Shown here: positions 1-44,807 of the stretch, piece by piece
How the letters are laid out: every line of letters starts with the position of its first letter
Numbering within the stretch: the stretch's first letter is position 1
From: Desulfurococcales archaeon
GTDB taxonomy: Archaea > Thermoproteota > Thermoprotei_A > Sulfolobales > Acidilobaceae
Assembly (NCBI GenBank): GCA_015521115.1
Contig: WAOT01000010.1
Coordinates: forward strand, 1-44,807
Reading direction: 5' to 3'
DNA length: 44,807 nucleotides
The notes under the pieces: generated by a model
What the model saw: only the letters and a program-made list of their open reading frames with translations
Told to the model about the DNA's origin: nothing
Databases searched by the model: none
Translations under genes and position numbers: made by a program

Positions 1-185
1 GAACCGTTCCAGGCCTCCCCGCCTATGGGGGATTAGCCCCAGTTTCCCGGGGTTATCCCCCTCCCGAGGGTAGGTTAGCCACGTGTTACTCAGCCGTGCG
101 CCACGCCCCGCGGCGGCGGGGCGTTCGGCTCCCATGGCTTAGCCTTACCCCGATAGCGGTCGGGTCCGGCAGGATCAACCGGAGT
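1..185 (-). rRNA. 16S ribosomal RNA, 5' end (partial)
   Basis: Read on the minus strand from about position 185 downward, the sequence begins with the archaeal SSU signature CTCCGGTTGATCCTGCCGG and continues with the CCGCTATCGGGG and CTAAGCCATGGGAG blocks typical of helices 1-6. Only the first ~185 nt lie in the window; the rest runs off the left edge. The exact mature 5' end could be off by a few bases. Confidence 0.97.
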
Positions 186-459
186 TACGGCCGCGGCTGA
201 CCCCGCAGCCCTTCTCCGGGTAGGGGGCTTAGGGGGCGGACTGCTATCGTGGGCCCCCGCCCCTCTAAGGGGTTCGGGGGTGCGCCCCTCTGCTCCCCCG
301 GTGGGGATGTCCCTCGGTAGCGCCTCGGAGCCCCATGTCAGGCCCAAGCGTCCCCGGGATACGCTCCCCGGGGGGTGCTCGGGCCCCCATATCTAATCGT
401 CCAATCATCACACAGGCGCCCCCGCCCTCCCTCCTTGGGGGCGGGGCGTGCGCCACCAC
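186..459 (-). other. pre-16S leader (5' external spacer)
   Basis: The minus-strand sequence just upstream of 16S is very GC-rich and full of G/C runs able to form long stems. This fits the archaeal pre-rRNA leader, whose part nearest 16S pairs with sequence beyond the 16S 3' end to form the bulge-helix-bulge processing stem. The partner strand is outside the window, so the stem cannot be checked. The left boundary is inferred from a TATA-like site at 480-485. No credible protein gene lies here. Confidence 0.55.
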
Positions 460-479
460 TAACCTATGTCTTTGGGGGG

Positions 480-485
480 TTATAA
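480..485 (-). promoter_or_regulatory. candidate rRNA promoter TATA box
   Basis: TTATAA on the minus strand stands out in very GC-rich surroundings and would start a transcript near position 458, giving a pre-16S leader of about 270 nt. A similar TATAAC-GTTG block occurs at about 673-688, so a second, more distal promoter is possible. No mapping data are available. Confidence 0.35.
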
Positions 486-593
486 CGGTTGTGGGCTAGT
501 ATGCGGGGTTCTGGTATTACGGTAGCATGATGTGGTACCATGGTGTGCCCGCGGCTGGAGGCTGGAGACTCATCCACGAGCACCTCCACCTGC

Positions 594-750
594 GGGGGCT
601 CAGCCCCCAGTCGTCCCCGCGCCGCCGCCGGGAAGCCGCGGGCCGTGTAGGATCTTGTTGGACAAGGCGGAGGTATAACCGTTGAGGGCGGGGCTCAGCC
701 CTGCGCGGGGTCTTCACGGCCCCCGAGTAGATGGTTAGGGGGCTAAGCCC
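594..750. repeat. three GGGCTnAGCCC hairpins between rRNA leader and methyltransferase
   Basis: Three similar hairpins lie in gene-free DNA: GGGGGC-TCA-GCCCCC at 594-608, GGGC-TCA-GCCC at 691-701 and GGGC-TAA-GCCC at 740-750. The last sits just beyond the methyltransferase stop codon. The rest of 520-762 is GC-rich with no convincing open frame, tRNA, SRP or RNase P signature. They may be terminators or parts of a structured RNA; the role is unknown. Confidence 0.5.
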
Positions 751-762
751 TTTCGAGCCAGT

Positions 763-1395
763 TCACCGCCCCGCCACTATACATACGAATCCCTCCCAGC
801 CACTATAACTCCTAGGCTCCTCGGCACGGGGCTCCTCTTCTGGGCCGTATGAGAGTGTCGCCACCATACGTTCCACACGTAGCCCTGCATCTTCCAGGAG
901 GGATACGAGCTCCCCCACAGTGAGGAAGCGGGCGAGGGAGTAGAAGGGGTGTCCCCGGGAGGCGAGCTTCTCATAGTGGCGGCCCCAGGGGCTCTCCCTC
1001 GGGACAATACATGGCACAACCCGGCCGCCTCTTCTAACGACACGGGCTGACTCCTCCAGGACACGGGCTGGATCCTGGACGAAGCATAGGGTAACGACCA
1101 TGAGTACGGTGCCGAAGCTGTCGTCCCTGAAGGGGAGGCTCTCGCCCCTACCGAGCACAACCTCCACACCCCTGGCCCGGGCGATGCGGAGCATGCCCAT
1201 GCTCGGGTCTACACCATACTCACACCCCGCTTTGGAGGCGAACCAGCCGGTACCCACACCCACCTCAAGGCAGGGCCCGGGAGAGCCGTGGAGGGCCTCC
1301 CTCACAGCGAGGAGCTCGTTCCAAGCGTCGATGGGATGCCTCCTATACCACTCATCATACCTCTCATAGAGCCTATCGAAAACGCGATGCGACAA
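763..1395 (-). CDS. class I SAM-dependent methyltransferase
   Basis: The 210-residue protein has a Methyltransf_11-type fold. The SAM motif I is LEVGVGTGWFA (about residues 43-53), the acidic loop follows at GVDPSMGML, and motif IV lies at DDSFGTVLMV, followed by the post-methylation region RVVRRGGRVV. The substrate cannot be told from sequence; a small molecule or lipid is as likely as RNA. The start is TTG, since no ATG precedes the conserved region, and a TATA-like TATAATCT on the minus strand near 1433 places transcription start about 15 nt upstream. The gene stands alone between the rRNA leader and a divergent membrane protein gene. Confidence 0.85.
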   Translation of the reverse strand: MSHRVFDRLYERYDEWYRRHPIDAWNELLAVREALHGSPGPCLEVGVGTGWFASKAGCEYGVDPSMGMLRIARARGVEVVLGRGESLPFRDDSFGTVLMVVTLCFVQDPARVLEESARVVRRGGRVVPCIVPRESPWGRHYEKLASRGHPFYSLARFLTVGELVSLLEDAGLRVERMVATLSYGPEEEPRAEEPRSYSGWEGFVCIVAGR

Positions 1396-1580
1396 TGGGA
1401 GACCACCAACTCTTAAGAGCCCCCCGCCAATAGATTATATGGGCGCTCCACCCCTACGAGAAGACGCTTAACTCCACCCTCCAGGGGGATGTCCGGGCAG
1501 GGACGTACCGAGGGCCTTCACGGGAGGCCTATGAGGACGGTCTGGAGCGAGGGGAACCCGCCACAAGGGGTGCCAGTAAA

Positions 1581-2276
1581 GTGGTGCACATGTCGCTCGA
1601 GGACGTCATCCATAGCTTCCGGGAGTACGGCCCGCTAGGCCTATTCCTTGCAGCATTCATCTCAAACCTAATACCCGGGTTCCCCGCCCTCTACCTCACC
1701 CTAGTCGGAGCATACGGGGCGTTCACCCACGACATCAGAGGAGAGATCCTCGTCATACTATCAGCTGGAGTCGGAGCCGGCCTGGGCAAAGTTGTAGTCT
1801 TCTTCACGAGCAGCTTCCTGGCAGGGAGGAGCGCCCGCATAAGGAGTAAGAGGGAGGAGTACGCCTGGCTCCTCAAGCAGGGGAGGCTAGGCATATTCAT
1901 ACTCGTAATACTGGTCGCAAGCCTCCCCTTACCCGACGACGTCCTATACATACCCCTGGGGATCTCCGGCTTCTCCCTCCTCTGGTTCTCCCTGGGTGTG
2001 ATAATCGGTAAGATCCTCCTCACACTCCTAGTATACTATCTGGGCAACGCTTACTGGTCTCTCCTCGAGGGTGCCATGGGGGAGGGCGCAGTCCCCCTAC
2101 CCCTAGCCATTGCCGGGCTCGTTATCGGCACGGTACTACTAACAGCGATAATATTCCTAATGGACTGGAAGAGGATATACGAGGAGTACACTAGAAGGGG
2201 GATAGTGAAGGCCTTCATAGTATTCCTAGAAGAGCTGGTAAGAGTCCTCACGCTGAGGAGCCTCCGGAGGAAGTGA
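1581..2276 (+). CDS. VTT/DedA-like (SNARE-associated) membrane protein
   Basis: This 231-residue integral membrane protein has about five hydrophobic segments (roughly residues 15-45, 50-75, 104-125, 130-158 and 172-195) and a basic cytoplasmic C-terminus. The N-terminal stretch with NLIPGFPALYLTLVGAYGA and a re-entrant-like loop near LPLPDDVLYIPLGISG resemble the VTT (DedA/SNARE-associated) family, whose members act in lipid transport or membrane homeostasis. The assignment is by pattern only. The start is GTG at 1581 with GGGGTG 8 nt upstream; GTG 1584 and ATG 1590 are alternatives. It is divergent from the methyltransferase and not obviously in an operon. Confidence 0.6.
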   Translation: MVHMSLEDVIHSFREYGPLGLFLAAFISNLIPGFPALYLTLVGAYGAFTHDIRGEILVILSAGVGAGLGKVVVFFTSSFLAGRSARIRSKREEYAWLLKQGRLGIFILVILVASLPLPDDVLYIPLGISGFSLLWFSLGVIIGKILLTLLVYYLGNAYWSLLEGAMGEGAVPLPLAIAGLVIGTVLLTAIIFLMDWKRIYEEYTRRGIVKAFIVFLEELVRVLTLRSLRRK

Positions 2277-2388
2277 AAAACCCGGTTCTAGCAATATCGG
2301 TAGTATGGGGGGCAGTGAGGAGGATAGCGGACACTGAGGAGGGGGTTGAGTGCCCTGTTGATGAGGGATCAACCACCCGAGCCCCCCG

Positions 2389-3633
2389 CTAGGCCAGGAG
2401 CCTCTCATAGTCGATCAATTTCGCCGCCAACACCGCTGTGAGGGCGGTTGAGGCGAACAGTGCCGCAAGGTACCAGAGAGTCATCGAAGGGAGCCCCACC
2501 GCATAGTAGTTCAGCGCTAGGGCCGCATGGGTGAAGGGTACCAAACTCATAACGGCTCTCACCGCCTGGGGGAGCCTTGAGAAGTCGACCACTAGTGCTG
2601 CGAAATAGATCAGTAGGGCTAGGGTTGTAACGAGGAAGGACATGTTCTGGCTCGCCCTAACACTCCTACTCCTACCCGCTATTACCGCCGTTAAGAACGC
2701 AGTGAACCCTATCAGTCCCAGCACGCTCCCGAGCCATACCAGCGCTAGTCCCAGGGTTAGGCTCAACCCCAGCCCTGCAAGGGCGAAGTAGGCGAGTATC
2801 CCCGCACTATCAGCTACCGCCCCCAGCAGGCCAGCCACACCCGCCGCGACCACCTTACCCGCCAGCAGCTCCCCTCTGGTGAGGGGTGAGATGAGGAGCA
2901 TCTCGAGCGTCCGCCTCTCCCTCTCCCCGGCTATAGCGTCACTCATAAAGACCACGACAGGGTTCACGACGAAGAATAAGCTGAAGGCGAGAACCCGTGC
3001 GGCCTCGGCGACCCTAACCCTACTCTCAGGCGCGGCCTGCCCCGTGGCCGTGTGGTACTGAACCTTAACCCTCAGCGGGCTGAGGACGGCCCATGGGTCG
3101 ACGCTCACGTTAGCCTCCTCAGCAAGCTTAGAGACCCTCTCGGCCGCCAGCTGGGAGCCCACCTGGGAGGAGGCCTGCTGGAGGGCATAGAGTGCCTGCT
3201 GGCCAGCGCTTGTGAGAGAGCTACTAACGCTGAGAACAGCGACCTCTCCAAGGCTTGATGCTGCTTCCCCAAAGCCCTCTGGTACTATGACCTGTATATC
3301 ACAACCGCCCCCCGAGGCGTTGAGAGCAACCACTGGCTCGAAACCCCATGAGCGGAGAGTTGATACTGTCAGGTTGAGCACTTTGGACACGACCCTCTCC
3401 GCCTCAGGGCTCGTGTCCTCTAGCCTGACACATATGACCACCTGCTGCTCCCCTGCCAGGAGGCCTGTGAGGAGGGCCATGGCGGGCAGGCCTAGGAATG
3501 GTAGGATTATTATCGCGGCTATCGTCCTCCTATCCCTGAGGAGGTCTCGGAGATCCTTCCCAGCAAGGACTAGTATTCTCCTAAGCTTCTCCGACCGCTC
3601 TGGTAAACGCCTCCTCAAGACCCTCAGCCCCAT
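2389..3633 (-). CDS. ABC-2 type transporter permease (NatB-like)
   Basis: The 414-residue protein has a basic N-terminus, one transmembrane helix (about residues 38-60), a large soluble domain (about 61-215), then five or six helices. This is the ABC-2 permease layout seen in NatB-type sodium or drug exporters. The stretch AGERERRTLEMLLISPLTRGELLAGK just before the second membrane block is the characteristic ABC-2 coupling segment. It follows and overlaps the ATPase gene by 53 nt if ATG 3633 is used; a TTG six codons in would shorten the overlap slightly. The two genes surely encode one exporter; its substrate is unknown. Confidence 0.85.
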   Translation of the reverse strand: MGLRVLRRRLPERSEKLRRILVLAGKDLRDLLRDRRTIAAIIILPFLGLPAMALLTGLLAGEQQVVICVRLEDTSPEAERVVSKVLNLTVSTLRSWGFEPVVALNASGGGCDIQVIVPEGFGEAASSLGEVAVLSVSSSLTSAGQQALYALQQASSQVGSQLAAERVSKLAEEANVSVDPWAVLSPLRVKVQYHTATGQAAPESRVRVAEAARVLAFSLFFVVNPVVVFMSDAIAGERERRTLEMLLISPLTRGELLAGKVVAAGVAGLLGAVADSAGILAYFALAGLGLSLTLGLALVWLGSVLGLIGFTAFLTAVIAGRSRSVRASQNMSFLVTTLALLIYFAALVVDFSRLPQAVRAVMSLVPFTHAALALNYYAVGLPSMTLWYLAALFASTALTAVLAAKLIDYERLLA

Positions 3634-4315
3634 ACCTTTCTAACGCTCCCTCAACGGTGCCCTCATACACGATCCTCCCCTTATAGATGAAGGCAATCCT
3701 AGTAGCGAACCTCTCCGCCTCTAGGATGTTATGGCTTGTGGCCAACACTGTTACACCCTCCTCCCTAACAAGCCTCAATATCTCCCTCTTCATCCGGTAG
3801 GCCGAGATCACGTCGACCCCGCTAAACGGCTCGTCAAGAACTAGGAGGCGGGGCCTCCTCATCAATGCCACCGCTAGGAGAAGCCTCCGCCTCATCCCCC
3901 TACTATACTCGCCAGCCCTCCTCTCAAGATCCTCACCCAAGCCCGAGATGCGGGCCCCATATTCCGCAGTACCCCTCCACCCGTCGGGGTCATATAGGCG
4001 CGCATAGAACTCCAAGATCTCCCGGCCCGTCAGCCTCTCATATACGTCGGCATTCTCGGGCACGTAACCGATTACCCTCTTAACCTCCTCCCACCCCGAA
4101 CCCCCCGGAACGGTGCTGAGCGTCTCAACATGCCCATGATCAGGCCTATAGAGGCCTAGGGCCACCCTTATCATCGTCGTCTTACCGGAGCCGTTAGGGC
4201 CTAGGAGGTAGAATAGGGAGCCGGAGGGGACTTCCAATGTCACCCCCTTAAGCGCCGGGTGACCCCGGAAACTCTTCCAAACATCAATTACTTTTACCGC
4301 GGCATTCCCGGGCAA
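3581..4315 (-). CDS. ABC transporter ATP-binding protein
   Basis: The 244-residue nucleotide-binding subunit has Walker A GPNGSGKTT (39-47), a Q-loop region GYVPEN with E in place of Q (83-88), a degenerate signature YSRGM (137-141), Walker B LLVLDEP (157-163) and switch His in ATSHN (about 195). YSRGM instead of LSGGQ is common in the ABC-2 exporter subgroup. The start is TTG 4315. It forms an overlapping two-gene operon with the permease downstream and would drive export of an unidentified substrate such as an ion, lipid, peptide or drug. Confidence 0.93.
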   Translation of the reverse strand: MPGNAAVKVIDVWKSFRGHPALKGVTLEVPSGSLFYLLGPNGSGKTTMIRVALGLYRPDHGHVETLSTVPGGSGWEEVKRVIGYVPENADVYERLTGREILEFYARLYDPDGWRGTAEYGARISGLGEDLERRAGEYSRGMRRRLLLAVALMRRPRLLVLDEPFSGVDVISAYRMKREILRLVREEGVTVLATSHNILEAERFATRIAFIYKGRIVYEGTVEGALERYGAEGLEEAFTRAVGEA

Positions 4316-4470
4316 GCCCCTAGACCCCTCCAGCTGAGACCTAACACACCCTTTTCTTGTAAACTCTTGTCCAGGCGAAACGCTTCAACCCTGTAGTCCC
4401 GTGCATCTACTTATCACCCCGATCAACTCCTTCCTAATTAACTCCGGGGGCGACCCCCAGAAGGTGAGCC

Positions 4471-5130
4471 GTGTTGGGGCCCGCCGAGGAGTTCATAGCA
4501 AAGTATGAGGAAAAGGGCTACATGGTGTTAAAGGCTATCCTGGTAGCCGCCAGGACACGCCTCGGCGGGCCCGGGCTGGGCGACTTCTCGTATAAGGATG
4601 TGAAAAGGTACCTTGAGAAGAACGGGTACAACTACAACCCAAGCCTCCTACTCTCCAAGCTCGAGAGGGAGTATGGCCTCATTGAAACCACATACAAGTC
4701 GGGGGGACAGCACTGGTGGAAGATCCTCGACATGGAGGCGATCGAAGACGCAGTCGCCAGCTATGAGGGTGTCGAGCCCGAAGAGAAGCTGCCCCCGAGG
4801 GCGAGGCTCCTCAAGATACAGTTCTACTCCCTAGACCCGGAGAGGATCCTAGACCTGCTTAACAGGCTCTCCAAGCGTAGGAGGCTAAGCGAGCATGAGA
4901 GGAGGCTTCTAAAGAGGATCGTCTTCGAGGATCTCCCGAGACTGGTCGACTTCCTAGAAGAGGCAAGCAGTAGTTACCCCGAGGATCTCGAGGCTGAGAT
5001 CGAGATGGCAGAAGCCATACTAGGCCTAGCCGAGAAACTTGTATCCCCCGTTAGAGGCGCCGGGAGGCTAGAGGAACCCCCTCTCCACGGCATAGCTCAG
5101 CCTGTCAAGCATCGCCTTAAAGGCCGCTGA
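4471..5130 (+). CDS. conserved archaeal protein with N-terminal winged-helix-like region
   Basis: The protein has about 219 residues. Residues 1-85 look like a winged helix (FSYKDVKRYLEKNGY, then a basic-hydrophobic LLLSKLEREYGLIETTYKSG wing). The rest is helical and charged, with a leucine-rich segment around 120-190 that could form a coiled coil. I do not recognise a named family. AAGGTGA at 4461-4467 is a good ribosome site but only 3 nt from GTG 4471; TTG 4474 would be better spaced. A TAATTAA box at 4436 puts transcription start just upstream. The gene converges on, and overlaps by 63 nt, the phosphopantothenate synthetase gene. Confidence 0.75.
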   Translation: MLGPAEEFIAKYEEKGYMVLKAILVAARTRLGGPGLGDFSYKDVKRYLEKNGYNYNPSLLLSKLEREYGLIETTYKSGGQHWWKILDMEAIEDAVASYEGVEPEEKLPPRARLLKIQFYSLDPERILDLLNRLSKRRRLSEHERRLLKRIVFEDLPRLVDFLEEASSSYPEDLEAEIEMAEAILGLAEKLVSPVRGAGRLEEPPLHGIAQPVKHRLKGR

Positions 5131-5841
5131 CAGGATCCTCCTGTTATCATAACTTCTAATTATAGACTCTAACTCCTCCCTACTCTTACCCTTAAGATCC
5201 CTAGCTATTGCTATCATGTTCCTAGTCGCTCTTATCGCCTCATCAACTATGGTAATCGTAGCCTTCTGAGCAGTCCTGCTGAAGGGGTTCAGGTCTATGG
5301 CGGCTACAGCCTTGCCTGCCGCTACAAACGCTTCAGTCCTGTCGCCATCCTCTATTGCTAATAGAACCACGTCAGCCTTGTAGAGGCCCTCGACACAAAC
5401 TATACCCCTCATACTCTCCAGACCGGGGATATGGGTCTTCTCACACTCCGGATCCATGAGGTTCGGCACACCGTGATCCTTGAGGTGCCCGTATATTCTC
5501 CTCACTCTATCCTCGGTTCTATGGAAGAGGTTGACCTCCACTAGGGCCCCCGTGAGCCTTGCCAGCTCACCTATCTCCCTGGCAGCCAGTGCCGCATAGT
5601 TCCCGTTAACGCTAATGACCGGCCTCTCTGCGAGGAGGAGAGCGGCTACAGCAGCCCTCTCAGCCTCGAGAGCGAACCAGTGAGTCCTCTCCCCCAGGAT
5701 GTAATCGAAAGCCTCGCCTCTACCATGAGCTATCAGTCCTTGGGGCACCACGAGGCCCCTCCTGAAGCCCTCGACAAGCTTCTCCCTGATCATGAGGCTC
5801 TTGTAGCGGGGGTGGCTCTTTGGTATCTTATCATGTGCCAT
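5068..5841 (-). CDS. 4-phosphopantoate--beta-alanine ligase (archaeal phosphopantothenate synthetase)
   Basis: The 257-residue protein matches archaeal phosphopantothenate synthetase (PPS). It starts IPKSHPRYKSL, has the conserved GLIAHGRGEAFDYILGE block (about 36-52), and later SVNGNYAAL and DLNPFSRTA. The enzyme joins phosphopantoate and beta-alanine with ATP, the archaeal step that, after pantoate kinase, replaces the bacterial PanC/CoaA route to CoA. Its ATG overlaps the end of the pantoate kinase gene by about 11 nt, so the two are translationally coupled as the last genes of a CoA operon. Family and context agree, so confidence is high. Confidence 0.95.
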   Translation of the reverse strand: MAHDKIPKSHPRYKSLMIREKLVEGFRRGLVVPQGLIAHGRGEAFDYILGERTHWFALEAERAAVAALLLAERPVISVNGNYAALAAREIGELARLTGALVEVNLFHRTEDRVRRIYGHLKDHGVPNLMDPECEKTHIPGLESMRGIVCVEGLYKADVVLLAIEDGDRTEAFVAAGKAVAAIDLNPFSRTAQKATITIVDEAIRATRNMIAIARDLKGKSREELESIIRSYDNRRILSAAFKAMLDRLSYAVERGFL

Positions 5842-6685
5842 AATCCCACCACACTCGGACGCCCGACTCGGATGGTCTTAGGAGTCTCAGGCTAACACCT
5901 TTAAGGTTGCCTAGGTGCTCGAAAGCGTCACCCAGTCTATCCTCCTCGACTATGACAACTGCTACACTCTTCTTGGCGTAATACCCTATAAGGCCTGGCG
6001 TGGAGCGGACGATGTCAACCTGGCCGCCTACAACATGTCTGAGGAGGTTGAGCCTATCAGTGTAGATCCGTGAGGCGTAAACGAAAGACTCTAGGCTCAT
6101 CTCATCGGAAACCCTCCTAATAAGCCTCAACGCTAGAGGGGCGCTTTCCCGTATATACCCCTCAGAGAGGAGCTCCCGCGTGCTCCTGCCCTCCCCCTCA
6201 ACCGATATTATACCGATACTCCTAGGGAGGGGGACACACTCAACCCTACCCAGGCCAGGGGCTCCTGGGTGTAGGCGGATCACTATCCCTATACCACAGC
6301 TAAGTGCTAGGACGTCGCCAAGCCCTGTCCTCTCGAGAACCTCGGCCTTATGGGCCGCTTGAAGCGCCTCCAAGACCCCGACCTTGCGGCCGCCAATCTT
6401 TACAGAGGCAAGGACAGAGGTGATGGCTGACGCCGCACTCACAGCGTACCCTCTTCCCGGGGGGAGTGGTGATATGAATTTCCCGCGGAGATCCCTAGCT
6501 CCAATGAGTCTTAGGGCTCTTCTAGCAGTCTCTGTAAGAGGCTCCTCGACACCTGGGAAACACGACGTATAGCCTGGCTCCACTGCGAGGCCGATGCCGA
6601 GAGACCCTGTTGAGAGAGGGGAGGACGTGTAGACTGGGTAGAAAATTGATGTTATGTGGTGTGGGCTCCAGGCGCACCAGGGCAA
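5831..6685 (-). CDS. pantoate kinase (GHMP family)
   Basis: This 284-residue GHMP-superfamily kinase has the pantoate kinase hallmarks: an N-terminal SPHHITSIFYPV followed by STGSLGIGLAVEPG (about 7-38) and the ATP-binding PLPPGRGYAVSAA motif (about 74-86). It phosphorylates pantoate, the first dedicated step of archaeal CoA synthesis, and supplies the next gene's enzyme. The start is TTG 6685 with GGGAG just upstream; a GTG eight bases in is possible. It lies 25 nt after nadE and overlaps the synthetase gene. Confidence 0.93.
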   Translation of the reverse strand: MPWCAWSPHHITSIFYPVYTSSPLSTGSLGIGLAVEPGYTSCFPGVEEPLTETARRALRLIGARDLRGKFISPLPPGRGYAVSAASAITSVLASVKIGGRKVGVLEALQAAHKAEVLERTGLGDVLALSCGIGIVIRLHPGAPGLGRVECVPLPRSIGIISVEGEGRSTRELLSEGYIRESAPLALRLIRRVSDEMSLESFVYASRIYTDRLNLLRHVVGGQVDIVRSTPGLIGYYAKKSVAVVIVEEDRLGDAFEHLGNLKGVSLRLLRPSESGVRVWWDYGT

Positions 6686-6710
6686 TTCCGCTCCCTTATC
6701 CCTACGAGGC

Positions 6711-7547
6711 CTACTTCTTGTAGTAGCGTGCTATCAGGTCTAGAGGGGGTGTGGGGGGCATCTCCCTCTTATGCCTGGACTTCTCGTGCATCTCCAATAC
6801 CTTCTTAACCTTCCACTCCTCTACCCCTGTCGCCTCTGGCACCTCCTCTGGTTTCAGGCCGCGGTCGAATATTGCGTGGAGTATGAGGTCGATCTCCTCA
6901 TATGGTATGCCCAGCTCCCCCTCCGCGGTCTGCCCCGGCCACAGCCTGGGGCTACTGGGCTTGAGTGCCACCTTCTCGGGAACCCCCAGGTGGAGGGCTA
7001 GCCTTCGAACCTGAGTCTTGTAGAGGATGCCTATGGGTAGGATGTCTACCCCCCCGTCACCGTATTTCGTATAGTATCCTATGAGTATCTCACTCCTATC
7101 GCCACTCCCGAGTACTAGATAGTTAAGCTTGTTGGCGTAATAGTAGAGGGTGCACATCCTTATGCGAGCCCTAAGGTTGCCCAAGGGGAGCCTGTCCGCC
7201 TCGTCGCTCTCATAGATGGGGAGTGCGCCCTTGAACACGTCGACGATCGGTGATATATTTATAATGTGGGGCTCAGTGCCGGCCAGTCGGATGAGGTTCT
7301 TCGCGTCCTCAACGTCCTCCTCCGGGGTGACGAGCACGTCGGGCATTATCAGGGGCCTAACCTTACTGGGCCCTAGTGCCTTCACTGCGAGGAAGAGTGC
7401 AGTAGCGCTGTCCACACCGCCACTGACGCCGACTACTACCCCCTTTGCACCGGCCTCCTCGACCTTCGAGCGTATGAACTCGATGATGCCCTCAGCAACT
7501 TCATTGTATGGGATGTCCACAATGTCCTTCAGGGTTATTCTCGCCAT
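6711..7547 (-). CDS. nadE: NAD+ synthetase, ammonia-dependent
   Basis: The 278-residue N-type ATP pyrophosphatase has the SGGVDS P-loop (42-47) and conserved LGSGDRSEILIGYYTKYGDGGVDI (about 150-173) for deamido-NAD binding. It lacks an N-terminal nitrilase domain, so it uses free ammonia. ATG 7547 lies 1 nt after the coaBC stop codon and 5 nt after GGGGTGGT, so it is a better start than the upstream GTG at 7556. Placement between coaBC and pantoate kinase makes a joint CoA/NAD cofactor operon; nadM, which makes the preceding dinucleotide step, is elsewhere in the window at 34650. Confidence 0.96.
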   Translation of the reverse strand: MARITLKDIVDIPYNEVAEGIIEFIRSKVEEAGAKGVVVGVSGGVDSATALFLAVKALGPSKVRPLIMPDVLVTPEEDVEDAKNLIRLAGTEPHIINISPIVDVFKGALPIYESDEADRLPLGNLRARIRMCTLYYYANKLNYLVLGSGDRSEILIGYYTKYGDGGVDILPIGILYKTQVRRLALHLGVPEKVALKPSSPRLWPGQTAEGELGIPYEEIDLILHAIFDRGLKPEEVPEATGVEEWKVKKVLEMHEKSRHKREMPPTPPLDLIARYYKK

Positions 7548-7548
7548 C

Positions 7549-8823
7549 TTAACCACCCCGCAGGATCAACGCAGCCGTATCTAGTATGCGCTGTGCTATT
7601 ACCTCCTTTTTAAGGCCAAACATGTCCTCAACACGGACTCTCTCCCCGCTCTTCCATATGAGCAATGCGTCCAGGATATCGGAGGCAAACCCGGCCCATG
7701 GGACGCCTACCCTGTTGGCTACCACAATATCAGCGTCATACTTCTCCATCTTCTCCATCCCTGACTTCAGGAGCTCCTCCCTCGAGCTAACGGTCTCAGC
7801 CGCAAAAGCCGCTAGAACCCTCGCCTTCTCTTTAACACCCTCTATAACCTTGACGGTGGGCTCCAACTCTAACATTATGTGCTCTCCACTCCTCATCTTA
7901 GACTCTAACCTGCTAGAGGGCTTGAAGTCCACAGGGGCAGCGCTGGCGACAACGATATCCGCGCCGTCGGAGACTGCCTCCTCGAGTGCCTTCCTCATCT
8001 CAAGGGTGCTCCCTGCGAACACGTTATTGGTTATGTGGGGCGGCTGAACGGTCATCCACCCGTGGACAAGTGTCACGCTAGCACCGCGCGCCCACGCCTC
8101 AACCGCTACCTCAACACCCATTTTACCGCTACTAGGGTTTGAAATGAACCTCACCGGGTCTAGCCACTCCCTTGTCGGGCCAGCCGTCACAACGACCTTC
8201 CTCCCAAGGAGGTCGCGGCCCCTACCTACTAGTGCTGCCGCTATTCGGCCGATGAGGTGCGGATCCGGGTATTTCGCAGTCTCCTCCTCAACCCTCGGGG
8301 GCACTACGACAACGCCCTCCGACTCCAGGAGCTTTACAGTGTTCCTATACTGTGGGGTTCTAGTCATGTTCTCGTGCATCGCGGGAACCAGTAGGACAGG
8401 CTTCCCCAAGCCTATGAATGATACTGCAAGCGTTACAACAACATTATCGGCCACGCCATAAGCTATCTTAGCGGCAGTAGATAAAGTTGAGGGAGCCACT
8501 ATCATACCGTCACACATCCTAGCAAATGATATGTGCTCTACCTCCCCACCCAGCTCCGTAATCGGACGCTCACCCGTTGCCCAATAGAGCAGTTTCTCAC
8601 CGAGAAACTCCAGGGCGGGCTTAGTAGCTGCGAAGACAACTCTAGCACCACGCCTCAGGAGCCATCTGGCAGTATCAAGAGAGCGGTATGCCGCCACGCT
8701 ACCCGTAATGCCCACTACAATGCAACGCCCCGAAAGGTATCGGGCATACGAGCCCCGGATCGACCTGCTAGGGTGCCAGCCGCCTGTCATCATCACCCTA
8801 AACCCCAGGGAGCCCCCGCTCAT
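7549..8823 (-). CDS. coaBC: bifunctional phosphopantothenoylcysteine decarboxylase / phosphopantothenate--cysteine ligase
   Basis: The 424-residue Dfp/CoaBC protein has two domains. The N-terminal flavoprotein decarboxylase (about 30-195) has GITGSVAAY, the active-site His97 in HISFAR, and PAMHENM (147-153). The C-terminal ligase (about 205-424) has TAGPTREWLDP and SNPSSGKMG (213-236) and NRVGVPWAGF near the end. It makes phosphopantothenoylcysteine and decarboxylates it to phosphopantetheine. ATG 8823 is supported by GGAGG about 7 nt upstream and a minus-strand TATA-like stretch near 8845; ATG 8793 or 8790 is possible. It is the first gene of the CoA/NAD operon. Confidence 0.95.
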   Translation of the reverse strand: MSGGSLGFRVMMTGGWHPSRSIRGSYARYLSGRCIVVGITGSVAAYRSLDTARWLLRRGARVVFAATKPALEFLGEKLLYWATGERPITELGGEVEHISFARMCDGMIVAPSTLSTAAKIAYGVADNVVVTLAVSFIGLGKPVLLVPAMHENMTRTPQYRNTVKLLESEGVVVVPPRVEEETAKYPDPHLIGRIAAALVGRGRDLLGRKVVVTAGPTREWLDPVRFISNPSSGKMGVEVAVEAWARGASVTLVHGWMTVQPPHITNNVFAGSTLEMRKALEEAVSDGADIVVASAAPVDFKPSSRLESKMRSGEHIMLELEPTVKVIEGVKEKARVLAAFAAETVSSREELLKSGMEKMEKYDADIVVANRVGVPWAGFASDILDALLIWKSGERVRVEDMFGLKKEVIAQRILDTAALILRGG

Positions 8824-8871
8824 AAAGCCTCCGTCAGTATGATAAAACTATACTACCGCCCCACAGGCTAT
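8824..8871. promoter_or_regulatory. divergent promoter, coaBC operon / acetyltransferase
   Basis: Only about 48 bp separate the two divergent genes. The AT-rich core around 8840-8855 (GATAAAACTATACTA) can serve as TATA box in either direction. On the minus strand it would give a short leader with GGAGG before coaBC. On the plus strand transcription would begin at about 8872, making the acetyltransferase ATG leaderless. Confidence 0.45.
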
Positions 8872-9513
8872 ATGACAGGGGAGGAAACGTTGACTACAGA
8901 AGCGCTAAGAAAGGAGGAGAATAAAAAGCCTTTCATTATTAGAAACGCTGTAGAGGAAGATCTCCCCTCAGTAATGATGGTTAACCTCAAGAGCCTACCC
9001 GAAAACTACTGGTATGGCTTCTTCCTCGGCATACTCAAGGCTTGGGGTAGGTTCTTCTTCGTCGCAGAGGTAGACGGTGTTATAGTAGGATACGCTATGT
9101 CAAGGATCGAGTGGACATCCGACCCAGTCCTCCTGGGGCTCTATAACGAGCTTGAGGAAGGCCCTCTAGCCGTTATGGACAAGCTGAAGAAGTTCGTCTC
9201 ACGACAGTACAGGGTGGCCCACCTCATATCAATAGCTGTCCTAGAGGAGTATAGGGGGAGGGGGATAGGAACCGCACTCTTGCAGCATACAATCCAAGCG
9301 GCTAGGGAGGAGGGGGATATAGTGAGCATATACCTTGAGGTGAGGGTCTCTAACACGCCCGCCATAAGGCTCTATAAGAAGTTCGGGTTCAAACCCGCCC
9401 GCATCATCCGGGGATACTACCGGGACGGTGAAGACGCCTATGTTATGGTGCTGAAAATAAGGGATCCAGAGAGTACCAAGGGAAAATCAGCCTTCCATTT
9501 AGGGATATTGTGA
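8872..9513 (+). CDS. GNAT-family N-acetyltransferase (RimI/Nat-like)
   Basis: The 213-residue protein has a GNAT fold. Acetyl-CoA binding motif A is AVLEEYRGRGIGTALLQ, with the RGRGIG pyrophosphate loop, followed by SNTPAIRLYKKFGFKPARI typical of RimI-like protein N-terminal acetyltransferases. The N-terminal 20 residues are unusually polar. ATG 8872 sits where transcription should begin from the TATA at 8842-8853; TTG 8890 with GGGGAGG 5 nt upstream is a serious alternative. The frame remains open further upstream across coaBC, but that part is not conserved-looking. Substrate is probably protein N-termini (inference). Confidence 0.88.
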   Translation: MTGEETLTTEALRKEENKKPFIIRNAVEEDLPSVMMVNLKSLPENYWYGFFLGILKAWGRFFFVAEVDGVIVGYAMSRIEWTSDPVLLGLYNELEEGPLAVMDKLKKFVSRQYRVAHLISIAVLEEYRGRGIGTALLQHTIQAAREEGDIVSIYLEVRVSNTPAIRLYKKFGFKPARIIRGYYRDGEDAYVMVLKIRDPESTKGKSAFHLGIL

Positions 9514-9518
9514 GGGCT

Positions 9519-10892
9519 CTACCACTCAACTCCCAGCTCCCGCTTGAACCTAGCATATAGATCCTCCACCTTACTGACCCACTCACTGAGACCGTCTGGG
9601 TTCTCCGGGTAGTTGAGGTATACCCTCTTAACCTCCTTCATGTAGTCCCCAACTGTCTTCAGCTTCAGGAGGAGCCTGGGCCTCCTCATACCCCTCGCCA
9701 CTATCTTGAGCTTCTCGAGCGCTGAGAAGTCGGCCTCAAGTTCACCTTCGCTGCTTATGTTGTAGGCCTTAGAGGCGTCCACTATGCCTAGCTTAAGCCC
9801 CCACTCGATCTCGTCGTTTGAGAGCGTCTGAAGGTAGATCCTAAATATGTCTAGGGCCGCCTGCTTCGCCCCTATGCTCCGGTTATAGTCTAGGTTAATT
9901 GACCATAGGGGGCCGTATCTGGTGAAGTCGCCCCTCTCTGAGGCCTCGACTATCCTCCTGGCTGAGAAGGTAGCCGCGCTCATGGCATAACCCATGCCGC
10001 CACCGTGCACGGGGTTCACCGTGAACCCGTTGTCCCCTATACCAACGAAGTTGTCCCACACGAGCGTGTTCGCAGGCCTCCTGGTAGGCACCACAGCCCC
10101 TGCATCGGACTTTACCCTAACTATCCCCTTAAGCTCAGGCCTTGTAAGGAGCTTCTCCTCGAAGATCTTCTTCGGATGCGGGTAGCCTCTCCCGTGCTGA
10201 ACCCCTAAGCCCGCGTTGACGCTCGTCGGGCCCTCGGGGAAGTACCACCAATACCCTCCGGGGGCTATCTCCTGGTTGACATATATCCTGATATACTGGT
10301 AGTCCTCTATCTCATGATCAAGATCCACGATCCTCCTGTAGGCCAGGTTGGCGTCGACATCCTTAAGCCTCTCATTAGCGGGCCAGTCGCTCGGCAGTTT
10401 CCTCCTCAGAACCTGGCTTGAGCCGGTCGCATCCACTATGATATCCGCCTCTATCACGTCCTTACCGCCATGACCAAGCCTCTTATACTCGACACCGACA
10501 AGGCGGCCATCGCGGAAGACAGGCCCTATGACGAAAGTCCTCAGCCTCACGTCAACACCGTCAGATTGGGCCTCCTTGAGGAGGGAGACGCCATACTTGT
10601 TCCTGTCAATTATGAAGCCCTCGCCCTCAACACGCAGCCTTATCTCCTCGCTCGGGCTATAAATGTCTATACCCTTCACATAGTTCCTGAGAGCCTCCCC
10701 ACGGGGCTCAGGCATCCCAGTTTCCTCGAAATGGTGCTTACCAATTGCATCACCGCAGGGCTTGCCCCAGATCCCGTCCCAGTCAACAATGTCGAAGCCA
10801 ACGACCTTCAGGCCAGACTTCCTTAACTGATAAGCAAGGCTTGAACCCGCAGGGCCTAGGCCGACAATGACAACATCTGCCTTCTCAACCAA
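9519..10892 (-). CDS. geranylgeranyl reductase family flavoprotein
   Basis: The 457-residue FAD protein has an N-terminal dinucleotide fold GLGPAGSSLAYQL (11-23), the family motif KPCGDAIGKHHF (about 44-55), the FAD pyrophosphate motif VGIGDNGFTVNPVHGGGMGYAM (about 285-306), and a substrate-domain block with PGGYWWYFP. The family reduces the double bonds of geranylgeranyl chains in archaeal lipids or quinones. Whether it acts on glycerophospholipids or another prenyl substrate is not decided by sequence. It is a single gene, divergent from hsp20; its ATG follows a minus-strand AGTATTTATT box near 10960. Confidence 0.9.
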   Translation of the reverse strand: MVEKADVVIVGLGPAGSSLAYQLRKSGLKVVGFDIVDWDGIWGKPCGDAIGKHHFEETGMPEPRGEALRNYVKGIDIYSPSEEIRLRVEGEGFIIDRNKYGVSLLKEAQSDGVDVRLRTFVIGPVFRDGRLVGVEYKRLGHGGKDVIEADIIVDATGSSQVLRRKLPSDWPANERLKDVDANLAYRRIVDLDHEIEDYQYIRIYVNQEIAPGGYWWYFPEGPTSVNAGLGVQHGRGYPHPKKIFEEKLLTRPELKGIVRVKSDAGAVVPTRRPANTLVWDNFVGIGDNGFTVNPVHGGGMGYAMSAATFSARRIVEASERGDFTRYGPLWSINLDYNRSIGAKQAALDIFRIYLQTLSNDEIEWGLKLGIVDASKAYNISSEGELEADFSALEKLKIVARGMRRPRLLLKLKTVGDYMKEVKRVYLNYPENPDGLSEWVSKVEDLYARFKRELGVEW

Positions 10893-11048
10893 TACCGCTC
10901 CCTCCGCTCTCCCGTTAGGAGATCCTATCCTCTAATGGGGCGGGGCCTCAATGGGAGAAATAAATACTATAGCATAGACTCATAGACCCTCCAAAAAGAT
11001 AATACCACCACAAACACGCGCAACCCCAATGGGAGGAGGTGCAAGAAT
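10893..11048. promoter_or_regulatory. divergent promoter region, geranylgeranyl reductase / hsp20
   Basis: The 156-bp spacer has one AT-rich core per direction. AATAAATACTATAG near 10958-10972 read on the minus strand suits the reductase. CCAAAAAGATAATACC near 10991-11006 on the plus strand, with a BRE-like A-rich start, suits the heat-shock gene. GGAGGAGGTGC at 11032-11042 is a near-perfect ribosome site for hsp20. No palindromic operator stands out. Confidence 0.5.
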
Positions 11049-11594
11049 ATGAGTTGGCCGAGAAGGCGGAGGAGGGGTATCTTCGACCTCTTCGACATCG
11101 AGGGGCTCTTCCGCGAGATAGAGGAGTCATTCCGGCAGTTTGAAGAGGAGATCGAGAAGATGATCCAGCAGGTTTCTGAGGAGGGAAGAGTTGAGAAGTT
11201 TGGACCATACTTCTACGGTGTGAGGATAACTATAGGGCCAGACGGGGTGCCCAGGATCGAGGAGTTCGGCAATATCAGGCGTGTTGAGGGAGGAAGGAGA
11301 GTGCTCAGCGAAGAAATAGAACCACTCGTAGACGTAATCGACGCGGGCGACGAGATCTGGGTCGTTGCAGAGCTACCCGGAGTTAACAAGGACAAGATCG
11401 ACGTCAAGGTGACTGAGAGGAAGGTGACAATAAGGGCCAGCAACGGGAAGAAATACTATAAGGAGGTCGAGCTCCCCGCAGAGGTTGACCCCAAAACGGC
11501 CAGGGCCAAGTATAACAATGGCGTGCTAGACGTAAAGATAAAGAAGAAGGGGTCTAAGAAGGAGGAGGAAGGTGTGAGCGTCAAGGTCGAGTAA
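11049..11594 (+). CDS. small heat shock protein (Hsp20/alpha-crystallin)
   Basis: The 181-residue chaperone starts with a basic segment, then an acidic amphipathic N-terminal arm (FDLFDIEGLFREIEESFRQF). Its alpha-crystallin domain spans about 93-170 and contains VVAELPGVNKDKIDVKVTE and the closing NGVLDVKIKKK. It would hold unfolding proteins in large oligomers. The C-terminal tail is Lys/Glu-rich and lacks an obvious I-x-I anchor apart from VSVKV. ATG 11049 has an excellent ribosome site GGAGGAGGTGC. It is a single gene, convergent with ZPR1 with only 2 nt between stops. Confidence 0.95.
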   Translation: MSWPRRRRRGIFDLFDIEGLFREIEESFRQFEEEIEKMIQQVSEEGRVEKFGPYFYGVRITIGPDGVPRIEEFGNIRRVEGGRRVLSEEIEPLVDVIDAGDEIWVVAELPGVNKDKIDVKVTERKVTIRASNGKKYYKEVELPAEVDPKTARAKYNNGVLDVKIKKKGSKKEEEGVSVKVE

Positions 11595-11596
11595 GC

Positions 11597-12208
11597 CTAC
11601 CCCAACTGCAGCGTGAACCTGTCAAGCCACTCAGGCTTCCTTTTCTTGCAATCCTCATCCAGCGGCTCTACCGTGACATACTCTTTCTCGCCTTTAACAG
11701 CACTACCCCCCTCGTAATCACACAGGATCATCGTGAATTTCTCCCTACCCTCTATAGCCCTATCGAGCCACCTCCTCTCCGCGTCACAAACACTCGCATC
11801 AGCTCCCTCTCCACTGCAAATGACGTTCAGCGCCTCCTTAAACCTGTGCAAAATGCCCTCAACGGTTGTTATGAAGCCCGTGCTGGCCGGGCCAGGTATC
11901 ATCTCATACTCTCTCTCCTTTATTATGACCGCCGTGGCCGCAGACTTTATGAGGAGGTACCTCAACTGCCTCTCACCCTCTACCTTTACAGTTATTTTCC
12001 TGGGCCCCTGCGATTCGGCCAGCCTAACGTCCCTATACTTATACCCGCAGCTGCTGCATTCCCCCGAGAACAACAAGATCTTACCGAAGTAGCTCACCTC
12101 GTACAAGTAGACGGACACTTTAAGCGTCTTCTTCCCGCATATCGGGCATATCCCTGTTTCCTCGAATAGCAGCTGGGGTTTCCTATCGGTTGGCCACCCA
12201 CTGTCCAA
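11597..12208 (-). CDS. ZPR1-type zinc-finger protein
   Basis: The 203-residue archaeal ZPR1 protein has a single zinc ribbon (CPIC at about 21-24, CSSC at about 51-54, with a VSYFGKILLFSGE spacer) followed by the ZPR1 beta-rich domain containing GFITTVEGILHRF. The eukaryotic homologues have two such modules; one is usual in archaea. In eukaryotes ZPR1 is linked to eEF1A, so a translation role is a reasonable inference. TTG 12208 is chosen because GGAGGTGGAG lies about 7 nt upstream. The next minus-strand gene, upstream at 12228, is 19 nt away and probably co-transcribed. Confidence 0.9.
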   Translation of the reverse strand: MDSGWPTDRKPQLLFEETGICPICGKKTLKVSVYLYEVSYFGKILLFSGECSSCGYKYRDVRLAESQGPRKITVKVEGERQLRYLLIKSAATAVIIKEREYEMIPGPASTGFITTVEGILHRFKEALNVICSGEGADASVCDAERRWLDRAIEGREKFTMILCDYEGGSAVKGEKEYVTVEPLDEDCKKRKPEWLDRFTLQLG

Positions 12209-12227
12209 TACTTCTCCACCTCCAGGT

Positions 12228-12632
12228 TTATCCTGTTGCCATTGACGCGGCCTCCCTTATACTGTTCAGTATGGTATCAATAATCTCCTTTAGAGTCTCG
12301 TAATAGCATTTAGTGACACAAGCACGCTGTCTCTCGCTCCTCTCATTCCTACACACTATCTGCTGGCAGCGGGCAAGGGCTATGCCGTCTTTCAACGCAT
12401 ATATAACCAGGGTACCGTGAACCTCCTTAGCGAAATACTGCTCGACTCCTGCCATAACAAGGAGGTTTTTCACTACATGGTCATCAACAAGCCTAGAGTC
12501 GAAGACAAAGGCAGGCATACCGCTTCTAAGCGCCTCCTCTATCCTACGGGATATGATCCTAGGGTTCCTTAGCTTCTCCACACCTAACCCCTCCCACTCA
12601 AACAGGACTGAACCCCGAGGAATAAACTTCAT
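12228..12632 (-). CDS. uncharacterised cysteine-containing protein
   Basis: I do not recognise this 134-residue protein. The N-terminal two thirds alternates helices and strands (MPAFVFDSRLVDDHVVKNLLVMAG, then HGTLVIYAL). The C-terminal part holds four cysteines (CQQIVC about 89-94; C104 and C108 in ACVTKCYYE), which could bind zinc or an Fe-S cluster or form disulfides. It begins with ATG and precedes the ZPR1 gene by 19 nt in the same direction, so the two are probably an operon. No ribosome site is obvious, which suggests a short leader or leaderless start. Confidence 0.7.
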   Translation of the reverse strand: MKFIPRGSVLFEWEGLGVEKLRNPRIISRRIEEALRSGMPAFVFDSRLVDDHVVKNLLVMAGVEQYFAKEVHGTLVIYALKDGIALARCQQIVCRNERSERQRACVTKCYYETLKEIIDTILNSIREAASMATG

Positions 12633-12847
12633 ACCAGTGTCAGGCTGAAACTACCCTGCGACCCACAAACCCTAAGGAGGCCCGGAGGGAAGGGCGACCT
12701 CGCTATTGCTAGGTTCCGTAGGGTGCATTGTTAGAGGGAGCTTAGTAGGTTAACAGTGCTACGGGAATAACGTTATTTAGTCAAAAGCCGCCTAGTCGTA
12801 TAAGTGGCCTTATGGGTGTGTACACCCGGAGTGGAGGTGCATTAAAT

Positions 12848-13285
12848 ATGGCTATGCCAGGCGGTCAGGCTAAAAGTATCGACATTAAAAGGTACTCCCG
12901 CGTATCGGACTTCCTCAAGGATCTCGACGCTGAGATCACAAGGCTAAAGGGAGAGCTGGGAGATCTGCTGAGGAGGCTTGAAAACGCTAAGGCTAAAGCA
13001 GAGGTCATGGTTAAGCTAGAGAACCTGCTCTCCGCCGCAGCGGGCGGGGCAAAACTTGGTGGAACGGAGATAACCCTCGGCCAGGCTAAGGCTGTCATAA
13101 ACCCCACGCCTAAGCAGGAGTTTGATATACTAGTAGATGTCGTTAGAAGCCTCCAGGGTAAGATAATAGCCCTTGAGAGGTCGAGAAAAGACCTCGACCC
13201 ACTGGCAAGGATTGGTGACATAGAACTAACCCTGGAAGTCATCTATGAGAACGGGATACCTTCAAGGATACTAATCTACATGTAG
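12848..13285 (+). CDS. uncharacterised coiled-coil protein
   Basis: The protein has 145 residues and I recognise no family. Residues 15-60 form a strongly predicted coiled coil (SDFLKDLDAEITRLKGELGD, then RRLENAKAKAEVMVKLENLL), followed by a small Gly/Ala-rich loop and a second helical or strand region. ATG 12848 has GGAGGTGC 7 nt upstream; the open frame extends further, but that part lacks a ribosome site. A GTATAAG box near 12794-12800 would start transcription near 12822. It ends 28 nt before a large inverted repeat (13314-13366) that may terminate it. Confidence 0.75.
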   Translation: MAMPGGQAKSIDIKRYSRVSDFLKDLDAEITRLKGELGDLLRRLENAKAKAEVMVKLENLLSAAAGGAKLGGTEITLGQAKAVINPTPKQEFDILVDVVRSLQGKIIALERSRKDLDPLARIGDIELTLEVIYENGIPSRILIYM

Positions 13286-13313
13286 AGGGACACATCCAAG
13301 CCATACTCGTCCA

Positions 13314-13366
13314 AAATATTTACAGGTAAGCTGGATCTAGGTCACGGGATAGACCTGAAAATATTT
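13314..13366. repeat. 14-bp inverted repeat (terminator or operator candidate)
   Basis: AAATATTTACAGGT at 13314-13327 is mirrored by ACCTGAAAATATTT at 13353-13366, 13 of 14 positions pairing, with a 25-nt spacer that itself contains AGGTC...GACCT. It lies 28 nt past the stop of the coiled-coil gene and is followed by CTCTATT. A terminator hairpin is the simplest reading, but AT-rich arms this long are unusual for archaeal terminators. Confidence 0.6.
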
Positions 13367-13440
13367 CTCTATTAGTGGAATCACCAGGTCAGATGTTAAA
13401 GTAAAACCCCGATGCGTTGAGGTATTTTTCCGCCTTAGTA

Positions 13441-13495
13441 GGGCTCAGACCTTGCTGTCATCACTTTTCAGCGGTAATACCAGTCATCACAGCCC
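13441..13495 (-). ncRNA. C/D box sRNA, predicted guide to 16S rRNA 530 loop
   Basis: All four boxes are perfect on the minus strand: C GTGATGA (13490-13484), D' CTGA (13471-13468), C' GTGATGA (13464-13458) and D CTGA (13448-13445), with a 3-nt D'-C' spacer and a terminal stem GGGCT/AGCCC. The 12-nt D' guide CTGGTATTACCG is the exact complement of CGGUAAUACCAG, the invariant SSU 530-loop sequence. By the D+5 rule it would methylate A532 (E. coli numbering). The 9-nt D guide CAGCAAGGT has no target I recognise. It starts about 10 nt past the stop of the gene at 13505-13783, so it is probably made from that mRNA's 3' end. Confidence 0.9.
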
Positions 13496-13504
13496 AGGTA
13501 AAAG

Positions 13505-13783
13505 TTACTCTTGTTCTCCAGTGTTAATCATCTTACCCCATTTACGTGCGTAGAGCGTTATAACCATAAAGTTTCTCTTAGCGTCTTCGGGCTCCATGCA
13601 TCCGGTCTCGTATGTGCTACCGTCCTCCAGCTCCGCCACGATCCTCATCCAGTCCTTTAAAGGGAAGTTGTCTCCGCACTCAACTATCCGGGCCTTCCTA
13701 ACAAGTCCTGCCATCGCCATTCCCTCGAGCTCGATAATGCGCGGGTTTAGGAGTTTACTCTTTCTCTCGCCCTTTGCTGTCAC
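13505..13783 (-). CDS. uncharacterised small protein, host of the C/D sRNA
   Basis: I do not recognise this 92-residue basic protein. It reads as a compact alpha/beta fold with two cysteines (C36, C61) and a segment RIVAELEDGSTYETG resembling a beta hairpin. GTG 13783 follows GGTGAGG with 5-6 nt spacing, and a GCATATAGC box near 13830 on the minus strand fits a transcription start near 13805. Its stop codon is about 10 nt before the C/D box sRNA, so coding and guide RNA probably share a transcript. Confidence 0.7.
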   Translation of the reverse strand: MTAKGERKSKLLNPRIIELEGMAMAGLVRKARIVECGDNFPLKDWMRIVAELEDGSTYETGCMEPEDAKRNFMVITLYARKWGKMINTGEQE

Positions 13784-13926
13784 ACCTGCCTCACCTTCGC
13801 CTGGATAAGCTGTGATTACTGAGCTATATGCGTTGATTTTTACTGGTTGAAAGATACTTGCTTAGTGCTTAAAGTCTCGGGTTGGTGCTTTAGGCAAGAG
13901 GAGTGCGAAATTCCGGGGTGCGGTCT

Positions 13927-14292
13927 GTGGCCGAGAAAAAGAGGAAGAAGAGGATGACGCTTCCCAAGAAGAAGGAGGACATCGAGAAGATAGTTGACGA
14001 GATACATTCGGAGGAGGCGCATGCCCACGAGCACCACCACCATCACCACCACCACGCTGAGATCGATGAGCTCCTAACTGTTCTGGAGCTACTCATAGAC
14101 TCGTTAAACGCCAATATTGAGACTCTAAACAGCAGGGTTTCAAGAAACAGTTATGAGATAGCACGCCTCTACAAGATCCTAGGACATATCGTAGGTTATC
14201 TAGCCTCCGATTCAGCAGAGGACAAGAGGAGACACCTCGAAAGCGCCCTATCCCTTCTAACTAGGAAAGTGAAGAGCCTGGCACCCAGTTAG
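13927..14292 (+). CDS. histidine-tract protein with coiled coil
   Basis: The 121-residue protein has a highly basic N-terminus (KKRKKR), an acidic helix, then AHAHEH leading into a natural run of eight histidines (about residues 36-43). After this comes a heptad-like helix (LLTVLELLIDSLNANIETL) and a helical C-terminus. The His tract is a plausible metal-binding site for Ni, Zn or Co and the helices suggest oligomers; function is unknown. GTG 13927 has GGGGTG 6 nt upstream; GTG 13903 and 13918 are alternatives. The stop overlaps the end of the convergent nucleotidyltransferase gene by 4 nt. Confidence 0.78.
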   Translation: MAEKKRKKRMTLPKKKEDIEKIVDEIHSEEAHAHEHHHHHHHHAEIDELLTVLELLIDSLNANIETLNSRVSRNSYEIARLYKILGHIVGYLASDSAEDKRRHLESALSLLTRKVKSLAPS

Positions 14293-15200
14293 AGGAGGAT
14301 GAGCGTCCCCGGGTTCTCCCTAAGACCTAGATATACTACCCCGTCTCCAGCAACTCCCCTGATAACAATTCTACCCCCCTCATACAGTATACCTCCCACA
14401 TTGTATTCGTAAGATACTATCCATAGACCCCCCGCTCTCACACACGGCGGATATAGCAATGCAGAAAGCTGGCCAGGCGGGATGTCGACCTCTACCTCCA
14501 CGAAACGCCGGGGGGGCCGGGGACTAGTCCTGATAGCCTTGAGAGGGGGGCAGTGGAGGAGAGGTTCCGGGGGCACGCCTATCCATGTAACACCGCGTCC
14601 GCTTATGATCGTTCTTCTCCATGACAGGTCTGTATAAGGCCTAACCACTAGGCCCCCGAGATCAACCTTCGTTGCCCTATCAGGTGTAGTAGCCCTCTCA
14701 CGGAATGCATGATACATTCTTAGGACTGCATCACTATCAAAAACTACCAGGTCAACATCCGACTTATCATGCCAGTAGCCGCCGGCAAAAGACCCTGTTA
14801 GGCCGATATCAGCCATGCTGATGCCCCAGCTCCTGACAACTGAAAGAACGTCTATAACGTCTAATGGCCCCCGAGAAAGCACCCTCACTAGAGCAGTTCT
14901 GGGGTCTACACGCACTAGCACATCCCACGGCCCATATACGGGGATAACGCTACCATACTGTGGTGCCAGGATCTCACGCACACTAGAAAGGCGAACCGCC
15001 CTGTCCAGACCTAGCGGCCCATACCCCCTAATGACCCTGCAAAGGGGGATGATACCGTGGAGACGCCAAGGCGTCGTAGGATCCCCGCAGAAGACGTACT
15101 TAGGCATGAAGGCGCAGTAGCCTGAGACTGGTAGGCCGAGGTCTTGCCCAACAACCCCGCTCCTCGATATTACGACTGATCCATAAGTGCAACTCCTCAC
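14289..15200 (-). CDS. nucleotidyltransferase-domain protein (paralogue B)
   Basis: The 303-residue protein carries a central Pol beta-type nucleotidyltransferase motif, TGSFAGGYWHDKSDVDLVV (about 141-159), with GS and DxD intact. It is flanked by an N-terminal region of about 130 residues and a beta-rich C-terminal domain. The layout parallels the preceding gene's product, so the two are diverged paralogues. Substrate is unknown; this superfamily adds nucleotides to tRNA, proteins or small molecules. GTG 15200 overlaps the upstream TGA (GTGA), with GGAGGG upstream, so translation is coupled. It is the last gene of the hxlB/radical SAM operon. Confidence 0.85.
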   Translation of the reverse strand: MRSCTYGSVVISRSGVVGQDLGLPVSGYCAFMPKYVFCGDPTTPWRLHGIIPLCRVIRGYGPLGLDRAVRLSSVREILAPQYGSVIPVYGPWDVLVRVDPRTALVRVLSRGPLDVIDVLSVVRSWGISMADIGLTGSFAGGYWHDKSDVDLVVFDSDAVLRMYHAFRERATTPDRATKVDLGGLVVRPYTDLSWRRTIISGRGVTWIGVPPEPLLHCPPLKAIRTSPRPPRRFVEVEVDIPPGQLSALLYPPCVRAGGLWIVSYEYNVGGILYEGGRIVIRGVAGDGVVYLGLRENPGTLILL

Positions 15201-16093
15201 TCCCCAACCCTCCAGACCCCTCCCGCGAGGTCGGGTGATATAATGAAAAAGTTGTTCTCCACGTCTAGGAACAGCTCCCCTTCAACAATATAGCTGCCGC
15301 TCCTCAGACCAGCATACCTAGTTCTAAACGACTCGAGAAACACGGTATCGCCGTCCTTCAAGACTCTACTGCCACTAGCGTTCTCCAACCTATACCTCGC
15401 AGGGGTCAGGATGGACTCGACAGGATCAGCCTCCAGATCCGCTCTAATCCTTACCCTCCCTAGCGGTATCTGTATAGGCGACCTCTCCATGCAGTGGCGT
15501 GGAGATAGTCTTCGGAGGATCTTGAGGGTGTATGGAACACCCCTATAGCAGCTCTCAACTAGGCTCGAGATAACATGCTGGGGTGTTATCGCATAGTCCC
15601 TCCTGTCCCTCCTCTTGCTTATAACACGCTGAGGTTTACACTGTCTAACTACCCCTCGACCCCTCTCCCTCTGGAGCCATCCTAAGAGCCTTTCAGGTTC
15701 TCTCGAGTAGACGATCAAGTCGACATCACTCTCCCTCCCCTCACAGCCCACAGCATATGAGCCGGTAAGCCCGGCCCAGTCGACAGGGGCTTTATCTAGC
15801 ATCTCTTTGATCGGGTCTGGAAGCCTCTCATAGGCTCCCGCTAGAGCACTACCCGGCTCGAATACTTCAACCACGCTACTATAGCGGGCCATGTGAACCG
15901 ACCTGCCGATACAGTCAACGTACCTCACAGGCATGCTAGGCGGGCTTCTACAATCGGGGGCTCGATAGGGCTGTACGACCAACGCGTGATCCGGGTGGAG
16001 GTAGCCCTTAACGTATGCGTAGAGGATTGAGCCGCTAACCGATAAGACCACAATACATCCGTCGACGCAGCTACCTAAACCCTTCCAAGCCAC
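15197..16093 (-). CDS. nucleotidyltransferase-domain protein (paralogue A)
   Basis: The 298-residue protein has the same three-part plan as its neighbour: an N-terminal domain, a nucleotidyltransferase core with LTGSYAVGCEGRESDVDLIV (about 109-128) and a beta-rich C-terminal domain. Catalytic GS and DxD residues are present. Arg/Lys-rich segments (QRVISKRRDRRDY) just after the core could bind nucleic acid or nucleotide phosphates. GTG 16093 lies inside the radical SAM gene (19-nt overlap). No HEPN or antitoxin-like partner is present, so a MNT/HEPN toxin system is not supported. Confidence 0.85.
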   Translation of the reverse strand: MAWKGLGSCVDGCIVVLSVSGSILYAYVKGYLHPDHALVVQPYRAPDCRSPPSMPVRYVDCIGRSVHMARYSSVVEVFEPGSALAGAYERLPDPIKEMLDKAPVDWAGLTGSYAVGCEGRESDVDLIVYSREPERLLGWLQRERGRGVVRQCKPQRVISKRRDRRDYAITPQHVISSLVESCYRGVPYTLKILRRLSPRHCMERSPIQIPLGRVRIRADLEADPVESILTPARYRLENASGSRVLKDGDTVFLESFRTRYAGLRSGSYIVEGELFLDVENNFFIISPDLAGGVWRVGE

Positions 16094-17025
16094 TTCTCTA
16101 AGCCCCCCGCCCTCCCAGGCTCTATCCTCTCCGGTATGAGGTGTGTCCCATCACATGAGCCAGCATTAAACCACTCACGGCCAATGAGCCCCTCCCTACA
16201 CGTGGCATATTCTAGACCGTGGTAGCGTGCTGCCGCGATAACAGGGGAGAGTAGGCGCTCCCTGTAGTCTCTGGGTAGGTACATGTACCCCTGGATCCTG
16301 ACCCCGTTTCTGGTGTATAACTTGTAGAGCCTCTCACCCAGCTGAGACCCCAGGGCTCTCCGTATCCGGGCTAGATTGTCGGGGCGCGCCTTATACGTTG
16401 ATGTCACTATGAACCTTGCCCCGCTTTCTGCTATGAGAGCCACCAGCTCCTCTATATCGTAGGGGTCATCGTTCACCCAAGGAATTATCGGGTCTAACCG
16501 GACGCCCGCTGGGACGCCTGCCTTAACCGCTCTACGTAGAGCGAGGAGCCTCTTCTCCGGTAATGGCGCTCCGGGTTCTAATATGAGGGAGAGCTCTGGG
16601 TCTAGGGTTGTTATTGTTGGTGTGACTGCGACGTTGCCTGCCAGAATGAGTTTGAGGTCTCTGGTGGCGTATAGTGTACCTTTAGTTGTTATCAGTATGC
16701 GACGTCCTAGTGGAACGAGCATCTCCAGTGCGGTTCTCGTTAGTCCGTATATGATCTCCTCCGGGGGGTATGGGTCACTGCTTGTGCCGATATTAATGGG
16801 TATTCTGGGATCATATCTCCTCAAATCCCTGGCCAGCCTCTTCTTGAAGTCCTTCTTGGGCGTGCTGTCCCTATACCCGATATATGCTGTGGCATAGCAG
16901 TAGAGGCATTTGAAGCTGCAACCAGTATAGGGGTTGAGGCTAAGCTTGAAGGGGCAGGTGCATAGACTACTCCTCCAAGGGTCGAAGGGGGCTAGCACCC
17001 GCCCCTTATAGCTCAATGTTTGCAT
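16075..17025 (-). CDS. radical SAM protein (SplB-like)
   Basis: The 316-residue protein has the cluster motif [10 protein letters not shown] (about residues 36-45, CxxxCxxC), the hallmark of radical SAM enzymes, then GTSSDPYPP and ILITTKGT blocks as in the SplB-like group (COG1533-type). The chemistry is 5'-deoxyadenosyl radical based, but the substrate is not known for archaeal members of this group; photolyase-type repair should not be assumed. Extra cysteines occur at C23 and C25 and near the C-terminus. ATG 17025 has GGAGG upstream and overlaps the end of hxlB; it overlaps paralogue A at the 3' end. Confidence 0.9.
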
Positions 17026-17629
17026 GCCTCCTCCTCATCTGATCCTCGGAGACTCCAAGCTTGTTCATAAGCGAGTATACTATCCCGTCTAGGAAGACCA
17101 TTGCGGTGTCCTCGAAGAGCGTGCCTAGGGGTGCTAGTGGCTCGTGGACTCCGAGGATCTGCCTGGCGAAATAGTCGTCCATCTTAGTAGTCTTAGCCCT
17201 TCCAGGTACTCGCACTACAATGTCTGCTAGCCTCCCGAGGGGGCTATCCGGGTAGGTTGTCACTGCTATGACAATAGCGCCCACCTGCTTGGCGGTCTCA
17301 GCTGCCGTCACTATAAGCTTGGTTCTACCCGAACCCGAGATCGCTACAACCACATCTCCCTTGGAGACGCTGGGCACTATAGTATCGCCTAGGACATATG
17401 AGTTGAAGCCCATATGTAGTAGTCTCATTGCAAAAGCCCTACCGACTAGACCACTCCTCCCAGCCCCCATAACAAGCACTTTTCTCCTGCTATAGTAGGC
17501 ATTCTCCAGGGCCGTGATCAGCTTCTCCACCTGGTTAGGGTCTATCTCCCGAGAGGCCCTCTCTATGAAATGAGCTATCTCGTTCATGGCGTTAAGAGCC
17601 ATCTCAGCATAGTTCGAATTCACAGTCAT
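17006..17629 (-). CDS. hxlB: 6-phospho-3-hexuloisomerase
   Basis: The 207-residue SIS-domain protein matches PHI of the ribulose monophosphate pathway, with [18 protein letters not shown], then VAISGSGRT and a [14 protein letters not shown] loop. It interconverts 3-hexulose-6-phosphate and fructose-6-phosphate; archaea run the pathway backward to make ribulose-5-phosphate. No hexulose-phosphate synthase gene is adjacent. ATG 17629 follows GGGAGTGA with good spacing; GTG 17635 is possible. It heads the operon that continues into the radical SAM and nucleotidyltransferase genes. Confidence 0.92.
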
Positions 17630-17668
17630 GCTCACTCCCCCACGTGAAGGCCTGGAGCCGGGGAGGAG

Positions 17669-17673
17669 TTAAA
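17669..17673. promoter_or_regulatory. shared TATA-like core TTAAA
   Basis: TTAAA inside GAGTTAAAGGG is the only AT-rich core near the start of hxlB. Read on the minus strand it would start the hxlB mRNA near 17645. Read on the plus strand it would start an RNA near 17698-17702, exactly where the H/ACA candidate begins. A bidirectional promoter is inferred, not shown. Confidence 0.35.
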
Positions 17674-17701
17674 GGGTATTCACCGCCACACTAAAACAAT
17701 A

Positions 17702-17784
17702 GGCCCCGCCCACTCACGCCCCCCGAGACCCGCCGGGAGTGGAGGGGATGAAGATGGGAGGGGGACGGTCAGGCGGGGCACAAG
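17702..17784 (+). ncRNA. candidate H/ACA guide sRNA, predicted target 23S helix 93
   Basis: A perfect 8-bp lower stem (GCCCCGCC 17703-17710 with GGCGGGGC 17772-17779) is followed directly by ACA (17780-17782). An upper stem C19-24/G60-64 (17719-17724 with 17760-17764) leaves exactly 15 nt to ACA, the diagnostic spacing, and an internal GAGA/ATGAAGAT loop resembles a K-turn. The pocket strands CTCAC (17713-17717) and CGGTC (17766-17770) complement GUGAG and GACCG on either side of UC in archaeal 23S GACCGUCGUGAG. This would place a pseudouridine at about U2593 (E. coli numbering, by counting from recall of the rRNA). Confidence 0.55.
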
Positions 17785-17818
17785 AATATTGATAGTCGTC
17801 AGCTATAACATAATCTGA

Positions 17819-17900
17819 GGCGGCTCCATACCGGCTCGACTTGCCTCATCGCCCATAAACGGCTCCCCCGGTAGGGGGCTAGGGGTCTGTCATCGCCGCC
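17819..17900. repeat. structured GC-rich stem, unassigned
   Basis: GGCGGC (17819-17824) pairs with GCCGCC (17895-17900) around an inner hairpin CCCCC-GGTA-GGGGG (17865-17878). On the minus strand the interior has two GCGATGA blocks, resembling K-turn or C-box elements. There is no ACA after either stem end and no CTGA box in position, so it fits neither guide RNA class. It may be a structured RNA or the terminator of the gene at 17959-19158. Confidence 0.45.
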
Positions 17901-17958
17901 CAAAGGGTGTAGTACGGTTTTACAGGAGATAACATTTAGCCTGCCTGGCTTTAGGGTT

Positions 17959-19158
17959 CTACCTACTCTCTGGTGAGACACATTCCCTAGTTTCCTGTCC
18001 CTTCTTCTGAAGTATAGCATTAATTATGTCGTCTATGTCGTATATTACCTTGCTTGAGGCCACGATCTCCTCGAACTCCTCCATCCTGTTCCCCCAGACG
18101 GCGTCTAATAGGACAGCGACCTCTATACTCTGCTCACCGCGATACTTTTTGAAGACCCCGACATAGACTGGAAAGTATATATCAGCGATCTCCTGAACCG
18201 TCCCTATAACCTCCATAATCCTGTCGAGCTTCCTCACATCTATACCAGGGCCCAGTATGCGGCTACATCTAGGCGGTGTGCCTTCAATTATCAGTCCCTT
18301 CTCCCGGAAGAAGCTAAGAAGGCCTCTACCTTCGACCTGGGGCACCCTGGGTATGTAAGTGTCTAGGCCTGCCGGCTCGAGGAGGCCGTATTCTATTAGC
18401 GTCTTTATTATAGCGTCAGCGATCTCCGCGGAGCCGACGTATTCTATGATCTCCTCCATACTGACCTCGCCCCTCATACCTGCCTGCTCGAAGACTGACA
18501 CGGCAATATCGTCTAGTTCTCCGAGCTGGAGGTACGTGTAGCCGATTACCAACTCTTCGTCCTCAACGGTAACGAGAGAGCCCGTTGATAGTTCGAAACA
18601 GATCTCAAGCTCCTCCATCACGAGCTCTTCCTTCTGCTGGAACCTCCTATTGGCTAGAGCTCTATAACAGCGGAGTGGATAGTATGCTAGCTCATGCCCA
18701 AGGAACTCCGCTTTAACCCCGGCGATCGGCCCCATGATCCTGCCTATGATCTGCTTCTTAACCCTCCCCGTGAAGATCTTATACGCCTCCTCAGCCGTTA
18801 ACTGTGGCCTAATCACATAGCTTGAAGGCTTGAAAGACCGGGCCTCCTTCACTCTCCCCCCGATAACCTTTATACCTGAGAGTTCTAGGAGCTCCTGGAT
18901 CTCCCCGCTAATATCGGCGCCCTGAACTCCGATAACGTCTAACCCGTACTCGGCCTTCAAAGCCATGATAGCCTTCAAAGTACCTCCTGACAGTGAACCC
19001 CCACTAAGCTTAAGCACACCAACACGTACTGGGACTCCCGCTACTGTAGAGGACGTTAGACATAGATGAGACCCTCTCAACCCCGCGTTATACTTATCAA
19101 TCCTCACGCACTTCTCAAAAGACTCCTCCCGGCTCTTATCTGTAGGGTCAACCTCCAA
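17959..19158 (-). CDS. uncharacterised conserved protein
   Basis: The protein has 399 residues and I cannot name its family. Residues 45-110 alternate strands and helices (VPVRVGVLKLSGGSL, LDVIGVQGADI, IKVIGGRV), suggesting a Rossmann-like or nuclease-type alpha/beta domain. A helical middle (about 185-285) contains a likely winged-helix part (SMEEIIEYVGSAEIADAIIK then LIEYGLLEP). The C-terminus is again alpha/beta. TTG 19158 has GGGGAGGTT about 10 nt upstream, and a minus-strand AGTATTATAGG box lies near 19221-19231. It stands alone. Confidence 0.75.
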   Translation of the reverse strand: MEVDPTDKSREESFEKCVRIDKYNAGLRGSHLCLTSSTVAGVPVRVGVLKLSGGSLSGGTLKAIMALKAEYGLDVIGVQGADISGEIQELLELSGIKVIGGRVKEARSFKPSSYVIRPQLTAEEAYKIFTGRVKKQIIGRIMGPIAGVKAEFLGHELAYYPLRCYRALANRRFQQKEELVMEELEICFELSTGSLVTVEDEELVIGYTYLQLGELDDIAVSVFEQAGMRGEVSMEEIIEYVGSAEIADAIIKTLIEYGLLEPAGLDTYIPRVPQVEGRGLLSFFREKGLIIEGTPPRCSRILGPGIDVRKLDRIMEVIGTVQEIADIYFPVYVGVFKKYRGEQSIEVAVLLDAVWGNRMEEFEEIVASSKVIYDIDDIINAILQKKGQETRECVSPESR

Positions 19159-19246
19159 GCCCTACAACCTCCCCTAGTAGGCCACCAGCTCCCGTACCCA
19201 CTACAGTGACATACCCAGTCCTATAATACTCGGCGCAACTGAACCC

Positions 19247-19275
19247 TTAAAATAGGATTTCCAGGTGCTACCTGG
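19247..19275 (+). promoter_or_regulatory. TATA box plus CCAGGT-GCT-ACCTGG operator-like palindrome
   Basis: TTAAAATA at 19247-19254 is a strong archaeal TATA box, preceded by an A/C-rich BRE-like stretch. CCAGGT (19261-19266) and ACCTGG (19270-19275) form a perfect 6-bp inverted repeat centred between the TATA box and the expected start near 19276. A repressor bound there would block preinitiation-complex assembly. The binding protein is unknown; the zinc-finger product itself is a candidate. Confidence 0.55.
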
Positions 19276-19293
19276 CATTGGGAGGATATGAGG

Positions 19294-19494
19294 ATGAGCA
19301 GCGAGCTCCAGGGCAAGGAGGTAGTTATAGACTGCTGCGGTTCACTGTTCTATGCTGAGAGGGATGCGAGGGGTTTCTACATATGCCCTGTATGTAGAGA
19401 GGCGGTTCTATTTTCAGAAGAGGATCTCATAAGGCACCTGGCAGCACATGCACGCAGAACTCTCAAGCGGAGGCATAGGGTACCGAAGAGATAA
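19294..19494 (+). CDS. small C2H2-type zinc-finger protein
   Basis: The 66-residue basic protein has CPVC (about 31-34) and HLAAH (about 48-52), together a C2H2-like finger, followed by a very basic tail (RRTLKRRHRVPKR). A pair CC near residue 15 could be extra ligands. It is of the right size and charge for a DNA- or RNA-binding regulator. ATG 19294 has GGAGG 8 nt upstream; ATG 19288 is too close. The operator-like palindrome in its own promoter suggests autoregulation (inference). Confidence 0.78.
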   Translation: MSSELQGKEVVIDCCGSLFYAERDARGFYICPVCREAVLFSEEDLIRHLAAHARRTLKRRHRVPKR

Positions 19495-19505
19495 GGCTTC
19501 AAGGG

Positions 19506-19952
19506 TCACGCTTCTACTAGGAGCACCGCATCCATCGACTCAGGGCTGCCCTCTTTTGACCCAAAAGATATGCCCTCCCCCTCGAACGCGCCCTCCACAC
19601 CGAGCTTCCTTATGGTCTCATAAACTATCCAGTTCTTGATCTCATCGTATCCCGAGTCTAAGTCGTCATAGGTGATCACCCTCTCAGACCCTAACACGTT
19701 GATTATAGCCTCATACTCTATGTATGGCGAGTACCAGGGGCTCCCGCCGAGCAGTGAGACATTCTCTATCTCGTAGGAGACTGATATCCCGTAGACTAGT
19801 GTCAGCTCGGATAATGCTTCACTAACCGCCATGAGCACTCTCCCATCGGTGAACGTGTGGAGTATGACCTTGACCGCTGAGATCCCGGTGAGGTCTGTCT
19901 CACTCTCGTTATGAGACGGTAGAGTAACCGTGTTCTGGGGGGAGGGCATCAC
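19506..19952 (-). CDS. uncharacterised protein
   Basis: I do not recognise this acidic protein of 148 residues. It looks like a mixed alpha/beta fold with strands ISAVKVILHTFTDGRVLMAV and YIEYEAIINVLGSE, then helix YDEIKNWIVYETIRKLG. GTG 19952 is chosen because a perfect ribosome site GAGGTGAT lies 7 nt upstream; ATG 19949 would also work. TTTTAAGTAAG near 20005 on the minus strand is the likely TATA. It converges on the zinc-finger gene with 11 nt between them. Confidence 0.7.
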   Translation of the reverse strand: MMPSPQNTVTLPSHNESETDLTGISAVKVILHTFTDGRVLMAVSEALSELTLVYGISVSYEIENVSLLGGSPWYSPYIEYEAIINVLGSERVITYDDLDSGYDEIKNWIVYETIRKLGVEGAFEGEGISFGSKEGSPESMDAVLLVEA

Positions 19953-20074
19953 GGATCTGATCACCTCATCGGCCGGAAGTATTCTTATCCCGCCGGGACT
20001 TACTTAAAAGGTGACAGCCAGTCTGACCGGGGTGATACCGTATTTAAACAAGCAGGCCTGTGGCCCTAACATGT

Positions 20075-20905
20075 TTAGACCCTTATAGTGGCCGCCTCGA
20101 GGGCCTCTATGTCATTAGGGCTCAACCTCCACCCCATAGCTCCGGCGAACTCCTCCACCCTCTCCTTCCTCTCAGTCTTGGGGATCGCTATCACGCGGGG
20201 CCTTGAGATCAAGTAGTTCAAAGCGACCTGGACTGGCGTCTTACCATATTTCGCGCCTATCTCCGCCAACAGGCTTACACGGTTCACAGCTCCCCGCTCA
20301 ATGGGGGTGTAGGCCTGTATCGTGATCCTCTTCTCAATAGCTAGAGGCAGTAGACGCACCTCGGGGTATTTGTAGACTACACTATACCTCACTTGATCCA
20401 CGCTTATCTCGTACTTCTTAGTGTATGACAGTGCCTCTAGGAGGAGGTTGTGGTCGAAGTTGCTCACCCCTATATACCTGGTATAGCCCTTCTCAGCCAG
20501 GTACTCCAGGTTCCTTATCTGAGTCTCCAGGTCTACGAGAGTGTCTGGCCAGTGTATTAGTACGAGGTCAACAGTGCTAAGGCCGAGACGCTTCAGGCTA
20601 TCCTTCATAGCCTTCTCAGCCTGCTCGGGGCTTCTGAACCTGTGGGGCAGGAGCTTTGTTGTGATGAAGACCTTCTCCTTCCCTACACGTTTGATCGCCT
20701 CACCAACGATCTTCTCCGCTAGGCCGTCGCCATACATCTCGGCGGTGTCGATATTATCAATTCCTAGCTCTACCGCATACACTATTGCTTCAACGGCAGC
20801 ATCAGGGTTCCTTATATTCCAGGTTCCTAGGCCTATAGCGGATACTTTCTCCCCGGTCGCCCCAATCTCCTTCCTGTCCTGTACGTCAACAGGGAATCTA
20901 GGCAT
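20075..20905 (-). CDS. aldo/keto reductase
   Basis: The 276-residue NADPH-dependent reductase shows the AKR signatures: IGLGTWNIRNP, the GIDNIDTAEMYGDGLAEKIVGEAI block with catalytic Asp and Tyr (about 49-70), FITTKLLP with catalytic Lys, and VDLVLIHWP with the catalytic His (about 115-123). The C-terminal cofactor region has AIPKTERKERVEE. Substrate is unknown. The start is ATG, and the gene is divergent from glyA with a 97-bp spacer. Confidence 0.93.
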   Translation of the reverse strand: MPRFPVDVQDRKEIGATGEKVSAIGLGTWNIRNPDAAVEAIVYAVELGIDNIDTAEMYGDGLAEKIVGEAIKRVGKEKVFITTKLLPHRFRSPEQAEKAMKDSLKRLGLSTVDLVLIHWPDTLVDLETQIRNLEYLAEKGYTRYIGVSNFDHNLLLEALSYTKKYEISVDQVRYSVVYKYPEVRLLPLAIEKRITIQAYTPIERGAVNRVSLLAEIGAKYGKTPVQVALNYLISRPRVIAIPKTERKERVEEFAGAMGWRLSPNDIEALEAATIRV

Positions 20906-21011
20906 CCCTTCTCCACCGTGTGCTCCCGTGTAGTGCTTCCAGGTAATAGTTTTCCCGTAATGACACCATTAAACCCTCCACGTTCACCGATAGTTACGTG
21001 GTGTGAAGACT

Positions 21012-22304
21012 ATGGAAGGGTTCTCCGTAGAAGAAGCCCTAGAAAGGGTTCTCAGGCTAACCTCAGAGGCTAACAGGTGGAGGCTTAGGGAGACCGTGAA
21101 CCTTATTGCGAGTGAGAACGTCATGAGCCCCCTCGCGGTTAAAGCCTACATGAGCGACTTCATGTACCGCTACGCCGAGGGAAAACCCTTCAAGAGGTAC
21201 TATCAGGGGACAAGATATATCGATGAGTTAGAGGTCTTTACCACAGAAATTATCAGTAGGCTACTCAAGACCGAGTATGTAGAGCTCAGACCGATTAGCG
21301 GAACAATAGCAAACGCAAGCGTTTTCAGAGTACTAGCAGACCCGGGAGACAGCGCTGTCATCGCCCCAGTTCAGGCCGGCGCACATGTTAGTCACACGAA
21401 GTTCGGAACGCTCGGTGCCCTCGGCATTAGACATGTTGAGATGCCCTACGACGCTGAGAACATGAACGTAGATGTAGATGGCGCTGTGAAACTGATTGAG
21501 GAGGTCAGGCCTAAATTCGCTGTACTAGGTGGGAGCGTATACCTCTTCCCCCACCCCGTTAGGGAGATCGCTGACGCCATACACTCAGTCGGGGGCAAAC
21601 TCGTCTACGACGCTGCACATGTGCTCGGCCTCATAGTAGGAGGCGTATGGAGGAACCCGCTCGAGCATGGGGCTGACGCTATGACCGCATCTACTCACAA
21701 GACCTTCCCAGGCCCCCAGGGAGGGCTGATAGCATTCACAGATAAGGCCCTATACAAGAAGGTGTCAAAGACAATATTCCCCTGGTTCCTGAGCAACCAC
21801 CACCTACACAGGATACCGGCACTGGCTGTCACCGCACTCGAAATGGCCAAGTACGGGCACGAGTATGCTAAGGCTATTGTAGAAAACGCGAGGCACTTCG
21901 CCGAAAGCCTCGCAGCAGAGGGGTTTGAAGTTATCGGAGAACGCCTCGGATACACGCGCAGCCACCAGGTTCTGATCGATGTGAGGAAGCAGGGGAGAGG
22001 GGCTAAGGCAGCTAAGATGCTGGAAGAGGCTAACATAATAGTTAACAAGAACCTACTCCCATGGGATCCCCCCGAGGCCGTAAAGGATCCAAGCGGCCTC
22101 AGGCTGGGAGTGCAGGAGGTAACAAGGTGGGGTATGGGCAAAGGCGAGATGGAGGAGGTCGCAAGGTTAATGGCCGAAGTCCTCATCAAAGGGAGAGACC
22201 CCCAAGAAGTCCGTAAGAAGGTCGTAGAGTTCAGAAAGGAGTACACTAAGATAAACTACTCACTGGAGGGAGACCTAGAAACGATCCTCGACCTCACACT
22301 CTAA
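21012..22304 (+). CDS. glyA: serine hydroxymethyltransferase
   Basis: The 430-residue PLP enzyme of fold type I has [26 protein letters not shown], and the cofactor lysine in [14 protein letters not shown] (K230). It interconverts serine and glycine, in crenarchaea with a modified pterin as C1 carrier. ATG 21012 is favoured: GGTGTGA lies 6 nt upstream and the GTG at 21003 is part of that site. A plus-strand ATTAAACC box near 20968 fits a start near 20995. It ends with an AT-rich stretch that holds a likely promoter for the next gene. Confidence 0.97.
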
Positions 22305-22454
22305 CCGCCAGACAATAATATTTACCTTGAGACGCGAACACTACCAGAACGCGCGCCGACCCGCGGACTGGGCCAGAGGCCCGAGGGATGATAGCGGGTA
22401 CTGCAGGCCCTCATCATTCTACGCCTAATCCGATCATAGAAGGGTGATAGGACA
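22305..22454 (+). promoter_or_regulatory. promoter and structured leader of the CinA-like gene
   Basis: AATAATATTTA at 22315-22325 is a clear TATA box just after glyA; transcription would start near 22346, leaving an unusually long leader of about 109 nt. The leader is GC-rich and contains the hairpin GGGCC-AGA-GGCCC (about 22369-22381) and a long arm pair GATGAT/ATCATT. It ends in the perfect ribosome site GGTGAT (22443-22448). It may hold a small RNA or a regulatory structure; I could not match a known class. Confidence 0.4.
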
Positions 22455-23261
22455 GTGGACAATGGAGAACCTAGGGCGTGGATCGTGACGGTGGGTAACG
22501 AGATCCTCATAGGTAGGATTGTGAATACGAACGCCGCATGGCTCGCTGAGAAGCTCACATTCATGGGTTTCAGGGTTGAGAGGATAATTGTTGTCCCCGA
22601 CGAACCAGAGCATATTGCTGAAGAACTGCGGAGGGCCCTTGGCCGTGCTAGAGTAGTGATAACGACGGGGGGCCTCGGGCCAACATATGATGATAGAACT
22701 CTGGAGGGGGTAGCTAAGTCTGTTTCAAGGAGCCTGAAACTAAACCCCGAGGCCCTAGAAATGGTGAGGAGATTCTATGAGAGGAGGGGGCTCGAGCTTA
22801 CAGAGGATAGGATGAAGATGGCCCTCCTACCTGAGGGGGCGGAGGCGATCCCCAACCCTGTAGGGGCGGCCCCGGGCTCGTGGCTCGAAGTGGAGGGAAC
22901 CATTATAGTGTCACTCCCAGGCGTCCCAGCCGAGATGAAGGCTATGTTTGAACAACATGTTGAACCCCGACTGGCCAGGGAGGCCCCCAGGAAGGCCCTA
23001 CACGAGTGTGGAGTAATAGTTAGGGGTGTCCCTGAGTCCGGGATAGCACCCTACCTTAAGAGGATAGCCAGGAAGTACCCTCACGCCTACATAAAAAGCC
23101 ACCCTAAAGGGCACGAGACTGACAGGCCAATACTCGACATACGAGTACTAGCCTCAGCACCGACAAGGGAAGAGGCCAGGAGCCTAGCTGAGAGGATCAT
23201 CGCCGAAATAGAGGAGACCGCAAATGGGCTCGGCGGGCAAGTGGAGAGGGAACCCTGTTAA
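22455..23261 (+). CDS. CinA-like (molybdopterin-binding fold) protein
   Basis: The 268-residue protein has the MoCF_biosynth/CinA N-terminal domain: IVTVGNEILIGRIVNTNAAWLA (9-30), VITTGGLGPTYDDRT (about 69-83) and SLPGVPAEM (about 155-163). Archaeal members are short and lack the bacterial C-terminal NMN deamidase domain, so a nucleotide pyrophosphatase or related activity is more likely than deamidase. GTG 22455 has GGTGAT 6 nt upstream. The following small membrane-protein gene overlaps its 3' end. Confidence 0.88.
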   Translation: MDNGEPRAWIVTVGNEILIGRIVNTNAAWLAEKLTFMGFRVERIIVVPDEPEHIAEELRRALGRARVVITTGGLGPTYDDRTLEGVAKSVSRSLKLNPEALEMVRRFYERRGLELTEDRMKMALLPEGAEAIPNPVGAAPGSWLEVEGTIIVSLPGVPAEMKAMFEQHVEPRLAREAPRKALHECGVIVRGVPESGIAPYLKRIARKYPHAYIKSHPKGHETDRPILDIRVLASAPTREEARSLAERIIAEIEETANGLGGQVEREPC

Positions 23262-23421
23262 GACCCAGATAATGTACGCTACCATCCTGGTAGCAGTAGG
23301 GGTTGTAATATTCGTAGCGGGCGCCCTACTGAATGTTAAACTGCTCGAGATCCTGGGTGCCCTAATCATGGCGATATCGCCCTATATAGCTGTGGCGTTA
23401 ACAGTACGGGGGGAAAGATAA
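23224..23421 (+). CDS. small two-helix membrane protein
   Basis: The 65-residue protein is almost entirely two transmembrane helices (about 19-37 YATILVAVGVVIFVAGALL and 40-60) with a short basic C-terminus. I recognise no family. ATG 23224 overlaps the CinA-like gene by 38 nt; ATG 23272, placed right before the first helix, is a good alternative that removes the overlap. It is probably translated from the same mRNA. Confidence 0.55.
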   Translation: MGSAGKWRGNPVKTQIMYATILVAVGVVIFVAGALLNVKLLEILGALIMAISPYIAVALTVRGER

Positions 23422-23508
23422 CATTCCAACACGTACGTGGCCTATTAAGCCCTCAAACCGACCAGGTGATGTGAACAGAGTGCGCTGAAGAAGCAGGGGT
23501 GCCGGACA

Positions 23509-23919
23509 GTGGAGGGTGAAAAGAAGTTCCCAGTGATAAGGGGGCCTAAGGAAGTAGTGGAAAGGATAATTAAGGCTCTCAAAGAAGTATACGACCCCGA
23601 GATCCCGGTCAACATATACGATCTCGGCCTCGTCTACGAGATAAACGTCGAGGGCGACCCCAAGAAGCCCATTATCCACGTAGTAATAACCCTCACGGCA
23701 GTCGGATGTCCCGTGGCAGGAGTTCTAGCAGCATACGTGGAAGAGGCCATCAGGGATGCGGTGCCAGAAGCCCAGGACATAATAGTCGATGTTACCTTCG
23801 ACCCGCCATGGTCACCTGACTATGTCACAGAAGAAGGGAGAGAGATGCTAAAAGCAATATTCGGGTACGATGTAGTCGAGGAGTGGAAGAAGCGGATGGA
23901 GGGACAGCTCCCCGCATAG
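23509..23919 (+). CDS. MIP18/DUF59-family Fe-S maturation protein
   Basis: The 136-residue protein belongs to the MIP18/PaaD/SufT family: VYDPEIPVNIYDLGLVYEI near the N-terminus and the conserved TAVGCPVAG with a single cysteine (about 65-73), then VDVTFDPPWSPDYVTEEGRE. Homologues help load Fe-S clusters onto target proteins. GTG 23509 has GGGGTG 8 nt upstream, and TATTAAG at 23443-23449 can serve as TATA box for a ~40-nt leader. Confidence 0.92.
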   Translation: MEGEKKFPVIRGPKEVVERIIKALKEVYDPEIPVNIYDLGLVYEINVEGDPKKPIIHVVITLTAVGCPVAGVLAAYVEEAIRDAVPEAQDIIVDVTFDPPWSPDYVTEEGREMLKAIFGYDVVEEWKKRMEGQLPA

Positions 23920-23970
23920 GTGCTAACATAGATAGCCCTCCAACAACAGCCTATTAAGTGGTGCTGAGTA

Positions 23971-24324
23971 TTGAGTTCGCGGGAGGCCATAAAGAGAGAG
24001 ATCTTAGAGTTAATCGACAGCCACTGGAACAACTGGGTTAAGGCAGCATTCTACAGCGACCCACAGGTCGAGCCTATTATGGGGAGACTTGTAAAGGCTT
24101 GGAGAGAAAACGGGGAGCAGGGGAAGCCGCTTGACTACGCGACAGACGAGGAGCTAATGATCCTCCTACATGCCGCTAGAAGATACTACACAATGGATCC
24201 TAGGAGGGCTATGGCCGTAGCTTTCGCCAACATGTCGAAAGACGAGGAGGAAGAGAGAGGGCCGAGCCTGCTAGGCGTGTTCAGGAAGTTTTTCGCCAGG
24301 GGCCGGCGGGGGGCTTCTCCCTAG
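23971..24324 (+). CDS. uncharacterised helical protein
   Basis: The 117-residue protein is rich in Arg, Glu and Trp and predicted mainly helical ([20 protein letters not shown], then [21 protein letters not shown]), with a very basic C-terminal tail ending [12 protein letters not shown] recognise no family. TTG 23971 follows GTGGTG by 8 nt. Its last 44 nt overlap the 3' end of the convergent serS gene, so both reading frames share DNA there. Confidence 0.68.
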
Positions 24325-25681
24325 GGTATATATAGTCTTTAGGGGCTCCCTTGAAAATCTCTAGGTAGCGGCGTAAAACCTTCGGGATCTCCACTACACC
24401 GTCCTCCCTCTGGTAGTTCTCTAGTATAGCGGTTATTGTCCTGGTTGAGGCGATCGCTGTTGAGTTCAGCGTATGGACATAATCCCTCACCATGCCCTTC
24501 CTCCTCACAAGCCTGATGCCGAGCCTGAACGCCTGCCAGTCGGTACAGTTGCTGGCTGACACCATCTCCCTATACCTGCCCTGTCCGGGCATCCACACCT
24601 CCAGGTCGTACTTCTTAATTGCACATGCGCCAAGGTCTCCTGAGGCTATGTTCACTATCCTGTAGGGGAGGCCTAGGCCTTGGAATAGCTCTCTCGCGTT
24701 GGTTATGATCTCCTCATGGATCTTAGCGCTCTCCTCAGGTAGGCTGAAGACGAACTGCTCTACCTTATGGAATTGGTGGACGCGGAATATACCCTTGAGA
24801 TCCCTGTTACCGGCCCCCGCCTCCTTCCTAAAGCAGGGGCTGATGCCGACTAGTTTGATTGGCAGCTCGTCATCGTAGATCTCCTCCTTAAAGTATAGGG
24901 CGGCCAGAGGGTGCTCTGCAGTGGCTATTAGGTAGAGGTCTTCCCCCTCAATCTTATATATTGCGTCCTTGAAAGTCTCAAGGTCTACGACAGCTGACAT
25001 CACCTTATGCCTCAGCATGTACGGAGGAGTGACTAGGACGTAGCCCTTACTCGTCATATGGTCTATGGCATAGAGGAGCAATGCTATGTCAAGCCATACG
25101 ATATCGTTAAAAGTGTAATAGAACCTTGAGCCCGCGACCTCACCCGCTTTTAAGGTGTTACCCAGTTTTAGCACATGCTCTAACATGTCTGCATGGCCCA
25201 CGGGCCTCCAGTCGATTACATCATAGTCAACCTTGAACCCGTACTTCTCCGTCTGCTCGAGGAAAGCCTCAATATGGCCTCTCCAGACCTTAGGCCTACC
25301 CCAGAACTCTATGGGGAGGGAGTCCTCTTCTCCCCCTACAGGCACGTCTTCAGCGACAATATTTGGCAGCTGCATCATGATGTCTCTCCTCTCAGCGTCG
25401 AGCCTCTCAAACTCGGCCTCCAGCTCCTTCAGCCTCGCCAGCAGGGCCCTTGCCTCCGCTATCAGCTTCTCCCGCTCCTCTGGGTCTCGTGTCTTCCCTA
25501 TTGACCTGCTTATCACGTTGTGCCTGTGGCGTAGCTCGTTGAGCTCTACCTGGATCTTCCTCCAGCGGAGGTCGACCTGGTAGAAGCGGTCTGCCAGTGC
25601 CGCGTCCATCTGCCGCTTTACTAGGTGCCTCTTGTACTCCTCCGGGTTTTTCCTTATCAGCTCTAGGATTGACCATGCCAA
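24281..25681 (-). CDS. serS: seryl-tRNA synthetase
   Basis: The 466-residue class II synthetase has an N-terminal coiled-coil tRNA-binding arm (about 30-110), motif 2 with [20 protein letters not shown], and motif 3-region with [21 protein letters not shown]. It is of the common type and not the rare methanogen SerRS. TTG 25681 gives the typical N-terminus [13 protein letters not shown] and has GGAGTGAT upstream; GTG 25690 is the alternative. A minus-strand CATAAAG TATA box lies at 25730-25736, at the edge of a large inverted repeat. Confidence 0.97.
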
Positions 25682-25734
25682 TTCTATCACTCCTAGCGGT
25701 CAATCTGGATTATGGGTGGGGCGATTAAGCTTTA

Positions 25735-25805
25735 TGGGGCCCCTCGGATTGTGGTCCACTCCGCACCCTTACTCGGTCTGGCTAGGACTCCACACTGGGG
25801 CCCCT
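25735..25805. repeat. GGGGCCCC inverted repeat upstream of serS
   Basis: TGGGGCCCCT occurs at 25735-25744 and again at 25796-25805; each is itself palindromic and the pair can form an 8-bp stem. Inside, TGTGG-TCC (25750-25757) pairs with GGA..CCACA (25785-25794), making a ~70-nt extended hairpin. It lies between the stop of the next upstream gene and the serS TATA box. Pocket lengths (6 and 2 nt) do not suit an H/ACA RNA. Terminator, operator or unknown RNA. Confidence 0.55.
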
Positions 25806-25807
25806 AT

Positions 25808-26272
25808 CTATTGTGTTAGCTGTGCAACCCTTTTCTTTGCCTCCTCCTCGATCTCGGCTAAGATCTGCTTGGCCTCCTCGCGTAGGGGCTCCCCTCTTCG
25901 TTGGAGTGTGGGTGGGGGCTCGGGGACCGCCTCATATACGCTGGTGAGTGCTTCGTCTAGCTCGAGGATTATCGAGGAGACCTCGGGGGTCGACTGTCTA
26001 ATGGCCTTTGAGGCCTGTCTCACAAGCTCGATGGGGAGGCCTAGGAGATCCCTCCTCACCGTTCCAGTCGCAGAGTATACTACGATCAACGTTTCAAGCC
26101 TTAACGCTATCCTGCTGAGAAGGAGGTGCAAGTATACGACCTGATATAACAGGTCGCCCGCCTCGTCGCCTAAACTCTTGAGCCTCCACTCGGCCCTCTC
26201 CAGGTATTTTATCGCCTGCCTCGTTAGTGTTAGAGCCCTGGCGAGCAGCACCCGTGGATCCTGCTTTCTCAC
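25808..26272 (-). CDS. uncharacterised helical protein
   Basis: The 154-residue protein is predicted almost entirely helical: a long N-terminal antiparallel pair (TLTRQAIKYLERAEWRLKSL, then LLYQVVYLHLLLSRIALRLE), a linker with VPEPPPTLQ, and a charged C-terminal helix (EEAKQILAEIEEEAKKRV). The organisation vaguely recalls ESCRT-III-like helical bundles, but no specific motif supports that. GTG 26272 is the start; CTAATAGG near 26313 on the minus strand could be the TATA box. It lies 56 nt after aglB in the same direction. Confidence 0.7.
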   Translation of the reverse strand: MRKQDPRVLLARALTLTRQAIKYLERAEWRLKSLGDEAGDLLYQVVYLHLLLSRIALRLETLIVVYSATGTVRRDLLGLPIELVRQASKAIRQSTPEVSSIILELDEALTSVYEAVPEPPPTLQRRGEPLREEAKQILAEIEEEAKKRVAQLTQ

Positions 26273-26328
26273 CTATCAGCGCCCCCGGGATATCCCTGTG
26301 GCGGGGCCGCCTATTAGGGAAAGGGGGA

Positions 26329-28782
26329 CTAGCCTGTCCACTGGTATATGAATACTACTACCGCAGTGAAGCTGACTGTACCCCTCTGCGGGTTCTCGCT
26401 TATGATCGGGCATGACACGGAGATAGCGGCCGGCCTGAAGTGCTTAAGCGGTGGTGCGAGCACTGGCTGGGGGCTTAGCTGGCCTCCCCCAGTCAGGCTG
26501 GCCACAACGTATGGGACTACTAGCGTGGAGTTCTCGAATATCCCCTCACACTTGCTACCGTCGAACACGCCCACCCTCTTTATGGCCGGTATACCGTTTA
26601 GAGCCATCTGATATAGTAGTGTTGACTTCACTGTGGAGACGTTCTCCTCAGGCCCTCCAACGAAGCCTGGGAAGTGGATGTACTTGAAGCCCTGTGGGTC
26701 TGTATAGGTGCTGGAGTACTTGGTGTCGAAGGGTGCTCTCGGGTCAAACGGTGGGATCCTGTAGGATATCCTGAGCATCTGTATCGACTTCCCAAAGTCG
26801 GCTATGCCGTGGGTTATCACTCCCACATCCCCTATGCTCTGTGGAGCCCTAGCGGTTCCGAGCATTGGGTACATCACTGTTATGTTACCCTGCTGCTTGT
26901 TCAGTATGCCGTTGAAGACCTCGTAGAACACGATGTAGGTGTTACCCGGTACGGCCTTAAACTTCTCCTTCAACATGTACTGAGCCGTCCCCTCCTTACC
27001 CGTTAGGAGCTCTGCGAGCCACCTGATCTGTGTCTCGTTGAATGTCACACCATCCGCTACAGTCCGCCTGCCTGTGTTGACAGTTATCCAGTAGCCGTAG
27101 TCCCACCACGCCACTATGACTGCATCCTCCGCAGTATTGTTCCGGATCCAGGCAAACGCGTTAAGCCACGCATTGTTCAGCGGGACAATTATCGACCCGT
27201 TACCTGTCCTCAGCGCTCCAAGGCCTGAGGTTAGGATCTGTGGGGCCCTGAACTCGTTCTGCCTATAGCCCTGGTAGCTGTAGTAGGCCGCACCGACGAC
27301 TACTATGAGAACCACGAATATGCCTGCCATTACCTTCATAGGATCCTCTACTCTCTTCCTCCCCTTCTTCCCCGTCTTGAGCCTCTCCGCCTCTATGCCT
27401 CCAGCTATTATGTCGGCGATTCCGACGCCTCCCCCTAGGACTGCGAAGAAGGAGGATATCTGCGTGAAGTATGAGAGCTGTTTGTTAATGTATACTGCGA
27501 ATATGAATGAGATGTAGATGATAGTCCTTGAAAGCAGGTAGAAGGGCTTCCTATACCCTCCCGCAACGCGAACGAGGAAGAACACCATACCTGCCAGGCC
27601 GAAGAGGATTGCGAGCCCGTACTCGCGGAGTATAGCCCTCATGGGGGCTGGCTGGTTCTCCTGAATACTCTCCACTAGCGGGCTTATATGCCTTATTCCA
27701 AGTGCCGCGGCGTACCTAAGGTTCTGGTAGCCTATGAAGCCCGACTGGATCAGTATGCCTGCCAGGACGGCGAAGAAGGCGATAAGCCATAGCTGGAACC
27801 TCCAGTCGACCCCCCTTTTGAGGATCCTGGAGGCTACCCCTCGCTCGGTGAGGAAGGCTTCTATTCCGTATATGATAAGTGAGCCCGGTATTGCTGCTCC
27901 AATGTTTATGAGGAAGAATTTAACACCGATCTTTGGGCTGGCCACCATGAGCGCAAGCGCGATGGCCCCTGCTACTGTGTAGAGGTATAGCTTCTCCCTG
28001 TTAGGCCTCCCAGCTACAGGGTCTAGGATCACTATTAGGGCGAACAGTATTATGACGAATATGAAGCCTCCCCAGAAGTATGCCGTGAGGCCCCCGAAGA
28101 CCCCGGCCAGTGCCGCGTTAATATACTGCTTCCTCTTTGGGGCCTTGCCGTAGTAGGATTTGACTGTCTCGAACATGAAGAGGAGGAACAGTAGTATGAA
28201 GGGGATCGCTATGGAGATCTTCTCCACGAACCCTACCGTAGTCCTCACTATTGCGCCTGGGAAGAATGCGAAGAATGAGGCCGCCGATAGGGCTGCCAGC
28301 TGGGATCTCGTGACCCTGAGCATGAACACGTATAGGAGTATGATGGTTGTGACACCTGCGAAGACGGGGAACAGTGCTAGCCACTGCCGTAGGGTCAGGC
28401 CGAAGGCCTCACCTATAGGGTATGTAGCAGCGGCGAGCCACGCTGTACCCAAGTACTCGCTCTTAGTGAAGTCCCTGCCTATAGGCCACCAGAACTCCTT
28501 CACATCCTTTAGGCCTGCAAGGTTTGTTAGGCCGTGCTCGTGGAAGTATTTCGTCTCCCAGTAGACGATCCACGGGTCGCTCGCGTCGAGCTCCAGCTTA
28601 TACTTCAACGCTGGGAGTATCCTGACATAAGTCCCTGCAACCACTATCAGTGCAAGGAGTATTAGACCGATCAGCATGGAGTGTTTCTCAAGCCATAAGA
28701 CCAGGCTCTCGAGGGTGCCTCCAAGCTCTATTGAGGAGCCTTTTCCCGACTTCTTACCCCGCTTCCCCTTCTTTTTCGCCAC
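26329..28782 (-). CDS. aglB: oligosaccharyltransferase STT3/AglB
   Basis: The 817-residue membrane enzyme transfers lipid-linked glycan to Asn in N-x-S/T sequons. A Lys/Gly-rich cytoplasmic N-terminus precedes the first helix (about 35-52). The first extracellular loop has the metal-binding LDASDPWIVYWE (D66, D69). About a dozen helices follow to residue ~510, then the C-terminal globular domain with the catalytic WWDYG motif (559-563). It is a single-subunit archaeal type. A minus-strand ACAATATAAAGG box near 28843-28854 starts a short leader before ATG 28782. No other agl genes are adjacent. Confidence 0.96.
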   Translation of the reverse strand: MAKKKGKRGKKSGKGSSIELGGTLESLVLWLEKHSMLIGLILLALIVVAGTYVRILPALKYKLELDASDPWIVYWETKYFHEHGLTNLAGLKDVKEFWWPIGRDFTKSEYLGTAWLAAATYPIGEAFGLTLRQWLALFPVFAGVTTIILLYVFMLRVTRSQLAALSAASFFAFFPGAIVRTTVGFVEKISIAIPFILLFLLFMFETVKSYYGKAPKRKQYINAALAGVFGGLTAYFWGGFIFVIILFALIVILDPVAGRPNREKLYLYTVAGAIALALMVASPKIGVKFFLINIGAAIPGSLIIYGIEAFLTERGVASRILKRGVDWRFQLWLIAFFAVLAGILIQSGFIGYQNLRYAAALGIRHISPLVESIQENQPAPMRAILREYGLAILFGLAGMVFFLVRVAGGYRKPFYLLSRTIIYISFIFAVYINKQLSYFTQISSFFAVLGGGVGIADIIAGGIEAERLKTGKKGRKRVEDPMKVMAGIFVVLIVVVGAAYYSYQGYRQNEFRAPQILTSGLGALRTGNGSIIVPLNNAWLNAFAWIRNNTAEDAVIVAWWDYGYWITVNTGRRTVADGVTFNETQIRWLAELLTGKEGTAQYMLKEKFKAVPGNTYIVFYEVFNGILNKQQGNITVMYPMLGTARAPQSIGDVGVITHGIADFGKSIQMLRISYRIPPFDPRAPFDTKYSSTYTDPQGFKYIHFPGFVGGPEENVSTVKSTLLYQMALNGIPAIKRVGVFDGSKCEGIFENSTLVVPYVVASLTGGGQLSPQPVLAPPLKHFRPAAISVSCPIISENPQRGTVSFTAVVVFIYQWTG

Positions 28783-28932
28783 AAAAGCTCACCCTTCCCC
28801 GGTTCCAAGCGTCCCTCAGTCTGTCGTCTCCTCCCCGAGCCTTTATATTGTATATCTCCCGTCTGCCATGTTTACACTATATCGTTATATTCCATTGGAT
28901 GCCACCTCCCGGATGTTACCTGGTGATCTCAG
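28783..28932. promoter_or_regulatory. divergent promoter region, aglB / cPGS
   Basis: Two AT-rich cores occur in the 150-bp spacer: CTTTATATTGTATAT at 28839-28853 for aglB (minus) and CGTTATATTCC at 28881-28891 for the cPGS gene (plus), giving a transcription start near 28910. The cPGS mRNA then has GGTGAT (28922-28927), a perfect anti-16S match, 5 nt before the GTG. Confidence 0.5.
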
Positions 28933-30279
28933 GTGGCGCCGAGGAAGGTCGTCATAATGGGTGCTGGTGGGAGGGACTTCCACAACTTTAACGTCGTGTT
29001 CCGGGACAACCCCGAGTACCGTGTTGTAGCGTTCACGGCAGCCCAAATACCGGGCATCGAGGGGCGTAGGTACCCGCCCGAGCTGGCGGGCCACCTCTAC
29101 CCCCATGGGATACCTATAGTGCCTGAGGAGGAGCTTGCCAAGATCGTGGCCCGTGAGGGGGTTGACGAGGTAGTCCTAGCCTACAGTGACCTCCTCTACG
29201 ATGATGTGGGGCACAAGCTCAGTGCTGCCCTAGCAGCTGGGGCGTCCTTCAAGATCTTAGGCCCACGCGAGACCATGCTCGAGAGCGCTAAGCCAGTGAT
29301 AGCAGTGACCGCCGTTAGAACGGGGGCGGGCAAGAGCAGTGTTTCAAGGCAGGTTGTTAGAGCGCTCATCAAGAAGGGCTACCGTGTCGTGCCAGTAAGG
29401 CATCCCATGGCCTACGGGGATCTGGTTAAGATGGCCGTGCAGAGGTTCGCCACTTACGAGGATCTCGACAAGTATAATGTCACTATTGAGGAGAGGGAGG
29501 AGTACGAGCACTATCTCGACATGGGCTTGATTGTCTACGCCGGTATCGATTACGGGGAGATCCTTAGAAGGGCGGAGATGGAGGCGGACGTGATACTTTG
29601 GGACGGTGGGAACAACGACTGGCCCTTCTACGTCCCCGACTACATGATAACGGTTGCCGACGCGATGAGGCCTGGCCACGAGATAGGCAGCTTCCCAGGC
29701 GAGGTGAACCTGAGGATGGCTGATGCTGTGATAATCAACAAGATAGACCAGGCCCCGAGAGAGAACGTGGAGAAGATACGGGAGAACGTTAGAAAATACA
29801 ACCCCAATGCTGACATAAGCCTGGCTGTAAGCGAGGTAACAGTTGACAACCCGAAGCTACTAGAGGGTAAGAGGGCCGTCGTAGTGGAGGACTCACCGAC
29901 CGTAACCCACGGCGGAGCCCCCTATGGGGCAGGGTATGTGGCCGCTAAGAAGTATGGGGCCGAGATCGTAGACCCCAGGCCCTACGCTAAGGGTATAATA
30001 GCTGAAATGTACAAGGAGTACCCGCACATGGCCGAGGTGGTGCCCTCAACAGGATATAGTCCAGAGCAGATCAGAGACCTAGAGGAGACGCTGAAGAGCG
30101 TGCCAGCGGATGTTATAGTTGCGGGGACACCGATCAAGCTGGCCCGCATAGTTAACGTGGATAAACCAATAGTCCAGGTAAGGTTCGAGGTCAAAGTCGT
30201 CGAGGGCAAGACGATAGAGGAGATGGTGGACGAGTTCCTAGAGAGGGCCGCAGCCCGCCTCCACTTCTCCCGCCATTAA
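28933..30279 (+). CDS. cyclic 2,3-diphosphoglycerate synthetase
   Basis: The 448-residue protein matches archaeal cPGS. Its N-terminus VVIMGAGGRDFHNFNVVFRD is family-specific, and a P-loop TAVRTGAGKSSVSRQVVRAL lies near residue 130, with NNDWPFYVPD and INKIDQAP further on. The enzyme cyclises 2,3-diphosphoglycerate with ATP to make a thermoprotective solute. GTG 28933 has GGTGAT 5 nt upstream. The carbamate kinase gene follows 19 nt downstream, suggesting an operon of two ATP-using enzymes. Confidence 0.92.
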   Translation: MAPRKVVIMGAGGRDFHNFNVVFRDNPEYRVVAFTAAQIPGIEGRRYPPELAGHLYPHGIPIVPEEELAKIVAREGVDEVVLAYSDLLYDDVGHKLSAALAAGASFKILGPRETMLESAKPVIAVTAVRTGAGKSSVSRQVVRALIKKGYRVVPVRHPMAYGDLVKMAVQRFATYEDLDKYNVTIEEREEYEHYLDMGLIVYAGIDYGEILRRAEMEADVILWDGGNNDWPFYVPDYMITVADAMRPGHEIGSFPGEVNLRMADAVIINKIDQAPRENVEKIRENVRKYNPNADISLAVSEVTVDNPKLLEGKRAVVVEDSPTVTHGGAPYGAGYVAAKKYGAEIVDPRPYAKGIIAEMYKEYPHMAEVVPSTGYSPEQIRDLEETLKSVPADVIVAGTPIKLARIVNVDKPIVQVRFEVKVVEGKTIEEMVDEFLERAAARLHFSRH

Positions 30280-30298
30280 CCATAGGGGGCAGGAGACT

Positions 30299-31234
30299 GT
30301 GGCTAGCCGGAGCCTAGTCGTCGTAGCCTTGGGGGGCAACGCCCTCCTAAGGAAAGGGCAGAAGGGCACCCCAGAGGAGCAGTGGGCAACAGCCAGGGTA
30401 GCGGCCGAGAGCCTAGCTAAGATCGCATTGAACGGTGTGAACCTAGTCATAACACACGGGAACGGCCCTCAAGTGGGGATGATCCTAGAGGCGTTCGAAA
30501 GCCTACCCCCCGAAAGGCCCAGGCCATCACTCGACATAGCCAACGCCATGACACAGGGGTGGCTAGGCTACCTCATAGCCCACAGCCTTACAAGAACCCT
30601 CAGAGACAAGGGTGTGGAGAGGGAGACGGTCGTAGTCGCTACACGGGTCGTAGTGTCTAAGAAGGATCCCTCCTTCAAGAACCCGACCAAGTACATAGGA
30701 TCATACTACACCAGGGAGGAGGCGGAACGCCTCATGAGGGAGAAGGGCTGGGTCATGAAGCCCGACCCTAGGAAGGGCTGGAGGAGGGTAGTCCCAAGCC
30801 CCAGGCCCCTACACATCATCGAACACAGCCTCATCAAACACCTAGCAGAGAGGGGTGCAATAGTCGTTGCCGTGGGAGGTGGAGGGATACCCGTAACAGA
30901 GGAGCTAGAACCCGTAGAGGCCGTCATAGACAAGGATCTAGCATCGAGCCTCCTAGCCAGAGAGATAGCGGCTGACAAGCTTGTAATCCTAACCGACGTG
31001 CCAGGCGTAGCCATAAATTACGGGAGACCCGGTGAGAGGTGGCTCAGCAGGGTGAGCGTAGACGAGCTGGAAGGCCTATACCGTGAGGGCCACTTCCCCC
31101 CGGGGAGCATGGGGCCAAAGGTCGAAGCAGTTATCGAGTTCGTGAGGGCAACAGGGAAGCCCGCCGCCATAGGGAGGCTAGAAGAAGCGTACGACGTCTA
31201 CCAAGGATTAAAAGGTACCCAGATAACACCCTAG
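30299..31234 (+). CDS. arcC: carbamate kinase
   Basis: The 311-residue amino-acid-kinase-family protein shows LVVVALGGNALL at the N-terminus, THGNGPQVG (about 55-63), PSPRPLHIIE and a C-terminal PPGSMGPKVEA. It reversibly makes carbamoyl phosphate from carbamate and ATP; in hyperthermophiles it is thought to supply carbamoyl phosphate to ornithine carbamoyltransferase, whose gene is also in this window (37116-38069). GTG 30299 is preceded by GGGGGCAGGAG. It is probably co-transcribed with the cPGS gene. Confidence 0.93.
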   Translation: MASRSLVVVALGGNALLRKGQKGTPEEQWATARVAAESLAKIALNGVNLVITHGNGPQVGMILEAFESLPPERPRPSLDIANAMTQGWLGYLIAHSLTRTLRDKGVERETVVVATRVVVSKKDPSFKNPTKYIGSYYTREEAERLMREKGWVMKPDPRKGWRRVVPSPRPLHIIEHSLIKHLAERGAIVVAVGGGGIPVTEELEPVEAVIDKDLASSLLAREIAADKLVILTDVPGVAINYGRPGERWLSRVSVDELEGLYREGHFPPGSMGPKVEAVIEFVRATGKPAAIGRLEEAYDVYQGLKGTQITP

Positions 31235-31298
31235 CCCTATTCAGGAGGAAACCGTAATTTTCCCCTAGCAGCGCCCCGCCTAGCGGGGGTGTAAGGAT

Positions 31299-31643
31299 AT
31301 GACGACCGCGAGAGAGGCATTCGAGGCCAAGAAGCTAGCCGCAAAGTATGGCGTTGTGGGAAAGGTAGCGGCAAGGTACAGGACAGCCGGGTACCAGGTT
31401 GTGGTCAAAACGACGGACGAGGCCGCACCCTTCCACTTTACAGCGACAAGGAAGGGTGAAAAGCTGCTGGTCAAAGTATTCCACCGCGTAGGTCAAGTAC
31501 CCGTTGAGGAAGTTGAGAAGCTCGCCGGCGCGGGGGAGGGTAAGAAGGTCTTAGTGCTCTACGGCGCAGGCCCCAAACTGTCCGGGGAGGTTACTAATAA
31601 GGCGAAAGAGGTGGGGGTCTCCATCAGGAGGGTCAGGGCCTAA
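31299..31643 (+). CDS. uncharacterised small alpha/beta protein (possible restriction-endonuclease-like fold)
   Basis: The 114-residue basic protein opens with a helix (AREAFEAKKLAAKYG), then strands YQVVVKTTD, PFHFTATRKGEKLLVKVFHRVG and KKVLVLYGAG. The layout, with EKLLVKV resembling the E-x-K strand, recalls the PD-(D/E)xK fold of archaeal resolvase-like proteins, but the usual Asp is replaced by His/Phe, so catalysis is doubtful. ATG 31299 has GGGGGTG and AAGGA upstream; TAATTTTCC near 31254 may be its TATA. Its stop overlaps the convergent next gene by 4 nt. Confidence 0.65.
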   Translation: MTTAREAFEAKKLAAKYGVVGKVAARYRTAGYQVVVKTTDEAAPFHFTATRKGEKLLVKVFHRVGQVPVEEVEKLAGAGEGKKVLVLYGAGPKLSGEVTNKAKEVGVSIRRVRA

Positions 31644-31891
31644 GGCCCTGCTTTCCCCCCCTCGACAGCCTCCCCCATCATTTGCAGTCCTATTCTCCTG
31701 AAGGGGCACGTCTTCCAGTAGTTCTCACACTTTATCACATGATCCTTTGTCAGCAGCCTCTCCAGGACTAGACACTCGACAATGTAGTATCCCTCCCTCT
31801 CGCGGGGCTTAAAGAACTCGCAGCCAGACTCGGGCTTGTGGTAGACAGCATATATTGGGGTAAAGAGGGGCTCCTTCGCCCTTTTAGACAC
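31640..31891 (-). CDS. uncharacterised cysteine-containing small protein
   Basis: The 83-residue protein has four cysteines (C24, C40, C55, C62) and reads as a compact beta-hairpin and helix unit; KCENYWKTCPFRR resembles part of a zinc-binding knuckle. I recognise no family. The start is GTG 31891, with AGGTGAAGGGTG a little upstream. It may be co-transcribed with the HTH regulator gene upstream at 31926, from which it is separated by 34 nt. Confidence 0.65.
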   Translation of the reverse strand: MSKRAKEPLFTPIYAVYHKPESGCEFFKPREREGYYIVECLVLERLLTKDHVIKCENYWKTCPFRRIGLQMMGEAVEGGKAGP

Positions 31892-31925
31892 CGTCTAGCA
31901 CCCTTCACCTGCCGGGTGAAAAAAG

Positions 31926-32432
31926 CTACTGGGCTAGGAGGTCTAATAGCTCTTTAGCCTTACCGCGTGCCTCCTCAAGCTTCTTCTCCAGCTCTCTTAC
32001 CTTGGACTCGAGTTCCTCGACCTTGGCTTTGAGCGCGTCGTATTCCTTGACCTTCTCCAGCTCCTCTGGCTTACAGACGGGGAGCGCTATCTTCAGCTCT
32101 CCCCTCACAAGCTTCTCGTACGTCTCCCTCACCAGCTGTCCGGCCTTGGTCTTCCCCTGCAGGTGGTTCCTGATCGTTGTCTCTGTGCGGCCGAGCTCCT
32201 CCGCTATCTTGCTAATAGGGTACCCGGCCTTCTCTCTTGCTAGGGCGCCGGCCGCCACGGCCAGGCTGTCAACCCATGTTGTGAACTCCCTGGGTTCCAG
32301 TATCTCGTGTACGACGTCCTCCCTGAAGAGGGTTCCTATGATCAGGGCTATCTCGAGCTCCCTGATCTCCTTGGCCCCTGTGGGCTTGACCGGGATCTTC
32401 TCGAAGTCCAGCTTAATGGTCTCCCCGGTCAT
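31926..32432 (-). CDS. HTH transcriptional regulator with C-terminal coiled coil
   Basis: The 168-residue protein has a helical N-terminal domain (about 20-70), a clear helix-turn-helix GYPISKIAEELGRTETTIRNHL (about 77-98) and a long leucine/charged coiled coil (about 130-168, ELEKVKEYDALKAKVEELES onward) for dimerisation. It resembles conserved crenarchaeal regulators of unknown target. ATG 32432 has GGGGTGAT with 5-6 nt spacing. It may act locally or globally; no operator is evident in its promoter. Confidence 0.82.
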   Translation of the reverse strand: MTGETIKLDFEKIPVKPTGAKEIRELEIALIIGTLFREDVVHEILEPREFTTWVDSLAVAAGALAREKAGYPISKIAEELGRTETTIRNHLQGKTKAGQLVRETYEKLVRGELKIALPVCKPEELEKVKEYDALKAKVEELESKVRELEKKLEEARGKAKELLDLLAQ

Positions 32433-32514
32433 GGTCTATCACCCCTTCTAGTTTTAGTCTTGAATCAAGGCTAATATTACTATGGTTCTGCGGGGCTCTT
32501 CCCGCTCATCGGCA

Positions 32515-32886
32515 CTAGCTCGATATACATAATGCTGCGAGAAACCTGTAGGCCTCCCGGAGGTCGGCCTCGAGGGGCGATATTACAGGGTTCAAACTAG
32601 ACTTCCTCACGTCGTTGAGGAGCACCCTTATGGACTTACTCAGCTTGCAGGCCTCAATCGATGCAGGCACCTTGAGCCCCTTCTCAAGCTGGTCAGCGAT
32701 CCTGTATAGGGACTCTCTTATCCTCATGAGGGGCGGGATCCAGAGGCTTGCCTCGACAAAGAGCTTCTCGTTACCTATCCTCTTAGCAGCGTCACGGGTG
32801 TTCTTCAACGCTTCCAACCTATCCTCTATCCTGGCGGCTATCTCCATAGCCCTCAGCAGGTCATCCCTCCAATCGTCCACCGCTAT
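32515..32886 (-). CDS. uncharacterised helical protein
   Basis: I do not recognise this protein of 123 residues. It is predicted almost all-helical (DDLLRAMEIAARIEDRLEAL, then a run of charged helices with SKSIRVLLNDVRKSS) and resembles in style the helical protein at 25808-26272, without clear sequence kinship. ATG 32886 is favoured: a minus-strand CTTAAAGC box near 32927-32934 gives a transcription start near 32905. The frame stays open up to 32961, but that part would lie upstream of the start site. Confidence 0.65.
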   Translation of the reverse strand: MAVDDWRDDLLRAMEIAARIEDRLEALKNTRDAAKRIGNEKLFVEASLWIPPLMRIRESLYRIADQLEKGLKVPASIEACKLSKSIRVLLNDVRKSSLNPVISPLEADLREAYRFLAALCISS

Positions 32887-32969
32887 CATTACCCCGCCCC
32901 ACCCCCGGAGAGTTACATTTTGACCAAGCTTTAAGGGGGCCTCAGCCCTCCCCAATCCCATAGAAGTAT

Positions 32970-32984
32970 AGGCTTTGAAAGCCT
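32970..32984. repeat. 15-bp perfect palindrome AGGCTTT-G-AAAGCCT
   Basis: A perfect 7-bp inverted repeat with a 1-nt centre lies in the spacer between two divergent genes. It is upstream of both TATA boxes (near 32930 on the minus strand and near 33025 on the plus strand), so it could bind a dimeric regulator. Nothing else supports function. Confidence 0.5.
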
Positions 32985-33053
32985 CGAGGTCGAAATATAA
33001 CCCGCCCAGGTGAAACTGGAGGTATATTATTGGCTAGAGAGGGGTAACGATAA

Positions 33054-33644
33054 ATGGGGCACTGGCAGCGTGAGATCGGAGAGCCGACATCCTGGATCCT
33101 AGCAATCCTAGCGGTAGCCCTAGCCCTAGGAAAGTGGAAGTCGGCGTTGGATCCAGGCTTCTACGTCAGCCCCCTATTCATCTCAATCATTGTTGCTTTC
33201 TTAGCCCACGAGCTAGCCCATAAACTTGTAGGCAGAAAGTATGGTATGGTAACGGAGTTTGTCGTCTACACGCCAGGGCTACTACTAACCATCCTCTCAG
33301 GCCTTCTACCCGTAGTCATACTAGCTCCGGGGTACGTGAAGACCCTCATATATTATTACACCCGTAGCACTGAGAAGGGTATTGTCGCATCGGTAGCTGC
33401 GGGGCCAGCAACAAACATCATAATCTCCCTACTATCTATCCTCCTACTAACAGCCTACAGTAACGCCTACACCACAGTCCATCACCTCCTGGCTTACATG
33501 GCATGGGTGAACAGTTGGATCGCCTTCTTCAACCTCCTACCAATACCGCCCCTGGACGGGAGCAAGCTGGCCTCCAGGAGTAGGGGGCTCTGGATATCAT
33601 TGTTCGCTATAAGCCTGCTACTCCTAGTCTATATCCAGTTATAG
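33054..33644 (+). CDS. site-2-protease-like M50 metalloprotease
   Basis: The 196-residue membrane protein has the zinc-binding HELAH (52-56) in a hydrophobic helix and the third ligand in NLLPIPPLDG (160-169, D168), the two signatures of M50 intramembrane proteases. It has about five or six helices and no PDZ domain, the minimal form. Substrates may be membrane-tethered regulators (inference). ATG 33054 lies right at the expected transcription start from TATATTA near 33026-33032, so the mRNA is probably leaderless. Confidence 0.9.
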   Translation: MGHWQREIGEPTSWILAILAVALALGKWKSALDPGFYVSPLFISIIVAFLAHELAHKLVGRKYGMVTEFVVYTPGLLLTILSGLLPVVILAPGYVKTLIYYYTRSTEKGIVASVAAGPATNIIISLLSILLLTAYSNAYTTVHHLLAYMAWVNSWIAFFNLLPIPPLDGSKLASRSRGLWISLFAISLLLLVYIQL

Positions 33645-33713
33645 GGCAATCTAACATATATCTAAGGCCGGAGATCAAAAAGGTTAAGGCGGAGGTAGCG
33701 GGGGTGAAACAGT

Positions 33714-34010
33714 ATGAGCCATCCCGGAGAGGAGCAGGACAACGTCAAGGCTAAGTGGATAGAGAAGATGGTGAAAAGCGCCAAGAGGTACCATAAGCTA
33801 TGCCCGTACTACGATAAGAGGACAGGGCAGTGCCTGCTAATGGTTACAGTAGAGGGAAGGACGGGCAAGTGCGATAGAGAGGGTAGATTTGACGGCTGCC
33901 CAGTATTCACTAAGTTCCTAGAGAAGATGTACGAGTACTATAGGAGTAGGAAGAAGGTGTTGCCCAACGACTTCCAGGACGTAGTCCAGCAGGCATACTT
34001 CGTCCTCTAA
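33714..34010 (+). CDS. uncharacterised cysteine-containing protein
   Basis: The 98-residue basic protein has four cysteines spaced CPYYDKRTGQC (29-39), C53 and C62 as in KCDREGRFDGC. Such spacing suggests a zinc ribbon or an Fe-S site. The rest is helical, with a conserved-looking FLEKMYEYYRSRKK stretch. I recognise no family. ATG 33714 has GGGGGTGA with 7 nt spacing. It follows the M50 gene by 69 nt and may share its transcript. Confidence 0.72.
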   Translation: MSHPGEEQDNVKAKWIEKMVKSAKRYHKLCPYYDKRTGQCLLMVTVEGRTGKCDREGRFDGCPVFTKFLEKMYEYYRSRKKVLPNDFQDVVQQAYFVL

Positions 34011-34063
34011 ACACTACAGAAGGAAAATAAGTAGAATTATCCTGAAACAGGGGAGCCCCGGGT

Positions 34064-34462
34064 TTAATATTCTATTTCCTCGTCTATCGCTGCGAAAGCC
34101 TCTGGAAGGGGCTCCTCCTCCTCGGAGGCCATGAGGGCCTCATAGACGGACTTAGGATAGTAGTAGCCGTCCCTGTCGACAACTACCTGATCCTCCTTCA
34201 TGAGCTTGCCAAGCGCATACCTTATCTTGTCCTCGCTTGCCAACCCCGAGAGGTACCTGTGGAGCTCTCGTATGGTCATCCTCTGGTGCTTTAGGAGGAG
34301 GTCTAGAAGTATTTTCTTGAGCTCCTCCTCCGTGGGGGCCGTGTAGACAACTATATCATTATCCTCGTAGACGACACTCAAATTCTCCATGATCTTCTCA
34401 CTCAAATTCTCCTCGGCAGGCTGCTCACTAATCAAATCCCTGCTCCTCGCCTCCCCCGGCAC
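34064..34462 (-). CDS. winged-helix protein
   Basis: The 132-residue acidic protein has a winged-helix domain at about 48-105: KKILLDLLLKHQRMTIRELH, YLSGLASEDKIRYALGKLMK as recognition helix region, then wing DQVVVDRDGYYYP. The C-terminus is very acidic. It is likely a transcription or chromatin-associated factor, of unknown target. GTG 34462 coincides with the start expected from a minus-strand GTTAATAAC TATA box at 34484-34492, so the mRNA is probably leaderless. Confidence 0.78.
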   Translation of the reverse strand: MPGEARSRDLISEQPAEENLSEKIMENLSVVYEDNDIVVYTAPTEEELKKILLDLLLKHQRMTIRELHRYLSGLASEDKIRYALGKLMKEDQVVVDRDGYYYPKSVYEALMASEEEEPLPEAFAAIDEEIEY

Positions 34463-34555
34463 TCCCGATCACCACACCACCAGTTATTAACCTGTGGCTA
34501 TAAGGGTTAGCGTCACGGGCGAACTTGTAGAACCCGGTATTGCGGTACTCTACAT

Positions 34556-34625
34556 TTAGACATGTGATCATCGTGAGGGGTGTTTGAAGGACATGTCTTA
34601 GGCTTAGACAGCCCTTTTAATATGG
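34556..34625 (+). promoter_or_regulatory. nadM promoter with inverted and direct repeats
   Basis: GACATGT (34559-34565) and ACATGTC (34591-34597) form a 7-bp inverted repeat, and TTAGACA occurs twice (34556-34562 and 34604-34610). They sit just upstream of the TATA box TTTTAATATGG (34615-34625). Transcription would start near 34645. The arrangement suits an activator or NAD-responsive regulator binding upstream of TATA; the factor is unknown. Confidence 0.45.
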
Positions 34626-34649
34626 TCGGGTGTTTAACCACGATCTTCT

Positions 34650-35201
34650 GTGGGCGTCGAGGTCATGGTGTACCGTAGGCCTAGGAGGGCTATGATATTC
34701 GGCAGGTTCCAGCCATTCCATAAGGGGCACCTCCACATAGTTAAGTGGGCGTTTGAGCAGGGTTTCGAGGAGATCGTCCTACTCGTAGGTATGGCCTCCG
34801 AGAACTATACGCCAAGAAACCCGTTCACCGCCGGTGAGAGGATTGAGATGATCAGGCTAAGCGCCAGGGACGCGGGCTTGCCCTTGGAGAGGATCATAAC
34901 TGCCACTATCAGAACGTTGGAGACCAGCATTGGGAGCGTGCACTACGTGCTCTCATATGTGCCCAGGGTGGACACGATCCTAACCAGAAACCCGGTGATC
35001 TCGAAGATCTTCATGGATGCCGGTATAGGCGTGATGAAGCCGCCCCTTTTCAACAGGGATGAGTGGAGGGGTGAGAGGATAAGGAGGCTGATGGCCCACG
35101 GGGATCCCAGGTGGATTGAGACTGTCACCCCGACGACGGCAGAATATATCCTCTCGATAGGGGCGATTGAGAGGATAAGGATGGCCTTGGCCAGCGATTA
35201 G
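34650..35201 (+). CDS. nadM: nicotinamide-nucleotide adenylyltransferase
   Basis: The 183-residue nucleotidyltransferase has FGRFQPFHKGHLHIV (about residues 15-29), the HxGH ATP site being HKGH, and PRNPFTAGERIEMI as in archaeal NadM. It joins NMN and ATP to form NAD, complementing NadE at 6711-7547. GTG 34650 is close to the expected transcription start and would be nearly leaderless; ATG 34665 (five codons in) is equally plausible. Its stop overlaps the end of the convergent aRF1 gene by 4 nt. Confidence 0.94.
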   Translation: MGVEVMVYRRPRRAMIFGRFQPFHKGHLHIVKWAFEQGFEEIVLLVGMASENYTPRNPFTAGERIEMIRLSARDAGLPLERIITATIRTLETSIGSVHYVLSYVPRVDTILTRNPVISKIFMDAGIGVMKPPLFNRDEWRGERIRRLMAHGDPRWIETVTPTTAEYILSIGAIERIRMALASD

Positions 35202-36325
35202 CCCCTCCGGATCTTATACCGGAGTATCCCTGCTAGGCCTCCAAACGTGTTCTTGAACCACTCCGCCTCCGGGAGGCTTGAGGGGATTATTACGACCTCT
35301 GCTCCACTATACTTGGCCTTCTCCTGCCACTCCTCTATGTCTTCCCTGTCCTCGTGTATTAGGAGTGTCTTAACCATCCCCATCTGTAGGGCCTCCTCCA
35401 CCTCCCTCGGCCCGTATACGATGAGGCCTGTGTCCTTTGCCAAGTGTCTCTTGAACTCCTCGAGGGCCTCTATAGCGTCCCTGTACTTCTGGAGTTGGAC
35501 TACATTCTGCGCCTTCATGACGACCTCCCTAAGCCCCTGATCTCCCTGGTAGGCGACGTCTACAAGCTCCTTTGATACGAGGTTCTGCAGCCTGTAGTCG
35601 AGGTACTTCCCCTTAACGAACTCCTGCTTGGCATAGCCGGGGCCTGCAACGATTATCCCCTTGAGCTTCTTCTTCTCGTAGAATGGTAGGAGCTGCCTGT
35701 TAGCATGCTCGCCCAGCCTCTTAAAGAACTGGTCGACGAGCTGCTCTATGATCCTATCGAACCTCCTCTGGCTCTGCCCTCCCATCTTGTGCTTCCCTGG
35801 TATGTAGTCGGTTATCTCCTCGAGCACCTGGAGCCTGGTGCCCTTCAGCACGCCAATCGTCCCATGGTCTCTCTCGACTATGATTATCCCTATGACATCA
35901 TCGGCCTCGACCATCTCCTCTAAGAAGTCGGTTATGAACCTCTTGTCTGTCCTATAGTAGAATACCCCTATGGGCTCCGGCGGGCTGAAGACGTAGCACG
36001 CGAAGTCACCCGTCTCCATGTTCTCCCCACAGAATAGGACGAGACCATTCCGCGGTGGCTTAGGGATCATCTGGAGCCTGTCCATAGCGGCGGCTAACGC
36101 CCTTTTCACAGCCTGCCTAGTCCTCTTGAGCTTGATGTTGTCGGCCGTGCTATACTCCTGCCTGAGAAGGCTCATCACGTCGCTTATGGGCCTGTTAGGC
36201 GGTATGTAGAGGCTCAAGAGCACGGTGGCTGGGGCGCTCCACTTCTTGAGCTCCTTGAGCAGCTTGGCGAGCTGCCTCTTCGATATTATCAGCTTGTCGA
36301 CATCCGCTATCTGACCTGCTGGCAT
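35198..36325 (-). CDS. prf1: peptide chain release factor aRF1
   Basis: The 375-residue release factor has the stop-codon-recognition motif NIK (63-65, with Leu rather than the usual Ser following), the peptidyl hydrolysis motif MGGQSQRR in the middle domain, and a C-terminal eRF1_3-type domain. It ends translation at all three stop codons and partners with aIF1/aEF1-type GTPases. ATG 36325 follows GGGGTGTGATA; the frame is open for 111 more codons upstream, but that stretch overlaps the sua5 gene and is not factor-like. It is divergent from sua5. Confidence 0.96.
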   Translation of the reverse strand: MPAGQIADVDKLIISKRQLAKLLKELKKWSAPATVLLSLYIPPNRPISDVMSLLRQEYSTADNIKLKRTRQAVKRALAAAMDRLQMIPKPPRNGLVLFCGENMETGDFACYVFSPPEPIGVFYYRTDKRFITDFLEEMVEADDVIGIIIVERDHGTIGVLKGTRLQVLEEITDYIPGKHKMGGQSQRRFDRIIEQLVDQFFKRLGEHANRQLLPFYEKKKLKGIIVAGPGYAKQEFVKGKYLDYRLQNLVSKELVDVAYQGDQGLREVVMKAQNVVQLQKYRDAIEALEEFKRHLAKDTGLIVYGPREVEEALQMGMVKTLLIHEDREDIEEWQEKAKYSGAEVVIIPSSLPEAEWFKNTFGGLAGILRYKIRRG

Positions 36326-36470
36326 CCCTATATCACACCCCTTTCCCGGCAGACACCCTTGATCCTTGTGGGTCTGGATCCTAGACTTATAATCATATAA
36401 CCTGTTCAACGGTAATAGCATATAATGATGGGCCCGATTGTGGAGTAAGTATCTGAGAGGTGCCCCCGGG

Positions 36471-37127
36471 ATGGCTAGGATCTTAGAGTCTAACTGCCTC
36501 TGCCCGAGCCTTAAAGTTGTGGAGGCCGCCGTTAAGGTGATAAGGGCGGGCGGCGTTGTGGTCGCCCCCACCGACACCCTATACGGGATACTAGCAGACC
36601 CTTTCAACCCGGACGCCGTCAGGAAGGTCTTCTCCATAAAGAGGAGGAGCCCGGACAAGCCCCTACCCCTACTACTAGCAGAGACCCACTACCTGTTCAA
36701 GGTCGTGAAACCAAACCCCCTACTCTGGAGGCTCGCACAGAGGTTCTGGCCAGGGGGTTTAACGATAGTGGCCGAGCCGGCAGATAACCTCCCCGAGCAC
36801 ATGGCCAAGTGGGGGGCCATAGGTGTGAGGCTCCCCGACTGCTACCTCACAAGGCTCATAGCCCGCTACTCTGGAGGCATAGTTGTGGGGACGAGTGCAA
36901 ACCTCTCCGGCAGGGAGAACCCTAACACCGTCTACATAGCCTACTCCCAGCTCGGGGAGGCCGTTGATCTATACATAGACGGCGGCCCGACAATGAAGGG
37001 TGATCCGAGCACTGTAGTGAGCGTCGTAGGAGGGGAGCTGGAGCTCGTGAGGGAGGGGGTTGTTGGGTGGAGGGAAATAGTTGAGGCGGCAGGTGTTAAC
37101 TCCCCGGTTAACGGGTCAAGCGAGTAG
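36471..37127 (+). CDS. threonylcarbamoyl-AMP synthase (Sua5/YrdC)
   Basis: The 218-residue protein has the YrdC fold: [18 protein letters not shown] near residue 25, [14 protein letters not shown] (about 53-66) binding threonine/ATP, and [12 protein letters not shown] (about 142-153). It makes threonylcarbamoyl-AMP for the tRNA t6A modification. It is the short form without the C-terminal Sua5 domain. ATG 36471 is preceded by GAGAGGTG. Its C-terminal codons GVNSPVNG lie in the first GTGTTAAC motif, and it overlaps the convergent argF by 12 nt. Confidence 0.95.
37093..37114 (+). repeat. GTGTTAAC-N6-GTTAACGG motif, copy 1
   Basis: GTGTTAAC (37093-37100), six bases TCCCCG, then GTTAACGG (37107-37114), inside the 3' end of the sua5 gene. 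Two further copies follow in the same orientation at 38928 and 40040. GTTAAC alone is expected about 11 times in a sequence this long, but the spaced pair is not seen elsewhere in the window. Confidence 0.6.
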
Positions 37128-38069
37128 TAAGGCCAGGATCGCCTTCTGAATGTGGAGCCTGTTCTCTGCCTGATCCCACACGATACTCCACGGCCCGTCC
37201 ATAACCTCATCGGTGACCTCCTGCCCCCTATGGGCTGGTAGGCAGTGCATGAACACAGCCTTAGAGCCTGCAGCCTCCATAAGCTTAGCGTTGACCTGGT
37301 ATGGTCTCAGCAGCTTGATCTTCTCGGCCGCCACCTCCTCTTGACCCATGCTCACCCACACGTCAGTATAGACTGCGTCCGCCCCTCTCACAGCCTCCAC
37401 TGGATCCTCTAGGATCTCGATCTCGGCCCCACTCTCTGCTGCGGCTTCCCTCGCGGCTTTCAAGATCTCCTCGTTAGGCTGGAGCTGGCGTGGTGTTGCG
37501 ACCCTAACGTTCACCCCCAGCTTCGCACCGGCTACGAGGAGGCTGTGCAGTACGTTATCGCTGCCATCGCCGACGAAGGCGAGCGTTAGGCCCCTCAGCC
37601 TCCCCTTGACCTCTAGGAGTGTCATATAGTCTCCGAGGGCCTGGCATGGGTGGCTTAAGTCGCTTAGGGCGTTAATCACGGGAACCCCTGAATATCGGGC
37701 GAGCTCCTCAAGCTTACTATGCTCCTTCACCCTTGCTACGATAGCGTCAACGTACCTCGAGAGAACCCGTGCTGTGTCAGCGATAGTCTCCCCACGGCCC
37801 AGCTGGAGATCCCTCCAGTTGAGGTACATCGCGTGGGCTCCCAGCTGGTTTGCGGCTACCTCGAAGCTGACCCTAGTCCTGGTGCTGGGCTTCTCGAAGA
37901 TCATCGCTATACTCCTACCCCTCAGCACGGGTATGACTCTCTCGCCAGCGTAGAACCTCCTCTTGAATGAGAGGCCAACCTCTATTATCCTCTCTAACTC
38001 GTCCGGAGCATACTCCGTCAAGCAGATGAGGTGCCTGCCCTTTAAGTTATACAACGTCACCCTGTCCAC
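37116..38069 (-). CDS. argF: ornithine carbamoyltransferase
   Basis: The 317-residue enzyme has the carbamoyl-phosphate motif [12 protein letters not shown] (about 54-65), SHPCQALGD (about 138-146), [10 protein letters not shown] as ornithine loop, and [12 protein letters not shown] near the C-terminus. It makes citrulline from ornithine and carbamoyl phosphate, which carbamate kinase (30299-31234) may provide. The start is GTG 38069. It is divergent from the small gene at 38143 with a 73-bp spacer. Confidence 0.97.
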
Positions 38070-38142
38070 CCCTCTGACCCGCCTTCGGTTCAGTGGTGGC
38101 CTGCCTGGTGATATAATAGGTGCGGATCCAGACGGGCTTCCG

Positions 38143-38457
38143 GTGGTGGAGGCCGTGAGCTATATGAGGAGGGTGCGGGAGAGGCACATAAAGGAGGCCC
38201 TCATGGATCAGTTGGAGAAGAGTGGCATACACCCGCGTGAGGCGGCTGAGTGGCTGTGGGAGGACTTCGGCAAAAAGGTCAGGGCAGACTGGAAGAATAT
38301 TAGGAGGGCCGTGGTTGGAGACCCACAGGTCACACCGCAGGACGTCGCGGTGTTCATGATAGAAAACGACATCCAACCGGAGGAGGGGGCATGGGATGTC
38401 CTCCCCAGAACAGGCCTGCAGGGCGGCAAGGCTGATCTCGGAAGCGATGAGGCCTGA
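38143..38457 (+). CDS. uncharacterised protein
   Basis: I do not recognise this helical, charged protein of about 104 residues ([40 protein letters not shown]). GTG 38143 sits where transcription should begin from the TATA box ATATAATAG (38111-38119), so the mRNA is probably leaderless; GTG 38146 and ATG 38164 are alternatives. The upstream open frame runs back through argF and is not used. It overlaps the next gene by 62 nt, so the three genes to 39866 may be one transcript. Confidence 0.65.
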
Positions 38458-39034
38458 GCGGGGAGGGAGCCCCTCATACAGGGCCTACCACGTTATAGAG
38501 GCCCTACGCCTCGCATCCAGAGCCCCCGTTGGGAGGCCATATCTAAGTAGGAGGCTAGGCCTGGGGGAGACCCCCGCTAAGACCCTTATTGGGAGGCTGG
38601 AGAGGCTCGGGCTCCTGAAGCGGACGCCCAAGGGTAGGCATGCGACCCCCTCGGCCCTCGAGATCCTCGCAGCACTCCAAAAAGTAGTCCACGTTTACCC
38701 GGCTAGGCTTGGCCTCTTCAACAGTGAGGGCGAGATCCTGGCAATTATTGAGGTACTCGACCCCCCGGAGGATCTCACCGGGGTCTACCAGTTGAGGGAC
38801 TACCTAGTCGCCCGTGGCTGCAGGGTCTCGATAATAGGTGGCATACACCGTGGCGGGAGTGTAAGCCTCCCCGGCGTCCCGGAGGAGCTGGCTTCTAAGG
38901 TGGTGGATTTCGTCGGGGGTCTGGGGGGTGTTAACCGGGGGGTTATCATAGCGGTTCCCAGCCCATGCATCCACCCACTCTACGATGCGATCATAGACAT
39001 GATCCTAGACTCGTGCACAGTGAGACGCGAGTGA
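38396..39034 (+). CDS. archaeal winged-helix protein (DUF4443-like)
   Basis: The 212-residue protein has an N-terminal winged helix (about 28-85: YHVIEALRLASRAPVGRPYL then RRLGLGETPAKTLIGRLERL) followed by an alpha/beta domain (about 95-205) with IIEVLDPPEDLTGVYQLRD and a conserved-looking GVIIAVPSPCIHPLYDA. It resembles the archaeal DUF4443 type, function unknown; that label is from memory of the architecture. ATG 38396 has GGAGGAGGGGGC upstream although it overlaps the preceding gene. Motif copy 2 lies in its 3' third. Confidence 0.75.
   Translation: MSSPEQACRAARLISEAMRPERGGSPSYRAYHVIEALRLASRAPVGRPYLSRRLGLGETPAKTLIGRLERLGLLKRTPKGRHATPSALEILAALQKVVHVYPARLGLFNSEGEILAIIEVLDPPEDLTGVYQLRDYLVARGCRVSIIGGIHRGGSVSLPGVPEELASKVVDFVGGLGGVNRGVIIAVPSPCIHPLYDAIIDMILDSCTVRRE
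38928..38947 (+). repeat. GTGTTAAC-N6-GTTATC motif, copy 2
   Basis: GTGTTAAC (38928-38935), CGGGGG, then GTTATC (38942-38947), inside the winged-helix gene. TGTTAACCGGGGGGTTA is identical over 17 bp to copy 3 at 40041-40057, although one copy is coding and the other is not. The right half has one change from GTTAAC. Confidence 0.6.
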
Positions 39035-39040
39035 TACCGG

Positions 39041-39088
39041 GGCGGCCCCACAAACACTCCCCCACACTAGATGATCAATTGGGCCGCC
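39041..39088. repeat. 8-bp inverted repeat between two winged-helix genes
   Basis: GGCGGCCC (39041-39048) and GGGCCGCC (39081-39088) form a perfect stem around 32 nt, in the 85-nt gap between the genes ending at 39034 and starting at 39120. It could attenuate or terminate readthrough before the next gene. The ribosome site GGGGGTG of the next gene lies downstream and free. Confidence 0.45.
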
Positions 39089-39119
39089 AGCCATGTCATG
39101 GGGCTAGGGGGTGCTATAA

Positions 39120-39866
39120 TTGGACGACGACCTCGAGAAAACAATCGAGACCCTCCTAGAGCGTAGGAGGAGGGAGAAGGAGAGGGGAGGGCCTAGGAGT
39201 AGGCTCGTAGACGCTATAATGGTGCTACTCCTCAGCAAGCCCATGAGGAGTAGCGAGATAGCAGGCCTCCTAGGCTACGAGACTAAGTACATCTCCAGCT
39301 ACCTCTCCTACTGGAAGACGAGGGGCTATGTAGAGTACAACAGCGGGTTCTGGTTCCTCACCCCGAAGGGCGAGGAATACGCCAGGGAGGTGGCGGAGAG
39401 GGCGAGCGATGAGAAGTTCGACAGGCTGGCGGCCCTAGCGCAGAGGATCCTGGCGGAGGCAAACGTTAAGAAGACAATAAACGACAAGACCCCTACGCCC
39501 CGCCCGCACCATGGCCGCGGTTCCTTGTCATTTATTGTCTCAAAGAAACGTAAACCAGACATTAAACTACAAGAGAGGGCCCGCGCAGCCGCGTGCTTCA
39601 TAGAATCGCTCAGGGATGAACTATCGGAGGACGAGCTGGAGGTCTTAACAGCCCTACTCTCACACTACAGCAAGTGGGGAAGCACATACCTCTACCTAGA
39701 CCAGCTGGCCGAGCTCATAAACGCTGACTACAAGTGGGTGCTCTCCGTGGTGAGAATGCTCCAGTCAAAGAACATCGTATACCTATACACAGACCCAAGG
39801 CTAGGGGTAAGAGTCGGCCTATCTAAGCCTGCTAAGGAACTCTTAGAGGAATGCCTCCGCGGCTAG
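39120..39866 (+). CDS. two-winged-helix protein, candidate WhiP-like replication initiator
   Basis: The 248-residue basic protein has an N-terminal winged helix (about 27-95: SRLVDAIMVLLLSKPMRSSE, then LGYETKYISSYLSYWKTRGY), a linker (about 105-150) and a second winged helix (about 165-245: LSEDELEVLTALLSHYSKWG, then ADYKWVLSVVRMLQSKNIVY). This plan matches crenarchaeal WhiP, the winged-helix initiator of oriC3-type origins, but other two-winged-helix regulators exist. TTG 39120 has GGGGGTG with 6 nt spacing. Its linker DNA is a 17-bp inverted repeat, and the next 256 bp hold origin-like features. Function is inferred. Confidence 0.6.
   Translation: MDDDLEKTIETLLERRRREKERGGPRSRLVDAIMVLLLSKPMRSSEIAGLLGYETKYISSYLSYWKTRGYVEYNSGFWFLTPKGEEYAREVAERASDEKFDRLAALAQRILAEANVKKTINDKTPTPRPHHGRGSLSFIVSKKRKPDIKLQERARAAACFIESLRDELSEDELEVLTALLSHYSKWGSTYLYLDQLAELINADYKWVLSVVRMLQSKNIVYLYTDPRLGVRVGLSKPAKELLEECLRG
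39472..39540. repeat. 17-bp inverted repeat within the winged-helix gene
   Basis: AGACAATAAACGACAAG (39472-39488) and CTTGTCATTTATTGTCT (39524-39540) pair at 16 of 17 positions around a 35-nt GC-rich loop that contains CCATGG and CCGCGG. The arms are AT-rich in a GC-rich gene and encode the linker between the two winged helices (TINDK and SFIVS). A hairpin or cruciform, a binding site, or an inserted element are all possible. Confidence 0.75.
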
Positions 39867-40122
39867 TATAACTACTTCTACCTTACAGCCGGGGTAGTAT
39901 TGTTGTCCGAGATGTGTGGTTTTTGGTTTCTGGGACGGGCGTATTAATACCGTTTGTAGAATGATCTCAGTATTACCGAGATCGGGCGAGAAACGGGAGA
40001 CAAGAGAAGGGGGACAGGTCTTGAGGTAGTAGTTATAGCGTGTTAACCGGGGGGTTAACGGTATAGTCAGAAGTCGAAACACTATGACAAATATTATCTC
40101 AACAAAATCATAATAGTTAAAG
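39867..40122. other. candidate replication origin or regulatory region
   Basis: The 256-bp gene-free stretch after the WhiP-like gene contains GTATTAATAC (39942-39951, perfect palindrome), a 21-bp near-palindrome GATCTC-A-GTA-T-TAC-C-GAGATC (39963-39983), a purine-rich block AAACGGGAGACAAGAG near 39990, motif copy 3 (40040-40061) and a strongly AT-rich end (40083-40125), which could unwind. The neighbours converge on it, so it is not an obvious promoter for either: the winged-helix gene and nre both end here. That makes a replication or other DNA function more likely than transcription control. Confidence 0.45.
40040..40061 (+). repeat. GTGTTAAC-N6-GTTAACGG motif, copy 3
   Basis: GTGTTAAC (40040-40047), CGGGGG, then GTTAACGG (40054-40061). 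It contains the perfect inverted repeat GTTAACC-GGGG-GGTTAAC (40042-40059), lies in non-coding DNA, and shares 17 bp exactly with copy 2. It lies just before the AT-rich end of the candidate origin region. Confidence 0.65.
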
Positions 40123-41364
40123 TTAGAGGCTGAAGTACTCGTCCAACCTAGTCATGCGCCTCCCAACCCCGAGGAGGCGGGATCTCGCTAGGATCAAGTG
40201 GGGTGTGGCCTCTAGCTGAGAGGAGATCCATGATATGAGCTCTTCCAGGGATCCCGGCCTAAGATCCGGCTCCTTCGAGAGAGCTCTCCTAACCGTCTCC
40301 CTTATGTGCCAGTTACCCACAGGTGCGTAGTATGATGGGAGGATCTCCCTGATTATCACAACATCGGCCCGCCTCCACCTCCTGGCTAGCGCCTCTAGAA
40401 CGGCCACCTTCGCAGCACTATATCCCCCGTCTTCAGCCGTCTTCCTGCCTAGGGGGTCTTCGTATAGGTAGTAGATGACCGGCCTCCTACTATGCCTCGT
40501 CCAAACCGTCCGGGGGTGCCAGACCTCTATCCACTCTATGCTCCCCGGGCCTGGGAGGAGTGCTATGATGAACTTGTTCCCCAGGTACTCCCCATAGTAT
40601 GCCTCTGGCCCGGAGATCTCGGGCGCGTCCCTTAGCTGGGCCCTTAGGTGGGAGGAGACGATCTCGTCGACCGCTGTTATAGACCACCTCGTAGGGACAA
40701 GCCTTCTCATCTTAACCCTTCCTAGGAAGCCCAGGCTGAACGCCCTCTGGATCGTGTATATGTCAACTCCAGACCTGTAGAGCTCGCCCACGATAACACT
40801 TGCAGGCGCATCATCCCAGACGGCCTTCTCAACCCGGGGATGGGGCTTGGGGTTACTCTCAACCCTCACACGCTCAAGCGGGGCCGTCGGCCCCATTGGT
40901 TTCGTTATACCGTTGAAGCGTAGACGCGGGATCGGGGGCTTCCTTAGCAGCGTCTCCGTGTCGACTGGGGCCTGGGAGAGTGCTGCTAAACCGATCTCGC
41001 TCTCATAGAGTTTGAAGGGGGAGTCAGCCCTAGCCTGGATCCTCCCTGCGAGGGATGACGCCCTTAGGCCTATGATCCTCGCTAGGGTGAGCCTGCGGGA
41101 GGCCCACCCCTCGGGGTCGTCATAGATCTTGGCCTGCCCCCCAGTCACTCCGGGAGGTACTAGGATGTAGATGCTGAGCTTGGGGTAGCCGTGCTCCCCC
41201 ACTAGGAGTCCTGGGGGCGTCGCCCCCTCAACTCTCCTACCCTCCACCCTGAGGGTCGCCCTTATCTGGGCCCTGAACTGGTCTAGTATGGGGCATGTTG
41301 GTAGGCCGCACAGCCTCTTGTACCCCTTACACCTGGCACACAGCTCTGGAGGTATCTTGGGCAA
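40123..41364 (-). CDS. Nre-family DNA repair protein
   Basis: The 413-residue archaeal Nre protein (DUF650/DUF651 type) starts with a zinc knuckle CARCKGYKRLCGLPTC (about 8-23) and contains VEWDDAP-like AVWDDAPASVIVGELYRSG (about 187-205). It ends in MTRLDEYF (404-411), a PCNA-interacting box with Met in place of Gln. NreA in haloarchaea acts in interstrand-crosslink repair with PCNA, so a role at forks is plausible here (inference). The start is TTG 41364. It is the last gene of the tfe operon and converges on the WhiP-like gene across the candidate origin region. Confidence 0.9.
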   Translation of the reverse strand: MPKIPPELCARCKGYKRLCGLPTCPILDQFRAQIRATLRVEGRRVEGATPPGLLVGEHGYPKLSIYILVPPGVTGGQAKIYDDPEGWASRRLTLARIIGLRASSLAGRIQARADSPFKLYESEIGLAALSQAPVDTETLLRKPPIPRLRFNGITKPMGPTAPLERVRVESNPKPHPRVEKAVWDDAPASVIVGELYRSGVDIYTIQRAFSLGFLGRVKMRRLVPTRWSITAVDEIVSSHLRAQLRDAPEISGPEAYYGEYLGNKFIIALLPGPGSIEWIEVWHPRTVWTRHSRRPVIYYLYEDPLGRKTAEDGGYSAAKVAVLEALARRWRRADVVIIREILPSYYAPVGNWHIRETVRRALSKEPDLRPGSLEELISWISSQLEATPHLILARSRLLGVGRRMTRLDEYFSL

Positions 41365-41387
41365 CTCCTACACCCGCGGGGGCGCTT

Positions 41388-42545
41388 CTAGTCTTCGAGG
41401 ATCTCGAGGCCCATCCTCTCCAGTATTGACTCGACCCTCTCCTCGGTGGCCTCCCCCTTAGGCTTGAAATATTTTAGGAGGAGGACGTCGTCCTCCTCTA
41501 GGGTGTAGTCTGGCAGCACCGGTATTATCCAGCTCCCCCTCCTGCCCAGGGCTATGACGTTGACCCCGATCTCCGGTAGGTCGAGGTCGGAGATCTTCTT
41601 GCCAGCCAGCCTCTCTGTCACTCTTGCCTTTACATAGGCCTCTTCGGCCTCCTCGAGCGCTTCGCCCACGAACTGTAGGTACTCCTCCCTCAGTATAGTC
41701 CTCCCCATTTGAACTGCCGAGTCTGCAAGTTGTTCCATAGCGGAGGCGAAGATCGCTATTGAGACCATTTCCCTTGGGTTCCCAGAGCTAGCAGCGTATG
41801 AGCGCTCCAGTATGCTGTGGAATAGTGTGTCAACCTCGTCCTCCAGGTCGTTCACGATACCGAGGAGGCTCGGGTCACCGTACACGAGGCTGTGGAGGGC
41901 GAGATCCAAGGCGCTCCTAGCAAGGTTCTTGATCTTAACCACAGCCTCGGCCAAGGGGTCACCCGCCTGGGCCACCATTAGAAGGCCTGTGTCCGTGAGG
42001 CGTGAGACCCCCTGGGAGTCTCCTACTAGTCCGGCGAGCTCCGAGATCTCCTCCGGCATCCCCCTGACGACGAGGATGTCCCCTTTCTCGACGTTAGTGA
42101 ATTTGGGGGCTAGGAGGTAGCTGTCACCCCTGCGGACGACCAGGAGATCTAGGACTGTCGGGATGTCCCTCACTTTCTTCTTAGCCCTGAGGAGGGCCAC
42201 CATCTCGTTGCAGCAGTTTATGGCGGCCTTGACGTAGTCGTGGACGGGGTATTCTCGGAGGACTAGGCCTGCGAGGTCTCCCGCCGCGTCGGACACCTTA
42301 TCCAGGGCCCTGCCTATGTTTGCCACTACAACTGCTATTGAGGCGTCCTCGGGGCTCCTAACAGCTATGCTGATCTTCTCCACTAGCCTCTCGAAGATCC
42401 TGTCTATCTCGTTCTCGATCTTGAGAACCTCTACGGCGGCCTCGCGATCCCCGGATATGAGGGCGTAGAAGGAGAGGTCAACCGCTATACTCGAATACTC
42501 CTTAATGTTCTTGAGCAGATCCTTTACCGTCATAACCCTAGCCAT
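41388..42545 (-). CDS. PhoU/TrkA_C tandem-domain protein
   Basis: The 385-residue protein has a repeated plan: a helical PhoU-like domain (about 1-120), a TrkA_C/RCK_C domain (about 120-175, with VEKGDILVVRGMPEEI), a second PhoU-like domain (about 190-305) and a second TrkA_C domain (about 310-375, GVNVIALGRRGSWIIPVLPD and EEDDVLLL). Such proteins are thought to regulate K+ or other ion channels in archaea, binding metal and nucleotide. No channel gene is adjacent. ATG 42545 overlaps the upstream SPOUT-like gene by 8 nt. Confidence 0.88.
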   Translation of the reverse strand: MARVMTVKDLLKNIKEYSSIAVDLSFYALISGDREAAVEVLKIENEIDRIFERLVEKISIAVRSPEDASIAVVVANIGRALDKVSDAAGDLAGLVLREYPVHDYVKAAINCCNEMVALLRAKKKVRDIPTVLDLLVVRRGDSYLLAPKFTNVEKGDILVVRGMPEEISELAGLVGDSQGVSRLTDTGLLMVAQAGDPLAEAVVKIKNLARSALDLALHSLVYGDPSLLGIVNDLEDEVDTLFHSILERSYAASSGNPREMVSIAIFASAMEQLADSAVQMGRTILREEYLQFVGEALEEAEEAYVKARVTERLAGKKISDLDLPEIGVNVIALGRRGSWIIPVLPDYTLEEDDVLLLKYFKPKGEATEERVESILERMGLEILED

Positions 42546-42990
42546 GACCTGCCCCCTTCAGTGAGTAGAGGATTATGGCCAGCTCCGCCACCGCCCCGAT
42601 CTTCCTCTCAACCCCCTCCAAGTACACTGGCTCCCCGAGCCTTAGCTCGTTAGGGGTGAACTCGGGCTCGCCACCGGAGACCACCACCATCACGCGGCCC
42701 TCGAGGGAAACCTCTCCAGGGTTAATCCGTTTCTCGGCATAGTCGTTCGTCAGTAGAAGTACCCTGTCGGGTTGGAGCAGGTCTATGGCGTCGCTGAGAT
42801 CGGGTAGCACTATTAAGCTCCTACCGGCCTTCAACGCCAGCTTTGAGGCCTCGGGCACACCACTCTGTGCGGCTCCACCATAGGCCTTTGTCACCACGAG
42901 AGTGGGGTACCCTAGGGAGAAGGCTAGGCGGGCGGAGTCTACAACCCTCTGGACACTGCTAACATTGTGGATTACGGGGATCACCTTCAC
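42538..42990 (-). CDS. small SPOUT-like (SpoU methylase-type) protein
   Basis: The 150-residue protein has a SPOUT-like alpha/beta fold: VIPVIHNVSSVQRVVDSARL at the N-terminus, then YPTLVVTKAYGGAAQSGVPE and a C-terminal VYLEGVERKIGAVAELAIIL. Archaeal homologues are labelled SpoU-family enzyme (COG4080-type); it may lack a complete SAM knot, and the activity is unknown. GTG 42990 has GAGGAGGGTGAC upstream and overlaps the DNA methyltransferase stop by 4 nt. It is in the tfe-nre operon. Confidence 0.72.
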   Translation of the reverse strand: MKVIPVIHNVSSVQRVVDSARLAFSLGYPTLVVTKAYGGAAQSGVPEASKLALKAGRSLIVLPDLSDAIDLLQPDRVLLLTNDYAEKRINPGEVSLEGRVMVVVSGGEPEFTPNELRLGEPVYLEGVERKIGAVAELAIILYSLKGAGHG

Positions 42991-43970
42991 TCTAAGTCAC
43001 CCTCCTCTAAGTATTTAGCGACCTCCAACGCTATCGCCATCGCTAGTGGAGGGGGTACAGCCTCTCCGACCATATCGTATTGGGCGTCTCTGCCCCCCAG
43101 AAATATGTGGTGGTCTGGGAACCCCATGAGGTGTGCCTGCTCTCTAACGGTTAGAAGCCTGTCCTCGTAGGGGTGTATGAAACGGCTTGAGCCCATAACG
43201 GTCGGGGCGTGCCTTCGCGGGTCGAGGCGTATATAGTTCGGGATCCTCCTCTTAGCCCCCTGGAACATTATCAAACTGTCACCCCAGCGCAGCCTGCTGA
43301 GCCTCCTCCTATGCCTCTTCGAGACCTCCGGGGGGTACTCGTGGTTTGGCGGGTAGGATGAGCCTGGCGGTGGTAGGTCTGATAGGGCCTGCCCAACCGT
43401 CGGGCCCCGCCTCTTCTCCGGCTTAATCCTAATGTTTGAGACGAAGACCCTAGTCCTCCTACTAGGTGTTCCATGCTCCTCAGCTTTCAACACGTTAAAG
43501 TATACCCTACTATAACCGGCTCGAGCGAGCTCCCTGCTTATAGCGGAGCGTATGGGCCTCTCCATGATGCCTGGGACGTTCTCTATAACGAAGACGCGGG
43601 GCCTGACCTCGCCGATTATCCTTATGGCGTGGAGGAATAGCTGGCCGGCGGGGTCGGAGTATAGCCTGTCGAGGGGATCCTTCCTCCTCTTCGGGTTGGC
43701 ACCAGTGAAGGGCTCGCATGGCGGGCTCGCTATGATTACGTCTACTTCTCCCCTGTCAAGGCCGGTGAGCTCCCTGATTACGGCCAGGTTAACCTCTTTC
43801 ACGTCGTCCCCTATAGTCACGGCTGAGGGGAAGTTCGCCTTATACGTCTTCGCTGCGGGTGGGAAAGAGTCTACCGCTAGTACCGGTGTGAACAGCCCTG
43901 TATCGTTGAACCCCCGTGCATACCCCCCTGCTCCGGAGAAGAGGTCAAGAAGCACGTATCTTTGCCTCAT
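42987..43970 (-). CDS. DNA (cytosine-5) methyltransferase
   Basis: The 327-residue protein has all catalytic C5 methyltransferase motifs in order: I DLFSGAGG (9-16), IV PPCEPF with catalytic C85 (83-88), VI ENV (130-132), VIII RRTR (171-174), a short target-recognition region, and X GEAVPPPLA near the end. Motif IV is PCEPFT rather than the usual PCQPFS. No restriction endonuclease gene is next to it; the neighbours are tfe and a SPOUT-like gene. It may be an orphan methylase or have a distant partner. ATG 43970 lies in the end of tfe (26-nt overlap). Confidence 0.93.
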   Translation of the reverse strand: MRQRYVLLDLFSGAGGYARGFNDTGLFTPVLAVDSFPPAAKTYKANFPSAVTIGDDVKEVNLAVIRELTGLDRGEVDVIIASPPCEPFTGANPKRRKDPLDRLYSDPAGQLFLHAIRIIGEVRPRVFVIENVPGIMERPIRSAISRELARAGYSRVYFNVLKAEEHGTPSRRTRVFVSNIRIKPEKRRGPTVGQALSDLPPPGSSYPPNHEYPPEVSKRHRRRLSRLRWGDSLIMFQGAKRRIPNYIRLDPRRHAPTVMGSSRFIHPYEDRLLTVREQAHLMGFPDHHIFLGGRDAQYDMVGEAVPPPLAMAIALEVAKYLEEGDLE

Positions 43971-44466
43971 CCTCCTTTATCTCCTCCTCCAGCCTCCTGA
44001 TGATCTCCCGTAGGATCTCAATCCTAGCACTGTTATCGACCTGCTCTAAGACGTGCCCGCACTTGGGGCACTGGAAGTTGAGGCTGAAGGCCTCATCGAA
44101 CGTGTACTTCTTTAGCGGGTGGTTGGGGCAGTAGTAGAACTCGTTCTCCTCCTCATACTTCAGCTTCTCCTTGAGCTTCCTAACGACCTCCCTCTTCCTA
44201 GAGACAAGAACTACGTTGACCGAGCTCAAGTCTATGTACCAGAAGTATCTCGTCGCCCCCGTCTCTGGGTGGCGGCCTCTCCTATACTTGGCCAACCCGT
44301 TGTCGTATAGTATGCGTAGTATCTTCCTGACCTCGCTCTGGCTGAAGCCGAACATTGCTGCGAGCTCCTCATCGCTTATCCCCTTGCCTCCCGAGTGTTG
44401 TAGGATAGCGTCGAACACTGCTATCGCGTTCTGGGGGTTTAGCCTCTTCTTCTCAGCCATTATCAT
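43945..44466 (-). CDS. tfe: transcription factor E (TFE alpha)
   Basis: The 173-residue factor has an extended winged helix (about 15-75: NAIAVFDAILQHSGGKGIS, then LAAMFGFSQSEVRKILRILY), a charged coiled-coil spacer (about 88-108) and a zinc ribbon with C113 in CPNH and C133/C136 in CPKC; His 116 stands where a second Cys is usual. A basic and acidic helix ends the protein. TFE stabilises open complexes at weak promoters. ATG 44466 follows AGGAGG by 6 nt; the open frame extends 23 codons further without good signals. Confidence 0.94.
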   Translation of the reverse strand: MIMAEKKRLNPQNAIAVFDAILQHSGGKGISDEELAAMFGFSQSEVRKILRILYDNGLAKYRRGRHPETGATRYFWYIDLSSVNVVLVSRKREVVRKLKEKLKYEEENEFYYCPNHPLKKYTFDEAFSLNFQCPKCGHVLEQVDNSARIEILREIIRRLEEEIKEDEAKIRAS

Positions 44467-44518
44467 AATGAACCTCCTAAGGCTGGCCATTGGATCCCTG
44501 TTCTTACTTTTTTTCGAG

Positions 44519-44807
44519 TTACCGGCACTTTGCACCTCCGGTCACCCGTTTACCGCGGGGATGTGGCACTATTTGGTGACCCCCTTTCTCGTAATATATT
44601 AGTTCGCGGCCCCTATATAGTCTGTCTAAAAAGAGTGCTAGGGCAGCGATCTCGCTGTGCGGCTCGGGGGTCACGGCCACGTTGTAGTCAGCGTTCTCGT
44701 AGAACCACCCCTCAACCTTCTCCGCCCCCACTATTATTAGCTTCGGTTTAGGGCTGGAGCGGATCTCCTCTATTACGTCCTGGAGGGGGAGCCCGTACAT
44801 TGTGAGG
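44519..44807 (-). CDS. tRNA (cytidine(56)-2'-O)-methyltransferase, C-terminal part (partial)
   Basis: About 95 residues are visible and the gene runs off the right edge; codons LT precede the first Met in the same frame. LTMYG, then LIIVGAEKVEGWFYENADYN, VAVTPEPHSEIAALALFLDR and a GKR end match the C-terminal half of the SPOUT enzyme Trm56, which methylates the ribose of C56 in the T-loop. It precedes tfe by 52 nt and probably heads the operon that runs to nre. Confidence 0.88.
   Translation of the reverse strand, partial: LTMYGLPLQDVIEEIRSSPKPKLIIVGAEKVEGWFYENADYNVAVTPEPHSEIAALALFLDRLYRGRELIYYEKGGHQIVPHPRGKRVTGGAKCR

Follow-up and report, generated by a model that had tools for sequence, protein, structure and literature searches.

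A probable WhiP-dependent replication origin in an Acidilobaceae genome and an 18-bp element found at origins with different initiators

The window analyzed here is an entire contig (G000:C9) of 44,807 bp from a 1.73-Mb draft genome of GTDB family f1, and between positions 39120 and 40122 it holds a gene for a two-winged-helix protein, whiP, followed by non-coding DNA that separates it from the convergent gene nre. A preliminary description made from the letters of the window had pointed to a WhiP-like gene, a 256-bp gap between convergent genes, a perfect 10-bp palindrome, a 21-bp near-palindrome and an AT-rich end, and all of these are present. The ucm site, the inverted TACTAC boxes and the element copies at 37095 and 38930 are additions to that description. 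The features of the region are as follows.

37095 to 37112, minus strand: third copy of the 18-bp element, 1 mismatch, within the 3' end of a Sua5/YrdC gene
38396 to 39034, plus strand: upstream flanking gene, helix-turn-helix (HTH) protein of 212 aa, bounding the invertible whiP cassette on the left
38930 to 38947, plus strand: second copy of the 18-bp element, 1 mismatch, within the gene upstream of whiP
39120 to 39866, plus strand: whiP, 248 aa, TTG start, two winged-helix domains (residues ~28-94 and ~148-247) with a disordered linker between them
39867 to 40122, no strand: candidate oriC3-type origin, 256 bp, 57% AT, starting at the whiP stop codon
39867 to 39882, plus strand: left box TATAACTACTTCTACC, TACTAC type
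39941 to 39950, no strand: perfect 10-bp palindrome GTATTAATAC, the left ATTAC/AATAC arm beside ucm
39952 to 39962, minus strand: ucm site GTTTGTAGAAT = ATTCTACAAAC, 10 of 11 letters of S. islandicus ATTATACAAAC
39963 to 39983, no strand: 21-bp near-palindrome GATCTCAGTATTACCGAGATC, containing the right GTATTAC arm
40025 to 40038, minus strand: right box GGTAGTAGTTATAG, in the opposite orientation to the left box
40042 to 40059, plus strand: 18-bp element GTTAACCGGGGGGTTAAC (GTTAACC-GGGG-GGTTAAC), perfect copy, ~90 bp from ucm
40060 to 40122, no strand: AT-rich end, 71% AT, where the DNA may unwind
40123 to 41364, minus strand: nre (Nre_N E=5e-91, Nre_C 7e-27), bounding the cassette on the right

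The identity of the Nre neighbor, also given in the preliminary description, is borne out by these profile matches, but its adjacency, which had been counted in favor of an origin, is uninformative because relatives carry different genes at that place. Near nre there is a conserved block with a C-5 cytosine DNA methylase gene (42987-43970), which stays close to whiP across the family.

Orthologs of whiP, each a single full-length copy 40-68% identical to the window protein, were found in 78 of the 147 genomes of the order that were searched, in families f1, f3, f4, f7 and f11. They include the orthologs in G042, which we take to be Sulfolobus acidocaldarius DSM 639 (2,225,959 bp), and in G027, presumably Aeropyrum pernix K1 (1,669,696 bp). 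The f11 genomes, S. acidocaldarius among them, match the window protein at 41-47% identity over nearly its whole length, and the alignment has 37 invariant columns at 43-67% identity; by sequence comparison the protein is a WhiP ortholog. Three genomes of family f9 and a few second hits match no more than one short stretch of the protein. One 96%-complete Acidilobaceae genome (G099, genus g7) gave no whiP match and has possibly lost the WhiP origin. The oriC3 of S. islandicus LAL14/1 is linked to whiP and cdc6-2 (SiL_1206, SiL_1228) (PMC3718332), and the distance of 18.6 kb between orc1-2 and the whiP ortholog in G146 fits that linkage; SiRe_1231 is orc1-2 and not whiP.

We generated a predicted structure of WhiP with AlphaFold2 from two sequences only (mean pLDDT 68.5), and it contains the two winged-helix domains joined by a disordered linker, with pLDDT mostly above 80 in the C-terminal domain and about 75 in the N-terminal one. 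A fold search with this model returned generic MarR-type winged helices, and curated profile libraries gave sub-threshold winged-helix matches alone, the weak Pfam matches being to TrmB, Crp and other HTH families. As to a distant kinship of WhiP with eukaryotic Cdt1, a sequence-profile search found no solved relative, and the fold matches are the generic ones just given. We likewise found no solved structure of WhiP itself and no recognition sequence stated for it in the literature examined. Viral, plasmid and phage collections contained no relatives of WhiP, and thus a mobile source was not seen. The linker (39525-39572, residues ~136-151) is variable save for a conserved LSFIA...NKxQ stretch, in which F138 and Q151 are invariant and which is possibly a partner-binding motif, e.g., for MCM. 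The linker coding DNA (39461-39574) also has two repeats: an inverted one, whose arms at 39472 and 39524 are 17 nt long and 94% complementary, and a direct one of 29 nt, at 39461 and 39546.

The gap behind whiP exceeds every other intergenic stretch of more than 150 bp in the window in AT content, and 75% of its final 48 nt (40075-40122) are A or T, a value matched by 0.04% of the 48-nt stretches in the window. Its left box is the weaker of the two, with TTC in place of one TAC. The ucm query, ATTATACAAAC, was taken from the wild-type versus scrambled oligonucleotides in PMC12141716, and the site at 39952-39962 is its sole match with at most one mismatch in the 44.8-kb window; the shuffle probability of a 1-mismatch 11-bp ucm in the gap is ~0.01. 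No ORB was found in the gap, the only two ORB-like sites of the genome being those of oriC1 on contig C13. An Rfam search of the gap matched no family, and GC skew across the 44.8-kb window has no clear turning point.

The Sulfolobus protein UBP binds both ucm and MCM, and ucm is required for oriC1 firing in S. islandicus (PMC12141716). UBP also occupies more than 300 Sulfolobus sites (PMC12141716), and hence ucm by itself does not make an origin. As a UBP query we used the 111-aa product of an S. acidocaldarius ORF at 681614 on the minus strand (L206), reached through the solved structures 9efd, 9efe and 9eff and recognized by its place and its residues; all six published residues (F13, K63, K67, K69, K77 and Y100), counted on the alignment, fit this ORF. 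The window's genome encodes a homolog at C32:89126 (36% identity, E=1.7e-10). These three PDB entries carry the misleading molecule name 'Plasmid pARN4'.

The anatomy of the gap recurs in relatives, of which 26 whiP loci were compared. The distance from the whiP stop codon to the best ucm-like site 3' of it is 54-164 bp, and this site has at most one mismatch at 18 loci and two at the other eight, A. pernix among these; a 2-mismatch ucm alone is weak evidence for an origin. A TACTAC-type box stands to the left of ucm at 19 of the 26 loci and to the right at 2, and the GTAGTA-type box has the mirror distribution (right at 19, left at 2). Compared side by side, the loci have the order TACTAC-type box, TATTATGG, ATTAC arm, ucm, GTATTAC arm and GTAGTA box downstream of whiP, followed in most Acidilobaceae by GTTAACCGGGGRGTTAAC. 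The ucm and inverted boxes are kept just 3' of whiP from Acidilobaceae to Sulfolobaceae, including S. acidocaldarius, and the sequence comparison shows a conserved anatomy. The downstream neighbor of whiP varies (nre, an HTH gene in either direction, and others), yet the origin parts still accompany whiP, which favors a replicator-initiator cassette over a terminator or promoter belonging to the neighbor.

In the A. pernix genome, keto skew is lowest at 1.26-1.27 Mb and rises after it, GC skew drops as far as whiP and is flat beyond, and whiP lies at 1.2604 Mb. Marker frequency has confirmed two A. pernix origins, the counterparts of the Orc1-1 oriC1 and of the WhiP-dependent oriC3 in Sulfolobus (PMC10769869). 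The window locus has the family, both flanking genes (nre and the HTH gene), a ucm-like site and the 18-bp element in common with the A. pernix WhiP origin, where those flanks enclose the whiP cassette in reversed orientation and ucm has two mismatches. With the oriC3/WhiP system of Sulfolobus it shares an orthologous initiator whose gene adjoins the origin, a ucm 3' of the whiP stop codon (79-126 bp), inverted TACTAC/GTAGTA boxes and the absence of an ORB. The Sulfolobus arrangement differs in having ucm on the opposite strand, another downstream gene and the 18-bp element farther off, in the flanking genes, instead of 90 bp from ucm.

We therefore consider it very likely that 39120-40122 serves the chromosome as a WhiP-dependent replication origin, orthologous to Sulfolobus oriC3 and the A. 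pernix WhiP origin and one of two in the genome, the other being the ORB-type oriC1 on C13. The preliminary description's reading of an initiator with its own origin, possibly using binding sites unlike classical ORBs, agrees with these results. Replication would fire at this locus as follows. WhiP, encoded alongside, would bind the two inverted boxes (39867-39882 and 40025-40038), and UBP, by analogy with Sulfolobus, would bind the ucm between them. MCM may then be loaded on the AT-rich DNA, with forks departing both ways as in Sulfolobus, and the 18-bp element at 40042-40059 may serve as a protein-bound accessory site shared by every type of origin. WhiP is an odd initiator among archaea in that it is not an Orc1 protein, and its need for the firing of its own origin has, to our knowledge, been shown in S. 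islandicus only.

Were the whiP product an ordinary two-winged-helix transcription regulator, the DNA behind the gene would be its own regulatory or 3' region and nothing would initiate here. The MarR-type fold matches and the weak Pfam matches would suit such a protein, but they have to be set against its orthology, over the full length, to A. pernix WhiP and to the WhiP that accompanies oriC3 in Sulfolobaceae, the placement of the conserved ucm and inverted boxes 3' of the stop codon and not at a promoter, and the turn of the skew where A. pernix has whiP, which together make a mere regulator highly improbable. Alternatively, an origin may exist here at another spot, e.g., upstream of whiP, with the downstream block being a UBP-bound chromatin site only. 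A 2019 paper predicted the Sulfodiicoccus origin upstream, not downstream, of whiP (PMC6647314), copies of the 18-bp element lie upstream of whiP as well, and the more than 300 UBP sites in Sulfolobus (PMC12141716) would accommodate such a block. The upstream gap in the window is only 85 bp, however, the ucm with its paired boxes is what has been kept downstream from Acidilobaceae to Sulfolobaceae, and S. islandicus oriC1 depends on ucm for its firing (PMC12141716); we judge a displaced origin improbable and retain a WhiP-dependent origin in the downstream gap as the preferred reading.

The whiP-origin cassette of ~1.1 kb has been inverted in place, with the flanks (HTH gene and nre) unchanged, in at least two genera. 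Within genus g1, to which G016 and G143 belong together with the window's genome G000, the cassette of G016 is reversed relative to G000 and G143. Within genus g3, which includes A. pernix, G075 (presumably A. camini) and G087, the two Aeropyrum genomes are reversed relative to G087. In the loci compared (L116, L124 and L125 versus the window, L117 and L119), BLASTN aligns the cassette in the orientation opposite to that of both flanks, and in the Aeropyrum comparison the inversion breakpoints fall within intervals containing inverted copies of the 18-bp element. On a tree of 21 genomes the cassette orientation changes at least five times; in some of the deeper changes the flank genes are rearranged as well.

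The second origin lies at C13:66540-66860 (L136), between pcrB and rpiA. We take it to be oriC1 (66.5-66.8 kb) because the two ORB-like sites that the genome has (66560, minus, and 66777, plus) are both located there, as is a ucm-like site (66673, 2 mismatches). An orc1 gene is found ~14 kb away (C13:81173), and the 18-bp element adjoins the outer ORB. This locus thus resembles the window locus in its ucm-like site and element and differs in having ORBs in place of TACTAC boxes. A. pernix has two perfect ORBs, at 444917 and 445197, and element copies with 2 mismatches at 444595 (minus) and 445219 (plus), the latter 2 bp past an ORB. With the exact pattern used, the ORB-then-element junction occurs only in the window's genome and A. 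pernix among 25 relatives.

The preliminary description had noted a paired GTTAAC motif as part of the WhiP origin. The pair is present, but WhiP origins are not its only place: the element also occurs at Orc1-type origins and elsewhere. In the 1.73-Mb genome, GTTAACCGGGGGGTTAAC has 13 perfect copies and 20 copies at up to 2 mismatches; the reversed control gave no copy. The whiP locus has three of them within 3 kb (37095 minus, 38930 plus and 40042 plus) and the C13 locus three within 2.3 kb (66540 minus, 67954 plus and 68816 plus); the chance of 6 of the 20 copies falling at these two loci is 8e-8. Three further A. pernix copies lie around whiP, so that 5 of its 8 copies are at the two origins (p=1.3e-8). 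Six Sulfolobaceae have 47 copies of the variant TTTAACCGGGGNGTTAAA (up to 2 mismatches) between them; 26 of these are no farther than 5 kb from orc1-1, orc1-3 or whiP, where 0.56 are expected, and none is that close to orc1-2; in one of the six, G078, enrichment near origins is not clear. The element is thus associated with origins. Copies in the S. acidocaldarius whiP flanks appear to sit within genes, and coding sequence could explain part of their conservation, although the presence of the element at three unrelated loci speaks against coding constraint as the whole cause. Most copies elsewhere in the window's genome are inside unrelated genes (DNA polymerase B, triosephosphate isomerase, a P-type ATPase and others), and for this reason a simple regulon was rejected. 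Also rejected was a rule tying element strand to fork direction, with which ~6 of 8 A. pernix sites agree; the S. acidocaldarius pairs have opposite polarity. At 2 mismatches the element was not found in the whiP-bearing genomes G105 (L118; g8), G007 and G018 (both f7), nor in G154 (g8), and these genomes may use another sequence at that place.

The element might simply be a binding site of WhiP, as its distance of ~90 bp from ucm at most Acidilobaceae whiP origins and its copies on either side of whiP would allow. It also adjoins the oriC1 ORB in A. pernix and the window's genome and marks orc1-1 and orc1-3 loci in Sulfolobaceae, and whiP occurs without it in g8 and f7 genomes, for which reasons we think a WhiP site unlikely. 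Rather unlikely, too, is a site for Orc1-2, a non-initiator Orc1 able to bind all S. solfataricus origins. Cdc6-2 of that species binds oriC1, oriC2 and oriC3 (PMC5333045), and two Orc1 proteins are encoded in almost all near-complete genomes that were searched in the family, but the footprinted S. islandicus Orc1-2 motif, ANTTTC (PMC9738581), does not match the element, no copy is near orc1-2 in the six Sulfolobaceae, and G105 has both Orc1 proteins without the element. Sites of SegB (TCTAGASTCTAGA) are likewise dispersed palindromes, mostly within genes and some near origins, but their sequence is unrelated (PMC12284271), and we rejected this assignment. The C2/C3 palindromes at S. solfataricus oriC1, compared here by description only, are similarly palindromic accessory origin sites, are bound by Orc1 proteins and, unlike the element, are absent from oriC2 and oriC3 (PMC3718332). 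A search of the literature for the letters of the element, the original 2007 and 2013 origin papers lying outside it, returned no description. We give about even weight to the proposal that GTTAACC-GGGG-(A/G)GTTAAC is an undescribed sequence-specific mark of Acidilobaceae and Sulfolobaceae origins whatever their initiator (Orc1-1, Orc1-3 or WhiP), which would be bound by a protein that coordinates, restricts or segregates origins, its inverted copies on both sides of the WhiP origin being tied to the repeated in-place inversion of the whiP cassette.

The origin itself belongs to a known kind; what may be new are the 18-bp element and the inversion of the cassette. The comparison across families provides specific candidate WhiP sites in the inverted TACTAC boxes. 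The element would be the larger prize than the WhiP origin: Sulfolobus has several origins on one chromosome, with different initiators and near-synchronous firing, and a site common to all origins is a natural place to seek a coordinating factor.
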